Shown here: in pieces, positions 1-64,000 of the stretch | Numbering within the stretch: position 1 is the first letter of the stretch | How the letters are laid out: each line of letters opens with the position of its first letter | Source: Rhodococcus rhodochrous | Lineage (GTDB): Bacteria > Actinomycetota > Actinomycetes > Mycobacteriales > Mycobacteriaceae | Assembly (NCBI RefSeq): GCF_014854695.1 | Contig: NZ_CP027557.1 | Location: forward strand, 3,224,001 to 3,288,000 | DNA length: 64,000 nt | Direction of reading: 5' to 3' | Made by a program: the position numbers and the translations under genes | Notes under the pieces: model-generated | Seen by the model: only the letters and a program-made list of their open reading frames with translations | Databases searched by the model: none | What the model was told of the DNA's origin: nothing

Positions 1-1250
1 AACGGGATGTTCGGGTCGTGGCTGCGCTCACGCGGCATGCCGAGCACGCGTTCGCTGATGGCGTTGCGCGCCATCTCCGTCGTCCCGCCCGCGATGCACC
101 ACACCTGCCGCATCAGATGGTCGACGCCACGTTGCGCGACCGCTCCGTCGGCCTCGTCCCAGGCGGCACCGTTGGCATCGGTGAACTCGTAGCCGATGGT
201 GACGAGCCGGCTCTCCACGACACCGGACATCAGGCGGGCGATGCTCGCGGCCTGGTCCGACATGGTCCGCGTGGCCACGCCCGTGGACACCCGCTGTTCG
301 AGGGACTGCTTGACCAGTTCGAGCATCCGCGCCTCCCCGAGCAGGTCGCGGGCGAGCGGGTCGTCGAGCCGGCCGGCGTCGCGGGCCACGGCGAACAGCT
401 CGGGCATCCGCGAGGCGCCGCGCGAGACCCCCGCCGGGATCGTCGTGTACGGCGAGTTCCGGTACATGCGTTCGTGGAACATCCAGCGGGTGCCCACGGT
501 CCAGCCGTCGTCGACCTCGCCGAGCCGGTCACTGTCGGGGACACGCACGTCGGTCAGGAATTCCTGGCAGAACTCCTTCGAGCCGCTGAGCATCTCGATG
601 CGATGCACCTCGACCGACGGTTGTTTCAGCGGCACCATGAAGACGGTCAGACCCCGGTTCTTCGGGACGTCCCAGTTGGTGCGGGCCAGGCACAGCGCCC
701 AATCCGACCACCATGCACCGGTGGTCCAGATCTTCGATCCGTTGAGGATCCAGTCCTCACCGTCGCGGACCGCGGTGGTGACGGCGGCGGCCACGTCGGA
801 TCCGCCGCTGGGTTCGGAGAGCATCTGCATCCACAGTTCCTCGCCCTTCAGGATGGCGGGGATGTGGCGGCGCTTCTGTTCCTCGGTCCCGAATTCGAGC
901 AGCACCGCGGCGCACGGCACGAAGGTGGGTACCTGCAGGCGGGACGGATATTCGTAGCCGGCGAGTTCCTCGTCGAACACCTGCTGATAGGCGCGCGGCA
1001 GCCCCTGCCCGCCGTACTCGCGGGGAAAGCAGATGCCGGCGAAGCCCGCGTCGAACATCGCCCGCTGGATGTCGCGCTCGCGCCGGACGAGGGCCAGTTC
1101 CTCCTCGTCGGACGCTTCGGGGCGGAGCACCCCGATGTAGGCCGCGGAGTCGGAGCGTTCCAGGTTGGCGTCGATCCACGCCCGTGCCCGCGCCCGGAAC
1201 TCGTCGAGCGTCTCGGTCACGTCGGCCCTGTCCGAGGTGTCGAGGGTCAT
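1..1250 (-). CDS. Acyl-CoA dehydrogenase (large subunit type), 3' end cut by window edge
   Basis: Partial gene, about 416 residues visible from the ATG at 1248-1250; the stop lies beyond base 1. It encodes a FAD-dependent acyl-CoA dehydrogenase that would introduce the alpha,beta double bond into an acyl-CoA. Visible family features are the N-terminal helical domain with FPREYGGQG, the middle beta domain with QMLSEPSGGSD, and a C-terminal AGGTTEMARNAISERVLG block. At the place where medium-chain enzymes carry the catalytic Glu (YEGT) this protein has Gly (AGGT). Its ATG overlaps the TGA of the upstream dehydrogenase gene (ATGA), so the two are co-translated and may form a heteromeric enzyme, as known for several actinobacterial FadE pairs. 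The substrate cannot be told from the sequence. Confidence 0.88.
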   Translation of the reverse strand, partial: MTLDTSDRADVTETLDEFRARARAWIDANLERSDSAAYIGVLRPEASDEEELALVRRERDIQRAMFDAGFAGICFPREYGGQGLPRAYQQVFDEELAGYEYPSRLQVPTFVPCAAVLLEFGTEEQKRRHIPAILKGEELWMQMLSEPSGGSDVAAAVTTAVRDGEDWILNGSKIWTTGAWWSDWALCLARTNWDVPKNRGLTVFMVPLKQPSVEVHRIEMLSGSKEFCQEFLTDVRVPDSDRLGEVDDGWTVGTRWMFHERMYRNSPYTTIPAGVSRGASRMPELFAVARDAGRLDDPLARDLLGEARMLELVKQSLEQRVSTGVATRTMSDQAASIARLMSGVVESRLVTIGYEFTDANGAAWDEADGAVAQRGVDHLMRQVWCIAGGTTEMARNAISERVLGMPRERSHDPNIP

Positions 1251-2383
1251 CAGGATGCCTCCCGGAGTTCGACGATGTCGGCGAGACGGGCACGATGTTC
1301 GGCCGGGGTGCCGAAGCCGGAGCGGTTCGCGGCCGCGCGTCGCGCATAGAGGTGCAGATCGTGTTCGTAGGTCACGCCGATCCCGCCGTGGATCTGGATG
1401 CAGTCCTGTACCAGCTCGCTGCCGTACTGCCCTATGTAGGCCTTTGCGGCGCAGAGGAGTTCGTCCGCATCGGGGCTCGATGTCGCGACCGCTCCGGCCG
1501 CCCGGTCGGCGATGGCATGACTCGCCTCGAGCCAGGTCTTCATGTCGGCGAACCGGTGCTTGAGTTCCTGATAGGACGCGAGCGGGCGACCGAAGGCATA
1601 GCGGTCGAACACCCACGCGACGGTGAGGTCGAAGACCGCTTGCAGCGCTCCGACGGATTCGGCGGCGGAGATGACGAGCGCGGTCCGCCGCGCGCGGGCG
1701 GCGTCGTCCGCTCCCCCGCCGGGTTCGCCGACGACGGAGCTCCGCGGCACGCGCACCTCGTCGAAGTGGACCGCGGCGTAGCGCCGCGTGACGTCGATCG
1801 ACTGCAGTGGTGTGACCGTCACTCCGTCCGTGTGGCGGGGCACGAGCACGTTCGTCACGTCCTGCCCGGTCCGACCGGTCACGAGCAGGAGCTCGGCGGT
1901 GGCACCGGCTTCGACGGGGCGTTTGGTGCCGGTGACGACCACCTCGTCGCCGTCGATCCGGATCTCGACGGGCGCGGTGGCGGTCCGGCTGCCGGCGTGC
2001 GGTTCGTCCAGGCACCAGGCTGCGGTGGCGCTGCCGGCGAGCAGCGCCACCAGCGCTTCCTCGTGGTCGTTCCCGTATCGGCCGAGCATCTCCGCGGCGA
2101 CGTTCGTCGGACACAGCGGGCCGGGGGCGGCGTGACGCCCGAACTCATGCGCGACCAGCGTGAGATCGACGAGACCGAGACCGCTCAGCGATCCTCCGCC
2201 GTGGTCCTCGTCGACGAGCAGACCGGTCCATCCGAGTTCGGCTCCGGCGCGCCAGTAGTCGGCTGCGAAGCCGTCCGGATCGTCGCGGAGGCGGCGGATC
2301 CCGTCCGGCGGCACCTTCTCTGCGAGGAACCGTGCCGTGGTGTCGCGGAAGAACTCCTGATCCGGATTCGGATCCAACAGCAT
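1250..2383 (-). CDS. Acyl-CoA dehydrogenase (short subunit type)
   Basis: Encodes 377 aa of acyl-CoA dehydrogenase fold: an N-terminal helical segment (PDQEFFRDTTARFLAEKVP), the middle domain with TGTKRPVEAG, and the C-terminal helices with FGRPLASYQELKHRFADM and QIHGGIGVTYEHDLHLY. After the QIHGGIG helix the chain ends soon, and no YEGT-type catalytic Glu is visible. This is typical of the small partner in paired actinobacterial FadE enzymes. It is the first gene of a two-gene operon with the dehydrogenase downstream (4-nt overlap). A plausible Shine-Dalgarno (GAAGGGG on the minus strand) precedes the ATG. Likely control is by a repressor at the palindrome 46-60 nt upstream. The pathway (fatty acid, sterol side chain or other) is unresolved. 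Confidence 0.85.
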   Translation of the reverse strand: MLLDPNPDQEFFRDTTARFLAEKVPPDGIRRLRDDPDGFAADYWRAGAELGWTGLLVDEDHGGGSLSGLGLVDLTLVAHEFGRHAAPGPLCPTNVAAEMLGRYGNDHEEALVALLAGSATAAWCLDEPHAGSRTATAPVEIRIDGDEVVVTGTKRPVEAGATAELLLVTGRTGQDVTNVLVPRHTDGVTVTPLQSIDVTRRYAAVHFDEVRVPRSSVVGEPGGGADDAARARRTALVISAAESVGALQAVFDLTVAWVFDRYAFGRPLASYQELKHRFADMKTWLEASHAIADRAAGAVATSSPDADELLCAAKAYIGQYGSELVQDCIQIHGGIGVTYEHDLHLYARRAAANRSGFGTPAEHRARLADIVELREAS

Positions 2384-2410
2384 GCGTGCCCCTTCACCCC
2401 GTCGTCAGAA

Positions 2411-2443
2411 CATAGCGCTCTCGATACAGAGAACACTATTCTC
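2411..2443 (-). promoter_or_regulatory. Promoter and palindromic operator of the acyl-CoA dehydrogenase operon
   Basis: Reading the minus strand, TATGTT (complement of aacata, 2408-2413) is a good -10. The 15-nt palindrome GAGAA-cacta-TTCTC at 2429-2443 covers the expected -35 region. Such a site fits a TetR-family repressor of acyl-CoA metabolism; the repressor is not identified here. A second palindrome with the same arms and spacing lies at 55775-55789. Confidence 0.5.
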
Positions 2444-2494
2444 ATCGGATGCGGAAGGGGTACGCGAGGACGGACTCGGGTGGACCGAGTCGGT

Positions 2495-2674
2495 TCAGCC
2501 GAGCGGAGTTCCGCCCACACCCCAATTCTCGCGGGGCACCTCGGTGATCGTCACCCACACCGACGACGGATTCTTGCCCGATGCCTCGGCGTACGCGCGG
2601 GTGACCGCGGCGATCACCTCGGCCTTCTGCTCGTCGGACAGGCCCGGCGTCTGACTGATCTGGATGAGAGGCAT
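2495..2674 (-). CDS. 4-oxalocrotonate tautomerase family protein
   Basis: Encodes 59 aa starting MPLIQISQTPGL. The Pro directly after Met is the catalytic N-terminal base of the tautomerase superfamily once Met is removed. The C-terminal TEVPRENWGVGG matches the conserved 4-OT tail. Members isomerise unsaturated 2-oxo acids or related enols; the true substrate here is unknown. It stands alone between the dehydrogenase operon and hisI, on the same strand as both, with 87 nt to the hisI stop. The ORF is short but its length and both ends fit the family. Confidence 0.85.
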   Translation of the reverse strand: MPLIQISQTPGLSDEQKAEVIAAVTRAYAEASGKNPSSVWVTITEVPRENWGVGGTPLG

Positions 2675-2761
2675 GCGGGCATTCTCGCAGCCCGTCGCAC
2701 GGCCCGCCGATCGGTCCTGCCGTCCGCCCCACGAGATGTCGTGCGAACGGACGACCTCGGG

Positions 2762-3124
2762 TTACTCGGCGATCTGCGGTGCCTCGAGCAGGATGTCGGT
2801 GTCGAAGCAGGTGTGCGTGCCGGTGTGGCAGGCGGCGCCGACCTGGTCGACGACGAGCAGCACCGTGTCGCCGTCGCAGTCGAGGCGCACCTCGTGCACG
2901 TACTGGGTGTGCCCGGACGTCTCGCCCTTGACCCAGTACTGCTGCCGCGACCGCGAGTAGTAGGTGGCCTTGCGAGTCGCGAGGGTGCGGGCGAGCGCCT
3001 CGTCGTCCATCCACGCCATCATCAGCACGGCGCCGGTGGCCCGCTCCTGCACGACGGCGGCGAACAGGCCGTCGTCGTTGCGCTTGAGCCGGGCGGCGAT
3101 CGCCGGATTCAGGATGCCGCTCAT
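2762..3124 (-). CDS. hisI: Phosphoribosyl-AMP cyclohydrolase
   Basis: Encodes 120 aa. It hydrolyses the adenine ring of phosphoribosyl-AMP to ProFAR, the third step of histidine synthesis. It is a cyclohydrolase-only HisI with no HisE pyrophosphohydrolase domain, as usual in actinobacteria. Visible residues are the zinc and magnesium ligands: DCDGD at 82-86 with C83, and CHTGTHTC with C99 and C106. The start ATG (3122-3124) overlaps the hisF stop (ATGA), so it is translationally coupled as the last gene of hisA-impA-hisF-hisI. Confidence 0.96.
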
Positions 3125-3894
3125 CGGACCGTGATCCCTTCCACGCGCATCGCGTCCTTGACCTGACCGATGGTCAGCTCCCGGAAGTGGAAGACGCTCG
3201 CGGCGAGCACCGCGTCGGCGCCGGCCTGCACGGCGGGTGCGAAGTGCTCGACGGCACCGGCACCACCGGAGGCGATGACGGGCACGTGCACATCCTTGCG
3301 CACGGCCTCGATCATCTTCAGGTCGAAACCGTTCTTGGTGCCGTCGGCGTCCATCGAGTTGAGCAGGATCTCGCCGACGCCGAGTTCCTCGCCGCGCCGG
3401 GCCCACTCGACCGCGTCGATGCCCGTCCCGCGACGACCACCGTGCGTGGTGACCTCCCAGCCGCTCGGCGTGGGTTCCTGTCCTGCGGGCACGGTGCGCG
3501 CGTCGACCGACAGCACGATGCACTGCGACCCGAACCGCTCGGACATCTCGCGCAGCACCTCGGGCCGGGCGATGGCCGCGGTGTTCACCGAAACCTTGTC
3601 GGCGCCGGCGCGCAGCAGACGATCGACGTCCTCGACGGTGCGGACGCCGCCTCCGACCGTGAGCGGGATGAACACCTGCTCGGCGGTGCGCGTGACGACG
3701 TCGAGCATGGTGCCGCGGTCGCCGCTCGACGCCGTGACGTCGAGGAAGGTCAGTTCGTCGGCGCCCTGTTCGTTGTAGAGGGCGGCGAGCTCGACCGGAT
3801 CACCCGCATCGCGCAGGTTCTCGAAGTTGACACCCTTGACCACCCGCCCCGCATCCACGTCGAGGCACGGGATGACCCGCACGGCCAGCGTCAT
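3121..3894 (-). CDS. hisF: Imidazole glycerol phosphate synthase, cyclase subunit
   Basis: Encodes 257 aa of a (beta/alpha)8 barrel. It partners with HisH to convert PRFAR plus ammonia from glutamine into imidazole glycerol phosphate and AICAR. The N-terminal [14 protein letters not shown] carries the catalytic Asp12, and LSVDA carries the second catalytic Asp131. Both phosphate-binding loops are visible (TVGGGVRT and IASGGAG). ATG at 3892-3894 overlaps the impA stop. HisH is about 5 kb away beyond the UvrA-like/WYL insertion, so subunits of one enzyme are encoded in two transcription units. Confidence 0.97.
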
Positions 3895-4733
3895 GTTCGA
3901 TCTCCTTCGGAACCCAACTGCTCGGCCACGGACTGTTCCGTCGCCGACTGCACAATCTCCAGTATCTCGCCGTGCACTCCGGGCGCTGCAGCGACCACCG
4001 ATCCGGACCCGATCCGCCAGGGCCGGCCCGCGAAGTCGGTGGCGATGCCCCCGGCGGCCCGCACGAGTGCGACACCGGCGGCGTTGTCCCAGGGGTGGTG
4101 GCCGAACACGACGGCACCGCCGATCGCGCCTCCCGCGGTGAACGCGAGGTCGGCGCCGGTGGAGCCGTGCATCCGCAACCGGGCGACGCGCCGGCTCAGC
4201 TCGGTGATGACGGCGAGACGCCGGGTGCCGGGCACCCGACCGCGACTGTCGATGTCGAAACTGCCGACCGCGATCATCACGTCCTCGAGCCGCGCCGGCT
4301 GCAGCGGTGCGGTGGGCTCGCCGTTCACGAGCAGCGGCCCGTTGGCGATTCCCGCGAAGCGCTGATTCGTCAGCGGCAGCCACGTGAGGCCGAGGATCGG
4401 TTCGCCGTCCTCGACGAGAGCGAGGAGGATCCCGGCCATCGGCAGCCCGGCGGAGTAGTTGATGGTGCCGTCGATCGGGTCGAGCAACCAGACGGTGCCC
4501 TCCCCCGCGGACGGGCCGCCGAACTCCTCACCGTGCACGGGGATACCGGTGCGCTCGGCGAGGGCACCGGAGATCCGCCGTTCGAGTTCGAGATCGAGAT
4601 CGGTCGCGAAGTCGTTCGGTCCCTTGTCGACGGAGCGCGGCGCACCGTGCCCGGCGACGAACCGTTCCGCGACCTCGTCGAGTACACCGCTCGCGACGGC
4701 GAGCAGCCGGTTCAGGTCTGCGGGATCGGCCAT
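3891..4733 (-). CDS. impA: Inositol monophosphatase family protein in the his operon
   Basis: Encodes 280 aa. The Mg-dependent phosphatase signature is complete: metal ligand Glu in HGEEFGG (69-70), the WLLDPIDGT motif with D85 and D88, and a C-terminal HPWDNAAG Asp. Its position between hisA and hisF equals that of impA (Rv1604) in mycobacteria as I remember it. Family members hydrolyse inositol-1-phosphate, and some related enzymes act as histidinol-phosphate phosphatases. No other histidinol phosphatase gene is seen in this window, so a role in histidine synthesis is a reasonable alternative. It overlaps hisF by 4 nt and starts 3 nt after the hisA stop. Confidence 0.88.
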
Positions 4734-4736
4734 GGG

Positions 4737-5471
4737 TCAGCGCGAGACGGCGTCGAGCGCCTCGGTCAGCGTGAATCGGCCCGCGTAGAGCGCCTTTCCG
4801 ATGATGGCGCCTTCGACGCCCTCGTCGGTGAGCGTCGCGATGGCACGCAGGTCGTCGACGGTCGAGACGCCGCCGGAGGCGACGACCGGAGAGTCGGTGG
4901 CCGCGCACACCTCGCGGAGCAGGTCGAGGTTGGGGCCCGAGAGGGTGCCGTCCTTGGTGACGTCGGTGACGACGTAGCGCGAGCAGCCGTCGCGTTCGAG
5001 GCGCTCGAGCACCTCCCACAGATCGCCGCCGTCGGAGACCCAGCCGCGGCCGCGCAGCCGCCACTGGCCGTCGAGAAGCTTGACGTCGAGCCCCACGGCG
5101 ATCCGGTCGCCGAACTCGCCGATGACGCGCGAGCACCACTCGGGATTCTCGATCGCGGCGGTGCCGAGGTTGACGCGGGCACAGCCGGTCGCGAGGGCCG
5201 CGGCGAGGGTCTCGTCGTCGCGAATGCCGCCCGACAGCTCGACCTTCACGTCGAGTTCGCCGACGACGTCGGCGAGAAGCGCACGGTTGTCGCCGCGGCC
5301 GAACGCCGCGTCGAGATCGACCATGTGCACCCATTCGGCGCCGGCGTTCTGCCATTCGAGGGCGGCGTCACGGGGCGAACCGTAGCCGGTCTCGCTGCCC
5401 GCCTCTCCCTGAACGAGGCGAACTGCTTCACCGTTGACGACGTCGACTGCGGGCAAAAGGACCAGGCTCAC
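4737..5471 (-). CDS. hisA: Phosphoribosyl isomerase A (HisA, probable PriA bifunctional HisA/TrpF)
   Basis: Encodes 244 aa from GTG 5469-5471 (an in-frame GTG at 5478-5480 would add three residues). It isomerises ProFAR in histidine synthesis. In actinobacteria without a separate trpF, PriA also isomerises phosphoribosyl anthranilate. Visible residues are catalytic Asp10 in LLPAVD, Asp129 in VGLDV and Asp174 in TDVTKDG. The RLRGRGW segment puts Arg142 and Trp144 where mycobacterial PriA has its substrate-switching Arg/Trp. The later GTG is preferred because it aligns with the mycobacterial N-terminus and lies 7 nt after a -10-like TAATGT. First gene of the hisA-impA-hisF-hisI unit. Confidence 0.94.
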
Positions 5472-5478
5472 TGCGTAC

Positions 5479-5484
5479 ACATTA
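5479..5484 (-). promoter_or_regulatory. Candidate -10 element for hisA
   Basis: TAATGT on the minus strand lies 7 nt before GTG 5471, the geometry of a leaderless promoter. The -35 region is weak (TTGGTG-like). A dedicated promoter is expected because hisA is separated from hisH by genes on the opposite strand. Confidence 0.4.
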
Positions 5485-5543
5485 GTGCCTGTACCTGTGA
5501 CATCACCAAACGCGTGGCCGGGGCGTCAGGAAAGCGCCGTGCG

Positions 5544-7823
5544 TCATGCCGACCGTGCCGCGTCGAGGGCCCGGCAGGTCGGGGTCGGACGGCCGGCGTA
5601 CTCGTCGACGGGACCCTCGTACAGCACGGTTCCGCCGTGCCGTCCCGGTCCCGGTCCGAGGTCGACGATGTGGTCGGCGTGCCGGATCACGTCGAGGTGG
5701 TGCTCGATGACGACGACGGTGTGCCCTCGGTCGACGAGGTCGTCGAAGACGTGCAGGAGGGTGCCGACGTCCTCGGCGTGCAGGCCGGTGGTCGGCTCGT
5801 CGAGGACGTAGAGGGTCGGCGTCTTCGCTCGTCCGAGTTCCTTGGCGATCTTCACCCGTTGACACTCGCCACCGGAGAGCGTGTCGAGCGACTGTCCGAG
5901 GCGGAGGTAGTCGAGGCCCACCCCGGCGAGCGCACTCAGTCGACGCGCGATCTCCGGGTGCGGCAGTTCCTCGAGGGCGCGACCGACGGTGAGGTCGTCG
6001 ACATCGGCGATCGACAGGCCGTTCACGGTGTGCCCGAGCACCTCGGCGGTGAACCGGCGGCCGTGGCAGGTGTCGCAGACGACCTCGCGTCCGTCCATGA
6101 AGGCGAGGTCGATGTACACGACACCGGCCCCCGTGCAGGTCGGGCACGCACCCGCCGAGTTCGCGCTGAACAGGCTCGCCGGCACACCGCTGTGTTCGGC
6201 GAACATCCGCCGCAGGGTGGGTGCGATTCCGGTGTAGGTGATCGGGGTGGAGCGGCGATTGGCGCTCACCGGCCGCTGGTCGATCACCGTGGCGTCGTAC
6301 TGATCGACGAGTTCGGCTGCGAGACTGGACTTTCCCGACCCAGCGACGCCGGTGAACACGGTGAGCACGCCGGTGGGGATCCGCACCGTCAGGTCGCGGA
6401 GGTTGTTGCGACACGCATCGGCGATCGTGAGACGACCGGTCGCCTCGCGGGCGGGGTGACCGCGGCCGATGGCGCGCCGCAGCGATCGGCCGGTGGGAGT
6501 GTCGGCCGTTCGGAGCCGGTCGAAAGTGCCCTGGAAGACGAGGCGACCACCGGACGAGCCCGCACCGGGACCGATCTCGATCACCTGGTCGGCCCGGGCC
6601 ATCACGCTCGGGTCGTGTTCGACGACGAGGACGGTGTTGCCGCTGTCGCGGAGCCGTTCGAGGAGGTCGATCATCGTCTCCACGTCGGCTGGATGCAGAC
6701 CGACCGTCGGTTCGTCGACGACATAGGTCATCTCCGTCAGGCTCGACCCGAGGTGCCGGACCAACTTGATCCGTTGCGATTCGCCGCCCGAGAGCGTGGT
6801 GGTCGCCCGGGCGAGCGCGAGATAGCCGAGGCCGATCGTCACCATCGCCTCGAGACGGCCCACCAGTGCGGACACCACAGGTGCGGCGCGCGAGTCGTCG
6901 ATCGTGCGCACGAATTCGAGCAGCTCGATGATCTCGAGGCGGGACAGCTCCCCGATCGTGCGGCCGCGAAGGGTGACCGCCCGCGCGGCCGCGTTCAGCC
7001 GTTCTCCGGCGCAGTCCGGGCACGTCTCGGCGCGGGTGAAACGTCGGATGACGTCCTGTTTGCGTTCGGAGAGGTTGTCGGAGGTGTGCAGGTGGATGCG
7101 CTCGAATCTCTCGACGACGCCCTCGTATCCGTCCGGCGGTTTGTGGCCCAGCGCCGCTGCGGCCTCGCCGCCGTAGAGCAGTGCCTCCCGCTCGGCGGGC
7201 TTCCACTCGCGCAGGTGTGTGTCCGCGTCGAAGGAACCGATGTCGGCGTACTGGGAGTACCAGTACCCACCGTTGCCGAAGCCGGGCACCAGGATCGCGC
7301 CCTCGGCGAGGGACCTGTCGAGATCGAGGAACCGCTCGACGGCACTGACGACGATCTCGCCGAGCCCGGAGCAGGTCGGGCACATCCCGGTGGGGTCGTT
7401 GAACGAGAAGCGGTTCGACTCCCCGAGGACGGGTGTGCCCACCCGGGAATACAGCAGCCGCAGATAGGTCCAGGTGTCGGTGATGGTGCCGACCGTCGAG
7501 CGGGCGTTGCCGCCGAGGCGGCGCTGGTCGACGACGATCACCGGCGTCAGACCGTCGATGTGGTCGACGTCGGGTCGTGTCCACTTCGGCAACCGATTGC
7601 GCGTGAACGGCGGGTACGTCTCGTTGAGCTGGTAGCCGGCCTCCGCGGCGATCGTGTCGAAGACGAGCGACGACTTCCCGGAGCCGGACACCCCGACGAT
7701 CACCACGAGCCGGTTGCGCGGAACGGTCAGATCGACGTCGGCCAGGTTGTGGGTGCGGGCGCGACGGATCGTGATGGCGCGGCCTCGCACTGCCGCCTCG
7801 GTGGTCGTGACGGTGGTGGTCAT
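5544..7823 (-). CDS. Short UvrA-like ABC ATPase (DrrC/UvrA2 type)
   Basis: Encodes 759 aa, about 200 shorter than genuine UvrA. Both ABC modules are intact: Walker A GVSGSGKS (44-51) and GVAGSGKSS, signature loops TTLSGGESQR and DTLSGGECQR, Walker B VVDEPTVGLHP and VLDEPTTGLHAED. Two zinc-type cysteine modules remain (CPTCSG; CPTCTG with CDTCHGRRF). The shortfall fits the paralogue class that lacks the UvrB-binding domain and is linked to tolerance of DNA-intercalating drugs, with DrrC of anthracycline producers as the named relative. It is divergent from a WYL regulator, and the pair sits inside the histidine locus. A -10-like TAGCGT lies 7 nt before the ATG. DNA binding or repair is inferred from family only. 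Confidence 0.88.
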   Translation of the reverse strand: MTTTVTTTEAAVRGRAITIRRARTHNLADVDLTVPRNRLVVIVGVSGSGKSSLVFDTIAAEAGYQLNETYPPFTRNRLPKWTRPDVDHIDGLTPVIVVDQRRLGGNARSTVGTITDTWTYLRLLYSRVGTPVLGESNRFSFNDPTGMCPTCSGLGEIVVSAVERFLDLDRSLAEGAILVPGFGNGGYWYSQYADIGSFDADTHLREWKPAEREALLYGGEAAAALGHKPPDGYEGVVERFERIHLHTSDNLSERKQDVIRRFTRAETCPDCAGERLNAAARAVTLRGRTIGELSRLEIIELLEFVRTIDDSRAAPVVSALVGRLEAMVTIGLGYLALARATTTLSGGESQRIKLVRHLGSSLTEMTYVVDEPTVGLHPADVETMIDLLERLRDSGNTVLVVEHDPSVMARADQVIEIGPGAGSSGGRLVFQGTFDRLRTADTPTGRSLRRAIGRGHPAREATGRLTIADACRNNLRDLTVRIPTGVLTVFTGVAGSGKSSLAAELVDQYDATVIDQRPVSANRRSTPITYTGIAPTLRRMFAEHSGVPASLFSANSAGACPTCTGAGVVYIDLAFMDGREVVCDTCHGRRFTAEVLGHTVNGLSIADVDDLTVGRALEELPHPEIARRLSALAGVGLDYLRLGQSLDTLSGGECQRVKIAKELGRAKTPTLYVLDEPTTGLHAEDVGTLLHVFDDLVDRGHTVVVIEHHLDVIRHADHIVDLGPGPGRHGGTVLYEGPVDEYAGRPTPTCRALDAARSA

Positions 7824-7838
7824 GGATTCGACGCTACG

Positions 7839-7871
7839 ACCGGTTGCGGCCGGATCCTGACCGCAACCGGT
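7839..7871. promoter_or_regulatory. Perfect 11-bp inverted repeat between uvrA-like and WYL genes
   Basis: Arms ACCGGTTGCGG (7839-7849) and CCGCAACCGGT (7861-7871) are perfectly complementary with an 11-bp spacer. The repeat fills the 62-nt divergent intergenic region and lies just upstream of the putative uvrA-like -10 (7831-7836). This is the expected operator of the adjacent WYL regulator, inferred from position and symmetry. Confidence 0.65.
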
Positions 7872-7885
7872 GGGAGGATGACGGC

Positions 7886-8872
7886 ATGGCGGACGTCACC
7901 GAGCGGATGCTCGCGTTGTTGTCGATCCTGCAGACCGGACGCGCGATCGGCGGGGACGAGCTGGCCCGGCGGCTGCAGGTGAGCCGCCGGACGCTCCGCC
8001 GCGACGTCGACCGGCTGCGCGGCTACGGATATCCCGTCGAAACCCGCTCCGGGCCCGGCGGTTTCTACCGTCTCGCGTCGGGACGTTCGATGCCGCCGCT
8101 GGTGCTCGACGACGACGAGGCCGTCGCGGTGCTGCTGGGGCTCGGCGCTCTCGCCGCGACCGGGCCGGCCGAAGGCGGACTGGACGACGCTGCCACCCGC
8201 GCCTACGGCAAGCTCGACCAGTTCCTGCCCGCGCGGCTGCGCCCGCGGGTCGCGGCCGTCCGCAGCGCGGTGGAGACGAGTGCGCTGCAGGCGCCCAGCG
8301 TGTCGGCGGAGCTGCTCGGCTCCGTGGCGGAGGCGATCGCGCGGTGCGACACGTTCACCTTCGACTACGTCGACGCGCAGGGCTCGCCGACCTCGCGCAG
8401 GGTCGAGCCGTACCGGCAGGTCCACCACCTGCTGCGGTGGTACCTCCTCGGATGGGACGTCGATCGCGAGGACTGGCGGGTCTTCCGCCTCGATCGTGTG
8501 CGCGACCTGCTCCGCACCGGCCGACGGTTCGCACCCCGCCGACTTCCCGCCGGGTCCGCCACGGAATACCTGCGGCAAGGACTCCGGCAGGGGCGGACAC
8601 CGGTGCACCTGGACGTGGCGGCCTCGGCCACGCACGTCGCCGACGCGCTGAAGTACCAGGACGCCGAGATCCGGCCGACGGGTGACGGCCGGACCGAGGT
8701 GCACCTCGCGGTCGAGTCGTGGCAGTGGCTCGTCCTCACGCTCGCCACCCTCGACGCCGACGTCCGGATGCGCGCGGACCCGGAGATCGTCCGGGCCTGC
8801 GCGGTGTTCGCCGATCGTCTGCGCGCGGCGGCGCAGGACGTCGTCGTCCCCTCCGAGGAGCGCGCGAGGTGA
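7886..8872 (+). CDS. WYL-domain transcriptional regulator (YafY/DeoR-like)
   Basis: Encodes 328 aa. An N-terminal winged helix (ARRLQVSRRTLRRDVDRL, about residues 28-45) is followed by a WYL domain with the motif RWYLLGWD and a C-terminal WCX-like region. WYL regulators sense small ligands or single-stranded nucleic acid and often control DNA-damage or phage-defence genes. ATG 7886 is chosen because GGGAGG lies 8 nt upstream; the in-frame upstream codon falls inside the inverted repeat. It is divergent from the UvrA-like ATPase and probably controls it and itself through that repeat. Confidence 0.88.
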   Translation: MADVTERMLALLSILQTGRAIGGDELARRLQVSRRTLRRDVDRLRGYGYPVETRSGPGGFYRLASGRSMPPLVLDDDEAVAVLLGLGALAATGPAEGGLDDAATRAYGKLDQFLPARLRPRVAAVRSAVETSALQAPSVSAELLGSVAEAIARCDTFTFDYVDAQGSPTSRRVEPYRQVHHLLRWYLLGWDVDREDWRVFRLDRVRDLLRTGRRFAPRRLPAGSATEYLRQGLRQGRTPVHLDVAASATHVADALKYQDAEIRPTGDGRTEVHLAVESWQWLVLTLATLDADVRMRADPEIVRACAVFADRLRAAAQDVVVPSEERAR

Positions 8873-8960
8873 ATCAGGGCGCGGCAGATCGATTTCGAGT
8901 CCGCACAGCTGCGTTACGAAGCTCCTCGCGCGCCCGACTGGGGTTCGCTACCGCAACACG

Positions 8961-8975
8961 CCGGGCGAAGCCCGG
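8961..8975. terminator. Hairpin in convergent gap between WYL gene and small membrane gene
   Basis: CCGGGC-gaa-GCCCGG forms a 6-bp GC stem with a 3-nt loop between the WYL stop (8872) and the stop of the small membrane gene (8985). No U-tract follows. It is a plausible bidirectional terminator, and nothing else is seen in this 112-nt gap. Confidence 0.4.
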
Positions 8976-8984
8976 TTCGGCGCG

Positions 8985-9239
8985 TCAGCTTCCGGGACGG
9001 TCGTCCTCGGCGGGACCGAAGGCCCGGCGGGCCGACCGCGTCGATACGACACCCATGGCCACGACGGCCGCCACGATGCCGACCAACGCGATGACGAGCC
9101 CGACGACGGGCGTGGGCCGGACCGCCACCACGATGATGGCGGTGACGAGCAGGACGACGGTCGCCGTACCGACGGACAGCAGCGCGTGACGGCCGAAGGA
9201 GAACTCTCCGCTCGGCCGTCCGCGCCGCGGCCCGGTCAC
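8985..9239 (-). CDS. Small two-TM membrane protein coupled to hisH
   Basis: Encodes 84 aa with two hydrophobic segments (about residues 17-38 and 43-64) and a basic or acidic tail ending in EDDRPGS. GTG 9237-9239 overlaps the hisH TGA (GTGA), so it is the last gene of the hisD-to-hisH unit. I do not recognise a family function. Coupling to hisH is conserved-looking but not proof of a role in histidine metabolism. Confidence 0.75.
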
Positions 9240-9871
9240 AACGAGTTGACCCAGTTCTGCAGCAACTGTGCGCCGGCGTCGCCGGACTTCTCCGGGTGGA
9301 ACTGGGTGGCCGAGAGCGGACCGTTCTCGACGGCAGCGACGAAGCGGCTGCCGTGCTCGGCCCAGGTCACCTTCGGCGGCGCGAGACGCTCGGGAGCGTC
9401 GAGTTCCCACTTGCGGGCGGCGTAGGTGTGGACGAAGTAGAAGCGGGTGTCGGCGTCCATGCCGGCGAAGAGCACCGAATCGGCGGGGGCCTCGACGGTG
9501 TTCCAGCCCATGTGCGGCAGCACCGGCGCGTCCAGACGCTCGACCGTGCCCGGCCACTCGCCGCAGCCCTCGGTCTCGATGCCGTGTTCGACGCCGCGTT
9601 CGAACAGGATCTGCATGCCGACGCAGATGCCGAGCACCGGACGACCGCCTGCGAGGCGGGTGCCGATGATCTTGTCTCCGCCGACGCTGCGCAGGCCCTT
9701 CATGCACGCATCGAAGGCACCGACGCCGGGGACGACGAGTCCGTCGGCGGCGAGCGCGATCTTCGGGTCGGCAGTGACCTCCACATGCACGCCGGTACGG
9801 GCGACTGCCCGCGTGGCGGAGTGGAGATTGCCCGAGCCGTAGTCGAGGACGGCGACCGTGGTTGCGCTCAT
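9236..9871 (-). CDS. hisH: Imidazole glycerol phosphate synthase, glutaminase subunit
   Basis: Encodes 211 aa of a class I glutamine amidotransferase that supplies ammonia to HisF. The catalytic triad is visible: Cys83 in GICVGMQ, His192 and Glu194 in QFHPEK. ATG 9869-9871 gives the usual length and N-terminus ([13 protein letters not shown]). It follows the MFS gene by 10 nt and overlaps the next small membrane gene. Confidence 0.97.
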
Positions 9872-9881
9872 GATGTCGATT

Positions 9882-11039
9882 CTATGTGGTGGGACGGGGA
9901 CGTTCCGACGGCCCGGCCAGTCGGGCCAGCAACGGCAGCGCCGGGACCAGGACCGCGGCGGCGGCGAAGGCCGCCGGGTATCCGGCCGCGGCGGCCACCG
10001 CGCCGAGGGCGAACGAACCGGCGCCGGTGCCGGCGTCGAAGCCGATGTTCCAGGCGGCGCTCGCCGACCCGGTGTTGCCCGCGCCGGCGCGACGGAACGC
10101 GACGAGCAGCGCCTCGTTCTGCACGACACCGAAGCCGAAGCCGAAGGCGATCGCGGCGACGATCAGCAGCACCGCTCCCCCTCGGTCGTCGGCGACGAGC
10201 GCGAAGGGAATCATCGCCAGGCCCGCGAGCCCGAGACCGACCGGCAGCAATTTGCCGGCGCCGATCCGGTCCGCGACGGAACCGGCCGCGTACCGCCCGA
10301 TCAGCGAGGACGCGCTGAGCACGGCCAATGCCGCCGCGACGGGCAGGCCGGCGACCGCGATGCGCAACAGCGAGGTGAGACCGCCGTAGGCGATCGCACC
10401 CGCGCCCACCGCGACCAGCGGGAACAACAGCACGACCGGAGGCACCCGTCGCGCCGTCCGGGATTGTTTCGCGGTCAGCCGCGGCAGACGGATCGCGGCG
10501 AGCAGACCGGCGGACGAGATGATCGCGCCGAGCACGAACACCGGCGTGGTGGAGAACCGCTCGGCGATCGCCAGGCCGGCGGGCAGGCCGATCGTCTGGG
10601 ACGCGGCGATGGCGATGCCGAGCATGCCGGTGGCCCGGCCGAGCAATCGCGGCGGCGCGAGTTCGCCGACGAGGGCGGCCGCCGCCACGGTGATCATGCC
10701 GAAACCGATACCGCGCAGCGCGGAGATGCCGAGCACCGGCGCCGGAGCCATCGATACGAGGAACAACAGCGACGGCGGCCCGAGGAACAGGCAGCCGGCC
10801 GCGAGCGTCGCGCGGTGACCGAACGCGCGCAGCAGTCGCGGCATCGCGAGCTGGGTGAGGACGGTGGTGAACATGAACACCGCCGTCACCGACCCGGCGA
10901 GCGTGTCGCTGCCGCCGGCCTCGGCGATCGCCCAGGGCACGACCGGCAGCAGCAACGAGAAGCCGCCGAAGGCCGCCGCGGACGTCGACCACGCCGGGAT
11001 CAGACCACGAACGGTGAACAGTCCTTGTTGTTCCGCCAC
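9882..11039 (-). CDS. Major facilitator superfamily transporter inside the his operon
   Basis: Encodes 385 aa with about 12 hydrophobic segments and typical MFS loops ([17 protein letters not shown] between TM2 and TM3; a similar [13 protein letters not shown] in the second half). It starts with GTG 11037-11039, directly after the stop of the 51-aa gene (stop at 11041-11043). It lies between hisB and hisH in the same direction with gaps of about 10 nt or less, so it is co-transcribed with histidine genes. The substrate is unknown; export of an imidazole or amino-acid-like compound would fit the context but is speculation. Confidence 0.87.
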
Positions 11040-11040
11040 G

Positions 11041-11196
11041 TCAGAGCAGCCGGAAGACGCCCGCGGCGACGGCCAGCACGGTCAGAGCCAGCAGCACACC
11101 CGCGAACAACGTGTTGCGCGCCTTCCACATCGACCACGTTCCGCCCGCGGCGAATCCGGCCACGATGAAGCACAGGTAGGTGAGGACGACATCCAT
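11041..11196 (-). CDS. 51-aa membrane protein between hisB and the MFS gene
   Basis: ATG 11194-11196 opens a 51-codon frame starting MDVVLTYLCFIVAGF and ending AVAAGVFRLL. Two hydrophobic stretches (about 4-18 and 30-50) flank a short basic loop WSMWKARN. It begins 3 nt before the end of the hisB intergenic space and stops 1 nt before the MFS start, so spacing is operon-like on both sides. Function unknown. It may be a small partner of the MFS protein. Confidence 0.7.
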   Translation of the reverse strand: MDVVLTYLCFIVAGFAAGGTWSMWKARNTLFAGVLLALTVLAVAAGVFRLL

Positions 11197-11199
11197 ATG

Positions 11200-14257
<3,058 letters not shown>

Positions 14258-14378
14258 GAGGTGTCCTCTCTCGTCGAACAGGGATCACCCTCTACTATCC
14301 CGCATCCCCCGACGACGTTCGAAGTCGCGCCCGCGTGAGGATGCTCTCGGCACGGATCACCGTGCTTATGCTGTCGGC
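14258..14378. promoter_or_regulatory. Divergent promoter region hisD / XRE regulator
   Basis: Of 121 nt, the plus strand has TATGCT (14367-14372) exactly 6 nt before ATG 14379, a good leaderless -10 for the XRE gene. The minus strand carries a GATAGT-like -10 before hisD with a longer leader and a ribosome site. I see no T-box or his attenuator-like peptide. Confidence 0.45.
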
Positions 14379-14762
14379 ATGGACGAGGACGAGTCGCGCC
14401 CGAGCACGTTGGGCGAGTTGATCCGCCGCCAGCGTGAACTCGCAGAACTGCCCATGCGTCAGCTCGCGGCGATGGTGGGCATCTCGAATCCGTACCTGTC
14501 GCAGATCGAACGGAACCTGCGGGCGCCGAGCGAGCGTGTGCTGCAAGCGATCGCCGAACAGTTGCACCTGTCCGCGGACACCCTCGCGGCCCACGCGCAG
14601 GCCGACGACGGAGCGGAGTCCGCCGTGCTGCGGGCGATTCGCGAGGATCCCGACCTGACCAATCCCCAGCGGCGTTCGCTCGAGGAGATGTACGAGGCGT
14701 TCCGGGAGGTCACCGTCGCGCGTCGTCGGCGTGGCGGAGGGCGCGAACCCGGCGAGGAGTGA
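14379..14762 (+). CDS. XRE-family helix-turn-helix regulator upstream of PHA synthase
   Basis: Encodes 127 aa. The HTH lies at about residues 11-66 (LGELIRRQRELAELPMRQLA and ISNPYLSQIERNLRAPS), followed by a charged C-terminal tail with RRRRGGGR. It precedes phaC by 177 nt in the same direction. A regulator at this place in PHA loci commonly controls phasin expression, so control of phaC/phaP is likely by context. The mRNA looks leaderless: a -10 ends 6 nt before the ATG and there is no ribosome site. Confidence 0.85.
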   Translation: MDEDESRPSTLGELIRRQRELAELPMRQLAAMVGISNPYLSQIERNLRAPSERVLQAIAEQLHLSADTLAAHAQADDGAESAVLRAIREDPDLTNPQRRSLEEMYEAFREVTVARRRRGGGREPGEE

Positions 14763-14939
14763 GCATTCTCACAATCGCCACCAGGCGGGTTCGTGCGTCA
14801 CGCAGCAGCCGAGGTCAGCCCGATTTCGTCACGTCGTCGGCGAACATGCAGGTAGCACGTACCTGGGGGTAAGGTGCGCGCCTCCGTCGGCGGCGTCAAC
14901 ATCGGCTCCGGACCATTCACCCAGTTCTGGAGTTGCTCG
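14763..14939 (+). promoter_or_regulatory. phaC upstream region with 5-5-5 palindrome
   Basis: 177 nt without a gene. It holds AGGTA-gcacg-TACCT at 14850-14864, a perfect 5-bp inverted repeat with 5-bp spacer about 75 nt before the chosen phaC start, and a GGAG ribosome site at 14928-14931. The palindrome may be a binding site for the XRE regulator or simply a small hairpin. Confidence 0.35.
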
Positions 14940-16628
14940 GTGCTCAACCATCTGCAGAAGAAGCTCACCTCCTCCCTCGACCCGATCGGGTGGGGACCGG
15001 CCGTCGCATCCGTCGCCGGCCGTGCAGTGAAGAATCCGCGGGCCGTGGCCGGCGCGACCACGGAGTACGCCGGTCGTCTGGCGAACATCCCGGCGGCGGC
15101 GACACGCGTGTGGAACGCCGCCGATCCGCAGCCCCCGGTGCCGCTGGATCCGAAGGACCGCCGGTTCTCCGATGCCGCCTGGAAGGAGAATCCGGCCTAC
15201 TTCTCGCTGCTGCAGAGCTATCTCGCCACCCGCGAGTACGTCGAGGACCTCGCCGACGCCGGCTCGGGCGATCCCGTGCAGGACGGCAAGGCCCGTCAGT
15301 TCGCGAACCTGATGTTCGACGCGCTCGCCCCGTCGAACTTCCTCATCAACCCGGGTGTGCTCGTGCGCGCACTCGACACCGGTGGCGCTAGCCTGTTCCG
15401 CGGCGCGAAGTACGCCATCGAGGACGTCGTGCACCGGAAGGGCCTGCCGCTCAAGGTCGATCGCGAGGCGTTCACCCTCGGCGAGAACATGGCCGCGACC
15501 CCCGGCAAGGTCGTCTTCCGCAACGACCTCATCGAGGTCATCCAGTACGCCCCGCAGACCGGTGAGGTGCACGAGATCCCGATCCTGGCGGCGCCGCCGT
15601 GGATCAACAAGTACTACATCCTCGATCTCGCGCCGCAGCGCAGCCTCATCGAGTGGGCCGTGCAGCACAACCGCACCGTGTTCGCGATCTCGTACCGCAA
15701 CCCGGACGAGTCGATGCACGAGATCACGATGGACGACTACTACCGCCAGGGAGTCTCCGCGGCGCTCGACGTCGTCGAGGAGGTCACCGGCTCGTCGCGC
15801 ATCGAGGTGCTGTCGATCTGCCTGGGCGGCGCGATGGCAGCCATGGCCGCGGCGCGCATGGGCAAGCTGGGCGACAAGCGCATCAGCGCGTTCACGATGC
15901 TCAACACGCTCCTGGACTACAGCGAGGTCGGCGAGCTCGCGCTGCTGACCGACCCGGCGACGCTCGACCGTGTCGAGTTCCGGATGAGCAAGCAGGGCTT
16001 CCTCTCGGGCAACGAGATGGCCGGCAGCTTCGACATGATCCGTGCACGCGATCTGATCTTCAACTACTGGGTGTCGCGGTGGATGAAGGGCGAGAAGCCC
16101 GCCGCCTTCGACATCCTGGCGTGGAACGAGGACAGCACCCGCATGCCGGCGAAGATGCACTCGCACTACCTGCGGTCGCTGTACGGCCGCAACGAGCTCG
16201 CGCGCGGCGTGTACGAACTCGACGGCGAGGTCCTCGACCTGTCGGACATCACGTGCGACACCTACGTGGTGGGCGCCATCAACGACCACATCGTGCCGTG
16301 GACCTCGTCGTACAAGGCGACGGGCCTGCTCGGCGGGTCGGTCCGGTACGTCCTGACCAGCGGTGGCCACGTGGCCGGCGCGGTCAATCCCCCCAACCCG
16401 AAGGCCTGGTTCGAGGCCGTCGGAGCGCCCGACTCCGAGAAGCTCCCGAAGCTGCCCGAGGACCCGAAGGCGTGGTCGGAGAAGGCCACTCGCACCGCAG
16501 GGTCGTGGTGGGAGGACTGGACCGCATGGTCGACGAAGCGGGCCGGTGAGCTCGTCGCTCCCCCGGCGATGGGCAGCGCGCAGCATCCGCCGCTGTGCGA
16601 TGCCCCGGGAACGTATGTCTTCGGGTGA
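14940..16628 (+). CDS. phaC: Polyhydroxyalkanoate synthase (class I)
   Basis: Encodes 562 aa from GTG 14940. It polymerises (R)-3-hydroxyacyl-CoA into storage polyester on the granule surface. The alpha/beta-hydrolase catalytic triad is visible: Cys294 in SICLGGAM (synthases carry Cys in the lipase-box position), Asp449 in NDHIVPW and His477 in SGGHVAG. The GTG at 14874 would add 22 residues of non-family-like sequence. The later GTG has GGAG 8 nt upstream and begins LNHLQKKLTSSLDP, so I prefer it. Phasin and a related hydrolase follow in the same direction, so granule synthesis, coating and possibly turnover are encoded together. Confidence 0.94.
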   Translation: MLNHLQKKLTSSLDPIGWGPAVASVAGRAVKNPRAVAGATTEYAGRLANIPAAATRVWNAADPQPPVPLDPKDRRFSDAAWKENPAYFSLLQSYLATREYVEDLADAGSGDPVQDGKARQFANLMFDALAPSNFLINPGVLVRALDTGGASLFRGAKYAIEDVVHRKGLPLKVDREAFTLGENMAATPGKVVFRNDLIEVIQYAPQTGEVHEIPILAAPPWINKYYILDLAPQRSLIEWAVQHNRTVFAISYRNPDESMHEITMDDYYRQGVSAALDVVEEVTGSSRIEVLSICLGGAMAAMAAARMGKLGDKRISAFTMLNTLLDYSEVGELALLTDPATLDRVEFRMSKQGFLSGNEMAGSFDMIRARDLIFNYWVSRWMKGEKPAAFDILAWNEDSTRMPAKMHSHYLRSLYGRNELARGVYELDGEVLDLSDITCDTYVVGAINDHIVPWTSSYKATGLLGGSVRYVLTSGGHVAGAVNPPNPKAWFEAVGAPDSEKLPKLPEDPKAWSEKATRTAGSWWEDWTAWSTKRAGELVAPPAMGSAQHPPLCDAPGTYVFG

Positions 16629-16636
16629 CATTGCGT

Positions 16637-16666
16637 GTTAGCTATCATTTTGCTAACTTGCTAACA
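16637..16666 (+). promoter_or_regulatory. Repeated GTTAGC/GCTAAC sites before the phasin gene
   Basis: Three hexamers lie in 30 nt: GTTAGC (16637-16642), GCTAAC (16652-16657) and GCTAAC (16660-16665). TGTTAGC (16636-16642) pairs with GCTAACA (16660-16666) as a 7-bp inverted repeat around the middle copy. The segment is AT-rich against its surroundings and lies 72 nt before the phasin ATG. It looks like an operator, plausibly for the local XRE regulator. Confidence 0.55.
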
Positions 16667-16737
16667 GCGCTGATCCGAGCGCACCCCCACAGGGGAAGCC
16701 CCGCTCCTGTCACGAGCGCCCACGGAAGGTACACACC

Positions 16738-17163
16738 ATGACCGCACCGACCAAGACCACCGCCGCCAACGCCAAGGCCACCGATGCCGCGGCCAAGGCG
16801 ACCGAAGCCGCCACGAAGGCCGCCGCCGAGGCCACCGCAACGGCCCAGCAGTCGGCCGAGAAGCTGACCTCGACGGCCGCTGCGGTTGCCGACAAGGCCG
16901 CGACCGAGTTCACCAAGACCGTCGACGAGGCCACCGAGCGCTTCCAGGAGTTCAACGCGAAGTTCGTCGACGCCGCGAAGCAGAGCGGAAACCTCGGTGT
17001 CGACACCTACGAGAAGGCCGTCTCGAGCCTCCTGGATCTGCAGGAGAAGGTCGCCGACGCCACCCCCGTCGAGTGGGTCGCCGATCTCGCCAAGGCGCAG
17101 GTCTCCTTCGCTCGCGAGCTCACCACCACCGTCACGAGCACCGCTCGCGACCTGCTGAAGTAA
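16738..17163 (+). CDS. phaP: Phasin, PHA granule-associated protein
   Basis: Encodes 141 aa, very rich in Ala, Thr, Lys and Glu. An N-terminal low-complexity region with AAAKATEAATKAAAEATATA-type heptads (about 8-55) precedes an amphipathic helical region (FTKTVDEATERFQEFNAKF; SSLLDLQEKVADATPVEWV). No transmembrane segment or signal peptide is seen. The composition and place 3' of phaC match the small granule-coating proteins of Rhodococcus. It would bind the polymer surface and set granule size. Own promoter and operator likely lie at 16637-16666. Confidence 0.9.
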   Translation: MTAPTKTTAANAKATDAAAKATEAATKAAAEATATAQQSAEKLTSTAAAVADKAATEFTKTVDEATERFQEFNAKFVDAAKQSGNLGVDTYEKAVSSLLDLQEKVADATPVEWVADLAKAQVSFARELTTTVTSTARDLLK

Positions 17164-17228
17164 TCGTCGACTCACTCGATGCAGTCGATACCGAACACCG
17201 CATCAGCGGACGTTCTCCGGTGCAGTGC

Positions 17229-18347
17229 ATGCTGACACCGACACCAGCCCGGATCGCCGCGGCCCCGTTTCGTCTCGGGACCGCGGCGATCGCGGGCTGG
17301 AGCGGCTATCTCGCCGGCCTCGTACGACGCGGCGCCACGCCGTGCACGCTGGTCTCCGACGCGAACCGGTACAGCCGCGCCCTGACCTCGGCCACGCCGC
17401 CGCGCTGGACCACGGACTGGCCGGTGGAGTGCCGGTGGTCCCTCGGAGCTCTGCGTGATTGCAGCACCCCCGATCCCGCACGCGACGAGATCCCCACGCT
17501 GTTGCTGCCGCCGCAGGCCGGCACCCACTCGTGCATCGTCGACCATTCCGCCGACCGCAGCCAGGTCGAAGCCCTCAGGGCCGGTGGTCTTACCCGCCTG
17601 CACTGCCTCGACTGGGCACCCGCGACTCCCGCGACGGACGACTGCTCGATCGATGAGCACCTGGCGGTCGTCACCGAGGCCGTCGACCATCTCGGTGGCC
17701 GGGTGAACCTGATCGGCGACAGCCAGGGCGGGTGGCTCGGCACGATCTACACGGCACTGCATCCCGAGCGCGTGCACTCGCTGACCGTGGCGGGAGCACC
17801 CATCGACTTCCACGTCGACCAGCCGGCGCTGTCGGTGCTCGCCCACGCGCCCCGCGGGGCCGCGGCCACGACGATCGACTTCTGGTACGGGGCGGCGCGG
17901 GCCGTCGGAGTGCCGACCACCGATCCGATCGGTGAGATCGAACGAGCGATGACACTGCTCGGCCTGCTCCACGATCCCGACGAAGTGGCGCGCTGGGAGG
18001 CCGAACGGCACTGGTTCACCTGGAAGCAGGAGATCCCTTCGGCCTTCCGCGAATGGATCATGCGGCACCTGTTCGTGGGCAACGAACTCGTCGCCGGCAC
18101 ACTGAAGGCCGAAGGACGCGTCGTCGACCTCTCGGCCGTCGAGTGCCCGGTCCACCTCATCGCCGGGTCCGCCGATCCGATCGCAACTCCCCGGCAGGTC
18201 ACCGCGCTGGCCGAGCACGTGTCGACCCCGCCGGAGAGGATCACCACCACGATCGCCGATGCCGGCCACATCGGGCTGTTCATCGGCCGCCGTGCGCTCA
18301 CGGAGGTGTGGACGCCGCACGCCCGTCGCGTCGCGGCGTCGGCGTGA
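17229..18347 (+). CDS. Alpha/beta hydrolase of the PHA locus, PHA-depolymerase-like
   Basis: Encodes about 372 aa from ATG 17229 (start uncertain; GTG 17220 is also in frame). A serine-hydrolase triad is visible: Ser165 in GDSQGGW, Asp316 in AGSADPIA and His347 in DAGHIGLF. Overall order and length resemble PHA synthases and intracellular depolymerases, but the nucleophile is Ser, so polymer hydrolysis rather than synthesis is expected. It follows phaP by 65 nt in the same direction. A role in mobilising PHA is inferred from context. Confidence 0.75.
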   Translation: MLTPTPARIAAAPFRLGTAAIAGWSGYLAGLVRRGATPCTLVSDANRYSRALTSATPPRWTTDWPVECRWSLGALRDCSTPDPARDEIPTLLLPPQAGTHSCIVDHSADRSQVEALRAGGLTRLHCLDWAPATPATDDCSIDEHLAVVTEAVDHLGGRVNLIGDSQGGWLGTIYTALHPERVHSLTVAGAPIDFHVDQPALSVLAHAPRGAAATTIDFWYGAARAVGVPTTDPIGEIERAMTLLGLLHDPDEVARWEAERHWFTWKQEIPSAFREWIMRHLFVGNELVAGTLKAEGRVVDLSAVECPVHLIAGSADPIATPRQVTALAEHVSTPPERITTTIADAGHIGLFIGRRALTEVWTPHARRVAASA

Positions 18348-18351
18348 TCGT

Positions 18352-18382
18352 GCTGTCCCGGCCGCAGCGCGGTCGGGACAGC
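18352..18382. terminator. Bidirectional hairpin terminator
   Basis: GCTGTCCCG (18352-18360) and CGGGACAGC (18374-18382) form a perfect 9-bp stem. Flanking GATC/GATC bases extend it imperfectly. It fills the 37-nt convergent gap between the PHA-locus hydrolase and the DUF2470 gene. Confidence 0.75.
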
Positions 18383-18384
18383 GA

Positions 18385-18678
18385 TCAGGACGGGGTGTCG
18401 ACCCCGAGGCGCGTACACGCCGCCTTGTAGAGGTCGACGACGGCCGTGCGGAGTCCCGCCCGGTCGGTCACCGGCTCGAGCCACGGGATACGCACGGTGT
18501 GATCGCGACCGTCGATGACGACGACCCACTCCCCCGCCTCGCGGTCGACGCCGGTCATCCGAGCCTCGACGGCACCGGGCTCGGCGAAGGCACGCACGAT
18601 GAGCAGGCTGTCGGCCGCGTGGTCGTCGTTCATGTGGGCAGTCACAGCCGCCACCACCTGGCTGTCGAAGTCGGTCAC
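18385..18678 (-). CDS. DUF2470 family protein
   Basis: Encodes 97 aa from GTG 18676-18678. The segment VTAHMNDDHAADSLLI is the hallmark of DUF2470, a domain also found at the C-terminus of haem-utilisation and FMN-binding split-barrel proteins. Here it stands alone. No catalytic role is known to me. It lies downstream of nothing on its own strand (the nearest upstream gene is over 7 kb away on that strand apart from the WS/DGAT unit), so it is likely expressed from its own promoter or by read-through. Confidence 0.75.
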   Translation of the reverse strand: MTDFDSQVVAAVTAHMNDDHAADSLLIVRAFAEPGAVEARMTGVDREAGEWVVVIDGRDHTVRIPWLEPVTDRAGLRTAVVDLYKAACTRLGVDTPS

Positions 18679-18786
18679 GGGCGCTCAGCGTAGCCAATCG
18701 GGGCGGGCGACGGGCGTGTCGGTCCCGGTCGCGACCCCGCCCTGTCCGTTCGGTGATGCGGCGCAACGATTCTCGAAACGACGCGG

Positions 18787-20241
18787 TCAGCCGTGTTCGG
18801 CGTCGCTCTCGCCGCTCACCTCGTCGTCGATCTCCACCCGGACGCCGAGGGCGGATTCCAGCGCCTCGAGTTCCTCGTCGAAGTGATCGAGCAGCCGGAC
18901 GAGATCCGGGACCGTGCGACCGCAGGCCGTGAGACCGAAGGCGATCTCGTCGTCGGTGCTCGTGCACGTGATGTTCAGCGCCTGCCCGTCGACGGGCACC
19001 GACAGCGGATACAACGCGTCGACGCGCGCACCGTTCCAGTACAACGGCGCATCAGGGCCCGGCACGTTCGAGACGATCACGTTGAACGGCGGCCGCGGCA
19101 GCGCCCGGTTGCCGGTGAGTACTCCCACCGCCAGGGGCGCCACACCCACCGCGCTCGTCGCGAGACGACCGAGCTTCGACATCGAGTTCATCGCGTGCTT
19201 GCCCTCGATCATCGAACCGCGCACGCGCGCAAGACGTTCCACCGGGTCGGCGCACTGCGTCCCGAGTGTGCACATGAGGATGCCGATCTCGTTGCCCGAC
19301 GAGCTCCCGCTCCGACGCAACGAGACCGGGACCATCGCCACCAGCGAATCCTCCGGCAGCGCATCGTGTTCGGAGAGATACGTCCGCAGCGCCCCACCGG
19401 ACAGTTCGAGGACGACGTCGTTGAGCGTCGCGTCGGCCGCCTTGGACACCATCCGCAGTCGCTCGATCGGCCAGGACCGGGCCGCGAATCTGCGCGATCC
19501 GGAGATCTGCCGGTTGAGGATCGTGTTCGGAGCGCCCAGCGACAACGAACCACCGCGATTGTGCAAAGCACGGTCGACGGTGCCGACGAGCGCCGGAACC
19601 AGAGCGACCGCCTCGGACACGACGTTCACTGCATCGTTCACCGCACCGGTCGCCGCGCGGACGACGGCGCCGGGGAACCCGATCGCGGTACCCATCGCCG
19701 AGCGGCTCGACGACTGCGCGTCGGCGACCGCCCACGGGGCCGGCATGTCGGTGCGGTCCGGGTCGGTGCTGAGCGCACGGCGCAGCAGGCGCATCGCCCC
19801 CACCCCGTCGGCGACCGCGTGGTGGATCTTCACGTAGAGGGCGTAGCGACCGTCGGACAGCCCTTCGATCAGGTGCATCTCCCACAACGGGCGGGTGCGG
19901 TCGAGCAGCGACGCGTGCAGGCGGGAGACGAGTTCCCACAGATCGTCCATCGTGCCCGGGGACGGCAGCGCGTTGAACCGGACGTGGTAGTCGATCGAGA
20001 AGCGCGGATCGTCCTCCCATGCCCACTGCCCGAGGGTGAACAGCGAGCGGGTGGGCCGCTTGCGCCACAGCGGCCCGGCGGGTTCCTCCCGGGCGAGCGC
20101 CTCGGCGAACATCGACTTCAGGTCGCTCGCGTCCTTGCCCTCCGGCGGCTGGAACAGCAGGAGACCGCCGACATGCATCGGGTGGTCGCGCGACTCGCCG
20201 AGCAGGAACATCGAGTCGGTCGGTGACATCGGTAACCGCAT
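18787..20241 (-). CDS. Wax ester synthase / diacylglycerol acyltransferase (WS/DGAT)
   Basis: Encodes 484 aa from ATG 20239-20241, with GGAGG 12 nt upstream; the frame is open 16 codons further. It transfers an acyl group from acyl-CoA to long-chain alcohols or diacylglycerol to make wax ester or triacylglycerol. The active-site motif HHAVADG is at 140-146. Family N-terminus (MRLPMSPTDSMFLLGE), PLW at 118-120 and the ND-motif region (DATLNDVVLELSGGALR) are present. Rhodococci carry many paralogues of this enzyme. It adds to the storage theme of the PHA locus next door. Confidence 0.93.
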   Translation of the reverse strand: MRLPMSPTDSMFLLGESRDHPMHVGGLLLFQPPEGKDASDLKSMFAEALAREEPAGPLWRKRPTRSLFTLGQWAWEDDPRFSIDYHVRFNALPSPGTMDDLWELVSRLHASLLDRTRPLWEMHLIEGLSDGRYALYVKIHHAVADGVGAMRLLRRALSTDPDRTDMPAPWAVADAQSSSRSAMGTAIGFPGAVVRAATGAVNDAVNVVSEAVALVPALVGTVDRALHNRGGSLSLGAPNTILNRQISGSRRFAARSWPIERLRMVSKAADATLNDVVLELSGGALRTYLSEHDALPEDSLVAMVPVSLRRSGSSSGNEIGILMCTLGTQCADPVERLARVRGSMIEGKHAMNSMSKLGRLATSAVGVAPLAVGVLTGNRALPRPPFNVIVSNVPGPDAPLYWNGARVDALYPLSVPVDGQALNITCTSTDDEIAFGLTACGRTVPDLVRLLDHFDEELEALESALGVRVEIDDEVSGESDAEHG

Positions 20242-20427
20242 CGTGTTCTGTCTTCCTCCCCCACCCGGCACCGGCGACAACCGGAGCACCGCCCCTACGT
20301 GACCGGTACCGGCACGTCGATGTGCTGTCAGTTCTACCCCAGAAAGCGCACGTGCGGGATCGTCTCACCGACGGATGTTCCGGTGGCGCGTCCGATTCGT
20401 CCCTGCCGTGACCTGCGACCTACACGC

Positions 20428-21294
20428 TCACATGTCGAGGCCGAAGTCCAGGACGGTCACAGAGTGGGTGAGCGCACCCACCGCGAGGAAGTCGACGCCC
20501 GTGCGCGCGTAGTCGGCGGCGACGTCGAGGGACAGGCCGCCGGAGGATTCGAGTCGTGTCTGCGGCGCATGGGTGTTGCGCCGCTGCACCGCGATCTGAG
20601 TCTGCCACAGCGGGAAGTTGTCGAGCAGGATCAATTCCACGTTCTCGGCGAGCACCTCGTCGAACTGCTCGAGGGTGTCGACCTCCACCTCGCACGCGAT
20701 ATCGGGAGCGTGTTCCCGGACGGCGCGCAGCGCCGCGACCACCGAACCGGCCGCGGCGACGTGATTGTCCTTGATCAGCGCCTCGTCGCCGAGTCCCATG
20801 CGGTGGTTGACGCCGCCGCCCATCCGCACCGCGTACTTCTGCAGTGCGCGCATCCCCGGCAGGGTCTTGCGGCTGTCGCGGATCTTCGCCTCGGTGCCGG
20901 TCACGGCGTCGACCCAGTGCGAGGTCGCCGTGGCGATGCCCGACAGATGGCACAGCAGGTTGAGCATCGTGCGCTCGGCGGTGAGCAGGCCGCGGGTCGG
21001 CGCCTCGACGGTCAGGACCGAATCCCCGGGCAGCACGCGCGTGCCGTCGGACCTGCGATCGAGCACGCGGTAGTGATCAGCACCGATGACCTCGTCGAGG
21101 ACGAGCAGACCGACATCGAGACCGGCGAGGGTGCCGGCCTGCCGCGCGACCACCGAGGCAGTGGCGACGGCGTCGGCGGGCACGGTGGCGTCGGTGGTGA
21201 CGTCCGGTCCGTAGCGCAGGTCCTCGTCGAGCGCCTTCCGGACCAGCTCGCGGGTCTCGGCGAGGTCGAGTCCGTCGGGCAGCGCGGTGGTCAT
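20428..21294 (-). CDS. nadC: Nicotinate-nucleotide pyrophosphorylase (quinolinate phosphoribosyltransferase)
   Basis: Encodes 288 aa. It converts quinolinate and PRPP to nicotinate mononucleotide with loss of CO2, the third step of de novo NAD synthesis. Family motifs are visible: LLCHLSGIAT, RDSRKTLPGMR, YAVRMGGGVNHRMGL (phosphate and quinolinate contacts), EVEVDTLEQ, LLDNF and the C-terminal ESSGGLSLD. It follows nadB with a 1-nt gap and ends the nadA-B-C operon. The 186 nt downstream hold no gene. Confidence 0.96.
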   Translation of the reverse strand: MTTALPDGLDLAETRELVRKALDEDLRYGPDVTTDATVPADAVATASVVARQAGTLAGLDVGLLVLDEVIGADHYRVLDRRSDGTRVLPGDSVLTVEAPTRGLLTAERTMLNLLCHLSGIATATSHWVDAVTGTEAKIRDSRKTLPGMRALQKYAVRMGGGVNHRMGLGDEALIKDNHVAAAGSVVAALRAVREHAPDIACEVEVDTLEQFDEVLAENVELILLDNFPLWQTQIAVQRRNTHAPQTRLESSGGLSLDVAADYARTGVDFLAVGALTHSVTVLDFGLDM

Positions 21295-21295
21295 C

Positions 21296-22867
21296 TCAGT
21301 TGACTCCTGTCAGTTCCGGGGTGGTGAAGGACAACTCGCCGTCGTCGTCGATGCGCAGTTCGAGGCTGCGTGCCTGCGTCGGGTCGGTGTCCGGACGGTC
21401 GCTGCGGGTGTGGCATCCCCGCGATTCGGTGCGGCGCTGCGCCGCGAGCAGCAGGGCCCGCGCGGTGACGGTGAGGGCCGAGTCCTCGAGCCGATCGGCG
21501 TCGGTACAGGTTGCGACGACGCTCATCCTGCCGAGTTCGACTGCGGCAGCGGCCAGTCCGTCCGCGTCGCGCACGACCAGCGCGTGCCGGGTCATGAGCT
21601 GCTGCAGCACCGTCCGATCACAGACGGTCGAGGCGACGGCGGGAATGCCGTCCGTCCCGACACGCGTTCCGGCCCGTTCGATCGCCGCGGCCGTCCCCGC
21701 GCGCTCGCCGAGGACGAGCCCTTCGAGAAGACTGTTGGAGGCGAGCCGGTTCGCGCCGTGCAGGCCGGTACGTGCCACCTCACCTGCCGCGTACAGACCG
21801 GGGATGCGGGTGCGGCCGTGCACATCGGTGACGACACCGCCGCACGAATAGTGCGCGGCGGGAGCAACCGGCAGCAGATCACGGGCCGGATCGAGACCGG
21901 CGTCGGCACACATCGCCGTGATGGTCGGAAAACGCGTGGCGAAGCCGTCGAGGTGGCGGGCGTCGAGGTACACGTGATCCTCACCGAGTGCAGTGAGTCG
22001 CTCGGCGATGGCCCGCGAGACGACGTCGCGGGGTGCGAGGTCGCCGAGCGGATGCACACCCTCGGTGATCGATCGGCCGCGGGAGTCGACCAGTCGTGCT
22101 CCCTCCCCGCGCACCGCTTCGCTGATGAGCGGCCGACGTCCGGTGCCGCCTTCCGCGAACAGCACGGTCGGGTGGAACTGGACGAATTCGAGGTCGGCGA
22201 CACCGGCGCCGGCGGCCAGGGCCAGCGCGATGCCGTCGGCCGTGGCGCCGGGCGGATTCGTGCTGCACGCGTACAGCTGCCCGAGGCCACCGGTCGCGAG
22301 CAACACGGCCGGGGTGTGGACGACGCCGAACCCGCGCTCGTCGAGGACGAGCAGTCCGGTGACGCCCCGCGCATCGGTGAGGATCCGGGCGGCAGCGGCG
22401 CCGAACAGGACGGGCAGACCCGCCGCGCCGAGGGCTCGCTGAACCTCGGCGCCGGTCGCGTCGCCACCGGCGTGGATGATGCGGCGGGTACTGTGCCCGC
22501 CCTCGCGGGTGCGGGCGATGTCGCCGTCTCCGGCGGTGTCGAACACCGCGCCGAGATCGCGCAGGGCGGTGACGGCGTCGGGGCCGGCCGTGACGATCGA
22601 GCGCACCGCGTCCTCGTCGCACAATCCCCCGCCTGCGGCAAGTGTGTCGGTGACGTGGGCGTCGACGCTGTCGCCCACCGGGGCCACCACCGCGATACCG
22701 CCCTGGGCGTACTGGGTGGCCGTGTCGGTGGGGCCGCCCTTGCTCACCGTGAGCACCCGCGCGCCGCGCCGGGAGGCGGCGCGCGCGGCCGTGAGACCGG
22801 CGACGCCACCCCCGACGACCACCAGGTCGGCGTGGTCCTCCCACGCGACCGTGATGGCGGTGGTCAC
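21296..22867 (-). CDS. nadB: L-aspartate oxidase
   Basis: Encodes 523 aa from GTG 22865-22867, which overlaps the nadA TGA (GTGA). It is a flavoprotein that oxidises aspartate to iminoaspartate for NadA. The N-terminal dinucleotide site [13 protein letters not shown], the [10 protein letters not shown] segment, QFHPT and the [16 protein letters not shown] active-site block are all present. The C-terminal helical domain is complete. Confidence 0.96.
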
Positions 22868-23895
22868 TCGCCGCTGCCCGGGTTGCCGATGGCGATCATG
22901 CGCTGCACCGACAGGCGGGCCCGCTCGGCGACGTCGGCGGCGACGTGGACCTCGTCGTGTCCCTCCTGCAGGCAGCGGAGCAGGGCGGCGGGGGTGATCA
23001 TCTTCATGTAGGGGCACGATGCGCGGTCGTTGACCGCCTGGAAGTCGATGCCGGGCGCAGCCTTGCGGAGCTGGTGCAGCATGCCGACCTCGGTGGCGAC
23101 GAGGACCTGCTTCGCGCCGGTCTCCCGCGCGGCGTCGATCATGCCGCCGGTGGACAGGATCCTGACCTTGTCGTCGGGCACGAAGCCCTCCCCGGCGAGG
23201 TAGAGCGCCGAGGTGGCGCAGCCGCACTCGGGGTGGACGAACAGGTCGGCGTCGGGGTGCGCCTTGGCCTGCGCGGCGAGCTCGTCGCCGTTGATACCGG
23301 CGTGCACGTGGCACTCCCCCGCCCAGATGTGCATGTTCTCGCGGCCGGTCACGCGCTTGACGTGGGCGCCGAGGAACTGGTCGGGCAGGAACAGCACCTC
23401 ACGGTCGGGGTCGATGGACGCGACGACGTCGACGGCGTTCGACGAGGTGCAGCAGATGTCGGTCAGGCCTTTGACCTCGGCGGTCGTGTTGACGTACGAG
23501 ACGACCACGGCGTCGGGGTGGTCGGCCTTCCACTCGCGCAGCTGGTCGGCGGTGATCGAATCGGCGAGCGAGCAGCCGGCGCGCTCGTCGGGGATGAGCA
23601 CCGTCTTGTTCGGGCTGAGGATCTTCGCGGTCTCGGCCATGAAGTGCACGCCGCAGAAGACGATGGTGTCCTCCTCGGCCTCGGCGGCGATACGCGAGAG
23701 CGCGAGCGAGTCGCCGACGTGGTCGGCGACGTCCTGGATCGCGGGAAGCTGGTAGTTGTGCGCGAGCAGCGTGGCGTTGCGCTCACGGGCCAGCCGACGG
23801 ACCTCCTCGGCCCATTCCGGCGTCGCCTCGACGCCCGTGTATCCGCCGGGGCCGTCGACGATGGTGGCGGCTCCCGCCCACTCGGTCGTGGTCAT
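22864..23895 (-). CDS. nadA: Quinolinate synthase
   Basis: Encodes 343 aa. It condenses iminoaspartate with dihydroxyacetone phosphate to quinolinate using a [4Fe-4S] cluster. The candidate cluster Cys are in [11 protein letters not shown] (C81), CHVH region and [10 protein letters not shown]. Substrate motifs [30 protein letters not shown] and GTGG-like STGGM are seen. AAGGAG lies 9 nt before the ATG. It is the first gene of nadA-B-C and is divergent from nrtR. Confidence 0.97.
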
Positions 23896-23940
23896 GGCCT
23901 AGCTCCTTCGAGGGTGTCATCCCGGCGGGTTGTACCGGAA

Positions 23941-23977
23941 TTGCCGTGTTCGAGGTTTTCGACTTAGGATCGAAAAC
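23941..23977. promoter_or_regulatory. NrtR-type operator and nrtR promoter
   Basis: A perfect inverted repeat GTTTTCGA (23955-23962) / TCGAAAAC (23970-23977) with 7-bp spacer abuts the nrtR ATG. TTGCCG (23941-23946), 18 bp, then TAGGAT (23965-23970) and 7 nt to ATG form a strong leaderless promoter whose -10 lies within the palindrome. On the minus strand the same site lies 60-82 nt upstream of nadA. Autoregulation and repression of nadABC by NrtR is the natural reading. Confidence 0.75.
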
Positions 23978-24688
23978 ATGCCACATGGTAACACCCGTCA
24001 CGAAGTGCTCATCGCCGTGTTCCAGGTTCGCCGCTTTCCGGACACCTCGGGAACCCTCCGCGAAGAACCCGAACTCGGGGTGCTGCTGTGGCAACGGGCC
24101 CTCGATCCGCAGGTCGGCACGTGGTCGCTCCCCGGCGGGCAACTACGCAACGACGAGGACCTCACGACGTCGGCGAGGCGGCAACTCGCGGAGAAGGTCG
24201 ACGTCCGCAAGGTCGCACATCTCGAACAGCTGTCGGTCTTCTCCGACCCGGATCGGGTGCCGGGTCCACGCACGATCGCGGCGACCTATCTCGGCCTGAT
24301 CCCCCTGACCTCGGATCCCCAGCTGCCGGCCGATACGGCCTGGCATCCGGTCTCGGACCTTCCCGAGATGTCCTTCGACCACGGGGTCATGGTGGCGAAC
24401 GCCCATGCACGCCTGGCCGCGAAGCTGTCGTACACGAACATCGCGTTCGGCCTCGCGCCGGCGGAGTTCTCCATGTCGACTCTGCGCGACATCTATTGCG
24501 CTGCACTGGGATACGAGGTGGACGCTACCAATCTTCAAAGAGTGCTGGCGCGCCGGAACGTACTCACCCGCACCGGCAACACCGCACCGTCCGGAAAAGC
24601 GGGAGGCCGCCCCCCGGCGCTCTACCGCTTCACCGATTCCCGGCTGCGCGTGACGGACGAATTCGCCGCCCTGCGACCGCCGGTGTGA
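23978..24688 (+). CDS. nrtR: NrtR-type Nudix-like transcriptional regulator of NAD synthesis
   Basis: Encodes 236 aa. The N-terminal half is Nudix-like but its Nudix box is degenerate: in the segment around residues 53-76 the REUXEEXGU core reads RQLAEKVDV, so the first Glu is Gln, another is Lys and the Gly is Asp. Hydrolysis is therefore unlikely. The C-terminal half (FSMSTLRDIYCAALGYEVD and the RVLARRNVL helix) is the winged helix typical of NrtR. Such proteins bind ADP-ribose or NAD-derived ligands and repress NAD genes. Divergence from nadABC and the palindrome on its start support this. Confidence 0.9.
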   Translation: MPHGNTRHEVLIAVFQVRRFPDTSGTLREEPELGVLLWQRALDPQVGTWSLPGGQLRNDEDLTTSARRQLAEKVDVRKVAHLEQLSVFSDPDRVPGPRTIAATYLGLIPLTSDPQLPADTAWHPVSDLPEMSFDHGVMVANAHARLAAKLSYTNIAFGLAPAEFSMSTLRDIYCAALGYEVDATNLQRVLARRNVLTRTGNTAPSGKAGGRPPALYRFTDSRLRVTDEFAALRPPV

Positions 24689-24704
24689 ACCTCCCCGAGG
24701 AGGT
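24689..24704. terminator. Short hairpin between nrtR and a tiny gene
   Basis: ACCTCC-CCGA-GGAGGT forms a 6-bp stem with a tetraloop, directly between the nrtR stop (24688) and the stop of the convergent 46-aa ORF (24704-24706). A small bidirectional terminator is likely. Confidence 0.4.
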
Positions 24705-24844
24705 CAGAAGGGCCGACCCATGATGACCTCGAGCAACTGCAGCGGCATCGTCAGGAAGGCCGAGCCGACGAACAGCGCCGAGCGCAGCGGATCGCCTGCC
24801 AGATAGCCCTCGCTGATCCATTCCAGAATGTCGACCGAAACCAT
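24704..24844 (-). CDS. 46-aa hypothetical protein
   Basis: ATG 24842-24844 preceded by GGGGAGGGG opens a 46-codon frame beginning MVSVDILEWISEGYLAGD and ending LEVIMGRPF. One moderately hydrophobic stretch (SALFVGSAFLTMPLQLL) could be a peripheral or single-pass helix. I do not recognise a family. Support is the strong ribosome site, good codon pattern and the fact that it neatly fills the gap between nrtR and the TetR gene. Confidence 0.5.
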   Translation of the reverse strand: MVSVDILEWISEGYLAGDPLRSALFVGSAFLTMPLQLLEVIMGRPF

Positions 24845-24919
24845 GCCGCCCCTCCCCGTTCGTCGTGCACAGATCGTCATGCGATTCCGATGTGTGTGTC
24901 GGACACGAGGAGTCGCGCG

Positions 24920-25549
24920 TTACATGCTCGCGGACCGAACGCCCTCGGCCGAGCGCGTCAGGCCGTCGAGGACGGTCTCGACCAGCGTGCGGACGTAGTC
25001 GTCCGACGGGGGTTCGCCCGTGGCCGACCACTTCTGGGCGACCGGTGCGAACAGCAAGTCCACGGCGACATCGAGATCGAGGTCGTCCGGCAGTTGCCCC
25101 GCATTCTGCGCGGCCCGGAGTCGGGCCTTCTTCATCTCCCGCATCGGTGTGTCGAGCCGGTGTTCGTATTCCGCTGCGAGTTCGGGGTCTTCGAGTACCG
25201 CCACGGTCAACGCGCGCAGCGGGACGGCGAACGTCGGATCACGCAGCTCCGCCACGGTGGCCTGCAGCACCGCGATGAGGTCCGCGCGCAGGTCGCCGCT
25301 GTCGGGTAGTGCGGCCTCGCCCCCGGCGTCGCCCTGCGTGCGCGCCAGGTACGCATCGAGGAGCACGGCTCCCTTCGACGGCCACCAGCGATAGATCGTC
25401 TGCTTCCCCACGCCGGCCCGGGCGGCGATCGCCTCGATACCGAGTTTCGAGTAGCCGACCTCGGCGACCAGTTCGAAAGCGGCATCGAGGATCGCTTTCC
25501 GCGAGGCAGGGTTCCGCCGGGAGTGTCCGGTTTCGGGGCGTGCGGGCAT
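24920..25549 (-). CDS. TetR/AcrR-family regulator
   Basis: Encodes 209 aa from ATG 25547-25549. The N-terminal HTH is clear (AILDAAFELVAEVGYSKLGI; IAARAGVGKQTIYRWWPSKG at about 37-56), and the C-terminal helical domain resembles TetR_C_16-like ligand domains. It is divergent from a short-chain dehydrogenase. Two palindromes in the 111-nt gap are its probable operators, so it likely represses itself and the dehydrogenase until a ligand binds. Confidence 0.88.
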   Translation of the reverse strand: MPARPETGHSRRNPASRKAILDAAFELVAEVGYSKLGIEAIAARAGVGKQTIYRWWPSKGAVLLDAYLARTQGDAGGEAALPDSGDLRADLIAVLQATVAELRDPTFAVPLRALTVAVLEDPELAAEYEHRLDTPMREMKKARLRAAQNAGQLPDDLDLDVAVDLLFAPVAQKWSATGEPPSDDYVRTLVETVLDGLTRSAEGVRSASM

Positions 25550-25574
25550 GAGACGACGATACCGCACCGAGACG

Positions 25575-25640
25575 AGACGTTGCGTCTTGACAGACAGTCC
25601 TCCGTGGATCATTCTCGAATGAGCGAGACGGACCGTCTCG
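25575..25640. promoter_or_regulatory. Two palindromic operators between TetR and SDR genes
   Basis: Site 1 at 25575-25587 is AGACG-ttg-CGTCT. Site 2 at 25624-25640 is a perfect 17-nt palindrome CGAGACGG-a-CCGTCTCG. Both share the GAGACG/CGTCT(C) arms, and site 2 lies 20 nt before the SDR start. They are probable TetR binding sites. Confidence 0.6.
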
Positions 25641-25660
25641 TCTCATCCAGGAGGTGTCCA

Positions 25661-26560
25661 TTGAAGACCCAACCGACAATCCCATCCTCTGTCACCCCCG
25701 GCGCGCGTCCCCGCACCTGGTTGATCACCGGCGCGAGCCGCGGCCTGGGCAGGGAGTTCGTCCGTGCCGCGCTGTCGAGAGGTGACAACGTCGTGGCCGT
25801 CTCACGATCGATCGAATCGGCCGATCTCCCCCGGGATCCGGAGCGTCTCCTCCGACTCCCGGCCGACGTCACCGACCGCACGGCGGTGTTCGCCGCTTTC
25901 GACAGGGCACGCGAACATTTCGGAGACCTCGACATCGTCGTCGACAACGCGGGCACCATGACCTACGGATTCGTCGAGGAGTTCACCGAGGAGCAGGCGC
26001 GTGCACAGTTCGAGACGAACTTCTTCGGAGCGATGTGGGTCAGCCAGGCCGCCATGGCGGCCTTCCGGAGCCGAGGACGCGGGCATCTCGTGCAGCTCTC
26101 GAGCATCGGGGGCGTACTGAGCGGGGCCGGCACAGGGCTGTACAGCGCGAGCAAGTTCGCCCTCGAAGGACTCAGTGAAGCACTGGCCGTCGAGGCCGCG
26201 CATTTCGGCATCGACGTCACGATCGTCGAGCCGGGCGGCTACTGGACCGATCTCTACACCACCATGACGGTGAGCACTCCGCAATCGGACTACGACTCAC
26301 TGCGAGCCGAGATCGAGGAGCAGAGCGCGTCCACGAGCATCGACAGCCACCCCACCCTGGCCGCGCGGGCACTCCTCGAGGTCGTCGATGCCGACCGACC
26401 GCCGCGACGCATCGTCCTGGGCAACGCCGTGCTGGATGCGGCCGTCGCCGCCACCCGGGAGAAGATCGACATCTGGCTCGAGTGGGAGTCGGTGAGCCGT
26501 GCCGCGGAGGATGCCGTACCGGCGCCGGAATCCGTGGGTGGGGAGCGATCCGCGATCTAG
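25661..26560 (+). CDS. Short-chain dehydrogenase/reductase
   Basis: Encodes 299 aa from TTG 25661, chosen because CAGGAGGTG lies 6 nt upstream and in-frame upstream codons cross the operator. It is a classical SDR: NAD(P) site TGASRGLG (23-30), NAG (96-98), catalytic Ser147/148 in QLSSIGG, and Y161-x3-K165 in LYSASKFALEG. The substrate is unknown. Regulation by the divergent TetR protein is likely. A hairpin at the 3' end probably ends the transcript. Confidence 0.9.
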   Translation: MKTQPTIPSSVTPGARPRTWLITGASRGLGREFVRAALSRGDNVVAVSRSIESADLPRDPERLLRLPADVTDRTAVFAAFDRAREHFGDLDIVVDNAGTMTYGFVEEFTEEQARAQFETNFFGAMWVSQAAMAAFRSRGRGHLVQLSSIGGVLSGAGTGLYSASKFALEGLSEALAVEAAHFGIDVTIVEPGGYWTDLYTTMTVSTPQSDYDSLRAEIEEQSASTSIDSHPTLAARALLEVVDADRPPRRIVLGNAVLDAAVAATREKIDIWLEWESVSRAAEDAVPAPESVGGERSAI

Positions 26561-26574
26561 AATGAGCGGATCGC
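26545..26574 (+). terminator. Hairpin spanning the SDR stop codon
   Basis: GCGATCCGC (26545-26553) and GCGGATCGC (26566-26574) form a perfect 9-bp stem around a 12-nt loop that contains the stop TAG. It is terminator-like without a U-tract. The next gene starts 30 nt later. Confidence 0.45.
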
Positions 26575-26604
26575 GTGTCCGGCGGACCCAGGTCAGGTGA
26601 TCCC

Positions 26605-27252
26605 ATGAACGTCGACGACATCTGGAACACGATCGACGAGCAGCGCGCACGAACCGCCGACCTGCTGGAACAACTGACCGACGACGAGTGGCGTCGGCCG
26701 TCGCTGTGCGAGGGCTGGACCGTGCGCGACGTCGCCGCGCACCTCACGCTGCAGCAGCTCACCGTGGTCGATTTCGTCCGCATGGTCGTGCGTCATCGCG
26801 GCGGGGTCAACACGATCATCCGCGAGTCCTCTCGCGACCGTGCCCGGCGACCGACACAGGAGTTGATCGCGGACCTTCGGGGAATGATCGGCTCCCGGCG
26901 GCACAACGTGGGCATCACCCCGCTCGAGGCCATGATCGATCTGCTCGTCCACGGCCAGGACATCGCGGTACCGCTGCAGCGCGACCTGCCGATGCCACCG
27001 GATGCCGCCGCGGCCGGCGCCACTCGGATGTGGTCCACCCGCGGCACCGGCAAGGCCCGGGTCTTCGCCGACGTCCCGCTCGACGGATTCCGTTTCAGTG
27101 CAACCGATACCGAGTGGTCCTCCGGTTCCGGACCCGAGGTGCGGGGACCGATCTCCGCGATCCTGTTGCTGCTCGCCGGCCGTCGTGCGGGGTTGTCCCG
27201 GTTGGAGGGCGACGGCGCCGAGGAACTACGCCGACGGGTGGCGCCCGCGTGA
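26605..27252 (+). CDS. Maleylpyruvate isomerase-type, mycothiol-dependent DinB-fold protein
   Basis: Encodes 215 aa. The N-terminal segment IWNTIDEQRARTADLLEQL with LCEGWTVRDVAAHLTL is the MDMPI/DinB four-helix metal-binding domain. His in AAHLT and His in LLVHGQDIA are candidate metal ligands. Family members use mycothiol, the actinobacterial thiol, in isomerase or transferase reactions, but most have no known substrate. ATG 26605 has AGGTGA upstream. The DUF488 gene follows 16 nt later and may be co-transcribed. Confidence 0.8.
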   Translation: MNVDDIWNTIDEQRARTADLLEQLTDDEWRRPSLCEGWTVRDVAAHLTLQQLTVVDFVRMVVRHRGGVNTIIRESSRDRARRPTQELIADLRGMIGSRRHNVGITPLEAMIDLLVHGQDIAVPLQRDLPMPPDAAAAGATRMWSTRGTGKARVFADVPLDGFRFSATDTEWSSGSGPEVRGPISAILLLLAGRRAGLSRLEGDGAEELRRRVAPA

Positions 27253-27268
27253 TGGGACGATGGGTGCC

Positions 27269-27835
27269 ATGAGTGCCGACTCCCGCGTCCTGTGGACCAT
27301 CGGCCACTGGACGTGTCCGCAGTCCGTCCTGCTCGACACGCTGACCTCGGCCGACATCGAACTCGTCGTCGACGTACGGAAGATGCCCGGTTCGCGCCGC
27401 AGCCCGCAGTTCGACGCCGACGAGATGCCGTCCTGGCTCGACAGTGCCGGGATCGGCTATCTGCACCTCACCGAACTCGGTGGCAGGCGGCCGAAACAGA
27501 AGGGTATCGATCCGGCCCTCAACGCGGGCTGGAAGAACGCGAGTTTCAAGAACTACGCCGATTACACCCTCACCGACGACTTCGAGGCCGGATTGGAGCG
27601 CCTCACCGAACTGGCCGAGCACCGGCACGTCGCGATCATGTGCGGTGAGCCGATGCCGTGGCGCTGTCACCGGCTGTTGATCGCGAACATCCTCGCCGCA
27701 CGGGGATGGACCGTCGTGCATCTCGTCAACAACGCGAAGCCTCGACAGCACGTGCTGGGACAGTGGGGCGCGACGCCGTCGGTGGATTCCGACGGGGTCG
27801 TGACCTATCCGGGCGATCCCGACGACGATGGGTAG
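27269..27835 (+). CDS. DUF488 family protein
   Basis: Encodes 188 aa from ATG 27269 (ATG 27260 is also possible and adds three residues). DUF488 hallmarks are TIGHWTCPQ near the N-terminus, VVDVRKMPGSRRSPQF, and the cysteine motif MCGEPMPWRCHRLLIA. The function of the family is not established; the CxE...CHR motif suggests metal or nucleotide chemistry. Likely in one unit with the preceding DinB-fold gene. Confidence 0.85.
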   Translation: MSADSRVLWTIGHWTCPQSVLLDTLTSADIELVVDVRKMPGSRRSPQFDADEMPSWLDSAGIGYLHLTELGGRRPKQKGIDPALNAGWKNASFKNYADYTLTDDFEAGLERLTELAEHRHVAIMCGEPMPWRCHRLLIANILAARGWTVVHLVNNAKPRQHVLGQWGATPSVDSDGVVTYPGDPDDDG

Positions 27836-27865
27836 AACCCGCCGGCCGTCGAATCGGGTCGGTGC

Positions 27866-28066
27866 TCAGCGCTGTTCGCTCATCAGCGAATCGACGGTCC
27901 CGTGGCGCGAACACCGTGCCCACCACCCGTCCGGCGCGATCTGGACGATCATCCGCCGACCGCACCGAGCGCAGAACCGTGGCGGTTCGAGTCCGAGTTG
28001 CACTGCTGCGGAATGGGTCCGGACCGTCCCGTCGACGATCGCTTCGCCGGTGAACGGATCGAACAT
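27866..28066 (-). CDS. bsaP: Biotin synthase auxiliary protein (BsaP-like)
   Basis: Encodes 66 aa. The Cys/His pattern C32-x2-C35 ... C52-x2-H55 (FCARCGRRM and ARCSRHG) could hold an iron-sulfur cluster or zinc. It begins [12 protein letters not shown] and lies immediately 3' of bioB with a 1-nt overlap of stop and start. Actinobacterial BioB is reported to need such a small partner, and this location (Rv1590 in M. tuberculosis, from memory) is diagnostic. Role: support of BioB turnover, inferred from family and context. Confidence 0.82.
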
Positions 28067-29079
28067 CAGATCGTCTCGCCGAGGGCCTTGATCGGCATCT
28101 TCAGTTCGCCGAGCAGATCGAGGTCGGTCTCCGCCGGCCGGCCGAGCGTGGTGAGATAGTTGCCGACGATGACGGCGTTGATCCCGCCGAGGATCCCCTT
28201 TTGTGCGCCGAGATCGCCGAGCGTGATCTCGCGGCCGCCGGCGAACCGGAGGATGGTGCGCGGCAACGCCAATCGGAAGGCCGCCACGGCCTTGAGCGCC
28301 TCGGTGGCGGGCAGCACCTCGAGGTCACCGAAAGGGGTGCCGGGGCGCGGGTTGAGGAAGTTGAGCGGCACCTCGTCGGGCTCGAGCGCCGCGAGGTCGG
28401 CTGCGAATTCGGCTCGCTGCTCGACGGTTTCACCCATCCCGAGGATGCCTCCGCAGCACACCTCCATACCTGCCTCGCGGACCATGCGCAGCGTCTCGAA
28501 GCGCTCCTCCCAGGTGTGGGTGGTGACGACCTTCGGGAAGTGCGAGCGGGCGGTCTCGAGGTTGTGGTTGTAGCGGTGCACGCCCATCGCGACGAGCCGG
28601 TCGACCTGGTCCTGGGTGAGCATGCCGAGCGAGCACGCGATCTGGATGTCGACCTCGTTGCGGATCGCCTCGATACCGGCCGCGACCTGCGAGAGGAGGC
28701 GCTCGTCGGGTCCGCGTACGGCCGCGACGATGCAGAACTCGGTGGCTCCGGTCTTGGCGGTCTGCTTCGCGGCCTCGACGAGCGACGGGATGTCGAGCCG
28801 GGCGGCACGCACCGGCGAGGCGAACAGGCCGGACTGCGAGCAGAAGTGGCAGTCCTCGGGGCAGCCGCCGGTCTTGAGGCTGATGATCCCCTCGACCTCG
28901 ACCTCCGGTCCGCACCATGCCATGCGCACGTCATGGGCGACCGCCAGCAGGTCGTCGATGCGGTCGTCCGGCAGCTGCAGGACCTCGAGGGTCTGGTCAC
29001 GGTCGAAGCCGATTCCGCGACCCAGCACCTGGTCGCGAGCGATTTCGAGGATGTCGGTGCGGGCGGGCGCCTGGGTCAC
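28066..29079 (-). CDS. bioB: Biotin synthase
   Basis: Encodes 337 aa from GTG 29077-29079. This start has AGGAGA 7 nt upstream and gives MTQAPARTD, like mycobacterial BioB; an ATG further upstream at 29112 falls inside the BioQ box and is rejected. It is a radical-SAM enzyme that inserts sulfur into dethiobiotin. Visible are the CPEDCHFC motif (CX3CX2C) for the SAM cluster, [18 protein letters not shown] and the C-terminal [12 protein letters not shown]. Controlled by two tandem BioQ-like boxes and co-transcribed with bsaP. Confidence 0.97.
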
Positions 29080-29104
29080 TGCCGTCTCCTGGGGTGGCGA
29101 GAAC

Positions 29105-29162
29105 TTGAACATCGTTCAATTGAACAGCGTTCAGGTTAGGGCGAAGCGTCCGATAGTGTCAA
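29105..29162. promoter_or_regulatory. Tandem BioQ boxes and bioB promoter
   Basis: Box 1 TTGAAC-atc-GTTCAA is at 29105-29119 and box 2 TTGAAC-agc-GTTCAG at 29120-29134. They adjoin and match the actinobacterial BioQ consensus TGAACnnnGTTCA as I remember it. On the minus strand TTGACA (29157-29162), 18 bp, TAACCT (29133-29138) gives a near-consensus bioB promoter with box 2 at the -10/start site. On the plus strand TAGTGT (29154-29159) may serve bioQ, with box 2 near its -35. Confidence 0.8.
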
Positions 29163-29240
29163 AGGCACGAATCCTTCGGTTCGGATCCCCCGTGGCGTGG
29201 TACCGCCGCGGGCAGCAGGAGAAGCGGGAGCGAAGAAGCA

Positions 29241-29867
29241 GTGCAGTTGCGACGCGGCGACGTCCTCGACGGCGCCATGGCGATCCTCGACGAGTACGGG
29301 CTCGGCGACCTGACGATGCGCAAGCTCGCGTCGTCGCTCGGCGTCCAGCCCGGCGCGTTGTACTGGCACTTCCCGAACAAGCAGACCCTGCTCGGCGCCA
29401 TGGCCGACCGCATCCTCGACGGTGTCGACGAACCGCCCGCGAGCGACGCCTGGGACGAGGCCCTTTCAGAGCTCGCGCACCGTTTCCGTGCCGCACTGCT
29501 CGCCCACCGCGACGGCGCCGAACTCGTCGCCTCGAGCTACGCCTCCCGGCTGACCACCTCGTCGGCCCGCGACGCCTTCGTCGGCACCGCGGAACGCGCG
29601 GGTCTGTCGCGGGCGTACGCCGAACTCACCGGCTACGCGCTGTTGCACTACGTGCTCGGCCACACCGTCGACGAGCAGTCCCGCGCGCAGCTCGAGGAAC
29701 TCGGCGCGCTCACGCGCGCACCGCTGTCCCCCGAGGTCGCGACCGAGCAGCCGGCCGAGGCCGACGACGACCTGCTCGACGGCGACCCCGCCGTCCGGTT
29801 CGAATTCGGTCTGCGGTTGTTCGTCGACGGCATCCGCGCACGTCTGGAGACCCGTGCGACATCCTGA
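29241..29867 (+). CDS. bioQ: TetR-family biotin repressor BioQ
   Basis: Encodes 208 aa from GTG 29241. The TetR HTH is clear (LTMRKLASSLGVQPGALYWH, about 24-43), and the C-terminal domain (FRAALLAHRDGAELVASSYA; YALLHYVLGHTVDEQ) is of the TetR_C type found in BioQ. It is divergent from bioB across two BioQ-like boxes. BioQ represses biotin genes in actinobacteria that lack a BirA DNA-binding domain. The third box at 45768-45786 suggests that it also controls bioF-bioD. Confidence 0.85.
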   Translation: MQLRRGDVLDGAMAILDEYGLGDLTMRKLASSLGVQPGALYWHFPNKQTLLGAMADRILDGVDEPPASDAWDEALSELAHRFRAALLAHRDGAELVASSYASRLTTSSARDAFVGTAERAGLSRAYAELTGYALLHYVLGHTVDEQSRAQLEELGALTRAPLSPEVATEQPAEADDDLLDGDPAVRFEFGLRLFVDGIRARLETRATS

Positions 29868-29909
29868 TCCCACCGTTCCTGTCGGACCCGCCTCGTACCT
29901 TCGACGCTC

Positions 29910-31199
29910 GTGACCGCCCCCTGGACCCTCCAGCAGATCAACGCCGTCGCGCCCGATCCGTCCTCGATGACGGCTGCGCGCGGCGTCGCCTCCGCATGGC
30001 TCGAGACCGGTCACGACATCACCGCCCTGTGGGGACTGTGCCGCGGACGCGGCACCACGCCGTACCGCACGGCGATCGACCCGAGCGCTCCCGCCTACAC
30101 GTGCACGTGCCCGAGCCGGAAACTGCCCTGCAAGCACGCCCTGTCACTGCTCGTGCGCTGGTCCGAGGGTGCCGTGCCGGCCGCGCAGGCACCCGACTTC
30201 GTCACCGGATGGCTCGCCGCCCGCGTCGCGTCCACCACACTTCCCGCCCCGGTGGACGAGCCGGTCAAGGCGCCCGATCCGGTGACCGCCCAGCGCCGCG
30301 CCGAGCGGGTCGCGGCAGGACTCGACGACCTCGACCGCTGGCTGACTGACCGCATCCGGCACGGCCTCGGGGCGGTGGATCACGGCTACGACACCTACGA
30401 GACGATCGCCGCCCGCATGGTCGACGCCCAGGCTCCCGGCGCGGCGTCGGCACTGCGCACCCTGGCCACCGTCGTGAACGACGAAACCGATTGGCCTGCC
30501 AGGCTGCTCGCCGAGTACGCGCGCCTGCACCTGATGACCGTGGCGTACCGACAGCGCGACGATCTGCCGAGGCCGCTCCTGCGTTCGCTGCAGACCCATC
30601 TCGGTTTCAGCACCCGTAGCGAGGAGGTCCGCGCCGAACCGGCTGTGCGCGACCGCTGGCAGGTCCTCGCCGTGCGCGTCACCGAGGAGAGCCGGATGTT
30701 CACCCGCAAGACGTGGCTTCGGGGGCGGTCGAGCGGACGCTGGGCGATCCTGCTCGACTTCGCTCACGGAACAGCACGTTTCACCACGCCGCTCCCCTTC
30801 CCCGGTTCGCTGGTCGACGCCGATCTGCACTTCTACCCCGGCGCGGCCCCACTGCGAGCCGTGCTCGGCCGACAGCACGGGGAGACGGAGCCGTTCACGA
30901 CCCTGCCCGCCACCGGACTCGACGCTGCGCTGGACGAATACGCCCGCATGCGCGGAGCAGATCCGTGGTTGCGCACCTGGCCCGTCCTGCTCGACGCGGT
31001 CACCCCCACCGACAGCGAGGACGGCTGGTACGTCGTCGACCCGTCCGGACGGGCACTGCCGCTGGCCGGTGACGACGACAGCCGCTGGCGGCTGCACGCC
31101 GTCGCGGGAGGTCGTCCCGTCACGGTCTGCGGCGACTGGGACGGAACCGCTCTCGCTCCCGTCTCACTGTTCACCGAAGGACAGGTGATGACCTGGTGA
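29910..31199 (+). CDS. SWIM zinc-finger protein, first gene of MoxR/VWA cluster
   Basis: Encodes 429 aa from GTG 29910. The SWIM motif CxCx6CxH is complete: C65, C67, C74 and H76 in YTCTCPSRKLPCKHALSLL. The rest is mostly helical, then a beta-rich C-terminal part with no family I recognise. SWIM domains bind DNA or proteins. A -10-like TACCTT ends 8 nt before the GTG, so the mRNA may be leaderless. GTGA overlap with the next gene starts a chain of five overlapped genes ending with the VWA gene. Confidence 0.85.
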   Translation: MTAPWTLQQINAVAPDPSSMTAARGVASAWLETGHDITALWGLCRGRGTTPYRTAIDPSAPAYTCTCPSRKLPCKHALSLLVRWSEGAVPAAQAPDFVTGWLAARVASTTLPAPVDEPVKAPDPVTAQRRAERVAAGLDDLDRWLTDRIRHGLGAVDHGYDTYETIAARMVDAQAPGAASALRTLATVVNDETDWPARLLAEYARLHLMTVAYRQRDDLPRPLLRSLQTHLGFSTRSEEVRAEPAVRDRWQVLAVRVTEESRMFTRKTWLRGRSSGRWAILLDFAHGTARFTTPLPFPGSLVDADLHFYPGAAPLRAVLGRQHGETEPFTTLPATGLDAALDEYARMRGADPWLRTWPVLLDAVTPTDSEDGWYVVDPSGRALPLAGDDDSRWRLHAVAGGRPVTVCGDWDGTALAPVSLFTEGQVMTW

Positions 31200-32596
31200 C
31201 CGCCCTGCCCGAATCGCTTACGACCGCAGCACTTCTCGGCACGGCACGCTCCGCGCCGGAGTTCGACACGCTGCACACGGCCGACGCTGCGCGCGAACTC
31301 GCCGGAGACCCCGCCGCGACGCTGCTCGCCGCCGCCGCACTGGAGACGACCTTCCTCACCGCCGCGACCGTGCCCGTGGTCCGCGAACTGCCGTCGCCGG
31401 CCCCGGACGACGACCGTCCCGTCCTCCCCGGCGCGGCTGCCGAACGCCTGCGCGCGCTGCTCGCCGTCCGCTCCCCGCTGCTCGACGAGTGGTTCGAGGT
31501 GGCGGCCCGATTCCGCGCGTCGCACGACATCGTGGTCGACCTGCTGACGGTCGCGACCACCGACGCGGTGCACCGCGACCGGCTGGTCGCGCTCACCGGT
31601 TCCCGCGGACGCTGGGTGGCAGCGCGCAACCCGGAATGGGCCGATCTGCTGCCGCCCGACCCGCTCGACGACACGCCCTGGCACGCCGGTCCGCCCGCCC
31701 GGCTACGCCGATGGTTCGAGGCGCTGCGCGCGCACGACCCGGCCGCGGCGACGGCGACACTCGCGGCGTCGTGGGGTGCGCAGACCGCGGCCCAGCGGGC
31801 CGAGCTCGTCGCCCTGCTCGCGGTCGGTCTCGGTCCGCACGACGAAGACCTGCTCGAACGCGCCCTCGACGACCGCAGCCGCAAGGTCCGTGCCGTGGCA
31901 CTCGACCTTCTCCCCCGCCTGCCGGACTCCACGTTCGCGCGGCGCATGGCCGAGCGGGTGCGGCAGTGGTTGCTCGTCGACGGCTCGACCGTTACGCTCG
32001 CTGTTCCCGACCGGCCGGACGAGGGCGCACTCCGCGACGGTCTCGTCGACGATCCGGCCCGCGATCTGCTGGTGGCGGCGGTCGCGGCGGCTCCGCTGTC
32101 GATGTGGCGCGAGCACGCCGGAGACACGGTGCTACCGGAGTTCGACGTCGACGACACCGTCCGCACGGCACTGACGGAGGGGTGGGGCCGCGCGGCGGTC
32201 CGGCAGCGCGACGGCGACTGGGCTGCGGCGTTGCTACGACGCGACGGCACCGTCGACGCGGCGGTCGCGCAGGTCGTGCCCCGCGACATCCTGCTCACGC
32301 ACCTGCGCGATGTGTCGCCGTCCGCGGTTCTCGACGACACGCTGCTCGCCGCGCTCCCGGCGCCGTGGCCGCGCGATGTCGCCGAGAAGGTGCTCACCGC
32401 GCTGTACACGAAGCTGACGACCACCCGCGTGGTGCGCGACGTGCTGACGTTGCTCGCCCACCGGGCACCCTTCGAGTTGGCCGACCTGCTGGCCGACGCC
32501 GCGAACCGCACCGACGATCTCGGTCGCCTGCACCTGTTCGCGAGCGCAGCCGACACCCTGACCCTCCGCAAGACGATCCACGAGGAGCTGAGTTGA
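31196..32596 (+). CDS. DUF5691 protein, MoxR/VWA cluster
   Basis: Encodes 466 aa from GTG 31196 overlapping the previous stop. The chain is Ala/Leu/Asp-rich and helical, with repeat-like units (e.g. RSPLLDEWFEVAARFR; LLERALDDRSRKVRAVALDLLPRLP), which suggests a HEAT-like scaffold. I assign DUF5691 from its N-terminus (ESLTTAALLGTARSAPEF) and its fixed place between SWIM and MoxR genes. No catalytic motif is visible. It is likely an adaptor for the ATPase/VWA machinery. Confidence 0.75.
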   Translation: MTALPESLTTAALLGTARSAPEFDTLHTADAARELAGDPAATLLAAAALETTFLTAATVPVVRELPSPAPDDDRPVLPGAAAERLRALLAVRSPLLDEWFEVAARFRASHDIVVDLLTVATTDAVHRDRLVALTGSRGRWVAARNPEWADLLPPDPLDDTPWHAGPPARLRRWFEALRAHDPAAATATLAASWGAQTAAQRAELVALLAVGLGPHDEDLLERALDDRSRKVRAVALDLLPRLPDSTFARRMAERVRQWLLVDGSTVTLAVPDRPDEGALRDGLVDDPARDLLVAAVAAAPLSMWREHAGDTVLPEFDVDDTVRTALTEGWGRAAVRQRDGDWAAALLRRDGTVDAAVAQVVPRDILLTHLRDVSPSAVLDDTLLAALPAPWPRDVAEKVLTALYTKLTTTRVVRDVLTLLAHRAPFELADLLADAANRTDDLGRLHLFASAADTLTLRKTIHEELS

Positions 32597-33819
32597 CCGA
32601 CTTCGAGTCGACCCCTGCAGTTGTCGGCACCGATGAGGCCGAGGCGTCCGATACCGGCACGTTCGAGACCGGCGGGCCCGACGAATCCGGCGCATCCGAC
32701 ACCGCCGGGCCCGACGTATCCGACACTGCCGGGTCCGGCACCGACCTGCTGCGCCCGCACGCCGAACAGCAGTACGCGGACGAACTCGCAGCACTCGCGC
32801 GACTCGACGACCGGCCGCGCCCGCCGTCGTGGCAGCTGTCGCCGTGGGCCGTGGTGACCTACCTGCTCGGCGGCGAACTGTCCGACGGCACCGTCATCAC
32901 CCCGAAGTACGTCGGCCCGCGCCGATTGATGGAGGTCGCCGTCGCGACCCTGGCAACCGACCGGGCACTGCTGCTGCTCGGTGTGCCGGGTACCGCGAAG
33001 ACCTGGGTGTCGGAGCATCTCGCCGCCGCGATCAGCGGTTCGTCGACCCGGCTCGTACAGGGAACGGCGGGCACGACCGAAGAGTCGGTGCGGTACGGCT
33101 GGAACTACGCGCGGCTGCTCGCCGAAGGGCCGAGCGCCGCCGCGCTGGTCGCCTCCCCGGTCATGACCGCGATGCGCGACGGCGCCGTGGCCCGTATCGA
33201 GGAACTCACCCGCATCCCCGCCGACGTGCAGGACGCGCTGATCACCATCCTGTCGGAAAAGATGCTTCCCGTCCCCGAACTCGGCATCGAGGTGCAGGCG
33301 ACGAAGGGGTTCAACGTCATTGCCACCGCCAACGACCGCGACCGCGGGGTCAACGACCTGTCGTCCGCGCTGCGTCGACGGTTCAACACCGTCGTGTTGC
33401 CGTTGCCGGCGAGCGAGGAGGACGAGGTCTCGATCGTCACCCGCCGCGTCGAACAACTCGGCGCCGCACTCGAACTGCCGGCCGTGCCCGCGGCCGCGGA
33501 GGAGATCCGCCGCGTCGTCACGGTGTTCCGGGAGCTGCGCAGCGGTGTCACGACCGATGGCCGGACCAAGCTGAAGTCCCCGTCGGGCACGTTGTCCACC
33601 GCCGAGGCGATCTCGGTGGTCACGGGCGGTCTGGCCCTGTCAGCGCACTTCGGCGACGGGGTGCTGCGGCCCTCCGACGTCGCGGCCGGAATCCTCGGAT
33701 CGGTGGTCAAGGACCCCGTCTCCGATCGCGTGGTCTGGAACGAATATCTCGAGGCCGTCGTCCGGGAACGCGGCGACTGGACCGATTTCTACCGGGCGTG
33801 CCGGGAGATCACCGGGTGA
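32593..33819 (+). CDS. MoxR-type AAA+ ATPase
   Basis: Encodes 408 aa from TTG 32593, inside the previous stop (TTGA), with GAGGAGC 10 nt upstream. Walker A is GVPGTAKT (130-137), acidic Walker B residues are in ARIEELTR (E203/E204), sensor-1 Asn is in ATANDRDRG (N247), and arginines follow in SSALRRRF. The first 50 residues are an acidic, Gly/Asp/Thr-rich low-complexity leader with DTAGPDVSDTAGSGTD. MoxR ATPases act with VWA proteins as chaperones or metal inserters. The VWA partner is encoded two genes later. Confidence 0.9.
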   Translation: MTDFESTPAVVGTDEAEASDTGTFETGGPDESGASDTAGPDVSDTAGSGTDLLRPHAEQQYADELAALARLDDRPRPPSWQLSPWAVVTYLLGGELSDGTVITPKYVGPRRLMEVAVATLATDRALLLLGVPGTAKTWVSEHLAAAISGSSTRLVQGTAGTTEESVRYGWNYARLLAEGPSAAALVASPVMTAMRDGAVARIEELTRIPADVQDALITILSEKMLPVPELGIEVQATKGFNVIATANDRDRGVNDLSSALRRRFNTVVLPLPASEEDEVSIVTRRVEQLGAALELPAVPAAAEEIRRVVTVFRELRSGVTTDGRTKLKSPSGTLSTAEAISVVTGGLALSAHFGDGVLRPSDVAAGILGSVVKDPVSDRVVWNEYLEAVVRERGDWTDFYRACREITG

Positions 33820-36017
33820 CCGACGTTCTCTTCGACCGCGCGGCTGCGCCCGCGGAGATCCGGGTCTTCGGAATCCGGCACCACGGGCCGGGTTCGGCGC
33901 GCGCGGTCCTGCAGGCACTCGCGGAGTTCGAACCCGACACCGTCCTCATCGAGGGTCCGTCGGACGCCGATCCGGTGCTCGCGCTCGCCGCGGCCGACGA
34001 CATGGTTCCGCCGGTCGCATTGCTGGCCTACGCCCGCGACGAACCGGCGCAGGCCGCGTTCTGGCCGTTCGCGGCCTTCTCGCCCGAGTGGCAGGCCCTG
34101 CGGTGGGCGTACCTGCACGACGCCGACGTGCGGTTCTGCGATCTTCCGGCGGCGATGTCGCTCGCCGCCGAACGCGAGGTCGGCGACCGCGCGACCGACG
34201 ATCTGCTCGGCATGCTCGCCCGCGCCGGCGGCTACGCCGATTTCGAGCAGTGGTGGGATGCGGTGGTCGAGCACGGCACCGCACAGGCCTTCGACGAGAT
34301 CACCGACGCGATGCGGGCGCTGCGCGAAGATGTCGGGATCGACGACCACACCGCGCGACGCGAGGCGCACATGCGGCAGGTGCTGCGCGCGACGGTCAAG
34401 GCCGGGGCCCGCGCGATCGCCGTGGTGTGCGGGGCGATGCACGCGCCCGCACTGACCGGCCGACTCGGACCGGCCGCCCCCGACGCGCGTCTGCTCAAGG
34501 GCATGCCCAAGGTCAAGACCACTCTCACGTGGGTGCCGTGGAGCCACTCCCGGTTGTCGCTGTCGTCGGGCTACGGCGCCGGCATCACCTCGCCAGGCTG
34601 GTACCACCACCTGTTCACACAGCCCACGGACACGACCGCACGCTGGTTCACCCGCGTGGCCCGTGTCCTGCGCAAGGAGGATCTGCCCGTCTCGAGCGCC
34701 CACGTCATCGAGGCGACGCGCCTCGCCGACACGCTCGCGGCACTGCGCGGTCGCGCGGTGGCCGGACTCGACGAGGTCGTCGAAGCGACCCGATCGGTGC
34801 TGTGCGACGGCGACGACGTCCTGCTCGACCTCGTCACACGGCGGCTCGTCGTCGGCGAGGCACTCGGTTCGGTCTCCGAGGACACCCCCACCGTCCCGCT
34901 CGACACCGACCTGCAGCGGAATGCGAAGTCGTTGCGTCTCAAGCGGTCCGCCGAAGCGAAGAACCTCGATCTGGACCTGCGCCGCGAGATCGACGTCGCG
35001 CGGTCGCGACTGCTGCACCGCCTGGCGCTGCTCGGGATCGACTGGGGCACGCCCACGGAGAGCGAGGTGCGCTCGACCGGCACGTTCCGCGAGACCTGGA
35101 CGCTGCGGTGGGAACCCGAGTTGTCGGTGGCGATCGTCGAGGCGTCCCGGTGGGGCACGACGGTGGAATCCGCGGCGGGTGCCACGGTGGGCGACCGTGC
35201 CGCACGCTCCGGGATCGCGCTCGCCGACCTCACCGAACTCCTCGAACGGGCGTTGCTCGCCGACCTGCGGACCACGATCCCGTCGCTGGTGACGGCGATC
35301 GATGCGGCGGCCGCTCTCGATCACGATGTGCTGCACCTGATGAGCGCACTGCCGACCCTCGTGCGCACCGTCCGGTACGGCGATGTGCGAGGCACCGATC
35401 TGTCCTCCCTGGAACACGTCTGCGACGCCCTCCTCGCGCGGGTGTGCGCCGGTCTCCCGGCGGCGGTCACCGGCCTCGACCACGACGCCGCCGATGCGCT
35501 GCGCACCGCGATCGACGATGTGCACCTCGCTCTCGCACTGCGCGAGGACCCGAGCGCGACCGGTCGATGGCTCGACACACTGACGTCGGTGAGCGAGCGC
35601 GACGACGTCGACGGGCTGCTCGTCGGCCGCACCACCCGGATGCTGCGCGACACCGGCCGACTCGGCGAACACGACGCGGCCGTGCGGGTCGCGCGAGCGT
35701 TGTCGGTGGGGTCACCCGCACCCGCGAAGGCGCGCTGGATCGACGGTTTCCTCGGCGGGGGCGGGCTCCTGCTCGTCCACGACAGCGCACTGTTCGACCT
35801 CGTCGACGAATGGATCAGCGGCCTCACCGACGACGATTTCGTCGACGTCCTACCCGTCCTCCGACGCACCTTCGGGTCGTTCGCCTTCGGTGAGCGACGC
35901 CTGCTCGGACAGACGGTGCGGGGCGAACGCACCCGCGGCACGGAGGCACCGCCGGCCGTGGACCGCGGCCGGATCGCCCTGACCGCCACCGCGTCGATTC
36001 TGGGAGTGTCTGCATGA
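33816..36017 (+). CDS. DUF5682 protein with TIKI/TraB-like N-terminal motifs
   Basis: Encodes 733 aa from GTG 33816 overlapping the MoxR stop. The N-terminal about 250 residues carry a motif series: RHHGPGSAR (H22, H23), LIEGPSD (E46), RREAHMRQVL (H185) and VCGAMHAPAL (H209). That order of His, Glu, and a second G-x-x-H resembles TIKI/TraB/EreA-like hydrolases, so a metal-dependent hydrolase is possible. The remainder is helical, and a late region has FLGGGGLLLVHDSALFDLVDEWI. It is a fixed neighbour of MoxR and VWA genes. Its function is unknown. Confidence 0.8.
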   Translation: MTDVLFDRAAAPAEIRVFGIRHHGPGSARAVLQALAEFEPDTVLIEGPSDADPVLALAAADDMVPPVALLAYARDEPAQAAFWPFAAFSPEWQALRWAYLHDADVRFCDLPAAMSLAAEREVGDRATDDLLGMLARAGGYADFEQWWDAVVEHGTAQAFDEITDAMRALREDVGIDDHTARREAHMRQVLRATVKAGARAIAVVCGAMHAPALTGRLGPAAPDARLLKGMPKVKTTLTWVPWSHSRLSLSSGYGAGITSPGWYHHLFTQPTDTTARWFTRVARVLRKEDLPVSSAHVIEATRLADTLAALRGRAVAGLDEVVEATRSVLCDGDDVLLDLVTRRLVVGEALGSVSEDTPTVPLDTDLQRNAKSLRLKRSAEAKNLDLDLRREIDVARSRLLHRLALLGIDWGTPTESEVRSTGTFRETWTLRWEPELSVAIVEASRWGTTVESAAGATVGDRAARSGIALADLTELLERALLADLRTTIPSLVTAIDAAAALDHDVLHLMSALPTLVRTVRYGDVRGTDLSSLEHVCDALLARVCAGLPAAVTGLDHDAADALRTAIDDVHLALALREDPSATGRWLDTLTSVSERDDVDGLLVGRTTRMLRDTGRLGEHDAAVRVARALSVGSPAPAKARWIDGFLGGGGLLLVHDSALFDLVDEWISGLTDDDFVDVLPVLRRTFGSFAFGERRLLGQTVRGERTRGTEAPPAVDRGRIALTATASILGVSA

Positions 36018-37171
36018 CAACCGAATCCGGCGACACCGAACGCCTGCGCCGCTGGCGGCTCGCACTCGGCGAGGCCGCGGAGGACTCCACGGGATCCCTG
36101 TCCTCGGCCGACGACAATGCGATGGACGCCGCGCTCGCCGCGCTGTACGACAGCGCGCCCGGCGACGGCACGGCACCGCGCACCGCAGGTCTCGGCGCAT
36201 CCGCACCCAGGGTGGCGCGCTGGCTCGGCGACATCCGCACCTACTTCCCGACATCCGTCGTCCAGGTGATGCAGCGCGACGCCGTGGATCGGCTCGGGTT
36301 GACCCGGCTGCTCCTCGAACCCGAGATGCTCGGGGCCGTCGAACCGGACGTGCACCTCGTGGGCACGTTGCTGAGCCTGAACCGCGTGATGCCGGAGACC
36401 ACCAAGGCGACGGCACGGACGGTCGTCGAGAAGGTCGTGCGCGAGATCGAGGCTCGCATCGCGCAGCACACCCGCACCGCCGTCACGGGTGCGCTCGACC
36501 GGTCGTCGCGGACGTCGAATCCGAAACTGCGCGACATCGACTGGGATCGCACGATCCGCGCGAACCTGGCCCACTACCTGCCGGAGCATCGCACGGTGGT
36601 GCCCGAGAAGCTGGTGGGCTACGGGCGCCGCTCCCAGGCGGTGAAGCGCGACGTGGTGCTCGCGGTGGACCAGTCCGGGTCGATGGCGTCGAGCGTGGTC
36701 TACGCGTCGGTGTTCGCGGCGGTCCTGGCGTCGATGCGGGCACTGCGGACCTCGCTGGTCGTCTTCGACACCGCGGTGGTGGATCTGACCGACAAGCTCG
36801 CCGATCCGGTGGACGTGCTGTTCGGCACCCAGCTCGGCGGCGGCACCGACATCAATCGGGCGATCGCCTACAGCAGGTCGCTCATCACGCGCCCGGCCGA
36901 TTCGCTGTTCGTGCTCATCTCGGATCTGTACGAGGGCGGCATCCGCGCCGAGATGCTCTCGCGCATCCGGGAGATGCTCGCCGCGGGTGTGCAGGTCGTG
37001 GTGTTGCTGGCGCTGTCCGACGACGGGGCGCCGTCCTTCGACCGCGACAACGCTGCGGCGCTCGCCGAACTCGGGGTTCCCGCCTTCGCGTGCACGCCCG
37101 ACCGGTTCCCGGAACTGCTCGCCGTCGCGCTCGAGCGGGGTGACGTCGGACGCTGGTCGCAGTCCGGGTGA
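36014..37171 (+). CDS. VWA-domain protein, partner of MoxR ATPase
   Basis: Encodes 385 aa. ATG 36014 overlaps the DUF5682 stop (ATGA). The N-terminal half is helical. A von Willebrand A domain at about 212-380 has a complete MIDAS: DQSGS (219-223), Thr278 in GGGTD, and Asp304 in LISDLYEGG. No signal peptide or transmembrane segment is seen, so it acts in the cytoplasm. It ends the five-gene unit and would be the metal-dependent binding partner remodelled by the MoxR ATPase. Confidence 0.9.
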   Translation: MTTESGDTERLRRWRLALGEAAEDSTGSLSSADDNAMDAALAALYDSAPGDGTAPRTAGLGASAPRVARWLGDIRTYFPTSVVQVMQRDAVDRLGLTRLLLEPEMLGAVEPDVHLVGTLLSLNRVMPETTKATARTVVEKVVREIEARIAQHTRTAVTGALDRSSRTSNPKLRDIDWDRTIRANLAHYLPEHRTVVPEKLVGYGRRSQAVKRDVVLAVDQSGSMASSVVYASVFAAVLASMRALRTSLVVFDTAVVDLTDKLADPVDVLFGTQLGGGTDINRAIAYSRSLITRPADSLFVLISDLYEGGIRAEMLSRIREMLAAGVQVVVLLALSDDGAPSFDRDNAAALAELGVPAFACTPDRFPELLAVALERGDVGRWSQSG

Positions 37172-37220
37172 ACGCCGGAGACCCGTACGGGGTGGCGATG
37201 ACGGTGCGGCGATCCGGGGT

Positions 37221-38885
37221 TCAGTGGGCCGGTTCCCCAGGGGAGCCGACCGTGACGTCGCCGTCCTCCTCGGCGTACCGCTCGAGCAGCGCGATCTCGG
37301 TGGCGCGGGACGGGAACACGAAGGCCACCAGGGCCGCTCCGACCAGCACGATCGCAATCGCGGCCGTGTAGGCGCGGGTGTCGCCGTCGAGGAAGGCCGA
37401 CCGGGCGGCCTCGATGATCTGCGGTGCGTACTGCGGATAGTGTTCGGCGATCCCGACCGCACCGGCGAACGACTTCTCCAGTGCGGTCTCGGTCTGCTCG
37501 TCGACCGCCGCGGCCTGCGGACTCGCCGCGATCGTCGCGGCGAGCGAGGCCGAGTACCCGGCCGTGAGAAGTGCGCCGAGGATCGACTGGACGATCGCGC
37601 CACCGAGATCGCGTTGCAGATCGGCCGTGCCGGAGGCCATCCCGGCACGGGCGACCGGCACCGAGCCGGTGAGCGAATGCGAGGCCGGGGTACCGGCGAG
37701 ACCGACACCGGCTCCGAGGCACACGAAGCTCAGGGCGACCACCCAGTAGTGCGCGTCCTCATCCCACAGCATCAGTGCGACGACGAGCCCGGCCACGATC
37801 GCCACGTAACCGGACAGCAGCGTGAAGCGGGAGCCGCGCGACCCGACGAGTTTCGCCGATTGCGGCGCCACCAGCACCATCACGAATGCTGCGGGCAGCG
37901 CCGCCGATCCGGCCGCGAGCGTCGAGTAACCGAGCACGTTCTGCAGGTACTGCTGACTGATGTACATCGTGCCCATCAGGGTGCCGAACACGATGATGCC
38001 CGCAACGGCCGCGACCCAGAACACGCGACGCCGGGCGACCCGCAGGTCGAACAGGGGATTCGCCGCGCGCAGCTGGCGCATGACGAAGAGGACCACCGCG
38101 ACGAGAGCGATCACGAGAGCGGACACCGCGATGGTCTCCATCCCGTCGACGGGCACGAAGTTGATGCCGAGGACGAGCGAGCCGACCAACACGATCGAGA
38201 CCACGCCGCCGAGATGATCGACCGGATCGGTCGACTCGTTGACGTGGCTCGGCACGAACATCCAGGTCAGGGCGAAAGCGATCAGCGCGAGCGGGATCGT
38301 CACCAGGAAGACCGAACCCCAGAAGAACTGTTCGAGCAGGGTGCCGGCGACGAGCGGGCCGAGCGCGGTCAGGCCACCGCCGATCGACGACCACAATGCG
38401 ATCGCGCGCGTGCGGGCTGCGCCCGACCACAGTGCGGTGATCAGGGCCAAGGTGGTGGGGAACGCCAGACCGGCGGAGACACCGCCGAGCACCCGCGCCG
38501 CGAACAGCACCTCGGTGCTCGGCGCGAACCCGGCGACCGCCGAGGCCGGAACCGACAACGCCATGCCGAGCAGCAGCATCGTCTTGCGTCCGTAACGGTC
38601 GCCGACGGCACCGAGGTAGAGCACCGACGCGGCGAGGCCGACGGAATAACCCACGGCGACGAGGTTGAGCTGGGTCTGGCTCGCGTCGAACGCCTTCCCG
38701 ATCTCGGGCAGTGCCACGTTCGCGACGGCGAGGTTCAGGTTCGCCACGGCGGCGACGAGGATCAGCGAGGCCAGCACCGGCTTCGCGCGTGCCGGCCGAC
38801 CGTCGTCAGGTGGGGTCACGGACACATAGTGCGCGCTCGAGCGGCTGCCCTGCGCGGTTTCCGGCGGGTTTTCACCTTCGGTCAC
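37221..38885 (-). CDS. DHA2-family (14-TM) MFS exporter
   Basis: Encodes up to 554 aa from GTG 38883-38885 (GTG 38825 would remove 20 non-membrane residues). It has about 14 hydrophobic segments, with motif A-like GAVGDRYGRKTMLLLG, motif C-like GPLVAGTLLEQFFW and the long loop plus TM13-14 typical of EmrB/QacA drug exporters. An Ala/Glu-rich extracytoplasmic loop precedes the last helix. It is divergent from a siderophore-binding lipoprotein gene 51 nt away, and joint control is possible. The substrate is unknown. Confidence 0.88.
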   Translation of the reverse strand: MTEGENPPETAQGSRSSAHYVSVTPPDDGRPARAKPVLASLILVAAVANLNLAVANVALPEIGKAFDASQTQLNLVAVGYSVGLAASVLYLGAVGDRYGRKTMLLLGMALSVPASAVAGFAPSTEVLFAARVLGGVSAGLAFPTTLALITALWSGAARTRAIALWSSIGGGLTALGPLVAGTLLEQFFWGSVFLVTIPLALIAFALTWMFVPSHVNESTDPVDHLGGVVSIVLVGSLVLGINFVPVDGMETIAVSALVIALVAVVLFVMRQLRAANPLFDLRVARRRVFWVAAVAGIIVFGTLMGTMYISQQYLQNVLGYSTLAAGSAALPAAFVMVLVAPQSAKLVGSRGSRFTLLSGYVAIVAGLVVALMLWDEDAHYWVVALSFVCLGAGVGLAGTPASHSLTGSVPVARAGMASGTADLQRDLGGAIVQSILGALLTAGYSASLAATIAASPQAAAVDEQTETALEKSFAGAVGIAEHYPQYAPQIIEAARSAFLDGDTRAYTAAIAIVLVGAALVAFVFPSRATEIALLERYAEEDGDVTVGSPGEPAH

Positions 38886-38893
38886 CCACCGGG

Positions 38894-38912
38894 TTAGGAT
38901 CGCCTCACTTGT
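38894..38912 (+). promoter_or_regulatory. Possible IdeR/DtxR box overlapping a -10
   Basis: TTAGGATCGCCTCACTTGT matches the IdeR consensus (TTAGGTTAGGCTAACCTAA from memory) at 12 of 19 positions, best in the left half. TAGGAT (38895-38900) is a good -10 for the downstream lipoprotein gene. Iron repression is plausible for a siderophore-binding protein but the box is imperfect. Confidence 0.35.
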
Positions 38913-38936
38913 TGATCGACAGACTCGAGGCCCGTC

Positions 38937-39932
38937 ATGACACGCCGATCCGCTGCGTTGCTCCGTTCCGCCGCTCTGTTCACGGCCACCGCGATCGCGC
39001 TGACCGCGTGCGGGTCGTCCGACACGGAGTCCGACTCCGGTTCGGCGCCGGCCGACGGCGCCTTCCCCGTCACCGTCGACACGAAGTTCGGGGAGGTCAC
39101 CATCGAATCCGCCCCCGAACGCGTCGCGGCTCTGGGCTGGGGCGACGCCGAAACTGCACTGGCCCTCGGCGTTCAGCCGGTGGCGGCGAGCGACTGGCTC
39201 GCCTTCGGCGGCGACGGCGTGGGGCCGTGGGCGCAGGGGCTGTACGACTCGCCGCCGGAGCTCATCGGCACGATCGAGCCGTCCTTCGAGATGCTCGCGG
39301 CGCAGGAGCCCGATCTGATCCTCGACACCAAGAGTTCCGGTGAGCCGGCCCGCTACGAGACGCTGTCGGGGATCGCCCCCACCGTCGCCGGACCGGAAGG
39401 CAGCGACGCCTATCTGACGTCGCTCGACGACCAGGTGACCTCCGTGGCAACGGCTCTCGATGTCCCGGACAAGGGCGCCGAGCTGCTGTCGCAGATCGAT
39501 GCGGACTTCGAGCAGGCCGCCGCCGACAACTCGGAGTTCGCGGGCAAGACCGTCACCGTCGCCTCCTACACGTCGGAGGGGTGGGGCGCCTACGTCGTCG
39601 GCGACTCGCGCGTCGACTTCATGACCGAGCTCGGCTTCGTGAACAATCCGCAGGTGCAGGCCGCGGCGACGGACGATTTCTTCATCACCGTCTCCGACGA
39701 GAACCTGAACATGCTCGATGCCGACCTGCTGATCGTGCTGCCGATCTACGTGCCGGCCGCCGAGGTGACCGACAACCCCGTCTTCCAGCAGATCCCGGCG
39801 GTGCGCGACGGCCGGTTCCTCGTGCTCGACAGCGATTCCGATATCTCTGCGGCGTTCTCGACGAACTCGGTGCTGTCGGTTCCGTTCGCGCTCGACGAGC
39901 TGGTTCCGCTGGTGGCCGAACGCGTGAACTGA
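38937..39932 (+). CDS. Iron-siderophore ABC transporter substrate-binding lipoprotein
   Basis: Encodes 331 aa. The N-terminal signal peptide ends in a lipobox LTAC with Cys25, so the protein is membrane-anchored outside the cytoplasm. The mature part is a FepB/FhuD-type type III binding protein (DTKFGEVTIESAPERVAALGWGDAE; EPDLILDTKS). It would deliver Fe(III)-siderophore to an ABC importer. No permease or ATPase gene is adjacent, so it is an orphan here and must use components encoded elsewhere. Confidence 0.92.
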   Translation: MTRRSAALLRSAALFTATAIALTACGSSDTESDSGSAPADGAFPVTVDTKFGEVTIESAPERVAALGWGDAETALALGVQPVAASDWLAFGGDGVGPWAQGLYDSPPELIGTIEPSFEMLAAQEPDLILDTKSSGEPARYETLSGIAPTVAGPEGSDAYLTSLDDQVTSVATALDVPDKGAELLSQIDADFEQAAADNSEFAGKTVTVASYTSEGWGAYVVGDSRVDFMTELGFVNNPQVQAAATDDFFITVSDENLNMLDADLLIVLPIYVPAAEVTDNPVFQQIPAVRDGRFLVLDSDSDISAAFSTNSVLSVPFALDELVPLVAERVN

Positions 39933-39969
39933 GCCGGTTCCTGCGTCCGGTCCGGTCCCTGCTTTTTGC

Positions 39970-40716
39970 TCAGCGCCGGAACAGCTTGTTGCCGAGCCAG
40001 ACGATCGGGTCGTAGCGGCGGCCGGCGACGCGTTCCTTCATCGGGATCAGCGCGTTGTCGGTGATGTGGATGTTCTCCGGGCACACCTCGGTGCAGCACT
40101 TGGTGATATTGCACATGCCCAGGCCGTGCTCGTCCTGCGCGACGTCGCGCCGGTCGGCGACGTCGAGCGGGTGCATCTCGAGTTCCGCGATGCGCATGAG
40201 ATAGCGGGGACCGGCGAAGGCCTCCTTGTTCTCCTCGTGGTCGCGCACCACGTGGCAGACGTTCTGGCACAGATAGCATTCGATGCACTTGCGGAACTCC
40301 TGGGAGCGCTGCACATCGACCTGCTGCATCCGGTACTCCCCCGGCGCCAGATCGGGAGGCGGCGCGAAGGCCGGTATCTCGCGTGCCTTCCGGTAGTTGA
40401 ACGAGACGTCGGTGACGAGATCGCGGATGATCGGGAAGGTGCGCATCGGGGTCACGGTGATCGTCGCGTCGAGATCGAACAGCGACATGCGGGTCATGCA
40501 CGTCAGGCGCGGGCGGCCGTCGACCTCCGCCGAACACGATCCGCACTTGCCCGCCTTGCAGTTCCAGCGCACGGCGAGATCCGGTGCCTGGGTGGCCTGC
40601 AGGCGGTGCAGGATGTCGAGGACGACCTCGCCCTCGTTGACCTCGACGGTGTAGTCCCGCAGTTCCCCGCCGTCGGCGTCGCCCCGCCAGATCCTGAACG
40701 CCGCCTGGTAGCCCAT
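39970..40716 (-). CDS. sdhB: Succinate dehydrogenase 1, iron-sulfur subunit
   Basis: Encodes 248 aa. It carries electrons from FAD to the quinone site. The N-terminal plant-type ferredoxin domain has C53, C58, C61 and C73 (CKAGKCGSC). The C-terminal part has CIECYLCQNVCH and CNITKCCTEVCPE for the [4Fe-4S] and [3Fe-4S]-type clusters. The sequence start MGYQAAFRIWRGD is like the mycobacterial Sdh1 subunit (Rv0247c, from memory). One nt separates it from the flavoprotein gene. It is the last gene of the operon. Confidence 0.94.
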   Translation of the reverse strand: MGYQAAFRIWRGDADGGELRDYTVEVNEGEVVLDILHRLQATQAPDLAVRWNCKAGKCGSCSAEVDGRPRLTCMTRMSLFDLDATITVTPMRTFPIIRDLVTDVSFNYRKAREIPAFAPPPDLAPGEYRMQQVDVQRSQEFRKCIECYLCQNVCHVVRDHEENKEAFAGPRYLMRIAELEMHPLDVADRRDVAQDEHGLGMCNITKCCTEVCPENIHITDNALIPMKERVAGRRYDPIVWLGNKLFRR

Positions 40717-40717
40717 C

Positions 40718-42634
40718 TCAACCCCTCCGTCCGGGATGGTCCGCGAGTTCCTCGTCGGTGTAGTACTTCCCGAGTTCGTCGATGTCGAACAGCTCCAGCA
40801 GGTCGGGGCGCATCGGTTGCTGCTGTTCGGCGGTGACCGTCACGTCGGGGACGAACGGGTCGCCGCCGTCCAGGCGACAGGCGAGCAGGGTGCGACGCCA
40901 TTCGGGGTCCATCGACGGATGGTCGTCGCGGGTGTGTCCCCCGCGGCTCTCGGTGCGCTGCAATGCCGCCCGCGCGACGCACTCGCACACGAGGAGCATG
41001 TTCCGCAGGTCCAGGGCGAGATGCCAGCCCGGGTTGAACTGGCGGTGTCCCTCCACCGCGACGTTGCGGATCCGGGTGCGCAGCGTGTCGAGTTCGCGCA
41101 GGGCGCGTTCGATCTCGTCCGCGCGGCGGATGATGCCCACGAGATCCTGCATGACCTGCTGCAGATCGGTGTGCAGGGTGTACGGGTTCTCGGCGCGGTC
41201 GGCATCGGCCGGGTCGAACGGCGAGAGTGCCGCGCGGGCGGCGGTGTCGATGTCGGTCTCGGCGACGGTCGGGCGCGAGGTGAGGGCCTGCACGTAGTCG
41301 GCGGCGCCGAGACCGGCCCGGCGACCGAAGACCAGCAGATCGGACAGCGAGTTCCCGCCCAGCCGGTTCGATCCGTGCATCCCACCGGAACATTCCCCGG
41401 CGGCGAACAGTCCCGGGACCGCGGCGGCGCCGGTGTCGGGATCGACTTCGATGCCGCCCATCACGTAGTGGCAGGTCGGGCCGACCTCCATGGCCTCGGC
41501 GGTGATGTCGACGTCGGCGAGTTCCTTGAACTGGTGGTGCATCGACGGCAGGCGGCGCATGATCTCGGAGGCCGGCATCCGCGAGGCGATGTCGAGGAAG
41601 ACTCCGCCGTGCGGGGTGCCCCGACCCTCCTTGACCTCGGAGTTGATGGCGCGGGCGACCTCGTCGCGCGGGAGCAGGTCGGGTGTGCGGCGATTGTTCT
41701 CCTGGTCCTCGTACCAGCGGTCGGCCTCCTCCTCGGTCTCCGCGTACTGGCCTTTGAACACCGGCGGGATGTAGGAGAACATGAATCGTTCCCCCTCGGA
41801 GTTCTTCAGCACTCCGCCGTCGCCGCGCACACCCTCGGTGACGAGGATGCCCTTCACACTCGGCGGCCAGATCATCCCCGTCGGGTGGAACTGGACGAAC
41901 TCCATGTTGATGAGGGTGGCGCCGGCGCGCAGGGCGAGGGCGTGCCCGTCGCCCGTGTACTCCCACGAGTTCGACGTGACCTTCCACGACTTGCCGATAC
42001 CGCCGGTGGCGATGACGACCGCGGGCGCCTCGAACAGCACGAATCGTCCGGTCTCGCGCCAGTATCCGAATGCGCCGGCGATGCGTCCCTCCGCATCCTT
42101 CAGCAGTTCGGTGATGGTGCATTCGGCGAAGACCCGCACCCTGGCCTCGTAGTCCCCGTGCTGGGCGTGGTCCTCCTGCTGCAGCGACACGATCTTCTGC
42201 TGCATCGTGCGGATGAGTTCGAGTCCGGTGCGATCACCGACGTGCGCAAGTCGCGGATAGGTGTGGCCGCCGAAGTTGCGCTGGCTGATCCGTCCGTCGG
42301 GGGTGCGGTCGAACAGTGCTCCGTAGGTCTCCAGCTCCCACACGCGGTCGGGGGCCTCGCGGGCGTGCAGTTCGGCCATCCGCCAGTTGTTGAGGAACTT
42401 GCCGCCACGCATCGTGTCCTGGAAGTGCACCTGCCAGGAGTCGCGGGGGTTGGCGTTGCCCATCGCGGCGGCGCATCCGCCTTCGGCCATCACGGTGTGG
42501 GCCTTGCCGAACAGGGACTTGCACACCACGGCGACGGAGAAGCCGCGCTGCCGCGCCTCGATCACCGCGCGCAGCCCGGCGCCGCCTGCTCCGATCACGA
42601 CGACGTCGACCTTGTGCCGTTCGACATCCACCAT
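40718..42634 (-). CDS. sdhA: Succinate dehydrogenase 1, flavoprotein subunit
   Basis: Encodes 638 aa. FAD binds at VVVIGAGGAGLRA; His46 in GKAHTVMAEGG is the probable covalent flavin His. The active-site arginine region GGMHGSNRLGGNSL and QFHPTG are present. It oxidises succinate to fumarate in the respiratory chain. It sits between the anchor and iron-sulfur genes in the Sdh1 order (anchor, flavoprotein, FeS). Confidence 0.95.
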   Translation of the reverse strand: MVDVERHKVDVVVIGAGGAGLRAVIEARQRGFSVAVVCKSLFGKAHTVMAEGGCAAAMGNANPRDSWQVHFQDTMRGGKFLNNWRMAELHAREAPDRVWELETYGALFDRTPDGRISQRNFGGHTYPRLAHVGDRTGLELIRTMQQKIVSLQQEDHAQHGDYEARVRVFAECTITELLKDAEGRIAGAFGYWRETGRFVLFEAPAVVIATGGIGKSWKVTSNSWEYTGDGHALALRAGATLINMEFVQFHPTGMIWPPSVKGILVTEGVRGDGGVLKNSEGERFMFSYIPPVFKGQYAETEEEADRWYEDQENNRRTPDLLPRDEVARAINSEVKEGRGTPHGGVFLDIASRMPASEIMRRLPSMHHQFKELADVDITAEAMEVGPTCHYVMGGIEVDPDTGAAAVPGLFAAGECSGGMHGSNRLGGNSLSDLLVFGRRAGLGAADYVQALTSRPTVAETDIDTAARAALSPFDPADADRAENPYTLHTDLQQVMQDLVGIIRRADEIERALRELDTLRTRIRNVAVEGHRQFNPGWHLALDLRNMLLVCECVARAALQRTESRGGHTRDDHPSMDPEWRRTLLACRLDGGDPFVPDVTVTAEQQQPMRPDLLELFDIDELGKYYTDEELADHPGRRG

Positions 42635-42679
42635 CCGTGTTCCCCCTCCTCCGGTGCGGCCGGTGTCGTGCCGTGCGCG

Positions 42680-43516
42680 TCAGCCGATGAACCGCAGATC
42701 GGCGATGGTGTCGCTCGCCACGAGCATGATGTAGAAATCCGTGAGGATCAGGGTCCCCAGCGTGATCCACGCGAACTGCATGTGCCTGGCGTTGAGTTTC
42801 GAGACGAACGTCCAGATCCGGTAGCGCACGGGGTGTTTCGAGAAGTGCCGCAGGCGCCCGCCGGTGACGTGCCGGCACGAGTGGCACGACAGCGTGTAAC
42901 CCCAGAGCAGCACGACGTTGATGAGCAGGATCAGGTTGCCGAGTCCGATGCCGAATCCGCTCGGGCTGTGGAAGGACAGGATGACGTCGTAGGTGTTGAT
43001 CAGCGACACCACGAAACCGGCGTAGAAGAAGTAGCGGTGCGAGTTCTGCAGGATCAGCGGGAACCGCGTCTCGCCGGTGTAGTGCCGGTGCGGTTCGGCG
43101 ACCGCGCACGCCGGCGGCGACAACCAGAACGATCGGTAGTAGGCCTTGCGGTAGTAATAGCAGGTCAGCCGGAAGCCGAGGAGGAACGGCAGCGACAGGA
43201 AGGCGAGCGGGATCCACATCGGGAGTTCGCCGACCCACGTGCCGAAATGGCGGGCGCCGTCCACGCAGGACGCGCTCACGCACGGCGAGTAGAACGGCGT
43301 CAGGTAGTGGTAGTCCTCGACGTAGTAGGCGCTGCGCACGAACGAGCGGATCGTCGCGTACACCACGAACACACCGAGACCGAGGACGGTGAGTGCGGGT
43401 GTCTGCCACCAGCGGTCGATCCGCAGCGTCCGCGCGGTGATCCGTGCGCGGCCCTCGGAGCGGACGCCGGTGGCCGGCTCACCGCGCGCCGCCGGCGTCG
43501 CCTCGGAGGTGCTCAC
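42680..43516 (-). CDS. Succinate dehydrogenase 1, membrane anchor
   Basis: Encodes 278 aa from GTG 43514-43516, overlapping the previous stop. About five hydrophobic segments are seen (starting near 41, 100, 160, 190 and 245). Histidines in SHRYFFYAGF and LSCHSCRHVTGG are candidate haem ligands. It anchors Sdh1 in the cytoplasmic membrane and reduces menaquinone. It corresponds by order to Rv0249c of M. tuberculosis as I remember it. Confidence 0.86.
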   Translation of the reverse strand: MSTSEATPAARGEPATGVRSEGRARITARTLRIDRWWQTPALTVLGLGVFVVYATIRSFVRSAYYVEDYHYLTPFYSPCVSASCVDGARHFGTWVGELPMWIPLAFLSLPFLLGFRLTCYYYRKAYYRSFWLSPPACAVAEPHRHYTGETRFPLILQNSHRYFFYAGFVVSLINTYDVILSFHSPSGFGIGLGNLILLINVVLLWGYTLSCHSCRHVTGGRLRHFSKHPVRYRIWTFVSKLNARHMQFAWITLGTLILTDFYIMLVASDTIADLRFIG

Positions 43517-43800
43517 CGCGAGCCGTGCAGCCCGCCGAGACCTTCGTCGTCCGTATCCGTTCCGCGGAACAACGAGTCGTCGTACGGCGTATCGGGAATC
43601 GGGATGCGTTCACCGAGACTGTTGACGACCTCGCGCGGAGGATGTTCGGCGAAGTCGCGTATGTCGATGTCGAGACGTTCGACGTCGTTCGACAGCCTCT
43701 TCACCGGGGCTGCGTCCCCGTAGCGCGATCGTAGGGATCCGAGGCATTGGCGCAGGTGGGCGGCGGTGCGCTGAAGTTCCTGCAATTCGCTGATGGACAT
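43513..43800 (-). CDS. 95-aa conserved protein leading the Sdh1 operon
   Basis: ATG 43798-43800, with GGAGGT 6 nt upstream, opens 95 codons (SISELQELQRTAAHLRQCLG ... FRGTDTDDEGLGGLHGSR). The N-terminal half is predicted coiled helix; the rest is polar. It overlaps the anchor gene by 4 nt and leads the operon. A protein of this size occupies the same place in mycobacteria (Rv0250c, from memory). No function is known to me; an assembly or regulatory role for Sdh1 is only suggested by linkage. Confidence 0.8.
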   Translation of the reverse strand: MSISELQELQRTAAHLRQCLGSLRSRYGDAAPVKRLSNDVERLDIDIRDFAEHPPREVVNSLGERIPIPDTPYDDSLFRGTDTDDEGLGGLHGSR

Positions 43801-43904
43801 CAGTACCTCCGGGCCGAGCGGTCGACATGTCCCTTCCGTAGCGGGTATCGGCATGTCGCGCCGGCCGACACGATGGGAACAGGCCAGTTGCAGTGTGGCA
43901 TCCA

Positions 43905-44618
43905 TCACAGTACAGCGGAAGTTCCGCCCGCACGCCGTTTCGTCGGGAGCGGCAGATCCGACCACCGAGAGGCACGGGTGGCGAAGACGCGAGCGTCGAG
44001 AGCGCCGCTGCCGGCCGGGATCCTGCCCACGACGGGGACGCCTGTGACGTCGGGAAGGTCGTCGAGATTGCACCGTTCCGCCAGATCCGGTGCAGTAGGC
44101 CAGGATCCGATGATCACCCCCGGACACTCGACCCCTGAAGAGCGGAGCGCGGCCACGGTGAGCGCGGTGTGGTTGAGCGTGCCCAGTCCCGCGGCGGCGA
44201 CGATCACCGCCGGCGCTCCGAGCGCGGCCGCGACGTCGGCGAGGGTGAAGCCGCCCGCACCGAGCCGGACGAGCAGACCTCCCGCACCTTCGACCAAAGT
44301 GAGGTCGTACTCGGCGTCGAGCACCCGGACGGTGTCGACGATCTCCTCGAGGGTGAGCAGCGGGCGTCCGCTGCGCCGCGCGGCGGTGTCGGGTGCGAGC
44401 GGATCGGGATACCGCGCGAGTTCGACGAGCCGGACACGGTCCCCGGCCAGTCGCCGGATCTCCTGCAGGTCGCCCGGCCCGTCGTCCCTCACGCCCGTCT
44501 GGGCGGGTTTGCACACCGCGACCCGCAGTCCCGCGGCCACGGCGTTCGCGGCGAGTGCCGCGGTCGCGACGGTCTTGCCCACATCGGTCGACGTGCCGGT
44601 GACGACGAGGATGCTCAC
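43905..44618 (-). CDS. bioD: Dethiobiotin synthetase
   Basis: Encodes 237 aa from GTG 44616-44618. It carboxylates 7,8-diaminopelargonate with ATP to dethiobiotin. The P-loop GTSTDVGKT is at 8-16, and VCKPAQTG and VEGAGGLLV are the substrate and metal contacts. The start overlaps the bioF stop (GTGA). The 104 nt 3' of it hold the Sdh1 operon promoter, including a loose CGACATG...CATGTCG repeat (43823-43858). Confidence 0.95.
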
Positions 44619-45754
44619 GCCCGGGCTCCCGCGAGGACGTCGGTGAGCACCTCGTCGACGAGGGCGCGTTCGTCGTCGGTGAGGTTCGCGCGTGCCGTCA
44701 GGCGCAGCCGCGAGGTACCGGCCGGAACCGAGGGCGGCCGGAAGCAGCCGACGTGCACGCCGCGGTCGCGGCACTTCGCCGCGGCGTCGGCGGCGACGTG
44801 CGGGTCGCCGAGGATCACCGACACCACAGCGGACGGCGGCACCTCGACGCCCGTGAGACGAGCGAGGTGCGCGGCCTGCTCGAGCACTGCAGCGGCACGG
44901 GCGGGTTCGGCGCGCAGCACCTTCAACGCACCCCGGGCGGCACCGACGGCGGCCGGGGCGAGTCCGGTGTCGAAGATGAAGGTGCGGGCGGTGTCCACGA
45001 GATGTTCCCGTACACGCCCGTCGGCGAGGACGGCTCCGCCCTGGGAGGCAAGGGATTTCGACAGCGTCGCGGTGACGACCACATCGGGCGCGCCGGCGAG
45101 ACCCACTTCGTGGACGAGTCCGCGGCCCCCCGCGCCGCGGACCCCCACTCCGTGGGCCTCGTCGACGAGGAGCAACGCGCCGTGCGCTCGGCAGACGCGA
45201 TGCAGTTCCCGCAGCGGCGCGAGGTCGCCGTCGGTGCTGAACACCGAGTCGGTCAGGACGAGCGCGCGGGCTTCGGCGCGGGTCGCGAGGGCGTGCGCGA
45301 CCGCGTCGACGTCGTTGTGCGGGGTGACGACGATCCTCGAGCGGGACAGCCGGCACGCATCGACGAGCGAGGCGTGACCGCCGGCGTCCGAGACGATCAG
45401 TGCGTCCTTGCCACCCAGGGCGGCGACGGCACCGAGGTTCGCGGCGTATCCGCTCGAGAACACCAGGCCGCTGTCGGCCCCGACGAAGTCGGCGAGTTCG
45501 CGTTCGAGGAGTTCGTGTTCGGCGGTGGTACCGGTGACCAGCCGCGATCCGGTGGCGCCGGCTCCCCATCGCCGCAGGGCAGCGGTGGCTCCCGCGAGGA
45601 CCTCGGGATGGCCGGTCAGGCCGAGATAGTCGTTGGAGGCGAGGTCGACGACGGTCGAGCCGGGGGTGCGGACGACGGGGTCGCGGTGCAGACCCGCTGC
45701 GCGTCGCGCCGCCGCGGTGTCGTCGAGCCACGCCAGGGCGGGATGTGCGGTCAT
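44615..45754 (-). CDS. bioF: 8-amino-7-oxononanoate synthase
   Basis: Encodes 379 aa from ATG 45752-45754. This PLP enzyme condenses pimeloyl thioester with alanine, the first committed ring step. PLP Lys233 is in [17 protein letters not shown] (198-202) and SNDYLGL (40-46) are conserved. A -10-like TATGGT ends 8 nt before the ATG on the minus strand, so the mRNA may be leaderless. A perfect BioQ box lies 14-32 nt upstream. It is co-transcribed with bioD. Confidence 0.95.
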
Positions 45755-45767
45755 GAGCGGTGACCAT

Positions 45768-45786
45768 ACTTGAACACCGTTCAAGT
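45768..45786. promoter_or_regulatory. BioQ box between bioF and the divergent hydrolase
   Basis: ACTTGAAC-acc-GTTCAAGT is a perfect 8-3-8 palindrome of the same type as the two boxes before bioB. It overlaps the upstream edge of the bioF -10 and lies 68 nt before the GTG of the divergent alpha/beta hydrolase, so it can control both directions. Confidence 0.82.
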
Positions 45787-45853
45787 CGCCATGTCGGTCG
45801 ACTCGGGTCGTAGGCTCGGACGGTCCGGCAGACCCCGACGAAAGGCAGGTGAC

Positions 45854-46642
45854 GTGGTCGTCCACATCGAGTCCCGGGACGGAACGACGATCGGATTCCG
45901 CAGGCTCGGGCAGGGACCGGGTCTCGTCGTCGTGCACGGCAGCATCGCGACCGGGGACGAATGGTCGCGCGTGGCCTCCGTCCTGGCGGACCGCTTCACC
46001 GTCCATCTCGTGGACCGGCGCGGGCGCGGGCTCAGCGGCGACGCCGACGCGTACTCGATCGACACCGAGATCGCCGACATCGCCGCGGTTCTCGACGCCG
46101 CCGGACCGGACGCCTCGCTCGTCGGGCACTCCTACGGCGCACTGTGCGCCCTCGCGGCGGTCGCCTCGGGAGTCGACGTGCCCGGACTCGTCCTCTACGA
46201 ACCGCCGGTGCCGGTCGCCGGGCCGCTCGCCGGAGCCGCCCTCGCACCGTATGCGGCAGCAGTGGACGCCGGGGACCTCGACCGCGCGCTCACCATCGCC
46301 ATGATCGACATCCTCCGCGTCCCCGCCGCGGGGGTCGATCGGCTACGCGGAACCCCGATCTGGTCCCGGATGGCCGAACTGGCACCCACCTGGGTGCGCG
46401 AACTGCGCGTCATCGACGGTCACGGGCCGGACGTCACGGGGTACGCCTCGGTCACGACCCCGACCCTGTTCCTGCAGGGCTCGCGGACCGCGCAGCACCA
46501 CGTCGTGGCCACCGAGGCCCTGCGGGCCGTCATGCCCGACACCCGGCTGGTCGAGTTCGCGGGGCACGAGCACTTCGCGCACGTCACCACCCCGACGGCG
46601 GTGGCCGACGCGATCGCGGAGTTCCTCACCGCCGTCCGCTGA
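45854..46642 (+). CDS. Alpha/beta hydrolase in the biotin locus (candidate pimeloyl-ester esterase)
   Basis: Encodes 262 aa from GTG 45854, with an AAAGG-type ribosome site; upstream in-frame codons run into the BioQ box. Oxyanion HGS (28-30), nucleophile Ser93 in GHSYGA and His238 in AGHEHFAH are visible. The usual acid after strand 7 is not: the segment reads LQGSRTAQ. It lies between bioA and bioF, divergent from bioF across a BioQ box and convergent with bioA. BioH-type pimeloyl-ACP methyl ester esterase is the attractive role, as no bioH/bioC is otherwise seen here, but this is inference. Confidence 0.7.
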
Positions 46643-46651
46643 CCCCTTCGG

Positions 46652-47941
46652 TCACCGGGTGTTCGCGCCGACGGCGGCGATCATCCCCGAGGTGATCGCC
46701 GCGAGATCGTCGGCCGAGCAGATGTAGGGCGGCATCGCGTAGACGAGATTGCGGAACGGCCGCAGCCACACCCCGGCCGCCACGGCGGCGTCGGTCGTCG
46801 CGCGCATGTCCACCGGATCGGTGAGTTCGATCACGCCGATGCCTCCGAGGATGCGGACGTCCGCGACCCCCGGCAACTCGCGTGCCGGCGCGAGTCCCTC
46901 CGTCAGTCCCGCGTTCACGGCCGCCACCTCGGCTCGCCAGTCGCGGGAGAGCAGCAGTTCGACCGCCGCGACGGCGACGGCGCATGCGAGCGGGTTGCCC
47001 ATGAAGGTCGGGCCGTGCATCACACCGCCGCCCTCCCCCGCGCTGATCGCCTCGGCGACGGCCCGCGTGCACAGTGTCGCCGCGAGGGTCATGTATCCGC
47101 CGGTGAGTGCCTTGCCCACGCACATCACGTCCGGGCTCACCTGCGCGTGGTCGGCGGCGAAGAGTTCGCCGGTGCGCCCGAAACCTGTCGCGATCTCGTC
47201 GAAGATCAGTACCAGTCCGTGCTCGTCGCACATCCTGCGCAGCTCGCGTAGATACCGCGGGTCGTGGAAGCGCATGCCGCCGGCACCCTGGACGACCGGC
47301 TCGACGACGATCGCGGCGAGCTCGTCGACGTGCTCGAGCAGGACCGCTTCGAGCTGCGCGACGTAGTCGGGATCGAAACGGGCCGGTGGGGCGGGGGCGA
47401 AGACCTGTCGCGCGAGCATGTCGGTCCACAGCGCGTGCATGCCGCCCTCCGGGTCGCACACGCTCATCGGGGCGAAGGTGTCGCCGTGGTAGCCGCCGCG
47501 CCAGGTGAGCAGGCGACGCCGTCCCGGTCTACCGACGGCACGCTGGTACTGCACCGCCATCTTCACGGCCACCTCCACCGACACCGAACCCGAGTCGGCG
47601 AGGAAGACCGTGTCGAGACCGTCGGGGGTGATGTCGACGAGCAGTTCCGCGAGACGCGCGGCCGGCTCGTGCGTGAGGCCTCCGAACATCACGTGGCTCA
47701 TCCGGTCCAACTGATCGCGGACCGCCGCGTCGAGGACGGGATGCCCGTATCCGTGCACCGCGGCCCACCACGAACTCATGCCGTCGACCAGCTCACGACC
47801 GTCGGCGAGGACGATCCGGGTACCGTGGGCACGGTCGACCACCAACGATTCGGTGGTCGCTGGAAACGCGCCGTAGGGGTGCCAGAGGTGCCGAGCGTCG
47901 AGGGTGCGGATCCGCTCGACCGGGAGAGGAGAGTTGCCCAC
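46652..47941 (-). CDS. bioA: Adenosylmethionine-8-amino-7-oxononanoate aminotransferase
   Basis: Encodes 429 aa from GTG 47939-47941. It transfers the amino group of SAM to KAPA to give diaminopelargonate. The PLP lysine is K277 in [13 protein letters not shown] at 248-249 and [14 protein letters not shown] (55-68) are BioA signatures. A -10-like TACAGT lies 6 nt before the GTG, suggesting a leaderless mRNA. No perfect BioQ box precedes it, unlike bioF. Transcribed separately from bioF-bioD because of the hydrolase inserted on the other strand. Confidence 0.95.
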
Positions 47942-47996
47942 GCCCAGACTGTAGGCGGTTGGAAGTCGCCGCCTGCAGCCGCGTAGTCTGCCCGAG

Positions 47997-48021
47997 TTGC
48001 CGTGAACGACGCTCACGGCAA
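47997..48021. promoter_or_regulatory. 9-bp inverted repeat between bioA and acyltransferase gene
   Basis: TTGCCGTGA (47997-48005) and TCACGGCAA (48013-48021) are perfectly complementary with a 7-nt spacer. The core TGAACGACGCTCA is one mismatch from a BioQ box. It lies between divergent genes, 56 nt upstream of bioA and 70 nt upstream of the acyltransferase. Either a weak operator or a hairpin. Confidence 0.45.
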
Positions 48022-48090
48022 TCGGCCGGTGCGCTCGTCGCCCGGTTCGCAGCACAGCCGCACACGTAAGACACCGGGGGTATCCGTCAC

Positions 48091-50193
48091 ATGTCCGTCC
48101 ACACCTCGGGACCGGAACTCGAGAGTGGTGCGCGGACGACAGGCACGCGCCCCGCGCGCCGTGCCGACATCGACGGACTGCGCGGTCTCGCGATCGCGCT
48201 CGTGGTGATCTTCCACGTCTGGTTCGGTCGCGTCTCCGGTGGTGTCGACGTCTTCCTGGCGCTCTCCGGCTTCTTCTTCGTGGGCACGCTCCTGAGGACG
48301 GCCGACTCCTCGGCCCCGCTCGATCCGCGTCCCGTCCTGCGGCGGATCGGCCGTCGTCTGCTGCCTCCGCTCGTCGTCGTGCTCACCGCCGTCGCGGCCG
48401 CCACGGTGGTGCTGCGGCCGTTCACGCGGTGGCTCGACGTGGCCGACCAGACCGGGGCGTCACTGCTCTTCTTCCAGAACTGGTACCTCGCCCGCACGGC
48501 GAGCGACTATCTGGCCGCGGATCCGATGGTCAGCCCGCTCCAGCACCTGTGGTCGATCGCCGTGCAGGGCCAGTTCTACATCGCGGCGCTCGTGGTGGTG
48601 TTCGGCTCCGCGTGGCTACTGCGCCGGATGTCGGTGCCGGTCCGCCTGCCCCTGACGGTGCTGCTGGCCGTCCTCACCGCGGCGTCGCTGGCGTACGCGG
48701 TGCTCGCCGACCGGCCGCAGTCGTGGCTGTACTACGACAGTGCCGCCCGTGCCTGGGAGCTGACCCTCGGCGGACTGCTGATGTGCCTGTCGCCGTGGTT
48801 GCGGGTTCCGCGCGCGCTGCGGATCGTGCTCGGTGCGCTCGGACTCGCGGTGCTGCTCGCGTGCGGCTTCGTCCTAGACGGCAACGCCCTCTTCCCCGGG
48901 CCGTGGGCACTCGTCCCCGTCGGGGCGGCGATGGCGCTCGTCGTCGCGGGCATCCGCTCCGGCTCCGGCCCTGGTTCGGACTCCGGCGCCGAGCACGACA
49001 CGCCGTCGGCGCGACTGTTGGCATCCGCGCCCATGGTGCGCCTCGGGGCGATCGCCTACGCGCTGTACCTGTGGCACTGGCCGATCCTCATCGGTTACCT
49101 GATCGTGCGCGGGCACCCGTCCGTCGGCCTGGTGGGCGGACTCGTCGTGATCGCCCTGTCGCTGCTGCTCGCCGAGGCGTCGACCCGGTGGTTCGAGGAC
49201 CCCATCCGCCGCGTCGAACCCCCTCGGCCGTCCCGCACCGCGCTCGTGGGTCTCGTGACGGTCCTGGCCGTCGCTCTCGTCGGGGCCGCGAACCTCTGGC
49301 ACACCCACGTCGACCGTTCGACGGAGGCCCTCGAAGGCGTCACCGCTCTGCCGACGGAGCTGTATCCCGGCGCTGCGGTGTTCGATCCCGCCGTCTCCAC
49401 CGAGGCGCAACCGGTGCAACCGCCGCTGCTCGTCGCCCATCGCGACCTGCCTCCCGCGACGCTCGACAACTGCATCGCCCAGCACACCAATCGCACACCG
49501 TTGACCTGTACCTACGGCGACCCGCTCGCGACGCGACGCATGGTGATCGTCGGGGGGTCGCACTCGGAGCACTGGCTCGCCGCGCTCGACGCGCTCGGCA
49601 TCGAACACGGTTTCCGCCTCGACACCTATCTCAAGGTCGGGTGCCCGCTCTCCGATCCCCTCGCCCCGCTCGTCGAGGAGTCCCCGACGGTCGAGTGCGA
49701 CACGTGGTCGACCGCCGTGCTCGCGGAACTGCGCGCAGATCCGCCCGACTACGTGTTCACCACGTCGACGCGCACCAAGGACCAGGGCGAGGGACCGGGC
49801 GACTTCGTTCCGTTCTGGTACGTCGATCTGTGGGAGACGCTCGCCGACTACGGCATCCCGGTGGTGGCGATCCGCGACAACCCGTGGTTGTTCCGCGGCG
49901 ATCTCGCCTATCGGGCCGCGGACTGCCTCGCGGGGGGCGGCACCGCGGAAACGTGCGGGGTGCCGCGCGAGGAGGCGCTGGACCCGATCGACCCGGCCGT
50001 CGCCGCATCCGCGCACCTGCCCACCGTGTCGCTGCTCGACCTGTCCGACAAGTTCTGCCGGCAGGATCTGTGCCGGGCGGTGGAGGGAAACATCCTCATC
50101 TACCGTGACGAGAACCACCTCACCACGACCTACGTCCGGACGCTGACGCCCGAGCTCGGCCGACAACTCGGTCCCGCCACCGGTTGGTGGTGA
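48091..50193 (+). CDS. Acyltransferase-3 membrane protein with C-terminal SGNH domain
   Basis: Encodes 700 aa. Residues about 25-425 are an OafA-type acyltransferase-3 domain with about 10 TM segments ([16 protein letters not shown] with the catalytic-type [29 protein letters not shown]). Residues about 450-700 form an extracytoplasmic SGNH-like domain: Ser490 in [10 protein letters not shown], and D673/H676 in RDENHLTT. It would O-acylate a cell-envelope polysaccharide or lipid. It follows the position of Rv1565c beside the tre genes in mycobacteria (from memory). Nothing specific shows the acceptor. Confidence 0.9.
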
Positions 50194-50240
50194 CGCGCTC
50201 ATCCGGTGCCGCGAGCGCCGGAAGACTACTGTTGGCGTGC

Positions 50241-52528
<2,288 letters not shown>

Positions 52529-52532
<4 letters not shown>

Positions 52533-54922
52533 CCACCGGAGGTGCGGAGTCGGCAGGTGTGAGCGGCACCGGCGCGGGGAATACTGCGCCGGTGTTGTCC
52601 ACCTACCGACTCCAGATGCGCGGCGACGAGTGCACCTTCGCCGACGCCGTCGCCCTGCTCGACTATCTCGACGCCCTGGGTGTCTCGCACGTCTACCTCT
52701 CCCCCGTCCTCAGCGCGACGATCGGCTCCACCCACGGATACGACGTGGTCGACCCCGGTACGGTCTCCGAGTCGCTCGGGGGACGCGAGGGCCTGGAACG
52801 GCTGTCGCGGGAGGCACGCGCACGGGGCATGGGGCTGGTCGTCGATATCGTCCCCAACCATGTCGGGGTGGCCGATCCACGCCAGAACGCGTGGTGGTGG
52901 GACGTCCTGAAGCACGGCTCCGGATCCCGCTACGCGTCGTTCTTCGATCTCGACCTCGCCGATGACAACGGTGTGGACGGCCGGATCGCTCTGCCGGTGC
53001 TCGGATCGGACGACGCCGTGCAGGAACTGACCGTCGACCGCTCCGGCGACGAGCCGATGCTCGCCTACTACGACAAGCGATTCCCGATCGCTCCCGGGAC
53101 CGACGAGGGCACCGGTGAGGAGGTCCACGCGCGGCAGGCCTACCGGCTCGTGGCGTGGAACTCGGGGTTGATCGGATACCGCCGCTTCTTCACCGTCGAC
53201 GATCTCGCCGCGGTGCGGGTGGAGGATCCCGCGGTGTTCGACGCGACGCACGAGCAGGTCGCGTCGTGGATCGCCGACGATCTGGTCGACGGGATCCGCG
53301 TCGACCATCCGGACGGTCTCGCCGATCCGGCCGGCTATCTCGCGCGCCTGCGCGAGGTGATCGGCCCCGATCGGTGGCTCGTGATCGAGAAGATCCTCGG
53401 CGACGCCGAACCGCTGGATGCGACGCTGCCGGTGGACGGCACCACCGGATACGACGCACTCGGCGAACTGTCGACGGTGTTCGTCGATCCGGCCGGCGAG
53501 ACGGAGCTGAACGCCCTGTCGCGCAGGTTCACCGGCGCCGAAGGCGACGCGCCGTGGCTGCACGCCCGCGAACACGACCTCAAACGGTCGGTGCTCGGCA
53601 GCGGGCTCGCACCCGAGGTGCGCCGCCTCGTGCGGGCGATCCGACGCGAGACCGGCGACACCGGGTGCGACGACGCGGCGCTGCGCGAGGCCGTGATCGC
53701 CGTCGCCGCACAGCTTCCCGTCTACCGCGCCGACTACGCGCCGCTCGCGACCCTGGTGCCGCGCATCGTCGGCGACCTCGCGCGGACGCAGCCCGCGCTC
53801 GATCCCGCGCTCGCGGTGTTCGCCCGGGCGATGGCCCTCGGTGGTGAGGCCGCGGCCCGCTTCGGCCAGGTGTGCGGTGCCGCGACGGCCAAGGCGGTCG
53901 AGGACTGCCTGTTTTACCGGGCGGCGCGGCTGATCTCGCTGCAGGAGGTGGGCGGGCAACCCGGCCGTTTCTCGGCCACCCCGGCCGAATTCCACCTCGC
54001 GTGGACCCAGCGAGCACGGCACTGGCCGCGGGCGATGACCACCCTGTCGACCCACGACACCAAACGCAGCGAGGACGTCCGGGCGCGGATCGGCGTGCTC
54101 TCGCAGGTCGCCGACGAGTGGTCCCGTCGGCTCGGGTCGTGGAACGAGTCGGCGCCCGCACCGGATCCGGCGATCGGATTGTTCCTGTGGCAGACCCTGT
54201 TCGGAGTCTGGCCGCTCGACGGAGTGGTGACCGACGAGCTGCGCGAACGGGTACATGCCTACGCGCAGAAGGCGCTGCGGGAGAACGGAACCCGAACCAC
54301 GTGGACCGAGGTCGACGAGGAATTCGAGACCGCGGTGGACCGGTGGCTGGACGCGGTCTTCGACGGTCCGGTCGCGGGTGAGCTCACCGGATTCGTCACC
54401 GAGGTCGAACCGCACGTCGCTGCCGTCTCGTGCGGCCAGAAACTGTTGCAACTGCTCGGCCCCGGCGTCCCCGACGTCTATCAGGGCACCGAACTGTGGG
54501 ACGACTCGCTCGTCGACCCGGACAACCGGCGACCGGTGGATTTCGACGCCCGACGGCGGCTGCTCGACGACCCCGATTCGGCGCCGGCGAAGTTCACGAT
54601 CGTGCGCACCGCGCTCCGGTTGCGCCGCGAACGACCGGCGAGCTTCGTCGGCGGGGCGTACGTTCCGGTCCTCGCCACCGGACCGGCCGCCGAGCACCTG
54701 CTCGCATTCGGCCGCGGTCCGGCGCCGGACGACCTCGACGTACTCGCGGTGGCCTCCCGCCGCACCGTGGCGCTGTCGCGCTCGGGGTGGAAGGACACCA
54801 CCGTCGACCTGCCGGACGGCGACTGGTCGGATGCCCTGACCGGACGCTCCTTCACCGGTCGGGTGCGGGTCGCCGATCTGCTCGACTCCCTGCCGGTCGC
54901 GGCGCTGGTCCGCGCGCGTTAG
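52529..54922 (+). CDS. treY: Maltooligosyltrehalose synthase
   Basis: Encodes 797 aa from GTG 52529 (GTGA overlap with treX). It converts the reducing-end alpha-1,4 bond of maltodextrin into alpha,alpha-1,1. GH13 family 26 features are visible: STYRLQM at the start, [51 protein letters not shown] and [17 protein letters not shown]. About 20 residues before STYRLQM look disordered. Its stop overlaps the stop of the convergent membrane gene by 3 nt. Confidence 0.95.
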
Positions 54923-55431
54923 TCCTCGAGCGCGTCGAGCGCTTCTTCCGCGTCGAGTCGCCGCTGGGTGCGTCGCCGGCTCCAGGCGAGAACCAGTCCT
55001 GCGAGGACGATGGCGACCGCCGCGCCGACGACGCGCCCCGCCCAGGTCGCGGCGTCGTTCTCGAAAGGATGGCTTTCGTAACGCAGGCGGAGGAAGATGC
55101 CGGCGACGCCGACGAGATAGAGCGCGGCGGCGGCGGCACTGCGGGGTCGCCACAGTTTCGCGGTGGCGTACAGGTCGACGTCGCGTTGCCGCGCGTACAA
55201 CTGGGTCACGATCGACACGACGAACCAGGCCACGAGGATGCCCAGTGCCGTCCACGCCCCGGGGCGGCCGGCGAGCCACGGGAGCAGCGCCGCCGCCACC
55301 AGCGCGATCCACAGGGACAACTGGAATCCCACCGCCGATGCTTCGTTCCAGACGTCTCGCTGACGTTCGTCGCGGTAGAACTCGTCGTCCAGATCGCCGA
55401 TGAAGCGCGCGGTTTTCACGAAGACCGTCAT
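54919..55431 (-). CDS. Four-TM membrane protein paired with HTH regulator
   Basis: Encodes 170 aa with four hydrophobic segments (about 36-54, 60-77, 101-114 and 133-149), a polar N-terminus (IGDLDDEFYRDERQRDVWNEA) and a charged C-terminal tail ([19 protein letters not shown]). It overlaps the upstream HTH gene by 4 nt. HTH plus small membrane protein pairs of this kind are widespread in bacteria with unclear role, possibly membrane-stress or toxin-like systems. It lies between treY and treZ as part of an inserted block. Confidence 0.78.
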   Translation of the reverse strand: MTVFVKTARFIGDLDDEFYRDERQRDVWNEASAVGFQLSLWIALVAAALLPWLAGRPGAWTALGILVAWFVVSIVTQLYARQRDVDLYATAKLWRPRSAAAAALYLVGVAGIFLRLRYESHPFENDAATWAGRVVGAAVAIVLAGLVLAWSRRRTQRRLDAEEALDALED

Positions 55432-55649
55432 GAGGGCTCCTTGGTGGTGAGCGGGAACAGTTCCTCGACCGTGCTGTCGAGTCTGAGGGCGAGACGCAGA
55501 GCGAGGTACACGCTGGGCGCGTAGTCCCCCTTCTCCGTCGAGACGATGCTCTGTCTGCTGACGCCGACCGCGTCGCCGAGCGCGGCTTGGGTGAGTCCCG
55601 CTTTCTTGCGGAATTCGCGGACCCGGTTGCTCCTCGGTGTGTCGGTCAC
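55428..55649 (-). CDS. Small XRE-family HTH regulator
   Basis: Encodes 73 aa from GTG 55647-55649, almost only a Cro/CI HTH (VREFRKKAGLTQAALGDAVG, ISRQS-like VSRQSIVSTEKGDYAPSVYL). It ends PLTTKEPS and overlaps the membrane protein start (ATGA). YozG/Xre-like small regulators of this form often pair with a membrane gene. The near-consensus promoter upstream contains a palindrome, so autoregulation is likely. The mRNA may be leaderless (-10 ends 6 nt before GTG). Confidence 0.88.
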   Translation of the reverse strand: MTDTPRSNRVREFRKKAGLTQAALGDAVGVSRQSIVSTEKGDYAPSVYLALRLALRLDSTVEELFPLTTKEPS

Positions 55650-55655
55650 ATCAGA

Positions 55656-55686
55656 AGTAAACTCTGCTTGTCATTTTATGTCAAGC
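55656..55686 (-). promoter_or_regulatory. Promoter and 21-nt palindrome before the HTH/membrane pair
   Basis: On the minus strand TTGACA (55679-55684), 17 bp, TTTACT (55656-55661) form a near-consensus promoter. A 21-nt imperfect palindrome at 55666-55686 (8 of 10 pairs, arms GCTTG/CAAGC) covers the -35 and spacer. An 11-mer CTTGTCATTTT recurs at 55667-55677 and 55690-55700. It is a probable operator of the small XRE protein. Confidence 0.65.
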
Positions 55687-55774
55687 ATTCTTGTCATTTT
55701 CGATCGTCGAACCACCCCGGCACACCCGTCGAACCGGACATGCGATCACCCTCGGCGCAGTCGATCACGAAATG

Positions 55775-55789
55775 GAGAATTACATTCTC
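55775..55789. promoter_or_regulatory. Palindrome GAGAAT-tac-ATTCTC
   Basis: Perfect 6-3-6 inverted repeat, 15 nt. It shares arms and outer spacing (GAGAA-n5-TTCTC) with the site at 2429-2443 before the acyl-CoA dehydrogenase operon. A TACATT (55781-55786) inside could be a -10. Candidate operator for the amidohydrolase gene. Confidence 0.5.
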
Positions 55790-56015
55790 TCAATCGAAGG
55801 TTCCGACACCGCTCCGGTCTTCGGCGAATCATGCAACAATGCCGCGATTTCCGAGCGGGATCCGATCCCGACGAGGGGTGGATTCGGGATCGTCACCTAC
55901 GGAATCCATCCGATACGCAGCGATCCTTGATTTATGTTCTCGAATACGGAAATCTAGTTCTCATCGCGAGCGCCGACGCCGGCAGGACCTTTGCGCAGCC
56001 CAGGGAGAGGATTCG

Positions 56016-57293
56016 ATGAAAACCGAAGACATGGTGATGATCAGCATCGACGACCACGTCGTCGAACCCGCGGACATCTTCGAGAAGCACTTCCCCAAGA
56101 GCCTGATGGACCAGGCTCCCAAACTCACCGCCCATCCCCGCAACCCCACTGTGCAGGCCTGGCAGTTCCAGGGCACCGTTGTCGGCAGTTCCGGCCTCAA
56201 CGCGGTCGTCTCGTGGCCCAAGCACGAATGGGGCATGGACCCGACCGGCTACGCCGAGATGCGGCCGGGCGTCTACGACATGGACCTGCGGGTGCGCGAC
56301 ATGGACGCCAACGGCACCCTCGCCGCGACACTGTTCGCCACCTTCCCCGGCTTCGCCGGCACCCACCTGGCGAGCCTGCCCGACAAGAAGCTCTCCCTCG
56401 CCGCGTGCAGGGCTTTCAACGACTGGGTCGTCGGTGAGGTCCCGGACGCACACCCGGGCCGGTTCATACCGATCGGCATCATCCCCTTCTTCGATGCGGA
56501 CGAATCCGTTGCCGAGGTTCACCGGATCGCAGCCATGGGATGCCGGTCGATCAGCATCCCGGAGACGCCGTACGGCGTCGGTGAGGGTTATCCCGATTTC
56601 AAGTCCGGGCACTGGGACCCGATCTTCAAGGCGTGCGTCGAGCACGACATCGTGCTGTCCCTGCACATCGGCGGCGGCATCAACCTGGTCAAGCGCCCGG
56701 CCGGTTTCAACATCGACGACATGATGATCCTCACGCCGCTCATCTCCACCATTGCGGCGACCGACATCATGCTCAGCGGCGCCTTCCAGAAGTTCCCCGA
56801 TCTGAAGGTCGCGATGAGCGAAGGCGGGGTCGGCTGGGTCGCCCCGTGGCTCGACCGTCTCGACCGGCACATCGTCAACCAGTCCTGGACCGGCACCAGC
56901 TTCCTGCCGGCCGGGACGAGCCCGACGGACGTGTGGCGCAAGAACTTCCTCGCCTGCTACATCACCGAGCCGAGCGGGCTCAACAACCGTCACAGGCTCG
57001 GCGTCGACACCATCGCGTGGGAATGCGACTACCCGCACTCCGACTCGACGTGGCCGAACTCCCCCGAGATGCTCAAAGAGGAACTCGACGCGTGCGAGTG
57101 CACCGACGAGGAGATCGACAAGATCACCTTCGCGAACGCCGCGAAATTCTTCGGCTGGGATCCGTTCAAGCACATCCCGCGTGAGGAGGCCACCGTCGGC
57201 GCCCTGCGCGCCCGCGCCACCGACGTCGACATCAGCGAGACGTCCAAGGAGGAGTACCGCCGCCGTTACGAGCTCGCCAACTCCGGCTCGTAG
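56016..57293 (+). CDS. Amidohydrolase-2 family metal-dependent hydrolase
   Basis: Encodes 425 aa with a strong AGGGAGAGG site before ATG 56016. The ACMSD-type TIM barrel begins MISIDDHVVEPADIF with the D-x-H metal motif. LSLHIGGG and ECDYPHSDSTWPNS supply a further His and the conserved Asp. Relatives include decarboxylases and hydrolases of aromatic or CoA-linked acids, and actinobacteria have many of unknown substrate. It stands alone, ended by a very long palindromic terminator. The upstream GAGAAn5TTCTC site hints at co-regulation with the dehydrogenases at 1-2.4 kb. Confidence 0.86.
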   Translation: MKTEDMVMISIDDHVVEPADIFEKHFPKSLMDQAPKLTAHPRNPTVQAWQFQGTVVGSSGLNAVVSWPKHEWGMDPTGYAEMRPGVYDMDLRVRDMDANGTLAATLFATFPGFAGTHLASLPDKKLSLAACRAFNDWVVGEVPDAHPGRFIPIGIIPFFDADESVAEVHRIAAMGCRSISIPETPYGVGEGYPDFKSGHWDPIFKACVEHDIVLSLHIGGGINLVKRPAGFNIDDMMILTPLISTIAATDIMLSGAFQKFPDLKVAMSEGGVGWVAPWLDRLDRHIVNQSWTGTSFLPAGTSPTDVWRKNFLACYITEPSGLNNRHRLGVDTIAWECDYPHSDSTWPNSPEMLKEELDACECTDEEIDKITFANAAKFFGWDPFKHIPREEATVGALRARATDVDISETSKEEYRRRYELANSGS

Positions 57294-57319
57294 GGCCTGC
57301 TCCACAGGAGCCCACAACA

Positions 57320-57355
57320 GACGATGCCCGCCGATCCGGATCGGCGGGCATCGTC
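57320..57355 (+). terminator. Perfect 36-nt palindrome, terminator of the amidohydrolase gene
   Basis: Bases 57320-57337 are the exact reverse complement of 57338-57355 (18+18, no mismatch), 26 nt after the amidohydrolase stop. RNA would form a long GC stem with a minimal loop at GATCCGGATC. Also serves the converging LOG-like gene, whose stop is at 57396. Confidence 0.8.
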
Positions 57356-57395
57356 ATGTCTGCTGGGTACTGCCTACTGTCGTGCCACGGTCGGC

Positions 57396-57881
57396 TCATA
57401 CCGGGTCCTTGCGCCACAGCAGTGCATGCAGGCACTCGACGGCCTCGGCGGGCGATTCGACGTCGAGCACTCCCGCGGCGGGCATCCGCCAGCCTCCGAT
57501 CGCGATGACCGGCACACCGATGCGGACGGCGAGCGCGATCTCGCTCATGGTGCCCCAGCTTCCACCCACCGCGATCAACGCGTCGCTGCTGCGCACGAGC
57601 AACGCGTTGCGCATCTCTCCGAGGCCCGTGGGAACGGCCACCGTCAGATAGGGATTGCCCTCGGCACGGTCGTCTCCGGGCAGCAGGCCGAGGGTCGTCC
57701 CACCGGCTTCCACAGCGCCACGGCAGGCTGCCGCCATCACCCCACCAAGACCACCGGTGACCACGACGGCCCGGCGTCCGGCGAGGAGTCCCCCGACCTG
57801 GCGGGCGAGGCGTCGCTGTTCGGGCGTGGCTTCACCCGGCCCCACGACCCCGACATAGCGCTGCGCATTCATGTTCGGCAT
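57396..57881 (-). CDS. LOG/SLOG-family nucleotide-binding protein (TIGR00725-like)
   Basis: Encodes 161 aa (ATG 57881, or 57872 three codons later). Rossmann-like with VTGGLGGVMAAACRGA and the SWGTMSEIALA loop, the TIGR00725 variant of the LOG/lysine decarboxylase-like superfamily. Canonical PGGxGTxxE becomes GGSWGTMSE, so phosphoribohydrolase activity is uncertain. Such proteins bind nucleotides or nucleotide-derived ligands. Isolated gene between the amidohydrolase terminator and a YchJ-like gene on the other strand. Confidence 0.82.
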   Translation of the reverse strand: MPNMNAQRYVGVVGPGEATPEQRRLARQVGGLLAGRRAVVVTGGLGGVMAAACRGAVEAGGTTLGLLPGDDRAEGNPYLTVAVPTGLGEMRNALLVRSSDALIAVGGSWGTMSEIALAVRIGVPVIAIGGWRMPAAGVLDVESPAEAVECLHALLWRKDPV

Positions 57882-58004
57882 TCTGCATCATGGAGCGCTC
57901 CGGAGCGCGCGGTCCGAGAACATCATTCGCACTCGGTGATCGTCCGCTCCCACAGTCACCGCCCCGCGGTCGGCCGACCGAGCCCCTCGGGGGACACTGT
58001 GGCC

Positions 58005-58418
58005 ATGAGCAGAGCCGACCGCAGCACCGACACCCGCCCGGACTCCCCGTGCCCGTGCGGTCGCGGCGTTCCCCTGTCCGAATGCTGCGGGCCGCTGCTG
58101 GCCGGTGCGAGCGCGCCCACCGCCGAACGGCTGATGCGTTCGCGGTACACGGCATTCGCGACGCGCGATGCGGCGCACCTGCTGCGTACCTGGCACCCGT
58201 CCACGCGTCCGCGCTCGATCGAGTTCGACCCCGGTCAGCGCTGGACCGGTCTCGAGGTGTTGCACACCACCGGAGGCGGATTCCTGCACACCACCGGCAC
58301 GGTGGACTTCCGCGCGCACTGGACGGCGGACGGGGTGCCCGATTCGATGCGCGAGCACAGCCGGTTCGTGCGGGAGGACGGCGAGTGGCTCTACCTCGAC
58401 GACCGCGGTGACGACTGA
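58005..58418 (+). CDS. YchJ-family (UPF0225) protein with SEC-C-like cysteine motif
   Basis: Encodes 137 aa from ATG 58005; the longer in-frame region upstream is antisense to the LOG gene and is rejected. The N-terminal cysteine cluster CPCGRGVPLSECCGP is the SEC-C-type zinc site. LMRSRYTAFATRDAAHLLRTWHPSTRP and GFLHTTGTVDFRAHW are the conserved YchJ core with an NTF2-like fold. Function unknown. A TetR gene converges on it with an 10-nt gap. Confidence 0.88.
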   Translation: MSRADRSTDTRPDSPCPCGRGVPLSECCGPLLAGASAPTAERLMRSRYTAFATRDAAHLLRTWHPSTRPRSIEFDPGQRWTGLEVLHTTGGGFLHTTGTVDFRAHWTADGVPDSMREHSRFVREDGEWLYLDDRGDD

Positions 58419-58428
58419 ACCGACTCCG

Positions 58429-59100
58429 TCACGGCGCCGTTCGCCGCAACAGCGTCGCGCGCAGCGTCCCCGAGAGCCACTGACGGTACTGGTCGACGTC
58501 CCATCCGCGATCCCGTCTCAGCAACGCGTGCACCTGCGGGGAACTCAGGGTGAACAGGACATCGGCCGCGTGCTCGACGGTGACGTCCTCGCGCAGCCAG
58601 CCGGCGTGTTCGAGTCCTTCCGCGAGGGTGCGGGCGTTCTCGGCCGTCGCCTTCGCGTCGTCCGCGGCGAAACGACGCATGTCGGGGTCCGCCCCCGATG
58701 ATTCCACGGAGGTCATGAGCAGCCCGCCCGCGCGTTCGAGCATCGCGGTGCCGTAGCGGACCACCTGCTCGACCACGAGGTCGACGTGCGAGACCGCGCC
58801 GCTGACGTGGGACGGTTCCGGATCCGCCGCCGCGACCGCGCGCGGATCGCCGTCGCCGGTCACCGCGTGATCGAGCGCCTCGCGGAAGATCTCCGCCTTG
58901 CCGCCGGGGAAGGCGGTGAACACCGTCCGCACCGCCACACCCGCTTCGTCCGCGATGTTCTTGACGGTGGTGCTGACGTAGCCGTCGCGAACGAACAGCC
59001 GCGCTGCGGCGTCGCGGATCGTCTCGCGGGTTCGGCGGGCCGCTTCCTCCCGCAACGGTGAGGTGTACCGTCGGCGGGCTCGCTCGGGATTCGGGTTCAC
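58429..59100 (-). CDS. TetR-family regulator
   Basis: Encodes 223 aa from GTG 59098-59100. The HTH is REEAARRTRETIRDAAARLF with STTVKNIADEAGVAVRTVFT (about 40-59). The ligand domain is long and acidic (DPEPSHVSGAVSHVDLVVEQ). It is divergent from treZ across 111 nt that contain a 12-nt palindrome. Control of itself, and perhaps treZ, is possible. No other neighbour suggests a ligand. Confidence 0.87.
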   Translation of the reverse strand: MNPNPERARRRYTSPLREEAARRTRETIRDAAARLFVRDGYVSTTVKNIADEAGVAVRTVFTAFPGGKAEIFREALDHAVTGDGDPRAVAAADPEPSHVSGAVSHVDLVVEQVVRYGTAMLERAGGLLMTSVESSGADPDMRRFAADDAKATAENARTLAEGLEHAGWLREDVTVEHAADVLFTLSSPQVHALLRRDRGWDVDQYRQWLSGTLRATLLRRTAP

Positions 59101-59119
59101 TCCCCCAGTATCGAGTGCA

Positions 59120-59131
59120 TTGCAGCTGCAA
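59120..59131. promoter_or_regulatory. 12-nt palindrome TTGCAGCTGCAA between TetR and treZ
   Basis: A perfect palindrome 20 nt upstream of the TetR GTG and 81 nt upstream of treZ. Symmetric site with the size of a TetR half-operator pair; it may be the operator of the adjacent TetR protein. Confidence 0.45.
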
Positions 59132-59211
59132 CAAAATTGACGCGCGGCGGGGTGGGACGCCGGTCGGCGCCATCCCCTGCACCGACGCCGTCGACACGGC
59201 ATGCTGGTCGA

Positions 59212-60960
59212 GTGCACACCTTCGAGGTCTGGGCTCCGGTCCCGTCGTCCGTCCGGCTGTTCGCCGACGGACGGCTCCACGACATGCAACGCGACGACGG
59301 CGGCTGGTGGCGCACCACCGTCGACGTCGCTCCCGACACCCGATACGGTTTCGTGCTCGACGACGACACCGGGACGGTCCTTCCCGACCCGCGATCTCCG
59401 CGTCAGCCGGAGGGCGTGCACGAGCCGTCGCAGCTTCACGCGCTCGACGAGACGAAGTGGACCGACCGCGGCTGGACCGGCCGACAACTGACGGGAAGCA
59501 TCGTCTACGAGATGCACGTCGGGACCTTCACCCCCGAGGGCACGCTCGACTCGGCGATCGACCGTCTCGACGAACTCGTGGATCTCGGTGTCGAGTTCGT
59601 CGAACTCATGCCGCTCAACGCGTTCAACGGCACCCACGGATGGGGCTACGACGGCGTGCTCTGGTACGCGGTGCACGAACCCTACGGCGGCCCCGACGCC
59701 CTGCAGCGTTTCGTCGACGCCGCCCACGCGCGCGGACTGGCAGTGGCACTCGACGTCGTCTACAACCATCTCGGTCCGTCGGGGAACTATCTGGGGCGCT
59801 TCGGCCCCTATCTCTCCGCGGCGCCGGGAATCTGGGGCGACAACATCAACCTCGACGGTCCCGGATCCGGGGAGGTGCGCAGGTACATCCTCGACAATGC
59901 GCTGCGCTGGTTCCGCGAGTTCCACATCGACGCCCTCCGGCTCGACGCCGTGCACGCGCTGATCGACCACACCGCCACACACCTCCTCGAGGAACTGTCG
60001 GTCGAGACGTTCCGCCTGTCCGCCCATCTCGGTCGTCCCCTGTCGTTGATCGCCGAATCGGACCTCAACGATCCGAAGCTGATCACTCCCCGTCCCGGCG
60101 GTGGATACGGACTGCACGCGCAGTGGGCCGACGACGTCCACCACGCGATCCACGCGGCGGTGTCCGGTGAACGGCAGGGTTACTACGGCGACTTCGGTTC
60201 CCTGGACTGCCTCGCGTACACGCTCGGGCACGGCTTCTTCCACGCCGGGACGTATTCGAGCTTCCGCGGCCGGGTCCACGGGCGCCCGCTCGACACCCGG
60301 CGCACACCGGCGAGCGGTCTGGTCGCCTACACCTGCACGCACGATCAGGTCGGCAACCGGGCGCTCGGCGACCGGCCGGGTGCCTATCTCGAAGCCGGTC
60401 AGCTCGCCCTCAAGGCTGCGCTCGTGCTCACGTCCCCGTTCACGCCGATGTTGTTCATGGGCGAGGAGTGGGGTGCGAGCACACCCTTCCGGTACTTCAC
60501 GTCGCATCCCGAACCGGAACTCGCCGCGGCCGTGGTCGAGGGTCGCCGGCGCGAGTTCGCCGAACACGGCTGGGACGCCGCCGACGTACCCGACCCGCAG
60601 GCTCCGGAGACCTTCACCGGCTCGAAGCTGCGCTGGGACGAACGCGACGAGAACGGGCACGCCCGGCTGCTGGAGTGCTACCGCGCGCTCATCGCGCTGC
60701 GGCGGAACCGCGCTGAGCTCACCGATCCCTGGCTCGAGCACGTGCACGTGACGTACGACGAGGACGAGAAATGGCTCGTCGTACACCGCGGTGCGCTGCG
60801 GGTGGCGTGCAATCTCGGACCCGATCCCGTCACCGTGCCGGTCGGCGGGAAACCGCTGCTCTGGTGGGACGAACCGGTGGTCAACCGCACCGAGTCCGCA
60901 GTACTGATCCCGGGCTGGTCGTTCGCGGTCCTGGAGGCTCCCGAGACGCCCCGCCGATAA
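59212..60960 (+). CDS. treZ: Malto-oligosyltrehalose trehalohydrolase
   Basis: Encodes 582 aa from GTG 59212. It releases trehalose from the maltooligosyltrehalose made by TreY. Domains are an N-terminal beta-sandwich (HTFEVWAPVPSSVRLFADG), GH13 barrel with LMPLNAFNGTHGWGYDG and LDVVYNHLG, nucleophile D245 in DALRLDAVHAL, acid E282 in LIAESDLND, and CTHDQVGNRALG. The third gene of the TreX-Y-Z route, here about 4.3 kb away from treXY because of an inserted block. Confidence 0.95.
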   Translation: MHTFEVWAPVPSSVRLFADGRLHDMQRDDGGWWRTTVDVAPDTRYGFVLDDDTGTVLPDPRSPRQPEGVHEPSQLHALDETKWTDRGWTGRQLTGSIVYEMHVGTFTPEGTLDSAIDRLDELVDLGVEFVELMPLNAFNGTHGWGYDGVLWYAVHEPYGGPDALQRFVDAAHARGLAVALDVVYNHLGPSGNYLGRFGPYLSAAPGIWGDNINLDGPGSGEVRRYILDNALRWFREFHIDALRLDAVHALIDHTATHLLEELSVETFRLSAHLGRPLSLIAESDLNDPKLITPRPGGGYGLHAQWADDVHHAIHAAVSGERQGYYGDFGSLDCLAYTLGHGFFHAGTYSSFRGRVHGRPLDTRRTPASGLVAYTCTHDQVGNRALGDRPGAYLEAGQLALKAALVLTSPFTPMLFMGEEWGASTPFRYFTSHPEPELAAAVVEGRRREFAEHGWDAADVPDPQAPETFTGSKLRWDERDENGHARLLECYRALIALRRNRAELTDPWLEHVHVTYDEDEKWLVVHRGALRVACNLGPDPVTVPVGGKPLLWWDEPVVNRTESAVLIPGWSFAVLEAPETPRR

Positions 60961-61046
60961 CGTTCGTCAGGCGAAAAAGTCGTTGATTATGCCGCGAGTG
61001 GGCGAGTACCGTCTCAAGTACCGTCGAATTCTCGAGGTGAATCACC

Positions 61047-61325
61047 ATGCAACCCAAGAAGATTCTGGCGAGCGTATTCCTCAGCACCGCACTCGTCCTC
61101 GCCCCTGCGGGGGTCGCCTCGGCGTCACCGGTGGTCGACACCTCCCCTGGCGTCGTCGCCGTCAACCACGACCACCGAGACTACGACAAGCACCACAAGA
61201 ACGATCACAAGAGGGATCGCGACCACGGCAAGCACCACAACAAGGACTGGGATCGCCGTTGGGACAATCATTGGCGTCCCGACTGCTTCTGGTTCGGCCC
61301 CTGGCTGGTGTGCTCGCCCTGGTAG
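61047..61325 (+). CDS. Secreted His/Asp/Lys-rich small protein
   Basis: Encodes 92 aa. A Sec signal peptide (MQPKKILASVFLSTALVLAP) has a cleavage site after A26 (VASA). The mature about 66 residues contain nine His with many Asp, Lys and Arg (YDKHHKNDHKRDRDHGKHHN), then a Trp-rich tail with two Cys spaced C-x8-C (DCFWFGPWLVCSPW). Such composition suggests metal binding or an extracytoplasmic structural peptide. A GAGGTGA ribosome site precedes ATG 61047, and AGTACCGTC is repeated in the 86-nt upstream region. No family recognised. The ilvA gene converges on it with a 9-nt gap. Confidence 0.72.
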   Translation: MQPKKILASVFLSTALVLAPAGVASASPVVDTSPGVVAVNHDHRDYDKHHKNDHKRDRDHGKHHNKDWDRRWDNHWRPDCFWFGPWLVCSPW

Positions 61326-61334
61326 CGGCTCCGA

Positions 61335-62690
61335 CTAGGTGAGGTAACGGTAGGCCGGCGACCCCGGCTCGAGTCGCTGCGCGTCGATCGGCGACGCGTC
61401 CATGCGATTGAGCAGGGCCGAAAGGTCTTCTGCAGCACCCAGTTCGATACCGACGAGGGCAGCACCGGTCTCCCGGTTGTTGCGCTTGACGTACTCGAAC
61501 AGGGTGATGTCGTCGTCCGGTCCGAGGACTTCGTCCAGGAACCGGCGCAGTGCGCCGGGCTCCTGGGGGAAGTCCACGAGGAAATAGTGTTTGAGCCCGC
61601 GGTGGACGAGCGACCGCTCGATGATCTCGCCGTAGCGCGAGACGTCGTTGTTGCCGCCCGACACCAGGCACACCACGTTCGCTCCGGGCTGCACCGAGAT
61701 CGACTCGAGGGCAGCGACGGACAGGGCGCCGGCGGGCTCGGCGATGATGCCCTCGTTCTGGTACAGATCGAGCATCGTGGTGCACAGCGCACCCTCGTCG
61801 ATCTGGGTCATCCCGAACGGGGCTCGACCGAGTCCCTCCCGGCGCAGCGTGGCCACGAGCGGCAGGCTCGAATGGGACACGACCTCGGCACCGAGTTCGG
61901 ACACGACGGCGTAGGGGACGTCGCCGGTCCGCTTGACCGCAGCGCCGTCGACGAACGGCTCGACCTCCGGCAGCGTGACGGGACCGCCCGCGACCAGCGC
62001 GGCGGTCATCGATGCTGCGCCGGCCGGTTCGACACCGACGATCGACGTGCGTGGGGACCGCTCGCGCAGATAGGCGGCGACACCGGCGATGAGGCCGCCC
62101 CCGCCCACGGGGACGAGCACCACGTCGAGATCGCCGTCGAGCTGCTCGAGGATCTCGCGCGCGATGGTGCCCTGCCCGGCAGCGGTGCGGGCGTCGTCGA
62201 AGGGCGGGATCATCGTCGCCCCGGTGCGGATCGCATCGTCGGCGGCGGCCGCAGCCGCGGCGTCGAAGGTGTCGCCGACACCGATGAGTTCGACGCTGTC
62301 GCCGCCGTGAACACGGATCCGGTCGCGCTTCTGCTTGGGAGTGCGGGTGGGCACGTAGATGCGGCCCTGGATTCCCATCACCCGGCACGCGTAGGCGACG
62401 CCCTGCGCGTGGTTGCCGGCGCTGGCCGTGACGACGCCCGCGGCGCGCTCGGCCGCGTCGAGCTGCGCCATGGCGTTGTACGCCCCGCGGAGCTTGAAGG
62501 ACCGCACACGGGTGAGGTCCTCACGCTTGAGGTAGACATTGGCTCCCACGAGGGCCGAGAGCCGGGGGCTGTGCTCGAGCGGCGTCGGGGCGACCGCCTC
62601 CGAAATTCGCTCGGCAGCCGCATCGATGTCGGCCGCGCAGGGCACGGCGGTCACAGTCATCGGTTCTGCTGTTCGCGAAGTGGAGGTCAC
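61335..62690 (-). CDS. ilvA: Threonine deaminase, biosynthetic
   Basis: Encodes 451 aa from GTG 62690 (ATG 62660 would give 441 aa and has no better ribosome site). PLP enzyme that turns threonine into 2-oxobutyrate for isoleucine. PLP Lys66 is in RSFKLRGAYN; the glycine loop is PVGGGGLIAG. The C-terminal about 90 residues form one ACT-like domain (HYFLVDFPQEPGALRRFLDE), so feedback by isoleucine is expected. Linked to the tre cluster and the deazaflavin-type reductase as in mycobacteria from memory. Confidence 0.93.
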   Translation of the reverse strand: MTSTSRTAEPMTVTAVPCAADIDAAAERISEAVAPTPLEHSPRLSALVGANVYLKREDLTRVRSFKLRGAYNAMAQLDAAERAAGVVTASAGNHAQGVAYACRVMGIQGRIYVPTRTPKQKRDRIRVHGGDSVELIGVGDTFDAAAAAAADDAIRTGATMIPPFDDARTAAGQGTIAREILEQLDGDLDVVLVPVGGGGLIAGVAAYLRERSPRTSIVGVEPAGAASMTAALVAGGPVTLPEVEPFVDGAAVKRTGDVPYAVVSELGAEVVSHSSLPLVATLRREGLGRAPFGMTQIDEGALCTTMLDLYQNEGIIAEPAGALSVAALESISVQPGANVVCLVSGGNNDVSRYGEIIERSLVHRGLKHYFLVDFPQEPGALRRFLDEVLGPDDDITLFEYVKRNNRETGAALVGIELGAAEDLSALLNRMDASPIDAQRLEPGSPAYRYLT

Positions 62691-62779
62691 CCGTCAATGC
62701 TGCCACTCCCCCGATTCGCCCACCACGGCGGGACCCGCATCGAGGGGGTGGCCGCACAGTCCGTCCGAGCGTGCTCGGT

Positions 62780-63223
62780 CTACGAGCCCTCGACCGGCTC
62801 GAGAACGAAGACGGGAATCTCGCGGTCGGTCTTCTCCTGGTACTCCGCGTAGGGCGGGAACGCCTCGACGGCACGTTCCCACCACTGCGCCTTCTCCTCA
62901 CCGTGGACCTCGCGGGCGGTCATGTCCCACACCTCGGTGCGGTCCCTCACCTCGACGTGCGGATTCGCGACGATGTTGTGGTACCAGACGGGATGCTTCG
63001 GTGCACCGCCGAGCGAGGCGACGGCGGCATACCTGCCCTCGTGCTCGACTCGCATGAGAGGGATCTTGCGGAGCTTGCCGGACTTGGCGCCGACCGTGGT
63101 CAGGATGATGACCGGCCGACCCTGGAGGGTGGTGCCGCGGGTTCCGCCCGACGACTCGTACTCCTCGACCTGCTTGGCGCTCCATTCGACGGGACTCGGT
63201 TCGTATTCTCCGTGCAGTGGCAT
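62780..63223 (-). CDS. Deazaflavin (F420)-dependent nitroreductase family protein
   Basis: Encodes 147 aa of the Ddn-like split-barrel family: [22 protein letters not shown] at the start, [26 protein letters not shown] (F420-binding type) and [18 protein letters not shown]. Members reduce quinones or nitro compounds with F420H2, or are of unknown substrate. ilvA follows 89 nt later on the same strand, so joint transcription is possible. Confidence 0.9.
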
Positions 63224-63269
63224 ACCGACCAGTCAACACAATCGTTGTGACAGTCGTCGCCCGATCGTG

Positions 63270-63306
63270 GAGTTCGGTGGCCCGAACTCTTCCCTGCGCC
63301 TATCCT
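63270..63306 (+). promoter_or_regulatory. Inverted repeat and promoter before small membrane gene
   Basis: GAGTTCGG (63270-63277) and CCGAACTC (63282-63289) are perfect 8-bp arms with a 4-nt spacer, covering the -35 region. TATCCT (63301-63306) is a good -10. The region is divergent from the deazaflavin-type reductase, so the repeat may control both genes. Confidence 0.5.
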
Positions 63307-63361
63307 GAAGAAAGGATTCCGCCCGGCCTACAGCCGCTCTGCCTACAGGAGGTGCACCGCG

Positions 63362-63589
63362 ATGTCCGTGCTCGATACCCGGATACGACGTGAGCGCACC
63401 GACGGTGTGGACATCGCCGGCACGATCTGGCCCCTGTACAAGCTCGAAGCACTCGCTTCGGGGCTTCTCACCCTGCTCGTGGTCCTCGTCGTCACCACCA
63501 GCGCCCAGAGCGCCGTGCTCGGTGCCGCTGCGGTCACCGTCGTCGTGTGGTGGGTCCGCAGGATCCAGCAACACGCACTCCGTTCCTAG
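63362..63589 (+). CDS. Small two-TM membrane protein
   Basis: Encodes 75 aa from ATG 63362, with AGGAGG at 63347-63352. After a polar charged N-terminus (DTRIRRERTDG) there are two hydrophobic segments (about 28-45 and 47-66) and a basic end (VRRIQQHALRS), so both ends are likely cytoplasmic. Function unknown. It is converged on by dnaE across a strong hairpin. Confidence 0.78.
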   Translation: MSVLDTRIRRERTDGVDIAGTIWPLYKLEALASGLLTLLVVLVVTTSAQSAVLGAAAVTVVVWWVRRIQQHALRS

Positions 63590-63611
63590 CCGCACCGGCC
63601 AACCCGGCTTC

Positions 63612-63647
63612 CCGCGCGGCGCTCACCGAAGGGCTCGCGCCGCGCGG
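63612..63647. terminator. Bidirectional hairpin terminator between small membrane gene and dnaE
   Basis: CCGCGCGGCGC (63612-63622) and GCGCCGCGCGG (63637-63647) form a perfect 11-bp GC stem with a 14-nt loop, in the 65-nt convergent gap. Confidence 0.75.
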
Positions 63648-63654
63648 CGGACCG

Positions 63655-64000
63655 CTAGGTGGCCAGGCAGCCCGGTCCGAGCAGGGCCTTGAGGTCGCCC
63701 ATCAGCGCCGACGACGGTTCGACCCGCAGGCTGTCGTCGAGCTTGAGGACGGTGACCTTGCTGCCGGTGATGAGCCGCACGTGCACGTCGGACGAGCCGG
63801 GATGGCGCGTGAGCACGTTCTTGAGGGCACCGACCTTGTCGGGGGTGCACAACCGGGTGGGCATCGACACCGACACCGGCTTCGCGACCCCGATCTGCGA
63901 GAGGTCGGGGACGACGAGATCGTTGGCGATCAGGGAGATCCGGTCGTCGCGGATCGACACCCGGGCCTTGACCAGCACCACCGAGTCCTCCACGACGTCC
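63655..64000 (-). CDS. dnaE: DNA polymerase III alpha subunit, C-terminal fragment
   Basis: Only the last about 115 codons lie in the window; the 5' part is beyond base 64000. The segment [20 protein letters not shown] and [22 protein letters not shown] is the C-terminal OB/tail region of actinobacterial DnaE1, ending [10 protein letters not shown]. In mycobacteria dnaE1 (Rv1547) is near the ilvA/tre region from memory, which fits. The replicative polymerase catalytic core is not visible here. Confidence 0.85.

Follow-up and report, generated by a model that had tools for sequence, protein, structure and literature searches.

Judged from sequence relationships, the five-gene cluster at positions 29910–37171 of the window (the whole 64,000 nt stretch of Rhodococcus rhodochrous DNA that was analysed) represents the actinobacterial version of a widespread, presumably ATP-driven module, the core of which is a MoxR ATPase (YehL), a DUF5682 protein (YehM) and a CoxE-type VWA protein (YehP). 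Profile alignment and structure prediction further point to a TraB/TIKI-superfamily domain, not recognised before, in the first ~260 residues of DUF5682. The open reading frames, coordinates and overlaps given by the earlier sequence-only reading are all present in the sequence, and its domain names for the five products are each backed by Pfam:

29910–31199, + strand: SWIM-finger protein gene, 429 aa (Pfam SWIM 1.9e-5, above cut-off)
31196–32596, + strand: DUF5691 gene, 466 aa (Pfam DUF5691 8.9e-91)
32593–33819, + strand: MoxR AAA+ ATPase gene, TTG start (Pfam AAA_5 2.6e-37)
33816–36017, + strand: DUF5682 gene, 733 aa (Pfam DUF5682 2.4e-259)
36014–37171, + strand: VWA gene, CoxE-type, 385 aa (Pfam VWA_CoxE 5e-53)

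All four junctions are 4-base stop-start overlaps (GTGA, TTGA, GTGA and ATGA, in gene order). An exact in-frame 4-base overlap is present at junctions 1–4 in 22/29, 57/63, 39/74 and 45/75 testable copies from related loci, respectively. The overlaps support co-translation of the five genes as far as sequence can indicate it, and overlapping genes together with co-retention would fit any obligate complex.

Among related loci with enough flank to be counted, 69 of 71 contain all five genes, and the gene set is found across at least six phyla. In 246 Actinomycetota genomes, DUF5691 and DUF5682 occur together in 17, DUF5682 alone in 2 and DUF5691 alone in none (Fisher p 2e-24, a statistic that ignores kinship). 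Within the genus Rhodococcus, DUF5682 is retained in 16/18 genomes, and Rhodococcus G003 and G015 have lost DUF5682, DUF5691 and VWA together. Conversely, two cyanobacteria (G291 and G355) keep all three of these genes, the three that were searched, although they are unlinked and lie more than 0.9 Mb from one another on one large contig. Natural fusions join SWIM to DUF5691 in 17 loci, and also in Hymenobacter (L101), and join DUF5682 to VWA in 11 loci, with both domains confirmed by Pfam in the four checked. The conserved gene order, the joint retention and joint loss of the genes, and their fusions give good support to the claim of a dedicated multi-protein module. As to whether neighbours vary freely, the MoxR–DUF5682–VWA core does not, whereas the accessory arm does: one type has DUF5691 and another DUF4132. 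A phage record with MoxR–DUF5682–VWA (MT835988) very probably stems from a bacterial contig that was mislabelled.

The motor pair has the expected signatures, of which the sequence-only reading had named the MoxR Walker A and the complete MIDAS:

32980–33003, + strand: MoxR Walker A, GVPGTAKT, residues 130–137
33199–33204, + strand: MoxR Walker B, E203/E204
36668–36682, 36845–36847 and 36923–36925, + strand: VWA MIDAS, D219xS221xS223, T278 and D304

Walker A, Walker B, sensor 1 and arginine finger are all present in MoxR, with K136, E203/E204, N247 and R262/R263 conserved in the alignment of relatives; the MIDAS residues of the VWA protein are likewise retained in alignments of relatives. MoxR aligns with E. 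coli YehL at 40.5 % identity over 365 aa (E 5e-78, 236 bits), against 35 bits for the best NorQ in the PDB and 45 bits for MadB. By these pairwise scores, and by the same neighbours (yehM, yehP), it belongs to the YehL subfamily, which has been named previously (PMC3893208). The VWA protein scores 180 bits against the VWA_CoxE model (cut-off 26.4) and shares 39.9 % identity over 371 aa with YehP. The yehL-yehM-yehP-yehQ genes of E. coli thus have homologous MoxR, DUF5682 and VWA products (40.5, 29 and 40 % identity) in identical order, and a SWIM protein (YehQ) adjoins the core. The E. coli form differs in being without DUF5691 and in having a DUF4132 gene (yehI) upstream. YehQ shares the SWIM finger only and does not otherwise resemble the SWIM protein of the window significantly; profile comparisons gave no convincing match between these two proteins or between DUF5691 and DUF4132. 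The description of the cluster as undescribed therefore needs qualifying: three of its five genes correspond to yehL/yehM/yehP and the YehL subfamily has a name, yet no function of these three was reported in the literature searched.

The predicted TraB/TIKI fold of DUF5682, which had been overlooked in the earlier reading of the cluster, places the following features in the protein:

33840–34595, + strand: predicted TraB/TIKI-superfamily domain, residues ~9–260 (predicted structure, profile alignment)
33879–33884, + strand: H22-H23 in a GIRHH motif, aligning with TraB GTAH (H22 128/128, H23 123/128)
33951–33953, + strand: E46 in an LIEGP motif (128/128)
34140–34142, + strand: D109 in a CDLP motif (128/128)
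34359–34361, + strand: R182 in an RREAHM motif, aligning with TraB ERDRYM (128/128)
34440–34442, + strand: H209 in a CGAMHAPAL motif, aligning with TraB GAAHVPGI (128/128)

Among the 128 homologues G206 is also invariant, while G19 varies in 11. The arrangement that marks TraB proteins, two GxxH motifs with E and R between, is found in the N-terminal domain. The predicted structure (pLDDT 88) matched 7w5z_E, a 'TraB family protein', in VIA with Z 10.0 and rmsd 4.6 over 183 aligned residues, a score that counts as moderate. In hhalign the TraB profile matched at 94 % (P ~1e-7 to 1e-8), with a reversed and 30 shuffled controls at 0.7 % or below. The Pfam TraB model did not match DUF5682, a sequence search of the PDB gave no match, and GumN and Ere branch profiles, built from small alignments, gave none in hhalign. 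Foldseek with the whole model returned nothing at E<0.001 and no TraB chain among the best 50. As in the TraB/TIKI/PrgY and EreA/ChaN superfamily, the predicted fold is accompanied by the motif order GxxH, E, R, GxxH; DUF5682 differs in its tie to an AAA+ motor and in carrying an extra ~450-residue helical arm after the domain, which resembles VPS35 and HEAT proteins (Z 8–9). Its motif is GxxHH rather than ExH, and the first Glu of the 2His/2Glu site of RRSP-type members is absent from the equivalent position. The TIKI group includes members with proven peptidase or esterase activity and a His/Glu site (PMC6254334); protease activity has yet to be demonstrated for certain TraB proteins, TRABD among them (PMC12329661). 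Given the invariant H-E-D-R-H set and the predicted fold, DUF5682 is probably a hydrolase, of peptidase or esterase type, and on the strength of this fold it is likely to be the working end and not a mere client.

The remaining two products would form the accessory arm of the module. The SWIM protein has a CxC...CxH finger, invariant in 26 aligned sequences:

30102–30137, + strand: SWIM motif CTCPSRKLPCKH (C65, C67, C74, H76)

An alignment and the predicted structure of a Nocardia fusion (L026) indicate that this N-terminal zinc finger is followed by a conserved C-terminal part of ~300 residues, helical and beta-rich. The finger is dispensable, since 6/72 homologues (L023, L029, L032, L046, L060 and L064) lack it and retain the rest of the protein; the earlier suggestion that the SWIM protein may recognise nucleic acid, taken as a core role, is weakened by these six losses, as is the finger as essential core. 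DUF5691 is, on the predicted structure of that fusion (pLDDT 92), a HEAT/ARM-like repeat protein, with matches to repeat proteins at Z up to 9.5 (model residues 607–957). The top Foldseek match of the SWIM–DUF5691 model was the ZSWIM8 ubiquitin ligase (9rwz), weak (E 0.013, TM 0.13) and a lead only.

Sequence conservation, gene fusion and co-retention are observed and, together with the predicted fold, form the basis of a model in which MoxR/VWA remodel or gate a DUF5682 hydrolase and SWIM/DUF5691 recruit clients; we regard this model as evenly balanced between right and wrong. Coupled via the VWA protein, the MoxR ring would act on DUF5682 by remodelling or gating it, and so switch it on or supply it with a client. 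DUF5682 would be the working end, a TraB/TIKI hydrolase domain followed by a helical-repeat arm. The SWIM protein and HEAT-repeat DUF5691 may jointly form a client-recruiting arm, a role that DUF4132 and YehQ would take in the E. coli form. Catalysis by DUF5682, the direction of remodelling and the recruiting role are what we infer here.

RavA-ViaA and CoxD-CoxE likewise combine a MoxR ATPase with a VWA partner acting on a client complex, although they belong to other MoxR subfamilies and have the Nuo complex and CO dehydrogenase as clients. We know of no TraB partner for either. MoxR-VWA pairs act in maturation or remodelling of partner complexes, and the CuSMoO2 cluster of CO dehydrogenase depends on CoxD (PMC3893208). 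The present pair could similarly be a maturation chaperone that supplies a client enzyme with a metal or builds a cofactor in it, with the TraB domain binding a ligand, as in ChaN, and not hydrolysing. The VWA protein falls in the CoxE family, the E. coli form adjoins molR-like genes, molR is linked to molybdate use in Lee (1990) as cited in PMC8533742, and yehM mutations arose in copper-evolved E. coli (PMC12409786). However, the set conserved in 69 loci includes no metalloenzyme gene, natural fusions join VWA to DUF5682 itself, and in Deinococcus expression data molybdate-metabolism genes were unchanged with the DUF4132 gene (PMC8533742). A maturation role is thus rather unlikely.

MoxR-vWA ternary systems, which also pair MoxR and vWA with a third dedicated component, have been proposed as conflict systems (Kaur et al. 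2020, PMC7159879), and an anti-phage role with the TraB domain as effector would fit plasmid copies of the module, one adjoining type I restriction genes (L099) and one a PDDEXK protein (L101). There, however, the third component is VMAP, iSTAND, FtsH or a beta-propeller, none of which is among the five genes (bpMoxR scored 21.8 bits, below its cut-off of 27). Here it is DUF5682, with invariant residues, and the component set is constant in 69 loci with no variable effector domains seen. PADLOC models gave no match beyond IetA in the P-loop (E 0.007 or worse). DUF5682 is kept in most genomes of the window's genus, yehM is present in 5284/5426 E. coli genomes (97 %), mostly as a single chromosomal copy, and in the window the cluster is flanked by a biotin-synthase-like gene, a TetR gene and a transporter. 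A conflict role is accordingly improbable. In jumbo phages, a MoxR-vWA pair has its vWA fused to a metallopeptidase (PMC7824862). As in the DUF5682–VWA fusions, MoxR and vWA are there tied to a peptidase-type domain, a likeness by type and not by comparison of the domains; the role proposed in the phages is virion assembly.

An inactive TraB domain serving as scaffold, in a structural complex for which helical-repeat arms are the framework, would accord with the VPS35/HEAT-like arm of DUF5682, with HEAT-like DUF5691 and with the fact that some TIKI-fold proteins are inactive and have lost the catalytic residues (PMC6254334). Nevertheless, few residues of DUF5682 are as conserved as those of the putative site (128/128), which would be unusual in a dead enzyme, and this reading is distinctly improbable. 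Nothing was found to favour the idea that unrelated genes became neighbours by chance, and it is contradicted by the gene order kept across phyla, the complete loci, the co-occurrence, the fusions, the co-loss and the co-retention of unlinked genes.

A bolder form of the gated-hydrolase model, put forward tentatively as possible rather than probable, is that the module is an ATP-dependent machine of a new class, proteolytic or otherwise hydrolytic. In it a MoxR-VWA motor, and not a Clp/Lon/FtsH-type unfoldase, would drive or gate a protease of TraB/TIKI fold; SWIM-HEAT and DUF4132 proteins would be interchangeable client receptors, and yehLMPQ the E. coli K-12 version. TIKI-fold proteases have been studied in Wnt signalling and toxins; a bacterial one powered by an AAA+ motor would, if true, be a new arrangement. 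As a putative TraB/TIKI-type protein, YehM/DUF5682 offers named invariant residues as a directly testable candidate active site. The assignment may also connect an orphan subfamily of MoxR with a probable enzyme, in a module that is near-universal in E. coli.

The five reading frames at 29910-37171 (+), their coordinates, the family names of their products (SWIM, DUF5691, MoxR, DUF5682 and VWA) and the four stop-start overlaps, all described in the sequence-only reading, were confirmed. The MoxR frame begins with a TTG codon; residues 1 to ~50 are of low complexity, with the conserved portion starting near residue 54. The window belongs to a Rhodococcus-type genome: the closest match to its DUF5682 in the species collection is from R. 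gordoniae (97% across the whole protein).

Genes adjoining the cluster in the window
28066-29112 (-), biotin-synthase-like radical SAM/BATS protein, whose place beside the cluster is kept in close Rhodococcus relatives
29241-29867 (+), TetR-family regulator, separated by 42 bases from the downstream SWIM gene, same strand

Only close Rhodococcus relatives (loci L016, L017, L018, L024 and L049) keep the TetR gene adjoining the cluster, and because of this it is a possible local regulator.

Scanning the species collection with a DUF5682 alignment yielded 80 loci, in which components were scored with profiles for all five families. All five are present in 69/80, a sample biased to the window's architecture through its selection by likeness to the window DUF5682. 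Nine of the 11 incomplete loci are interrupted by contig ends; only two, both cyanobacterial, have enough flank yet lack the neighbours. Gene order is constant apart from two rearrangements: SWIM and DUF5691 are joined in a single frame in 17 loci, mostly Nocardia, and lie on the opposite strand in 10 loci of Streptomyces and Kitasatospora. Among 246 genomes sampled across the phylum, DUF5682 occurs in 19 and DUF5691 (over the cut-off) in 17, all within those 19 (Fisher p 2e-24, kinship ignored). In the window's genus, DUF5691 and the VWA protein are likewise missing from two genomes that have no DUF5682. The most telling evidence comes from two cyanobacteria (G291 and G355), which retain DUF5682, DUF5691 and VWA though these are widely separated on one large contig (in G291 at 4.30, 2.57 and 1.64 Mb, respectively). 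Thus, the parts are held together by function, beyond mere linkage.

Five arrangements of DUF5682 loci were seen.

Arrangements of DUF5682 loci
Type A, SWIM-DUF5691-MoxR-DUF5682-VWA: the window, and Deinococcus, Hymenobacter, Methylosinus and Rhizobium plasmids
Type B, DUF4132-MoxR-DUF5682-VWA-YehQ: E. coli, Iodobacter, Sinorhizobium, some actinobacteria and planctomycetes
Type C, MoxR plus one protein uniting DUF5682 and VWA: 11 loci (both domains confirmed by Pfam in 4/4 checked)
Type D, VWA-MoxR-DUF5682, with divergent DUF5682
Type E, scattered cyanobacterial form

MoxR, VWA and DUF5682 are the invariable part of types A to D; the arm, DUF5691 or DUF4132, can be swapped. Type D is a divergent actinobacterial set (L136, L138, L140 and L170), mostly in genomes carrying a second DUF5682 copy; where read, the Arg of its GxRHH motif is replaced by Cys. 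On Methylosinus plasmid pOB3b3 (L102 11166-12391) the VWA gene is disrupted, falling into three frames close to IS elements, and this copy is decaying. In Rhizobium sp. Kim5 (L097 5081-6492) the SWIM protein spans two frames, its finger apart from the C-terminal part, either a frameshift or a real split. A 14 kb 'Bacteriophage sp.' record (L096, MT835988) carries MoxR-DUF5682-VWA with MgsA, DUF5717 and DUF5716 genes alongside; it is very probably a bacterial contig wrongly labelled as phage.

The AlphaFold2 model of DUF5682 (48 sequences; pLDDT 88, pTM 0.82) predicts an alpha/beta domain to ~residue 260, followed by a helical-repeat arm. Its top structural match with a second aligner is 7w5z chain E (Z 10.0, 183 residues, model 9-220), annotated 'TraB family protein'; a TraB subunit within this complex has also been described (PMC10060162). 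Independently of structure, hhalign of the DUF5682 domain profile against a TraB profile of only four sequences gave 94% over the full domain. Controls gave <=0.7%, whether the profile was that of MoxR, VWA, SWIM or DUF5691, was reversed, or had its columns shuffled (30 shuffles). The paired DUF5682/TraB motifs are GIRHHGPG/GTAHVS, LIEGP/VELD, CDLP/CDRP, RREAHM/ERDRYM and CGAMHAPAL/GAAHVPGI. H22, E46, P84, S89, E91, D109, R182, G206 and H209 are unchanged in 128/128 homologues of all architectures. TIKI-superfamily enzymes cleave peptides or esters through a His/Glu site (PMC6254334). RRSP-type sites have an extra Glu, whereas DUF5682 has no counterpart at the equivalent place, which argues that its putative site is of the TraB/TIKI kind.

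DUF5691 is predicted to be a HEAT/ARM-like solenoid, and the modelled SWIM protein has, besides the finger, a helical part and an end rich in beta structure. The finger motif is absent from the entire locus in 6/72 SWIM homologues (four Nocardia, one Microbispora and one Actinoallomurus), with the remainder intact. The finger thus appears to be accessory, and nucleic-acid recognition, suggested earlier for this protein, was not borne out as a core role. A natural Nocardia SWIM-DUF5691 fusion was modelled at pLDDT 92. This model (L026 5920-8790) gave a weak full-length Foldseek match to the ZSWIM8-CUL3 ubiquitin ligase receptor, which may reflect the finger and helical repeats only.

Protein comparison identifies the window MoxR, DUF5682 and VWA with yehL, yehM and yehP of E. 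coli, respectively; seven MoxR subfamilies have been named, YehL among them (PMC3893208). An accessory defence role in E. coli is disfavoured by the presence of yehM in 5284/5426 genomes. Neither DUF5682 nor DUF5691 was named in the literature searched, outside of which most subscription papers lie, and a survey of MoxR-vWA conflict systems lacks any yeh entry and any mention of TraB, EreA or TIKI. We therefore place the system among MoxR-VWA systems, with a TraB-type partner not found described in that literature.

MoxR proteins and their VWA partners work on dedicated client complexes (PMC3893208). The DUF5682-VWA fusions point to a VWA protein seated on DUF5682, the SWIM-DUF5691 fusions to a single recruiting arm. 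In the simplest model, whose hydrolase, gating and recruiting steps we infer, the MoxR ring, acting through VWA, would remodel or gate the putative DUF5682 hydrolase, and the SWIM-DUF5691 arm would bring the client.

Follow-up and report, generated by a model that had tools for sequence, protein, structure and literature searches.

A short open reading frame that lies between treZ and ilvA in Rhodococcus rhodochrous raises the question of whether it is a gene at all and, if so, what its small product, rich in histidine and aspartate, does once it has left the cytoplasm. We analyzed it within a 64,000-nucleotide stretch of the genome (hereafter the window). The first-pass annotation had offered two roles for the product, namely extracytoplasmic buffering of zinc, copper or nickel, or surface binding.

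A gene beside ilvA and its conserved upstream region

The frame at 61047-61325 of the forward strand runs from an ATG start to a TAG stop over 92 codons and encodes 92 amino acids, which read MQPKKILASVFLSTALVLAPAGVASA (the signal peptide) and, after the cut, SPVVDTSPGVVAVNHDHRDYDKHHKNDHKRDRDHGKHHNKDWDRRWDNHWRPDCFWFGPWLVCSPW (the mature part). The features discussed below are the following.

60983..61012, forward strand: candidate promoter (invariance across aligned upstream regions)
61034..61040, forward strand: Shine-Dalgarno sequence GAGGTGA, 6 nt ahead of the ATG (sequence, upstream alignment)
61047..61325, forward strand: gene for the exported peptide, stop included (orthologues, low dN/dS)
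61047..61124, forward strand: Sec signal peptide, residues 1-26 (cleavage before Ser27/Pro28, AxA type)
61137..61163, forward strand: mature N-terminal motif D-T-S-P-G-V-V-A-V, residues 31-39 (conserved in nine syntenic orthologues)
61164..61271, forward strand: low-complexity D/H/N/K/R/W/Y/G linker, residues 40-75 (sequence and length vary, composition kept)
61272..61322, forward strand: aromatic tail WRPDCFWFGPWLVCSPW, residues 76-92 (conserved; predicted beta-hairpin at 79-90)

The signal peptide, which is followed by S, has a basic start, a hydrophobic core and an A-S-A cleavage site; A24, A26 and P28 are invariant in the orthologue alignment and K5 is nearly so. Inspection of its sequence found neither a lipobox cysteine nor twin arginines. 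The mature part holds 9 His, 11 Asp, 5 Lys and 6 Arg, is also rich in Asn and has a net charge of 0, and the tail that ends the protein contributes its two cysteines as Cys80-x8-Cys89. The first-pass description of a signal peptide, a His/Asp/Lys/Arg-rich mature part with nine histidines and a C-x8-C aromatic tail therefore agrees with what we found: the AxA cleavage site follows residue 26, the counts match the sequence, and Cys80 and Cys89 lie at the C terminus.

The same annotation had named a homologue search in Rhodococcus as a check, and this search recovered orthologues: the gene is present in 11 of 18 genomes of the genus, its own included, and the 10 other carriers include Rhodococcus sp. 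JCM 9791, HM1 and CH91. Matches in G009 and G025 were left out, as their frames exceed 800 aa and were taken as compositional. Whole-gene dN/dS is about 0.11-0.43 among unsaturated orthologue pairs; for the linker alone, the two closest orthologues give 1.8 over 31 codons, with too few changes for this value to be used. No paralogue was found in the whole genome of the strain, where the gene is single-copy. Because the gene is missing from 7 of the 18 genomes, its role must be dispensable. A chance ORF might be suspected, given that the gene is short and adjoins the 3' end of ilvA, but the orthologues, the low dN/dS, the Shine-Dalgarno sequence and a conserved promoter-like block together indicate that 61047-61325 is a genuine gene, and comparison with the orthologues refutes the suspicion, to which we assign a negligible probability. 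An origin in a phage or plasmid was also considered and is disfavoured, as no protein-level match was found in the plasmid collection or in the phage collection.

The promoter-like block consists of a candidate -35 element TTGATT (60983-60988), a spacer of 18 nt and a candidate -10 element TACCGT (61007-61012). An alignment of nine upstream regions, one of them from a relocated copy in CH91, shows TTGAT, GTACCGT and parts of the spacer to be invariant and GAGGTGA to be invariant or nearly so; further upstream, the same nine regions show no sequence conservation between clades. Genome G003 carries the variant TTGATT-N18-TACGGT and genome G006 the variant TTGAAA-N16-TACCGT, and the pattern TTGAT-N19-TACCGT occurs only once in the whole 6.09-Mb genome. 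A generic sigma-70 scan did not report this site, because its -10 hexamer is far from TATAAT. We regard the block as a candidate promoter that is supported by comparison. No palindromic regulator site or inverted repeat was found upstream of the gene. A direct repeat, AGTACCGTC, is present at 61005-61025 in two copies that are 12 bases apart; the first copy holds the candidate -10 element, whereas the second falls on the likely start of transcription, and other species keep it only in part.

All nine orthologues in the mature-part alignment adjoin ilvA. Eight of the nine share the arrangement of the window, with treZ on one side and ilvA on the other. G006 and G003 have a gene for a TetR-type regulator on the other side, with treZ about 2.3 kb away. 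In four genomes (G009, G011, G013 and G016) treZ directly adjoins ilvA and the peptide gene is cleanly absent, and in CH91 (G007) a divergent copy is located elsewhere in the genome. This relocated copy (L020:3935-4276) keeps the promoter-like block, is without the first tail cysteine, and has as neighbours a TetR gene and, in convergent orientation, a response-regulator gene. Both neighbours in the window were identified by NCBIfam models above their cut-offs, treZ (malto-oligosyltrehalose trehalohydrolase) by TIGR02402 and ilvA by NF006390. The listed TTG start of the treZ ORF (59137-60960), at 59137, is probably too early, and its family match begins only at residue 28 (HTFEVWAP). The peptide gene has no operon partner. 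It is convergent with ilvA, and only 9 bases separate the two stop codons (61323-61335); since no terminator-like hairpin was found between them, the two transcripts probably overlap.

A fixed tail and a variable linker

The conservation pattern of the peptide is uneven. The fixed elements of the orthologues are the signal peptide, D-x-x-P-G-x-x-x-V and the tail WRPDC-FWFGPWLV-CSPW, and the nine orthologues beside ilvA all combine a signal peptide, DxxPGxxxV, a variable linker and a C[FY]W[FW]GPW[LW]VC tail. Pro28, Asp31, Pro34, Gly35 and Val39 are invariant at the mature N terminus of these nine, as are W76, R77, C80, W82, G84, P85, W86, V88, C89 and W92 in the tail, whereas linker positions vary. 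The tail of G003 reads PAPCWWFGPWLVCAPW. That of CH91 reads HAWFGSSVICLPW and is divergent; because it is without the first cysteine, a disulfide cannot be universal among the orthologues.

The histidines follow another course. Their number ranges from 3 (G006 and G003) or 4 (G004) to 11 among the orthologues, and none of their positions is invariant. Net charge stays near zero (-6 to 0), and the orthologue linkers contain only 0-4 residues outside D/H/N/R/K/W/Y/G. Neutral drift simulated from the window's linker under a GC-rich mutation pattern, with insertions and deletions disregarded, gave means of 7.6 such outside residues at 0.2 substitutions per site and 12.6 at 0.4. This comparison suggests that the linker keeps its composition against drift and does not keep its sequence. 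Given that the codons of Asp, His, Asn and Tyr are one base apart, the number of histidines can drift easily within such a limit. This pattern of conservation gives no indication that metal is what selection acts on.

Two AlphaFold runs, one with the full alignment and the other with the mature parts alone, agree that only the tail is confident (pLDDT 74 and 72, respectively, against about 46-55 for the linker). They predict strands at 79-83 and 86-90 that pair as a beta-hairpin around Gly84-Pro85, with Cys80 opposite Cys89. The overall pTM was low (0.17-0.19), and therefore only the local tail hairpin is usable from these models. A search of solved structures returned just two matches, both attributable to chance (E 0.42 and 2). 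Thus, the linker is predicted to be disordered and the tail to form a small beta-hairpin.

Possible roles of the peptide

This peptide is unusual in that it combines an aromatic hairpin, Cys-paired and strongly conserved, with a linker that changes under compositional constraint. We tentatively favour, at somewhat less than an even chance, an exported and largely disordered charge-balanced chain that works within the cell envelope or at its surface and whose disulfide-closed aromatic hairpin tethers it to a hydrophobic envelope component, probably the mycolate layer. Export and the hairpin are well supported; the disulfide, the binding partner and the location are what we infer in addition. 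The signal peptide would direct export, and signal peptidase would free about 66 residues. Outside the cytoplasm the Cys80-Cys89 pair would oxidise and close the tail hairpin. With four Trp/Phe side chains grouped about its Gly-Pro turn and a C-terminal Trp, this hairpin may serve as the binding element by inserting into, or sticking to, a mycolate or glycolipid layer. The linker would be a soluble, charge-balanced spacer exposed at the surface, so that, if the hairpin is held in the envelope, the hydrated linker would form a tethered surface coat; as a side property, the linker may also bind metal weakly. Disulfide-cyclised Trp-rich beta-hairpins include designed trpzip-type hairpins and antimicrobial ones. 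The tail resembles them in its C-x8-C loop and its aromatic residues around a tight turn, although here the hairpin is a predicted one, has no sequence relation to them, and forms the tail of a long charge-balanced chain.

Surface binding, as one of the two roles first proposed, thus fits better than the other, since conservation in the mature part is highest in the aromatic C-x8-C tail, for which a disulfide-closed hairpin is predicted. Metal buffering, in which the His/Asp-rich chain would bind zinc, copper or nickel ions outside the membrane, is not the best-supported role, and we consider it unlikely. It nevertheless stays the main rival, because disordered His-rich chains do bind zinc: the disordered His-rich loop of ZrgA does so, mostly with low affinity (PMC9820375). 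The nine histidines and eleven aspartates of the mature part, the up to 11 histidines of orthologues, and weak compositional matches to ZrgA, ZnuA, DmeF and CopL models also speak for it. However, the ZrgA loop is not needed for ZrgA function (PMC9820375), the histidines fall to 3 or 4 in the orthologues named above and hold no fixed position, and metal ligands, which an extracytoplasmic buffer should conserve, are not conserved across the orthologues. There is no metal gene near the peptide gene, nor an inverted repeat ahead of it. No Pfam or NCBIfam model reached its cut-off for the window protein, which bears out the earlier statement that it resembles no known family, and the other family members gave nothing convincing against these models. 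The scores were 11.7 bits against a cut-off of 27.4 for ZrgA PF10986, 9.6 against 185 for ZrgA NF047873, 13.8 against 40 for the CopL metal-binding regulatory family NF033807, and 12.6 against 25 for the Rhodococcus equi virulence-associated protein PF05526, where only the signal peptide and a low-complexity stretch match. Matches to ZrgA, CopL and models of that kind reflect composition and fall far short of the cut-offs. The peptide shares with ZrgA/ZnuA-type zinc proteins its export and a disordered His/Asp-rich stretch, but it has neither a folded binding domain nor a transporter operon.

The small size of the peptide, its export, its single Trp-rich C-x8-C loop and its patchy distribution in the genus would suit a secreted antimicrobial or signalling peptide, with the hairpin as the active part and the remainder as a pro-region or solubilising tail. 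Such a peptide seems improbable here, as the net charge is about zero or negative instead of cationic, immunity, transporter and processing genes are absent beside the gene, and the tail is strongly conserved within the genus. Slimmer still are the prospects of a hydrophilin-like exported chain that guards the envelope in desiccation or osmotic stress and is linked to treZ: the disordered, charge-balanced Gly/Asn/Asp-rich linker and the confirmed identity of this neighbour agree with it, but the gene has its own promoter-like block, is separated from treZ by the TetR gene in G003 and G006, lies elsewhere in G007, and encodes a conserved tail that this role would not explain. Searches for arrest peptides have used three criteria, an N-terminal export signal, a hydrophilic stretch of more than 40 aa and a conserved C terminus (PMC7897499), and the peptide displays all three. 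A translation-arrest secretion monitor of the SecM/ApdA/CutF type, whose conserved C terminus stalls the ribosome, was therefore considered, and it is disfavoured to the point of being very improbable, because the decisive criterion is a co-directional target gene directly downstream (PMC7897499); ilvA is convergent across its 9-bp gap, and the next gene in CH91 is convergent as well. Thus, the peptide is like ApcA, ApdA, SecM and the copper sensor CutF (PMC7897499, PMC9973294) in being short and exported with a conserved C terminus and a variable middle, but it lacks such a target, and its tail contains no RAPP-like or SecM-like motif.

Small secreted orphan proteins are common in actinobacteria, and the sorting and retention of small proteins in the mycolate outer layer are poorly understood. 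If the envelope-anchor reading is true, a short conserved tail would hold a protein in the mycolate layer without lipid attachment. If the peptide is a metal or stress protein instead, it would add modestly to the orphan gene families in Rhodococcus.

Relatives in other genera

The peptide belongs to an undescribed, lineage-restricted family of exported proteins, and the literature yielded nothing specific to it. Sequence comparison places it in only one group of Rhodococcus, and searches beyond the genus recovered no close relative. A strict tail pattern occurred in 8 of 401 genomes of the bacterial family, every one in this genus. The looser C-x-W-x-G-P-W-x-x-C, run on 397 genomes of the order, matched about as often as a reversed control, and the matches inspected were not short exported proteins. 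A class-wide profile search gave one outside match (E 3e-6), to a low-complexity protein.

A profile search recovered weak relatives in other genera of the same bacterial family (g44, g16 and g43). These have a signal peptide with PG[VIY]xxVD(R) at the start of the mature part; their linker is D/R/H/N/W-rich and their C-terminal tail is short and hydrophobic. The tails end in GLFGSS/FGGLFGS or are otherwise unlike, without the CxWFGPWLVC hairpin. Their gene neighbourhoods differ as well, and therefore the function cannot be read from them. When the first 14 mature residues were shuffled in seven of eight such proteins (L061 was left out), every one of 200 shuffles scored below the real sequence for four proteins, as did 197-199 of 200 for two more; for the last one, 17 of 200 shuffles reached the real score. 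Distant homology is thus likely for some of them. We regard it as quite unlikely that the peptide represents a new class of exported proteins in which a C-terminal disulfide-closed hairpin would anchor fast-evolving charge-balanced chains in the outer mycolate layer of mycolate-bearing bacteria, with the relatives that carry other tails as variants.

A possible wider family in other genera is represented by L051-L065 (for example, L056:1501-1752, L052, L059 and L065), which share a signal peptide, PG[VIY]xxVDR, (DRDH/DRDW) repeats and a GLFGSS or FGGLFGS tail; one of them, L065, closes with a Cys-paired aromatic tail whose sequence is different. In genus g50, profile matches (L066 and L069) fall in PPE-like proteins of about 500 aa that contain a long His/Asp-rich stretch, EHDHDHDHDGDHDHDG. 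These matches are probably compositional, and a His/Asp-rich segment in a PPE protein is unusual in itself.
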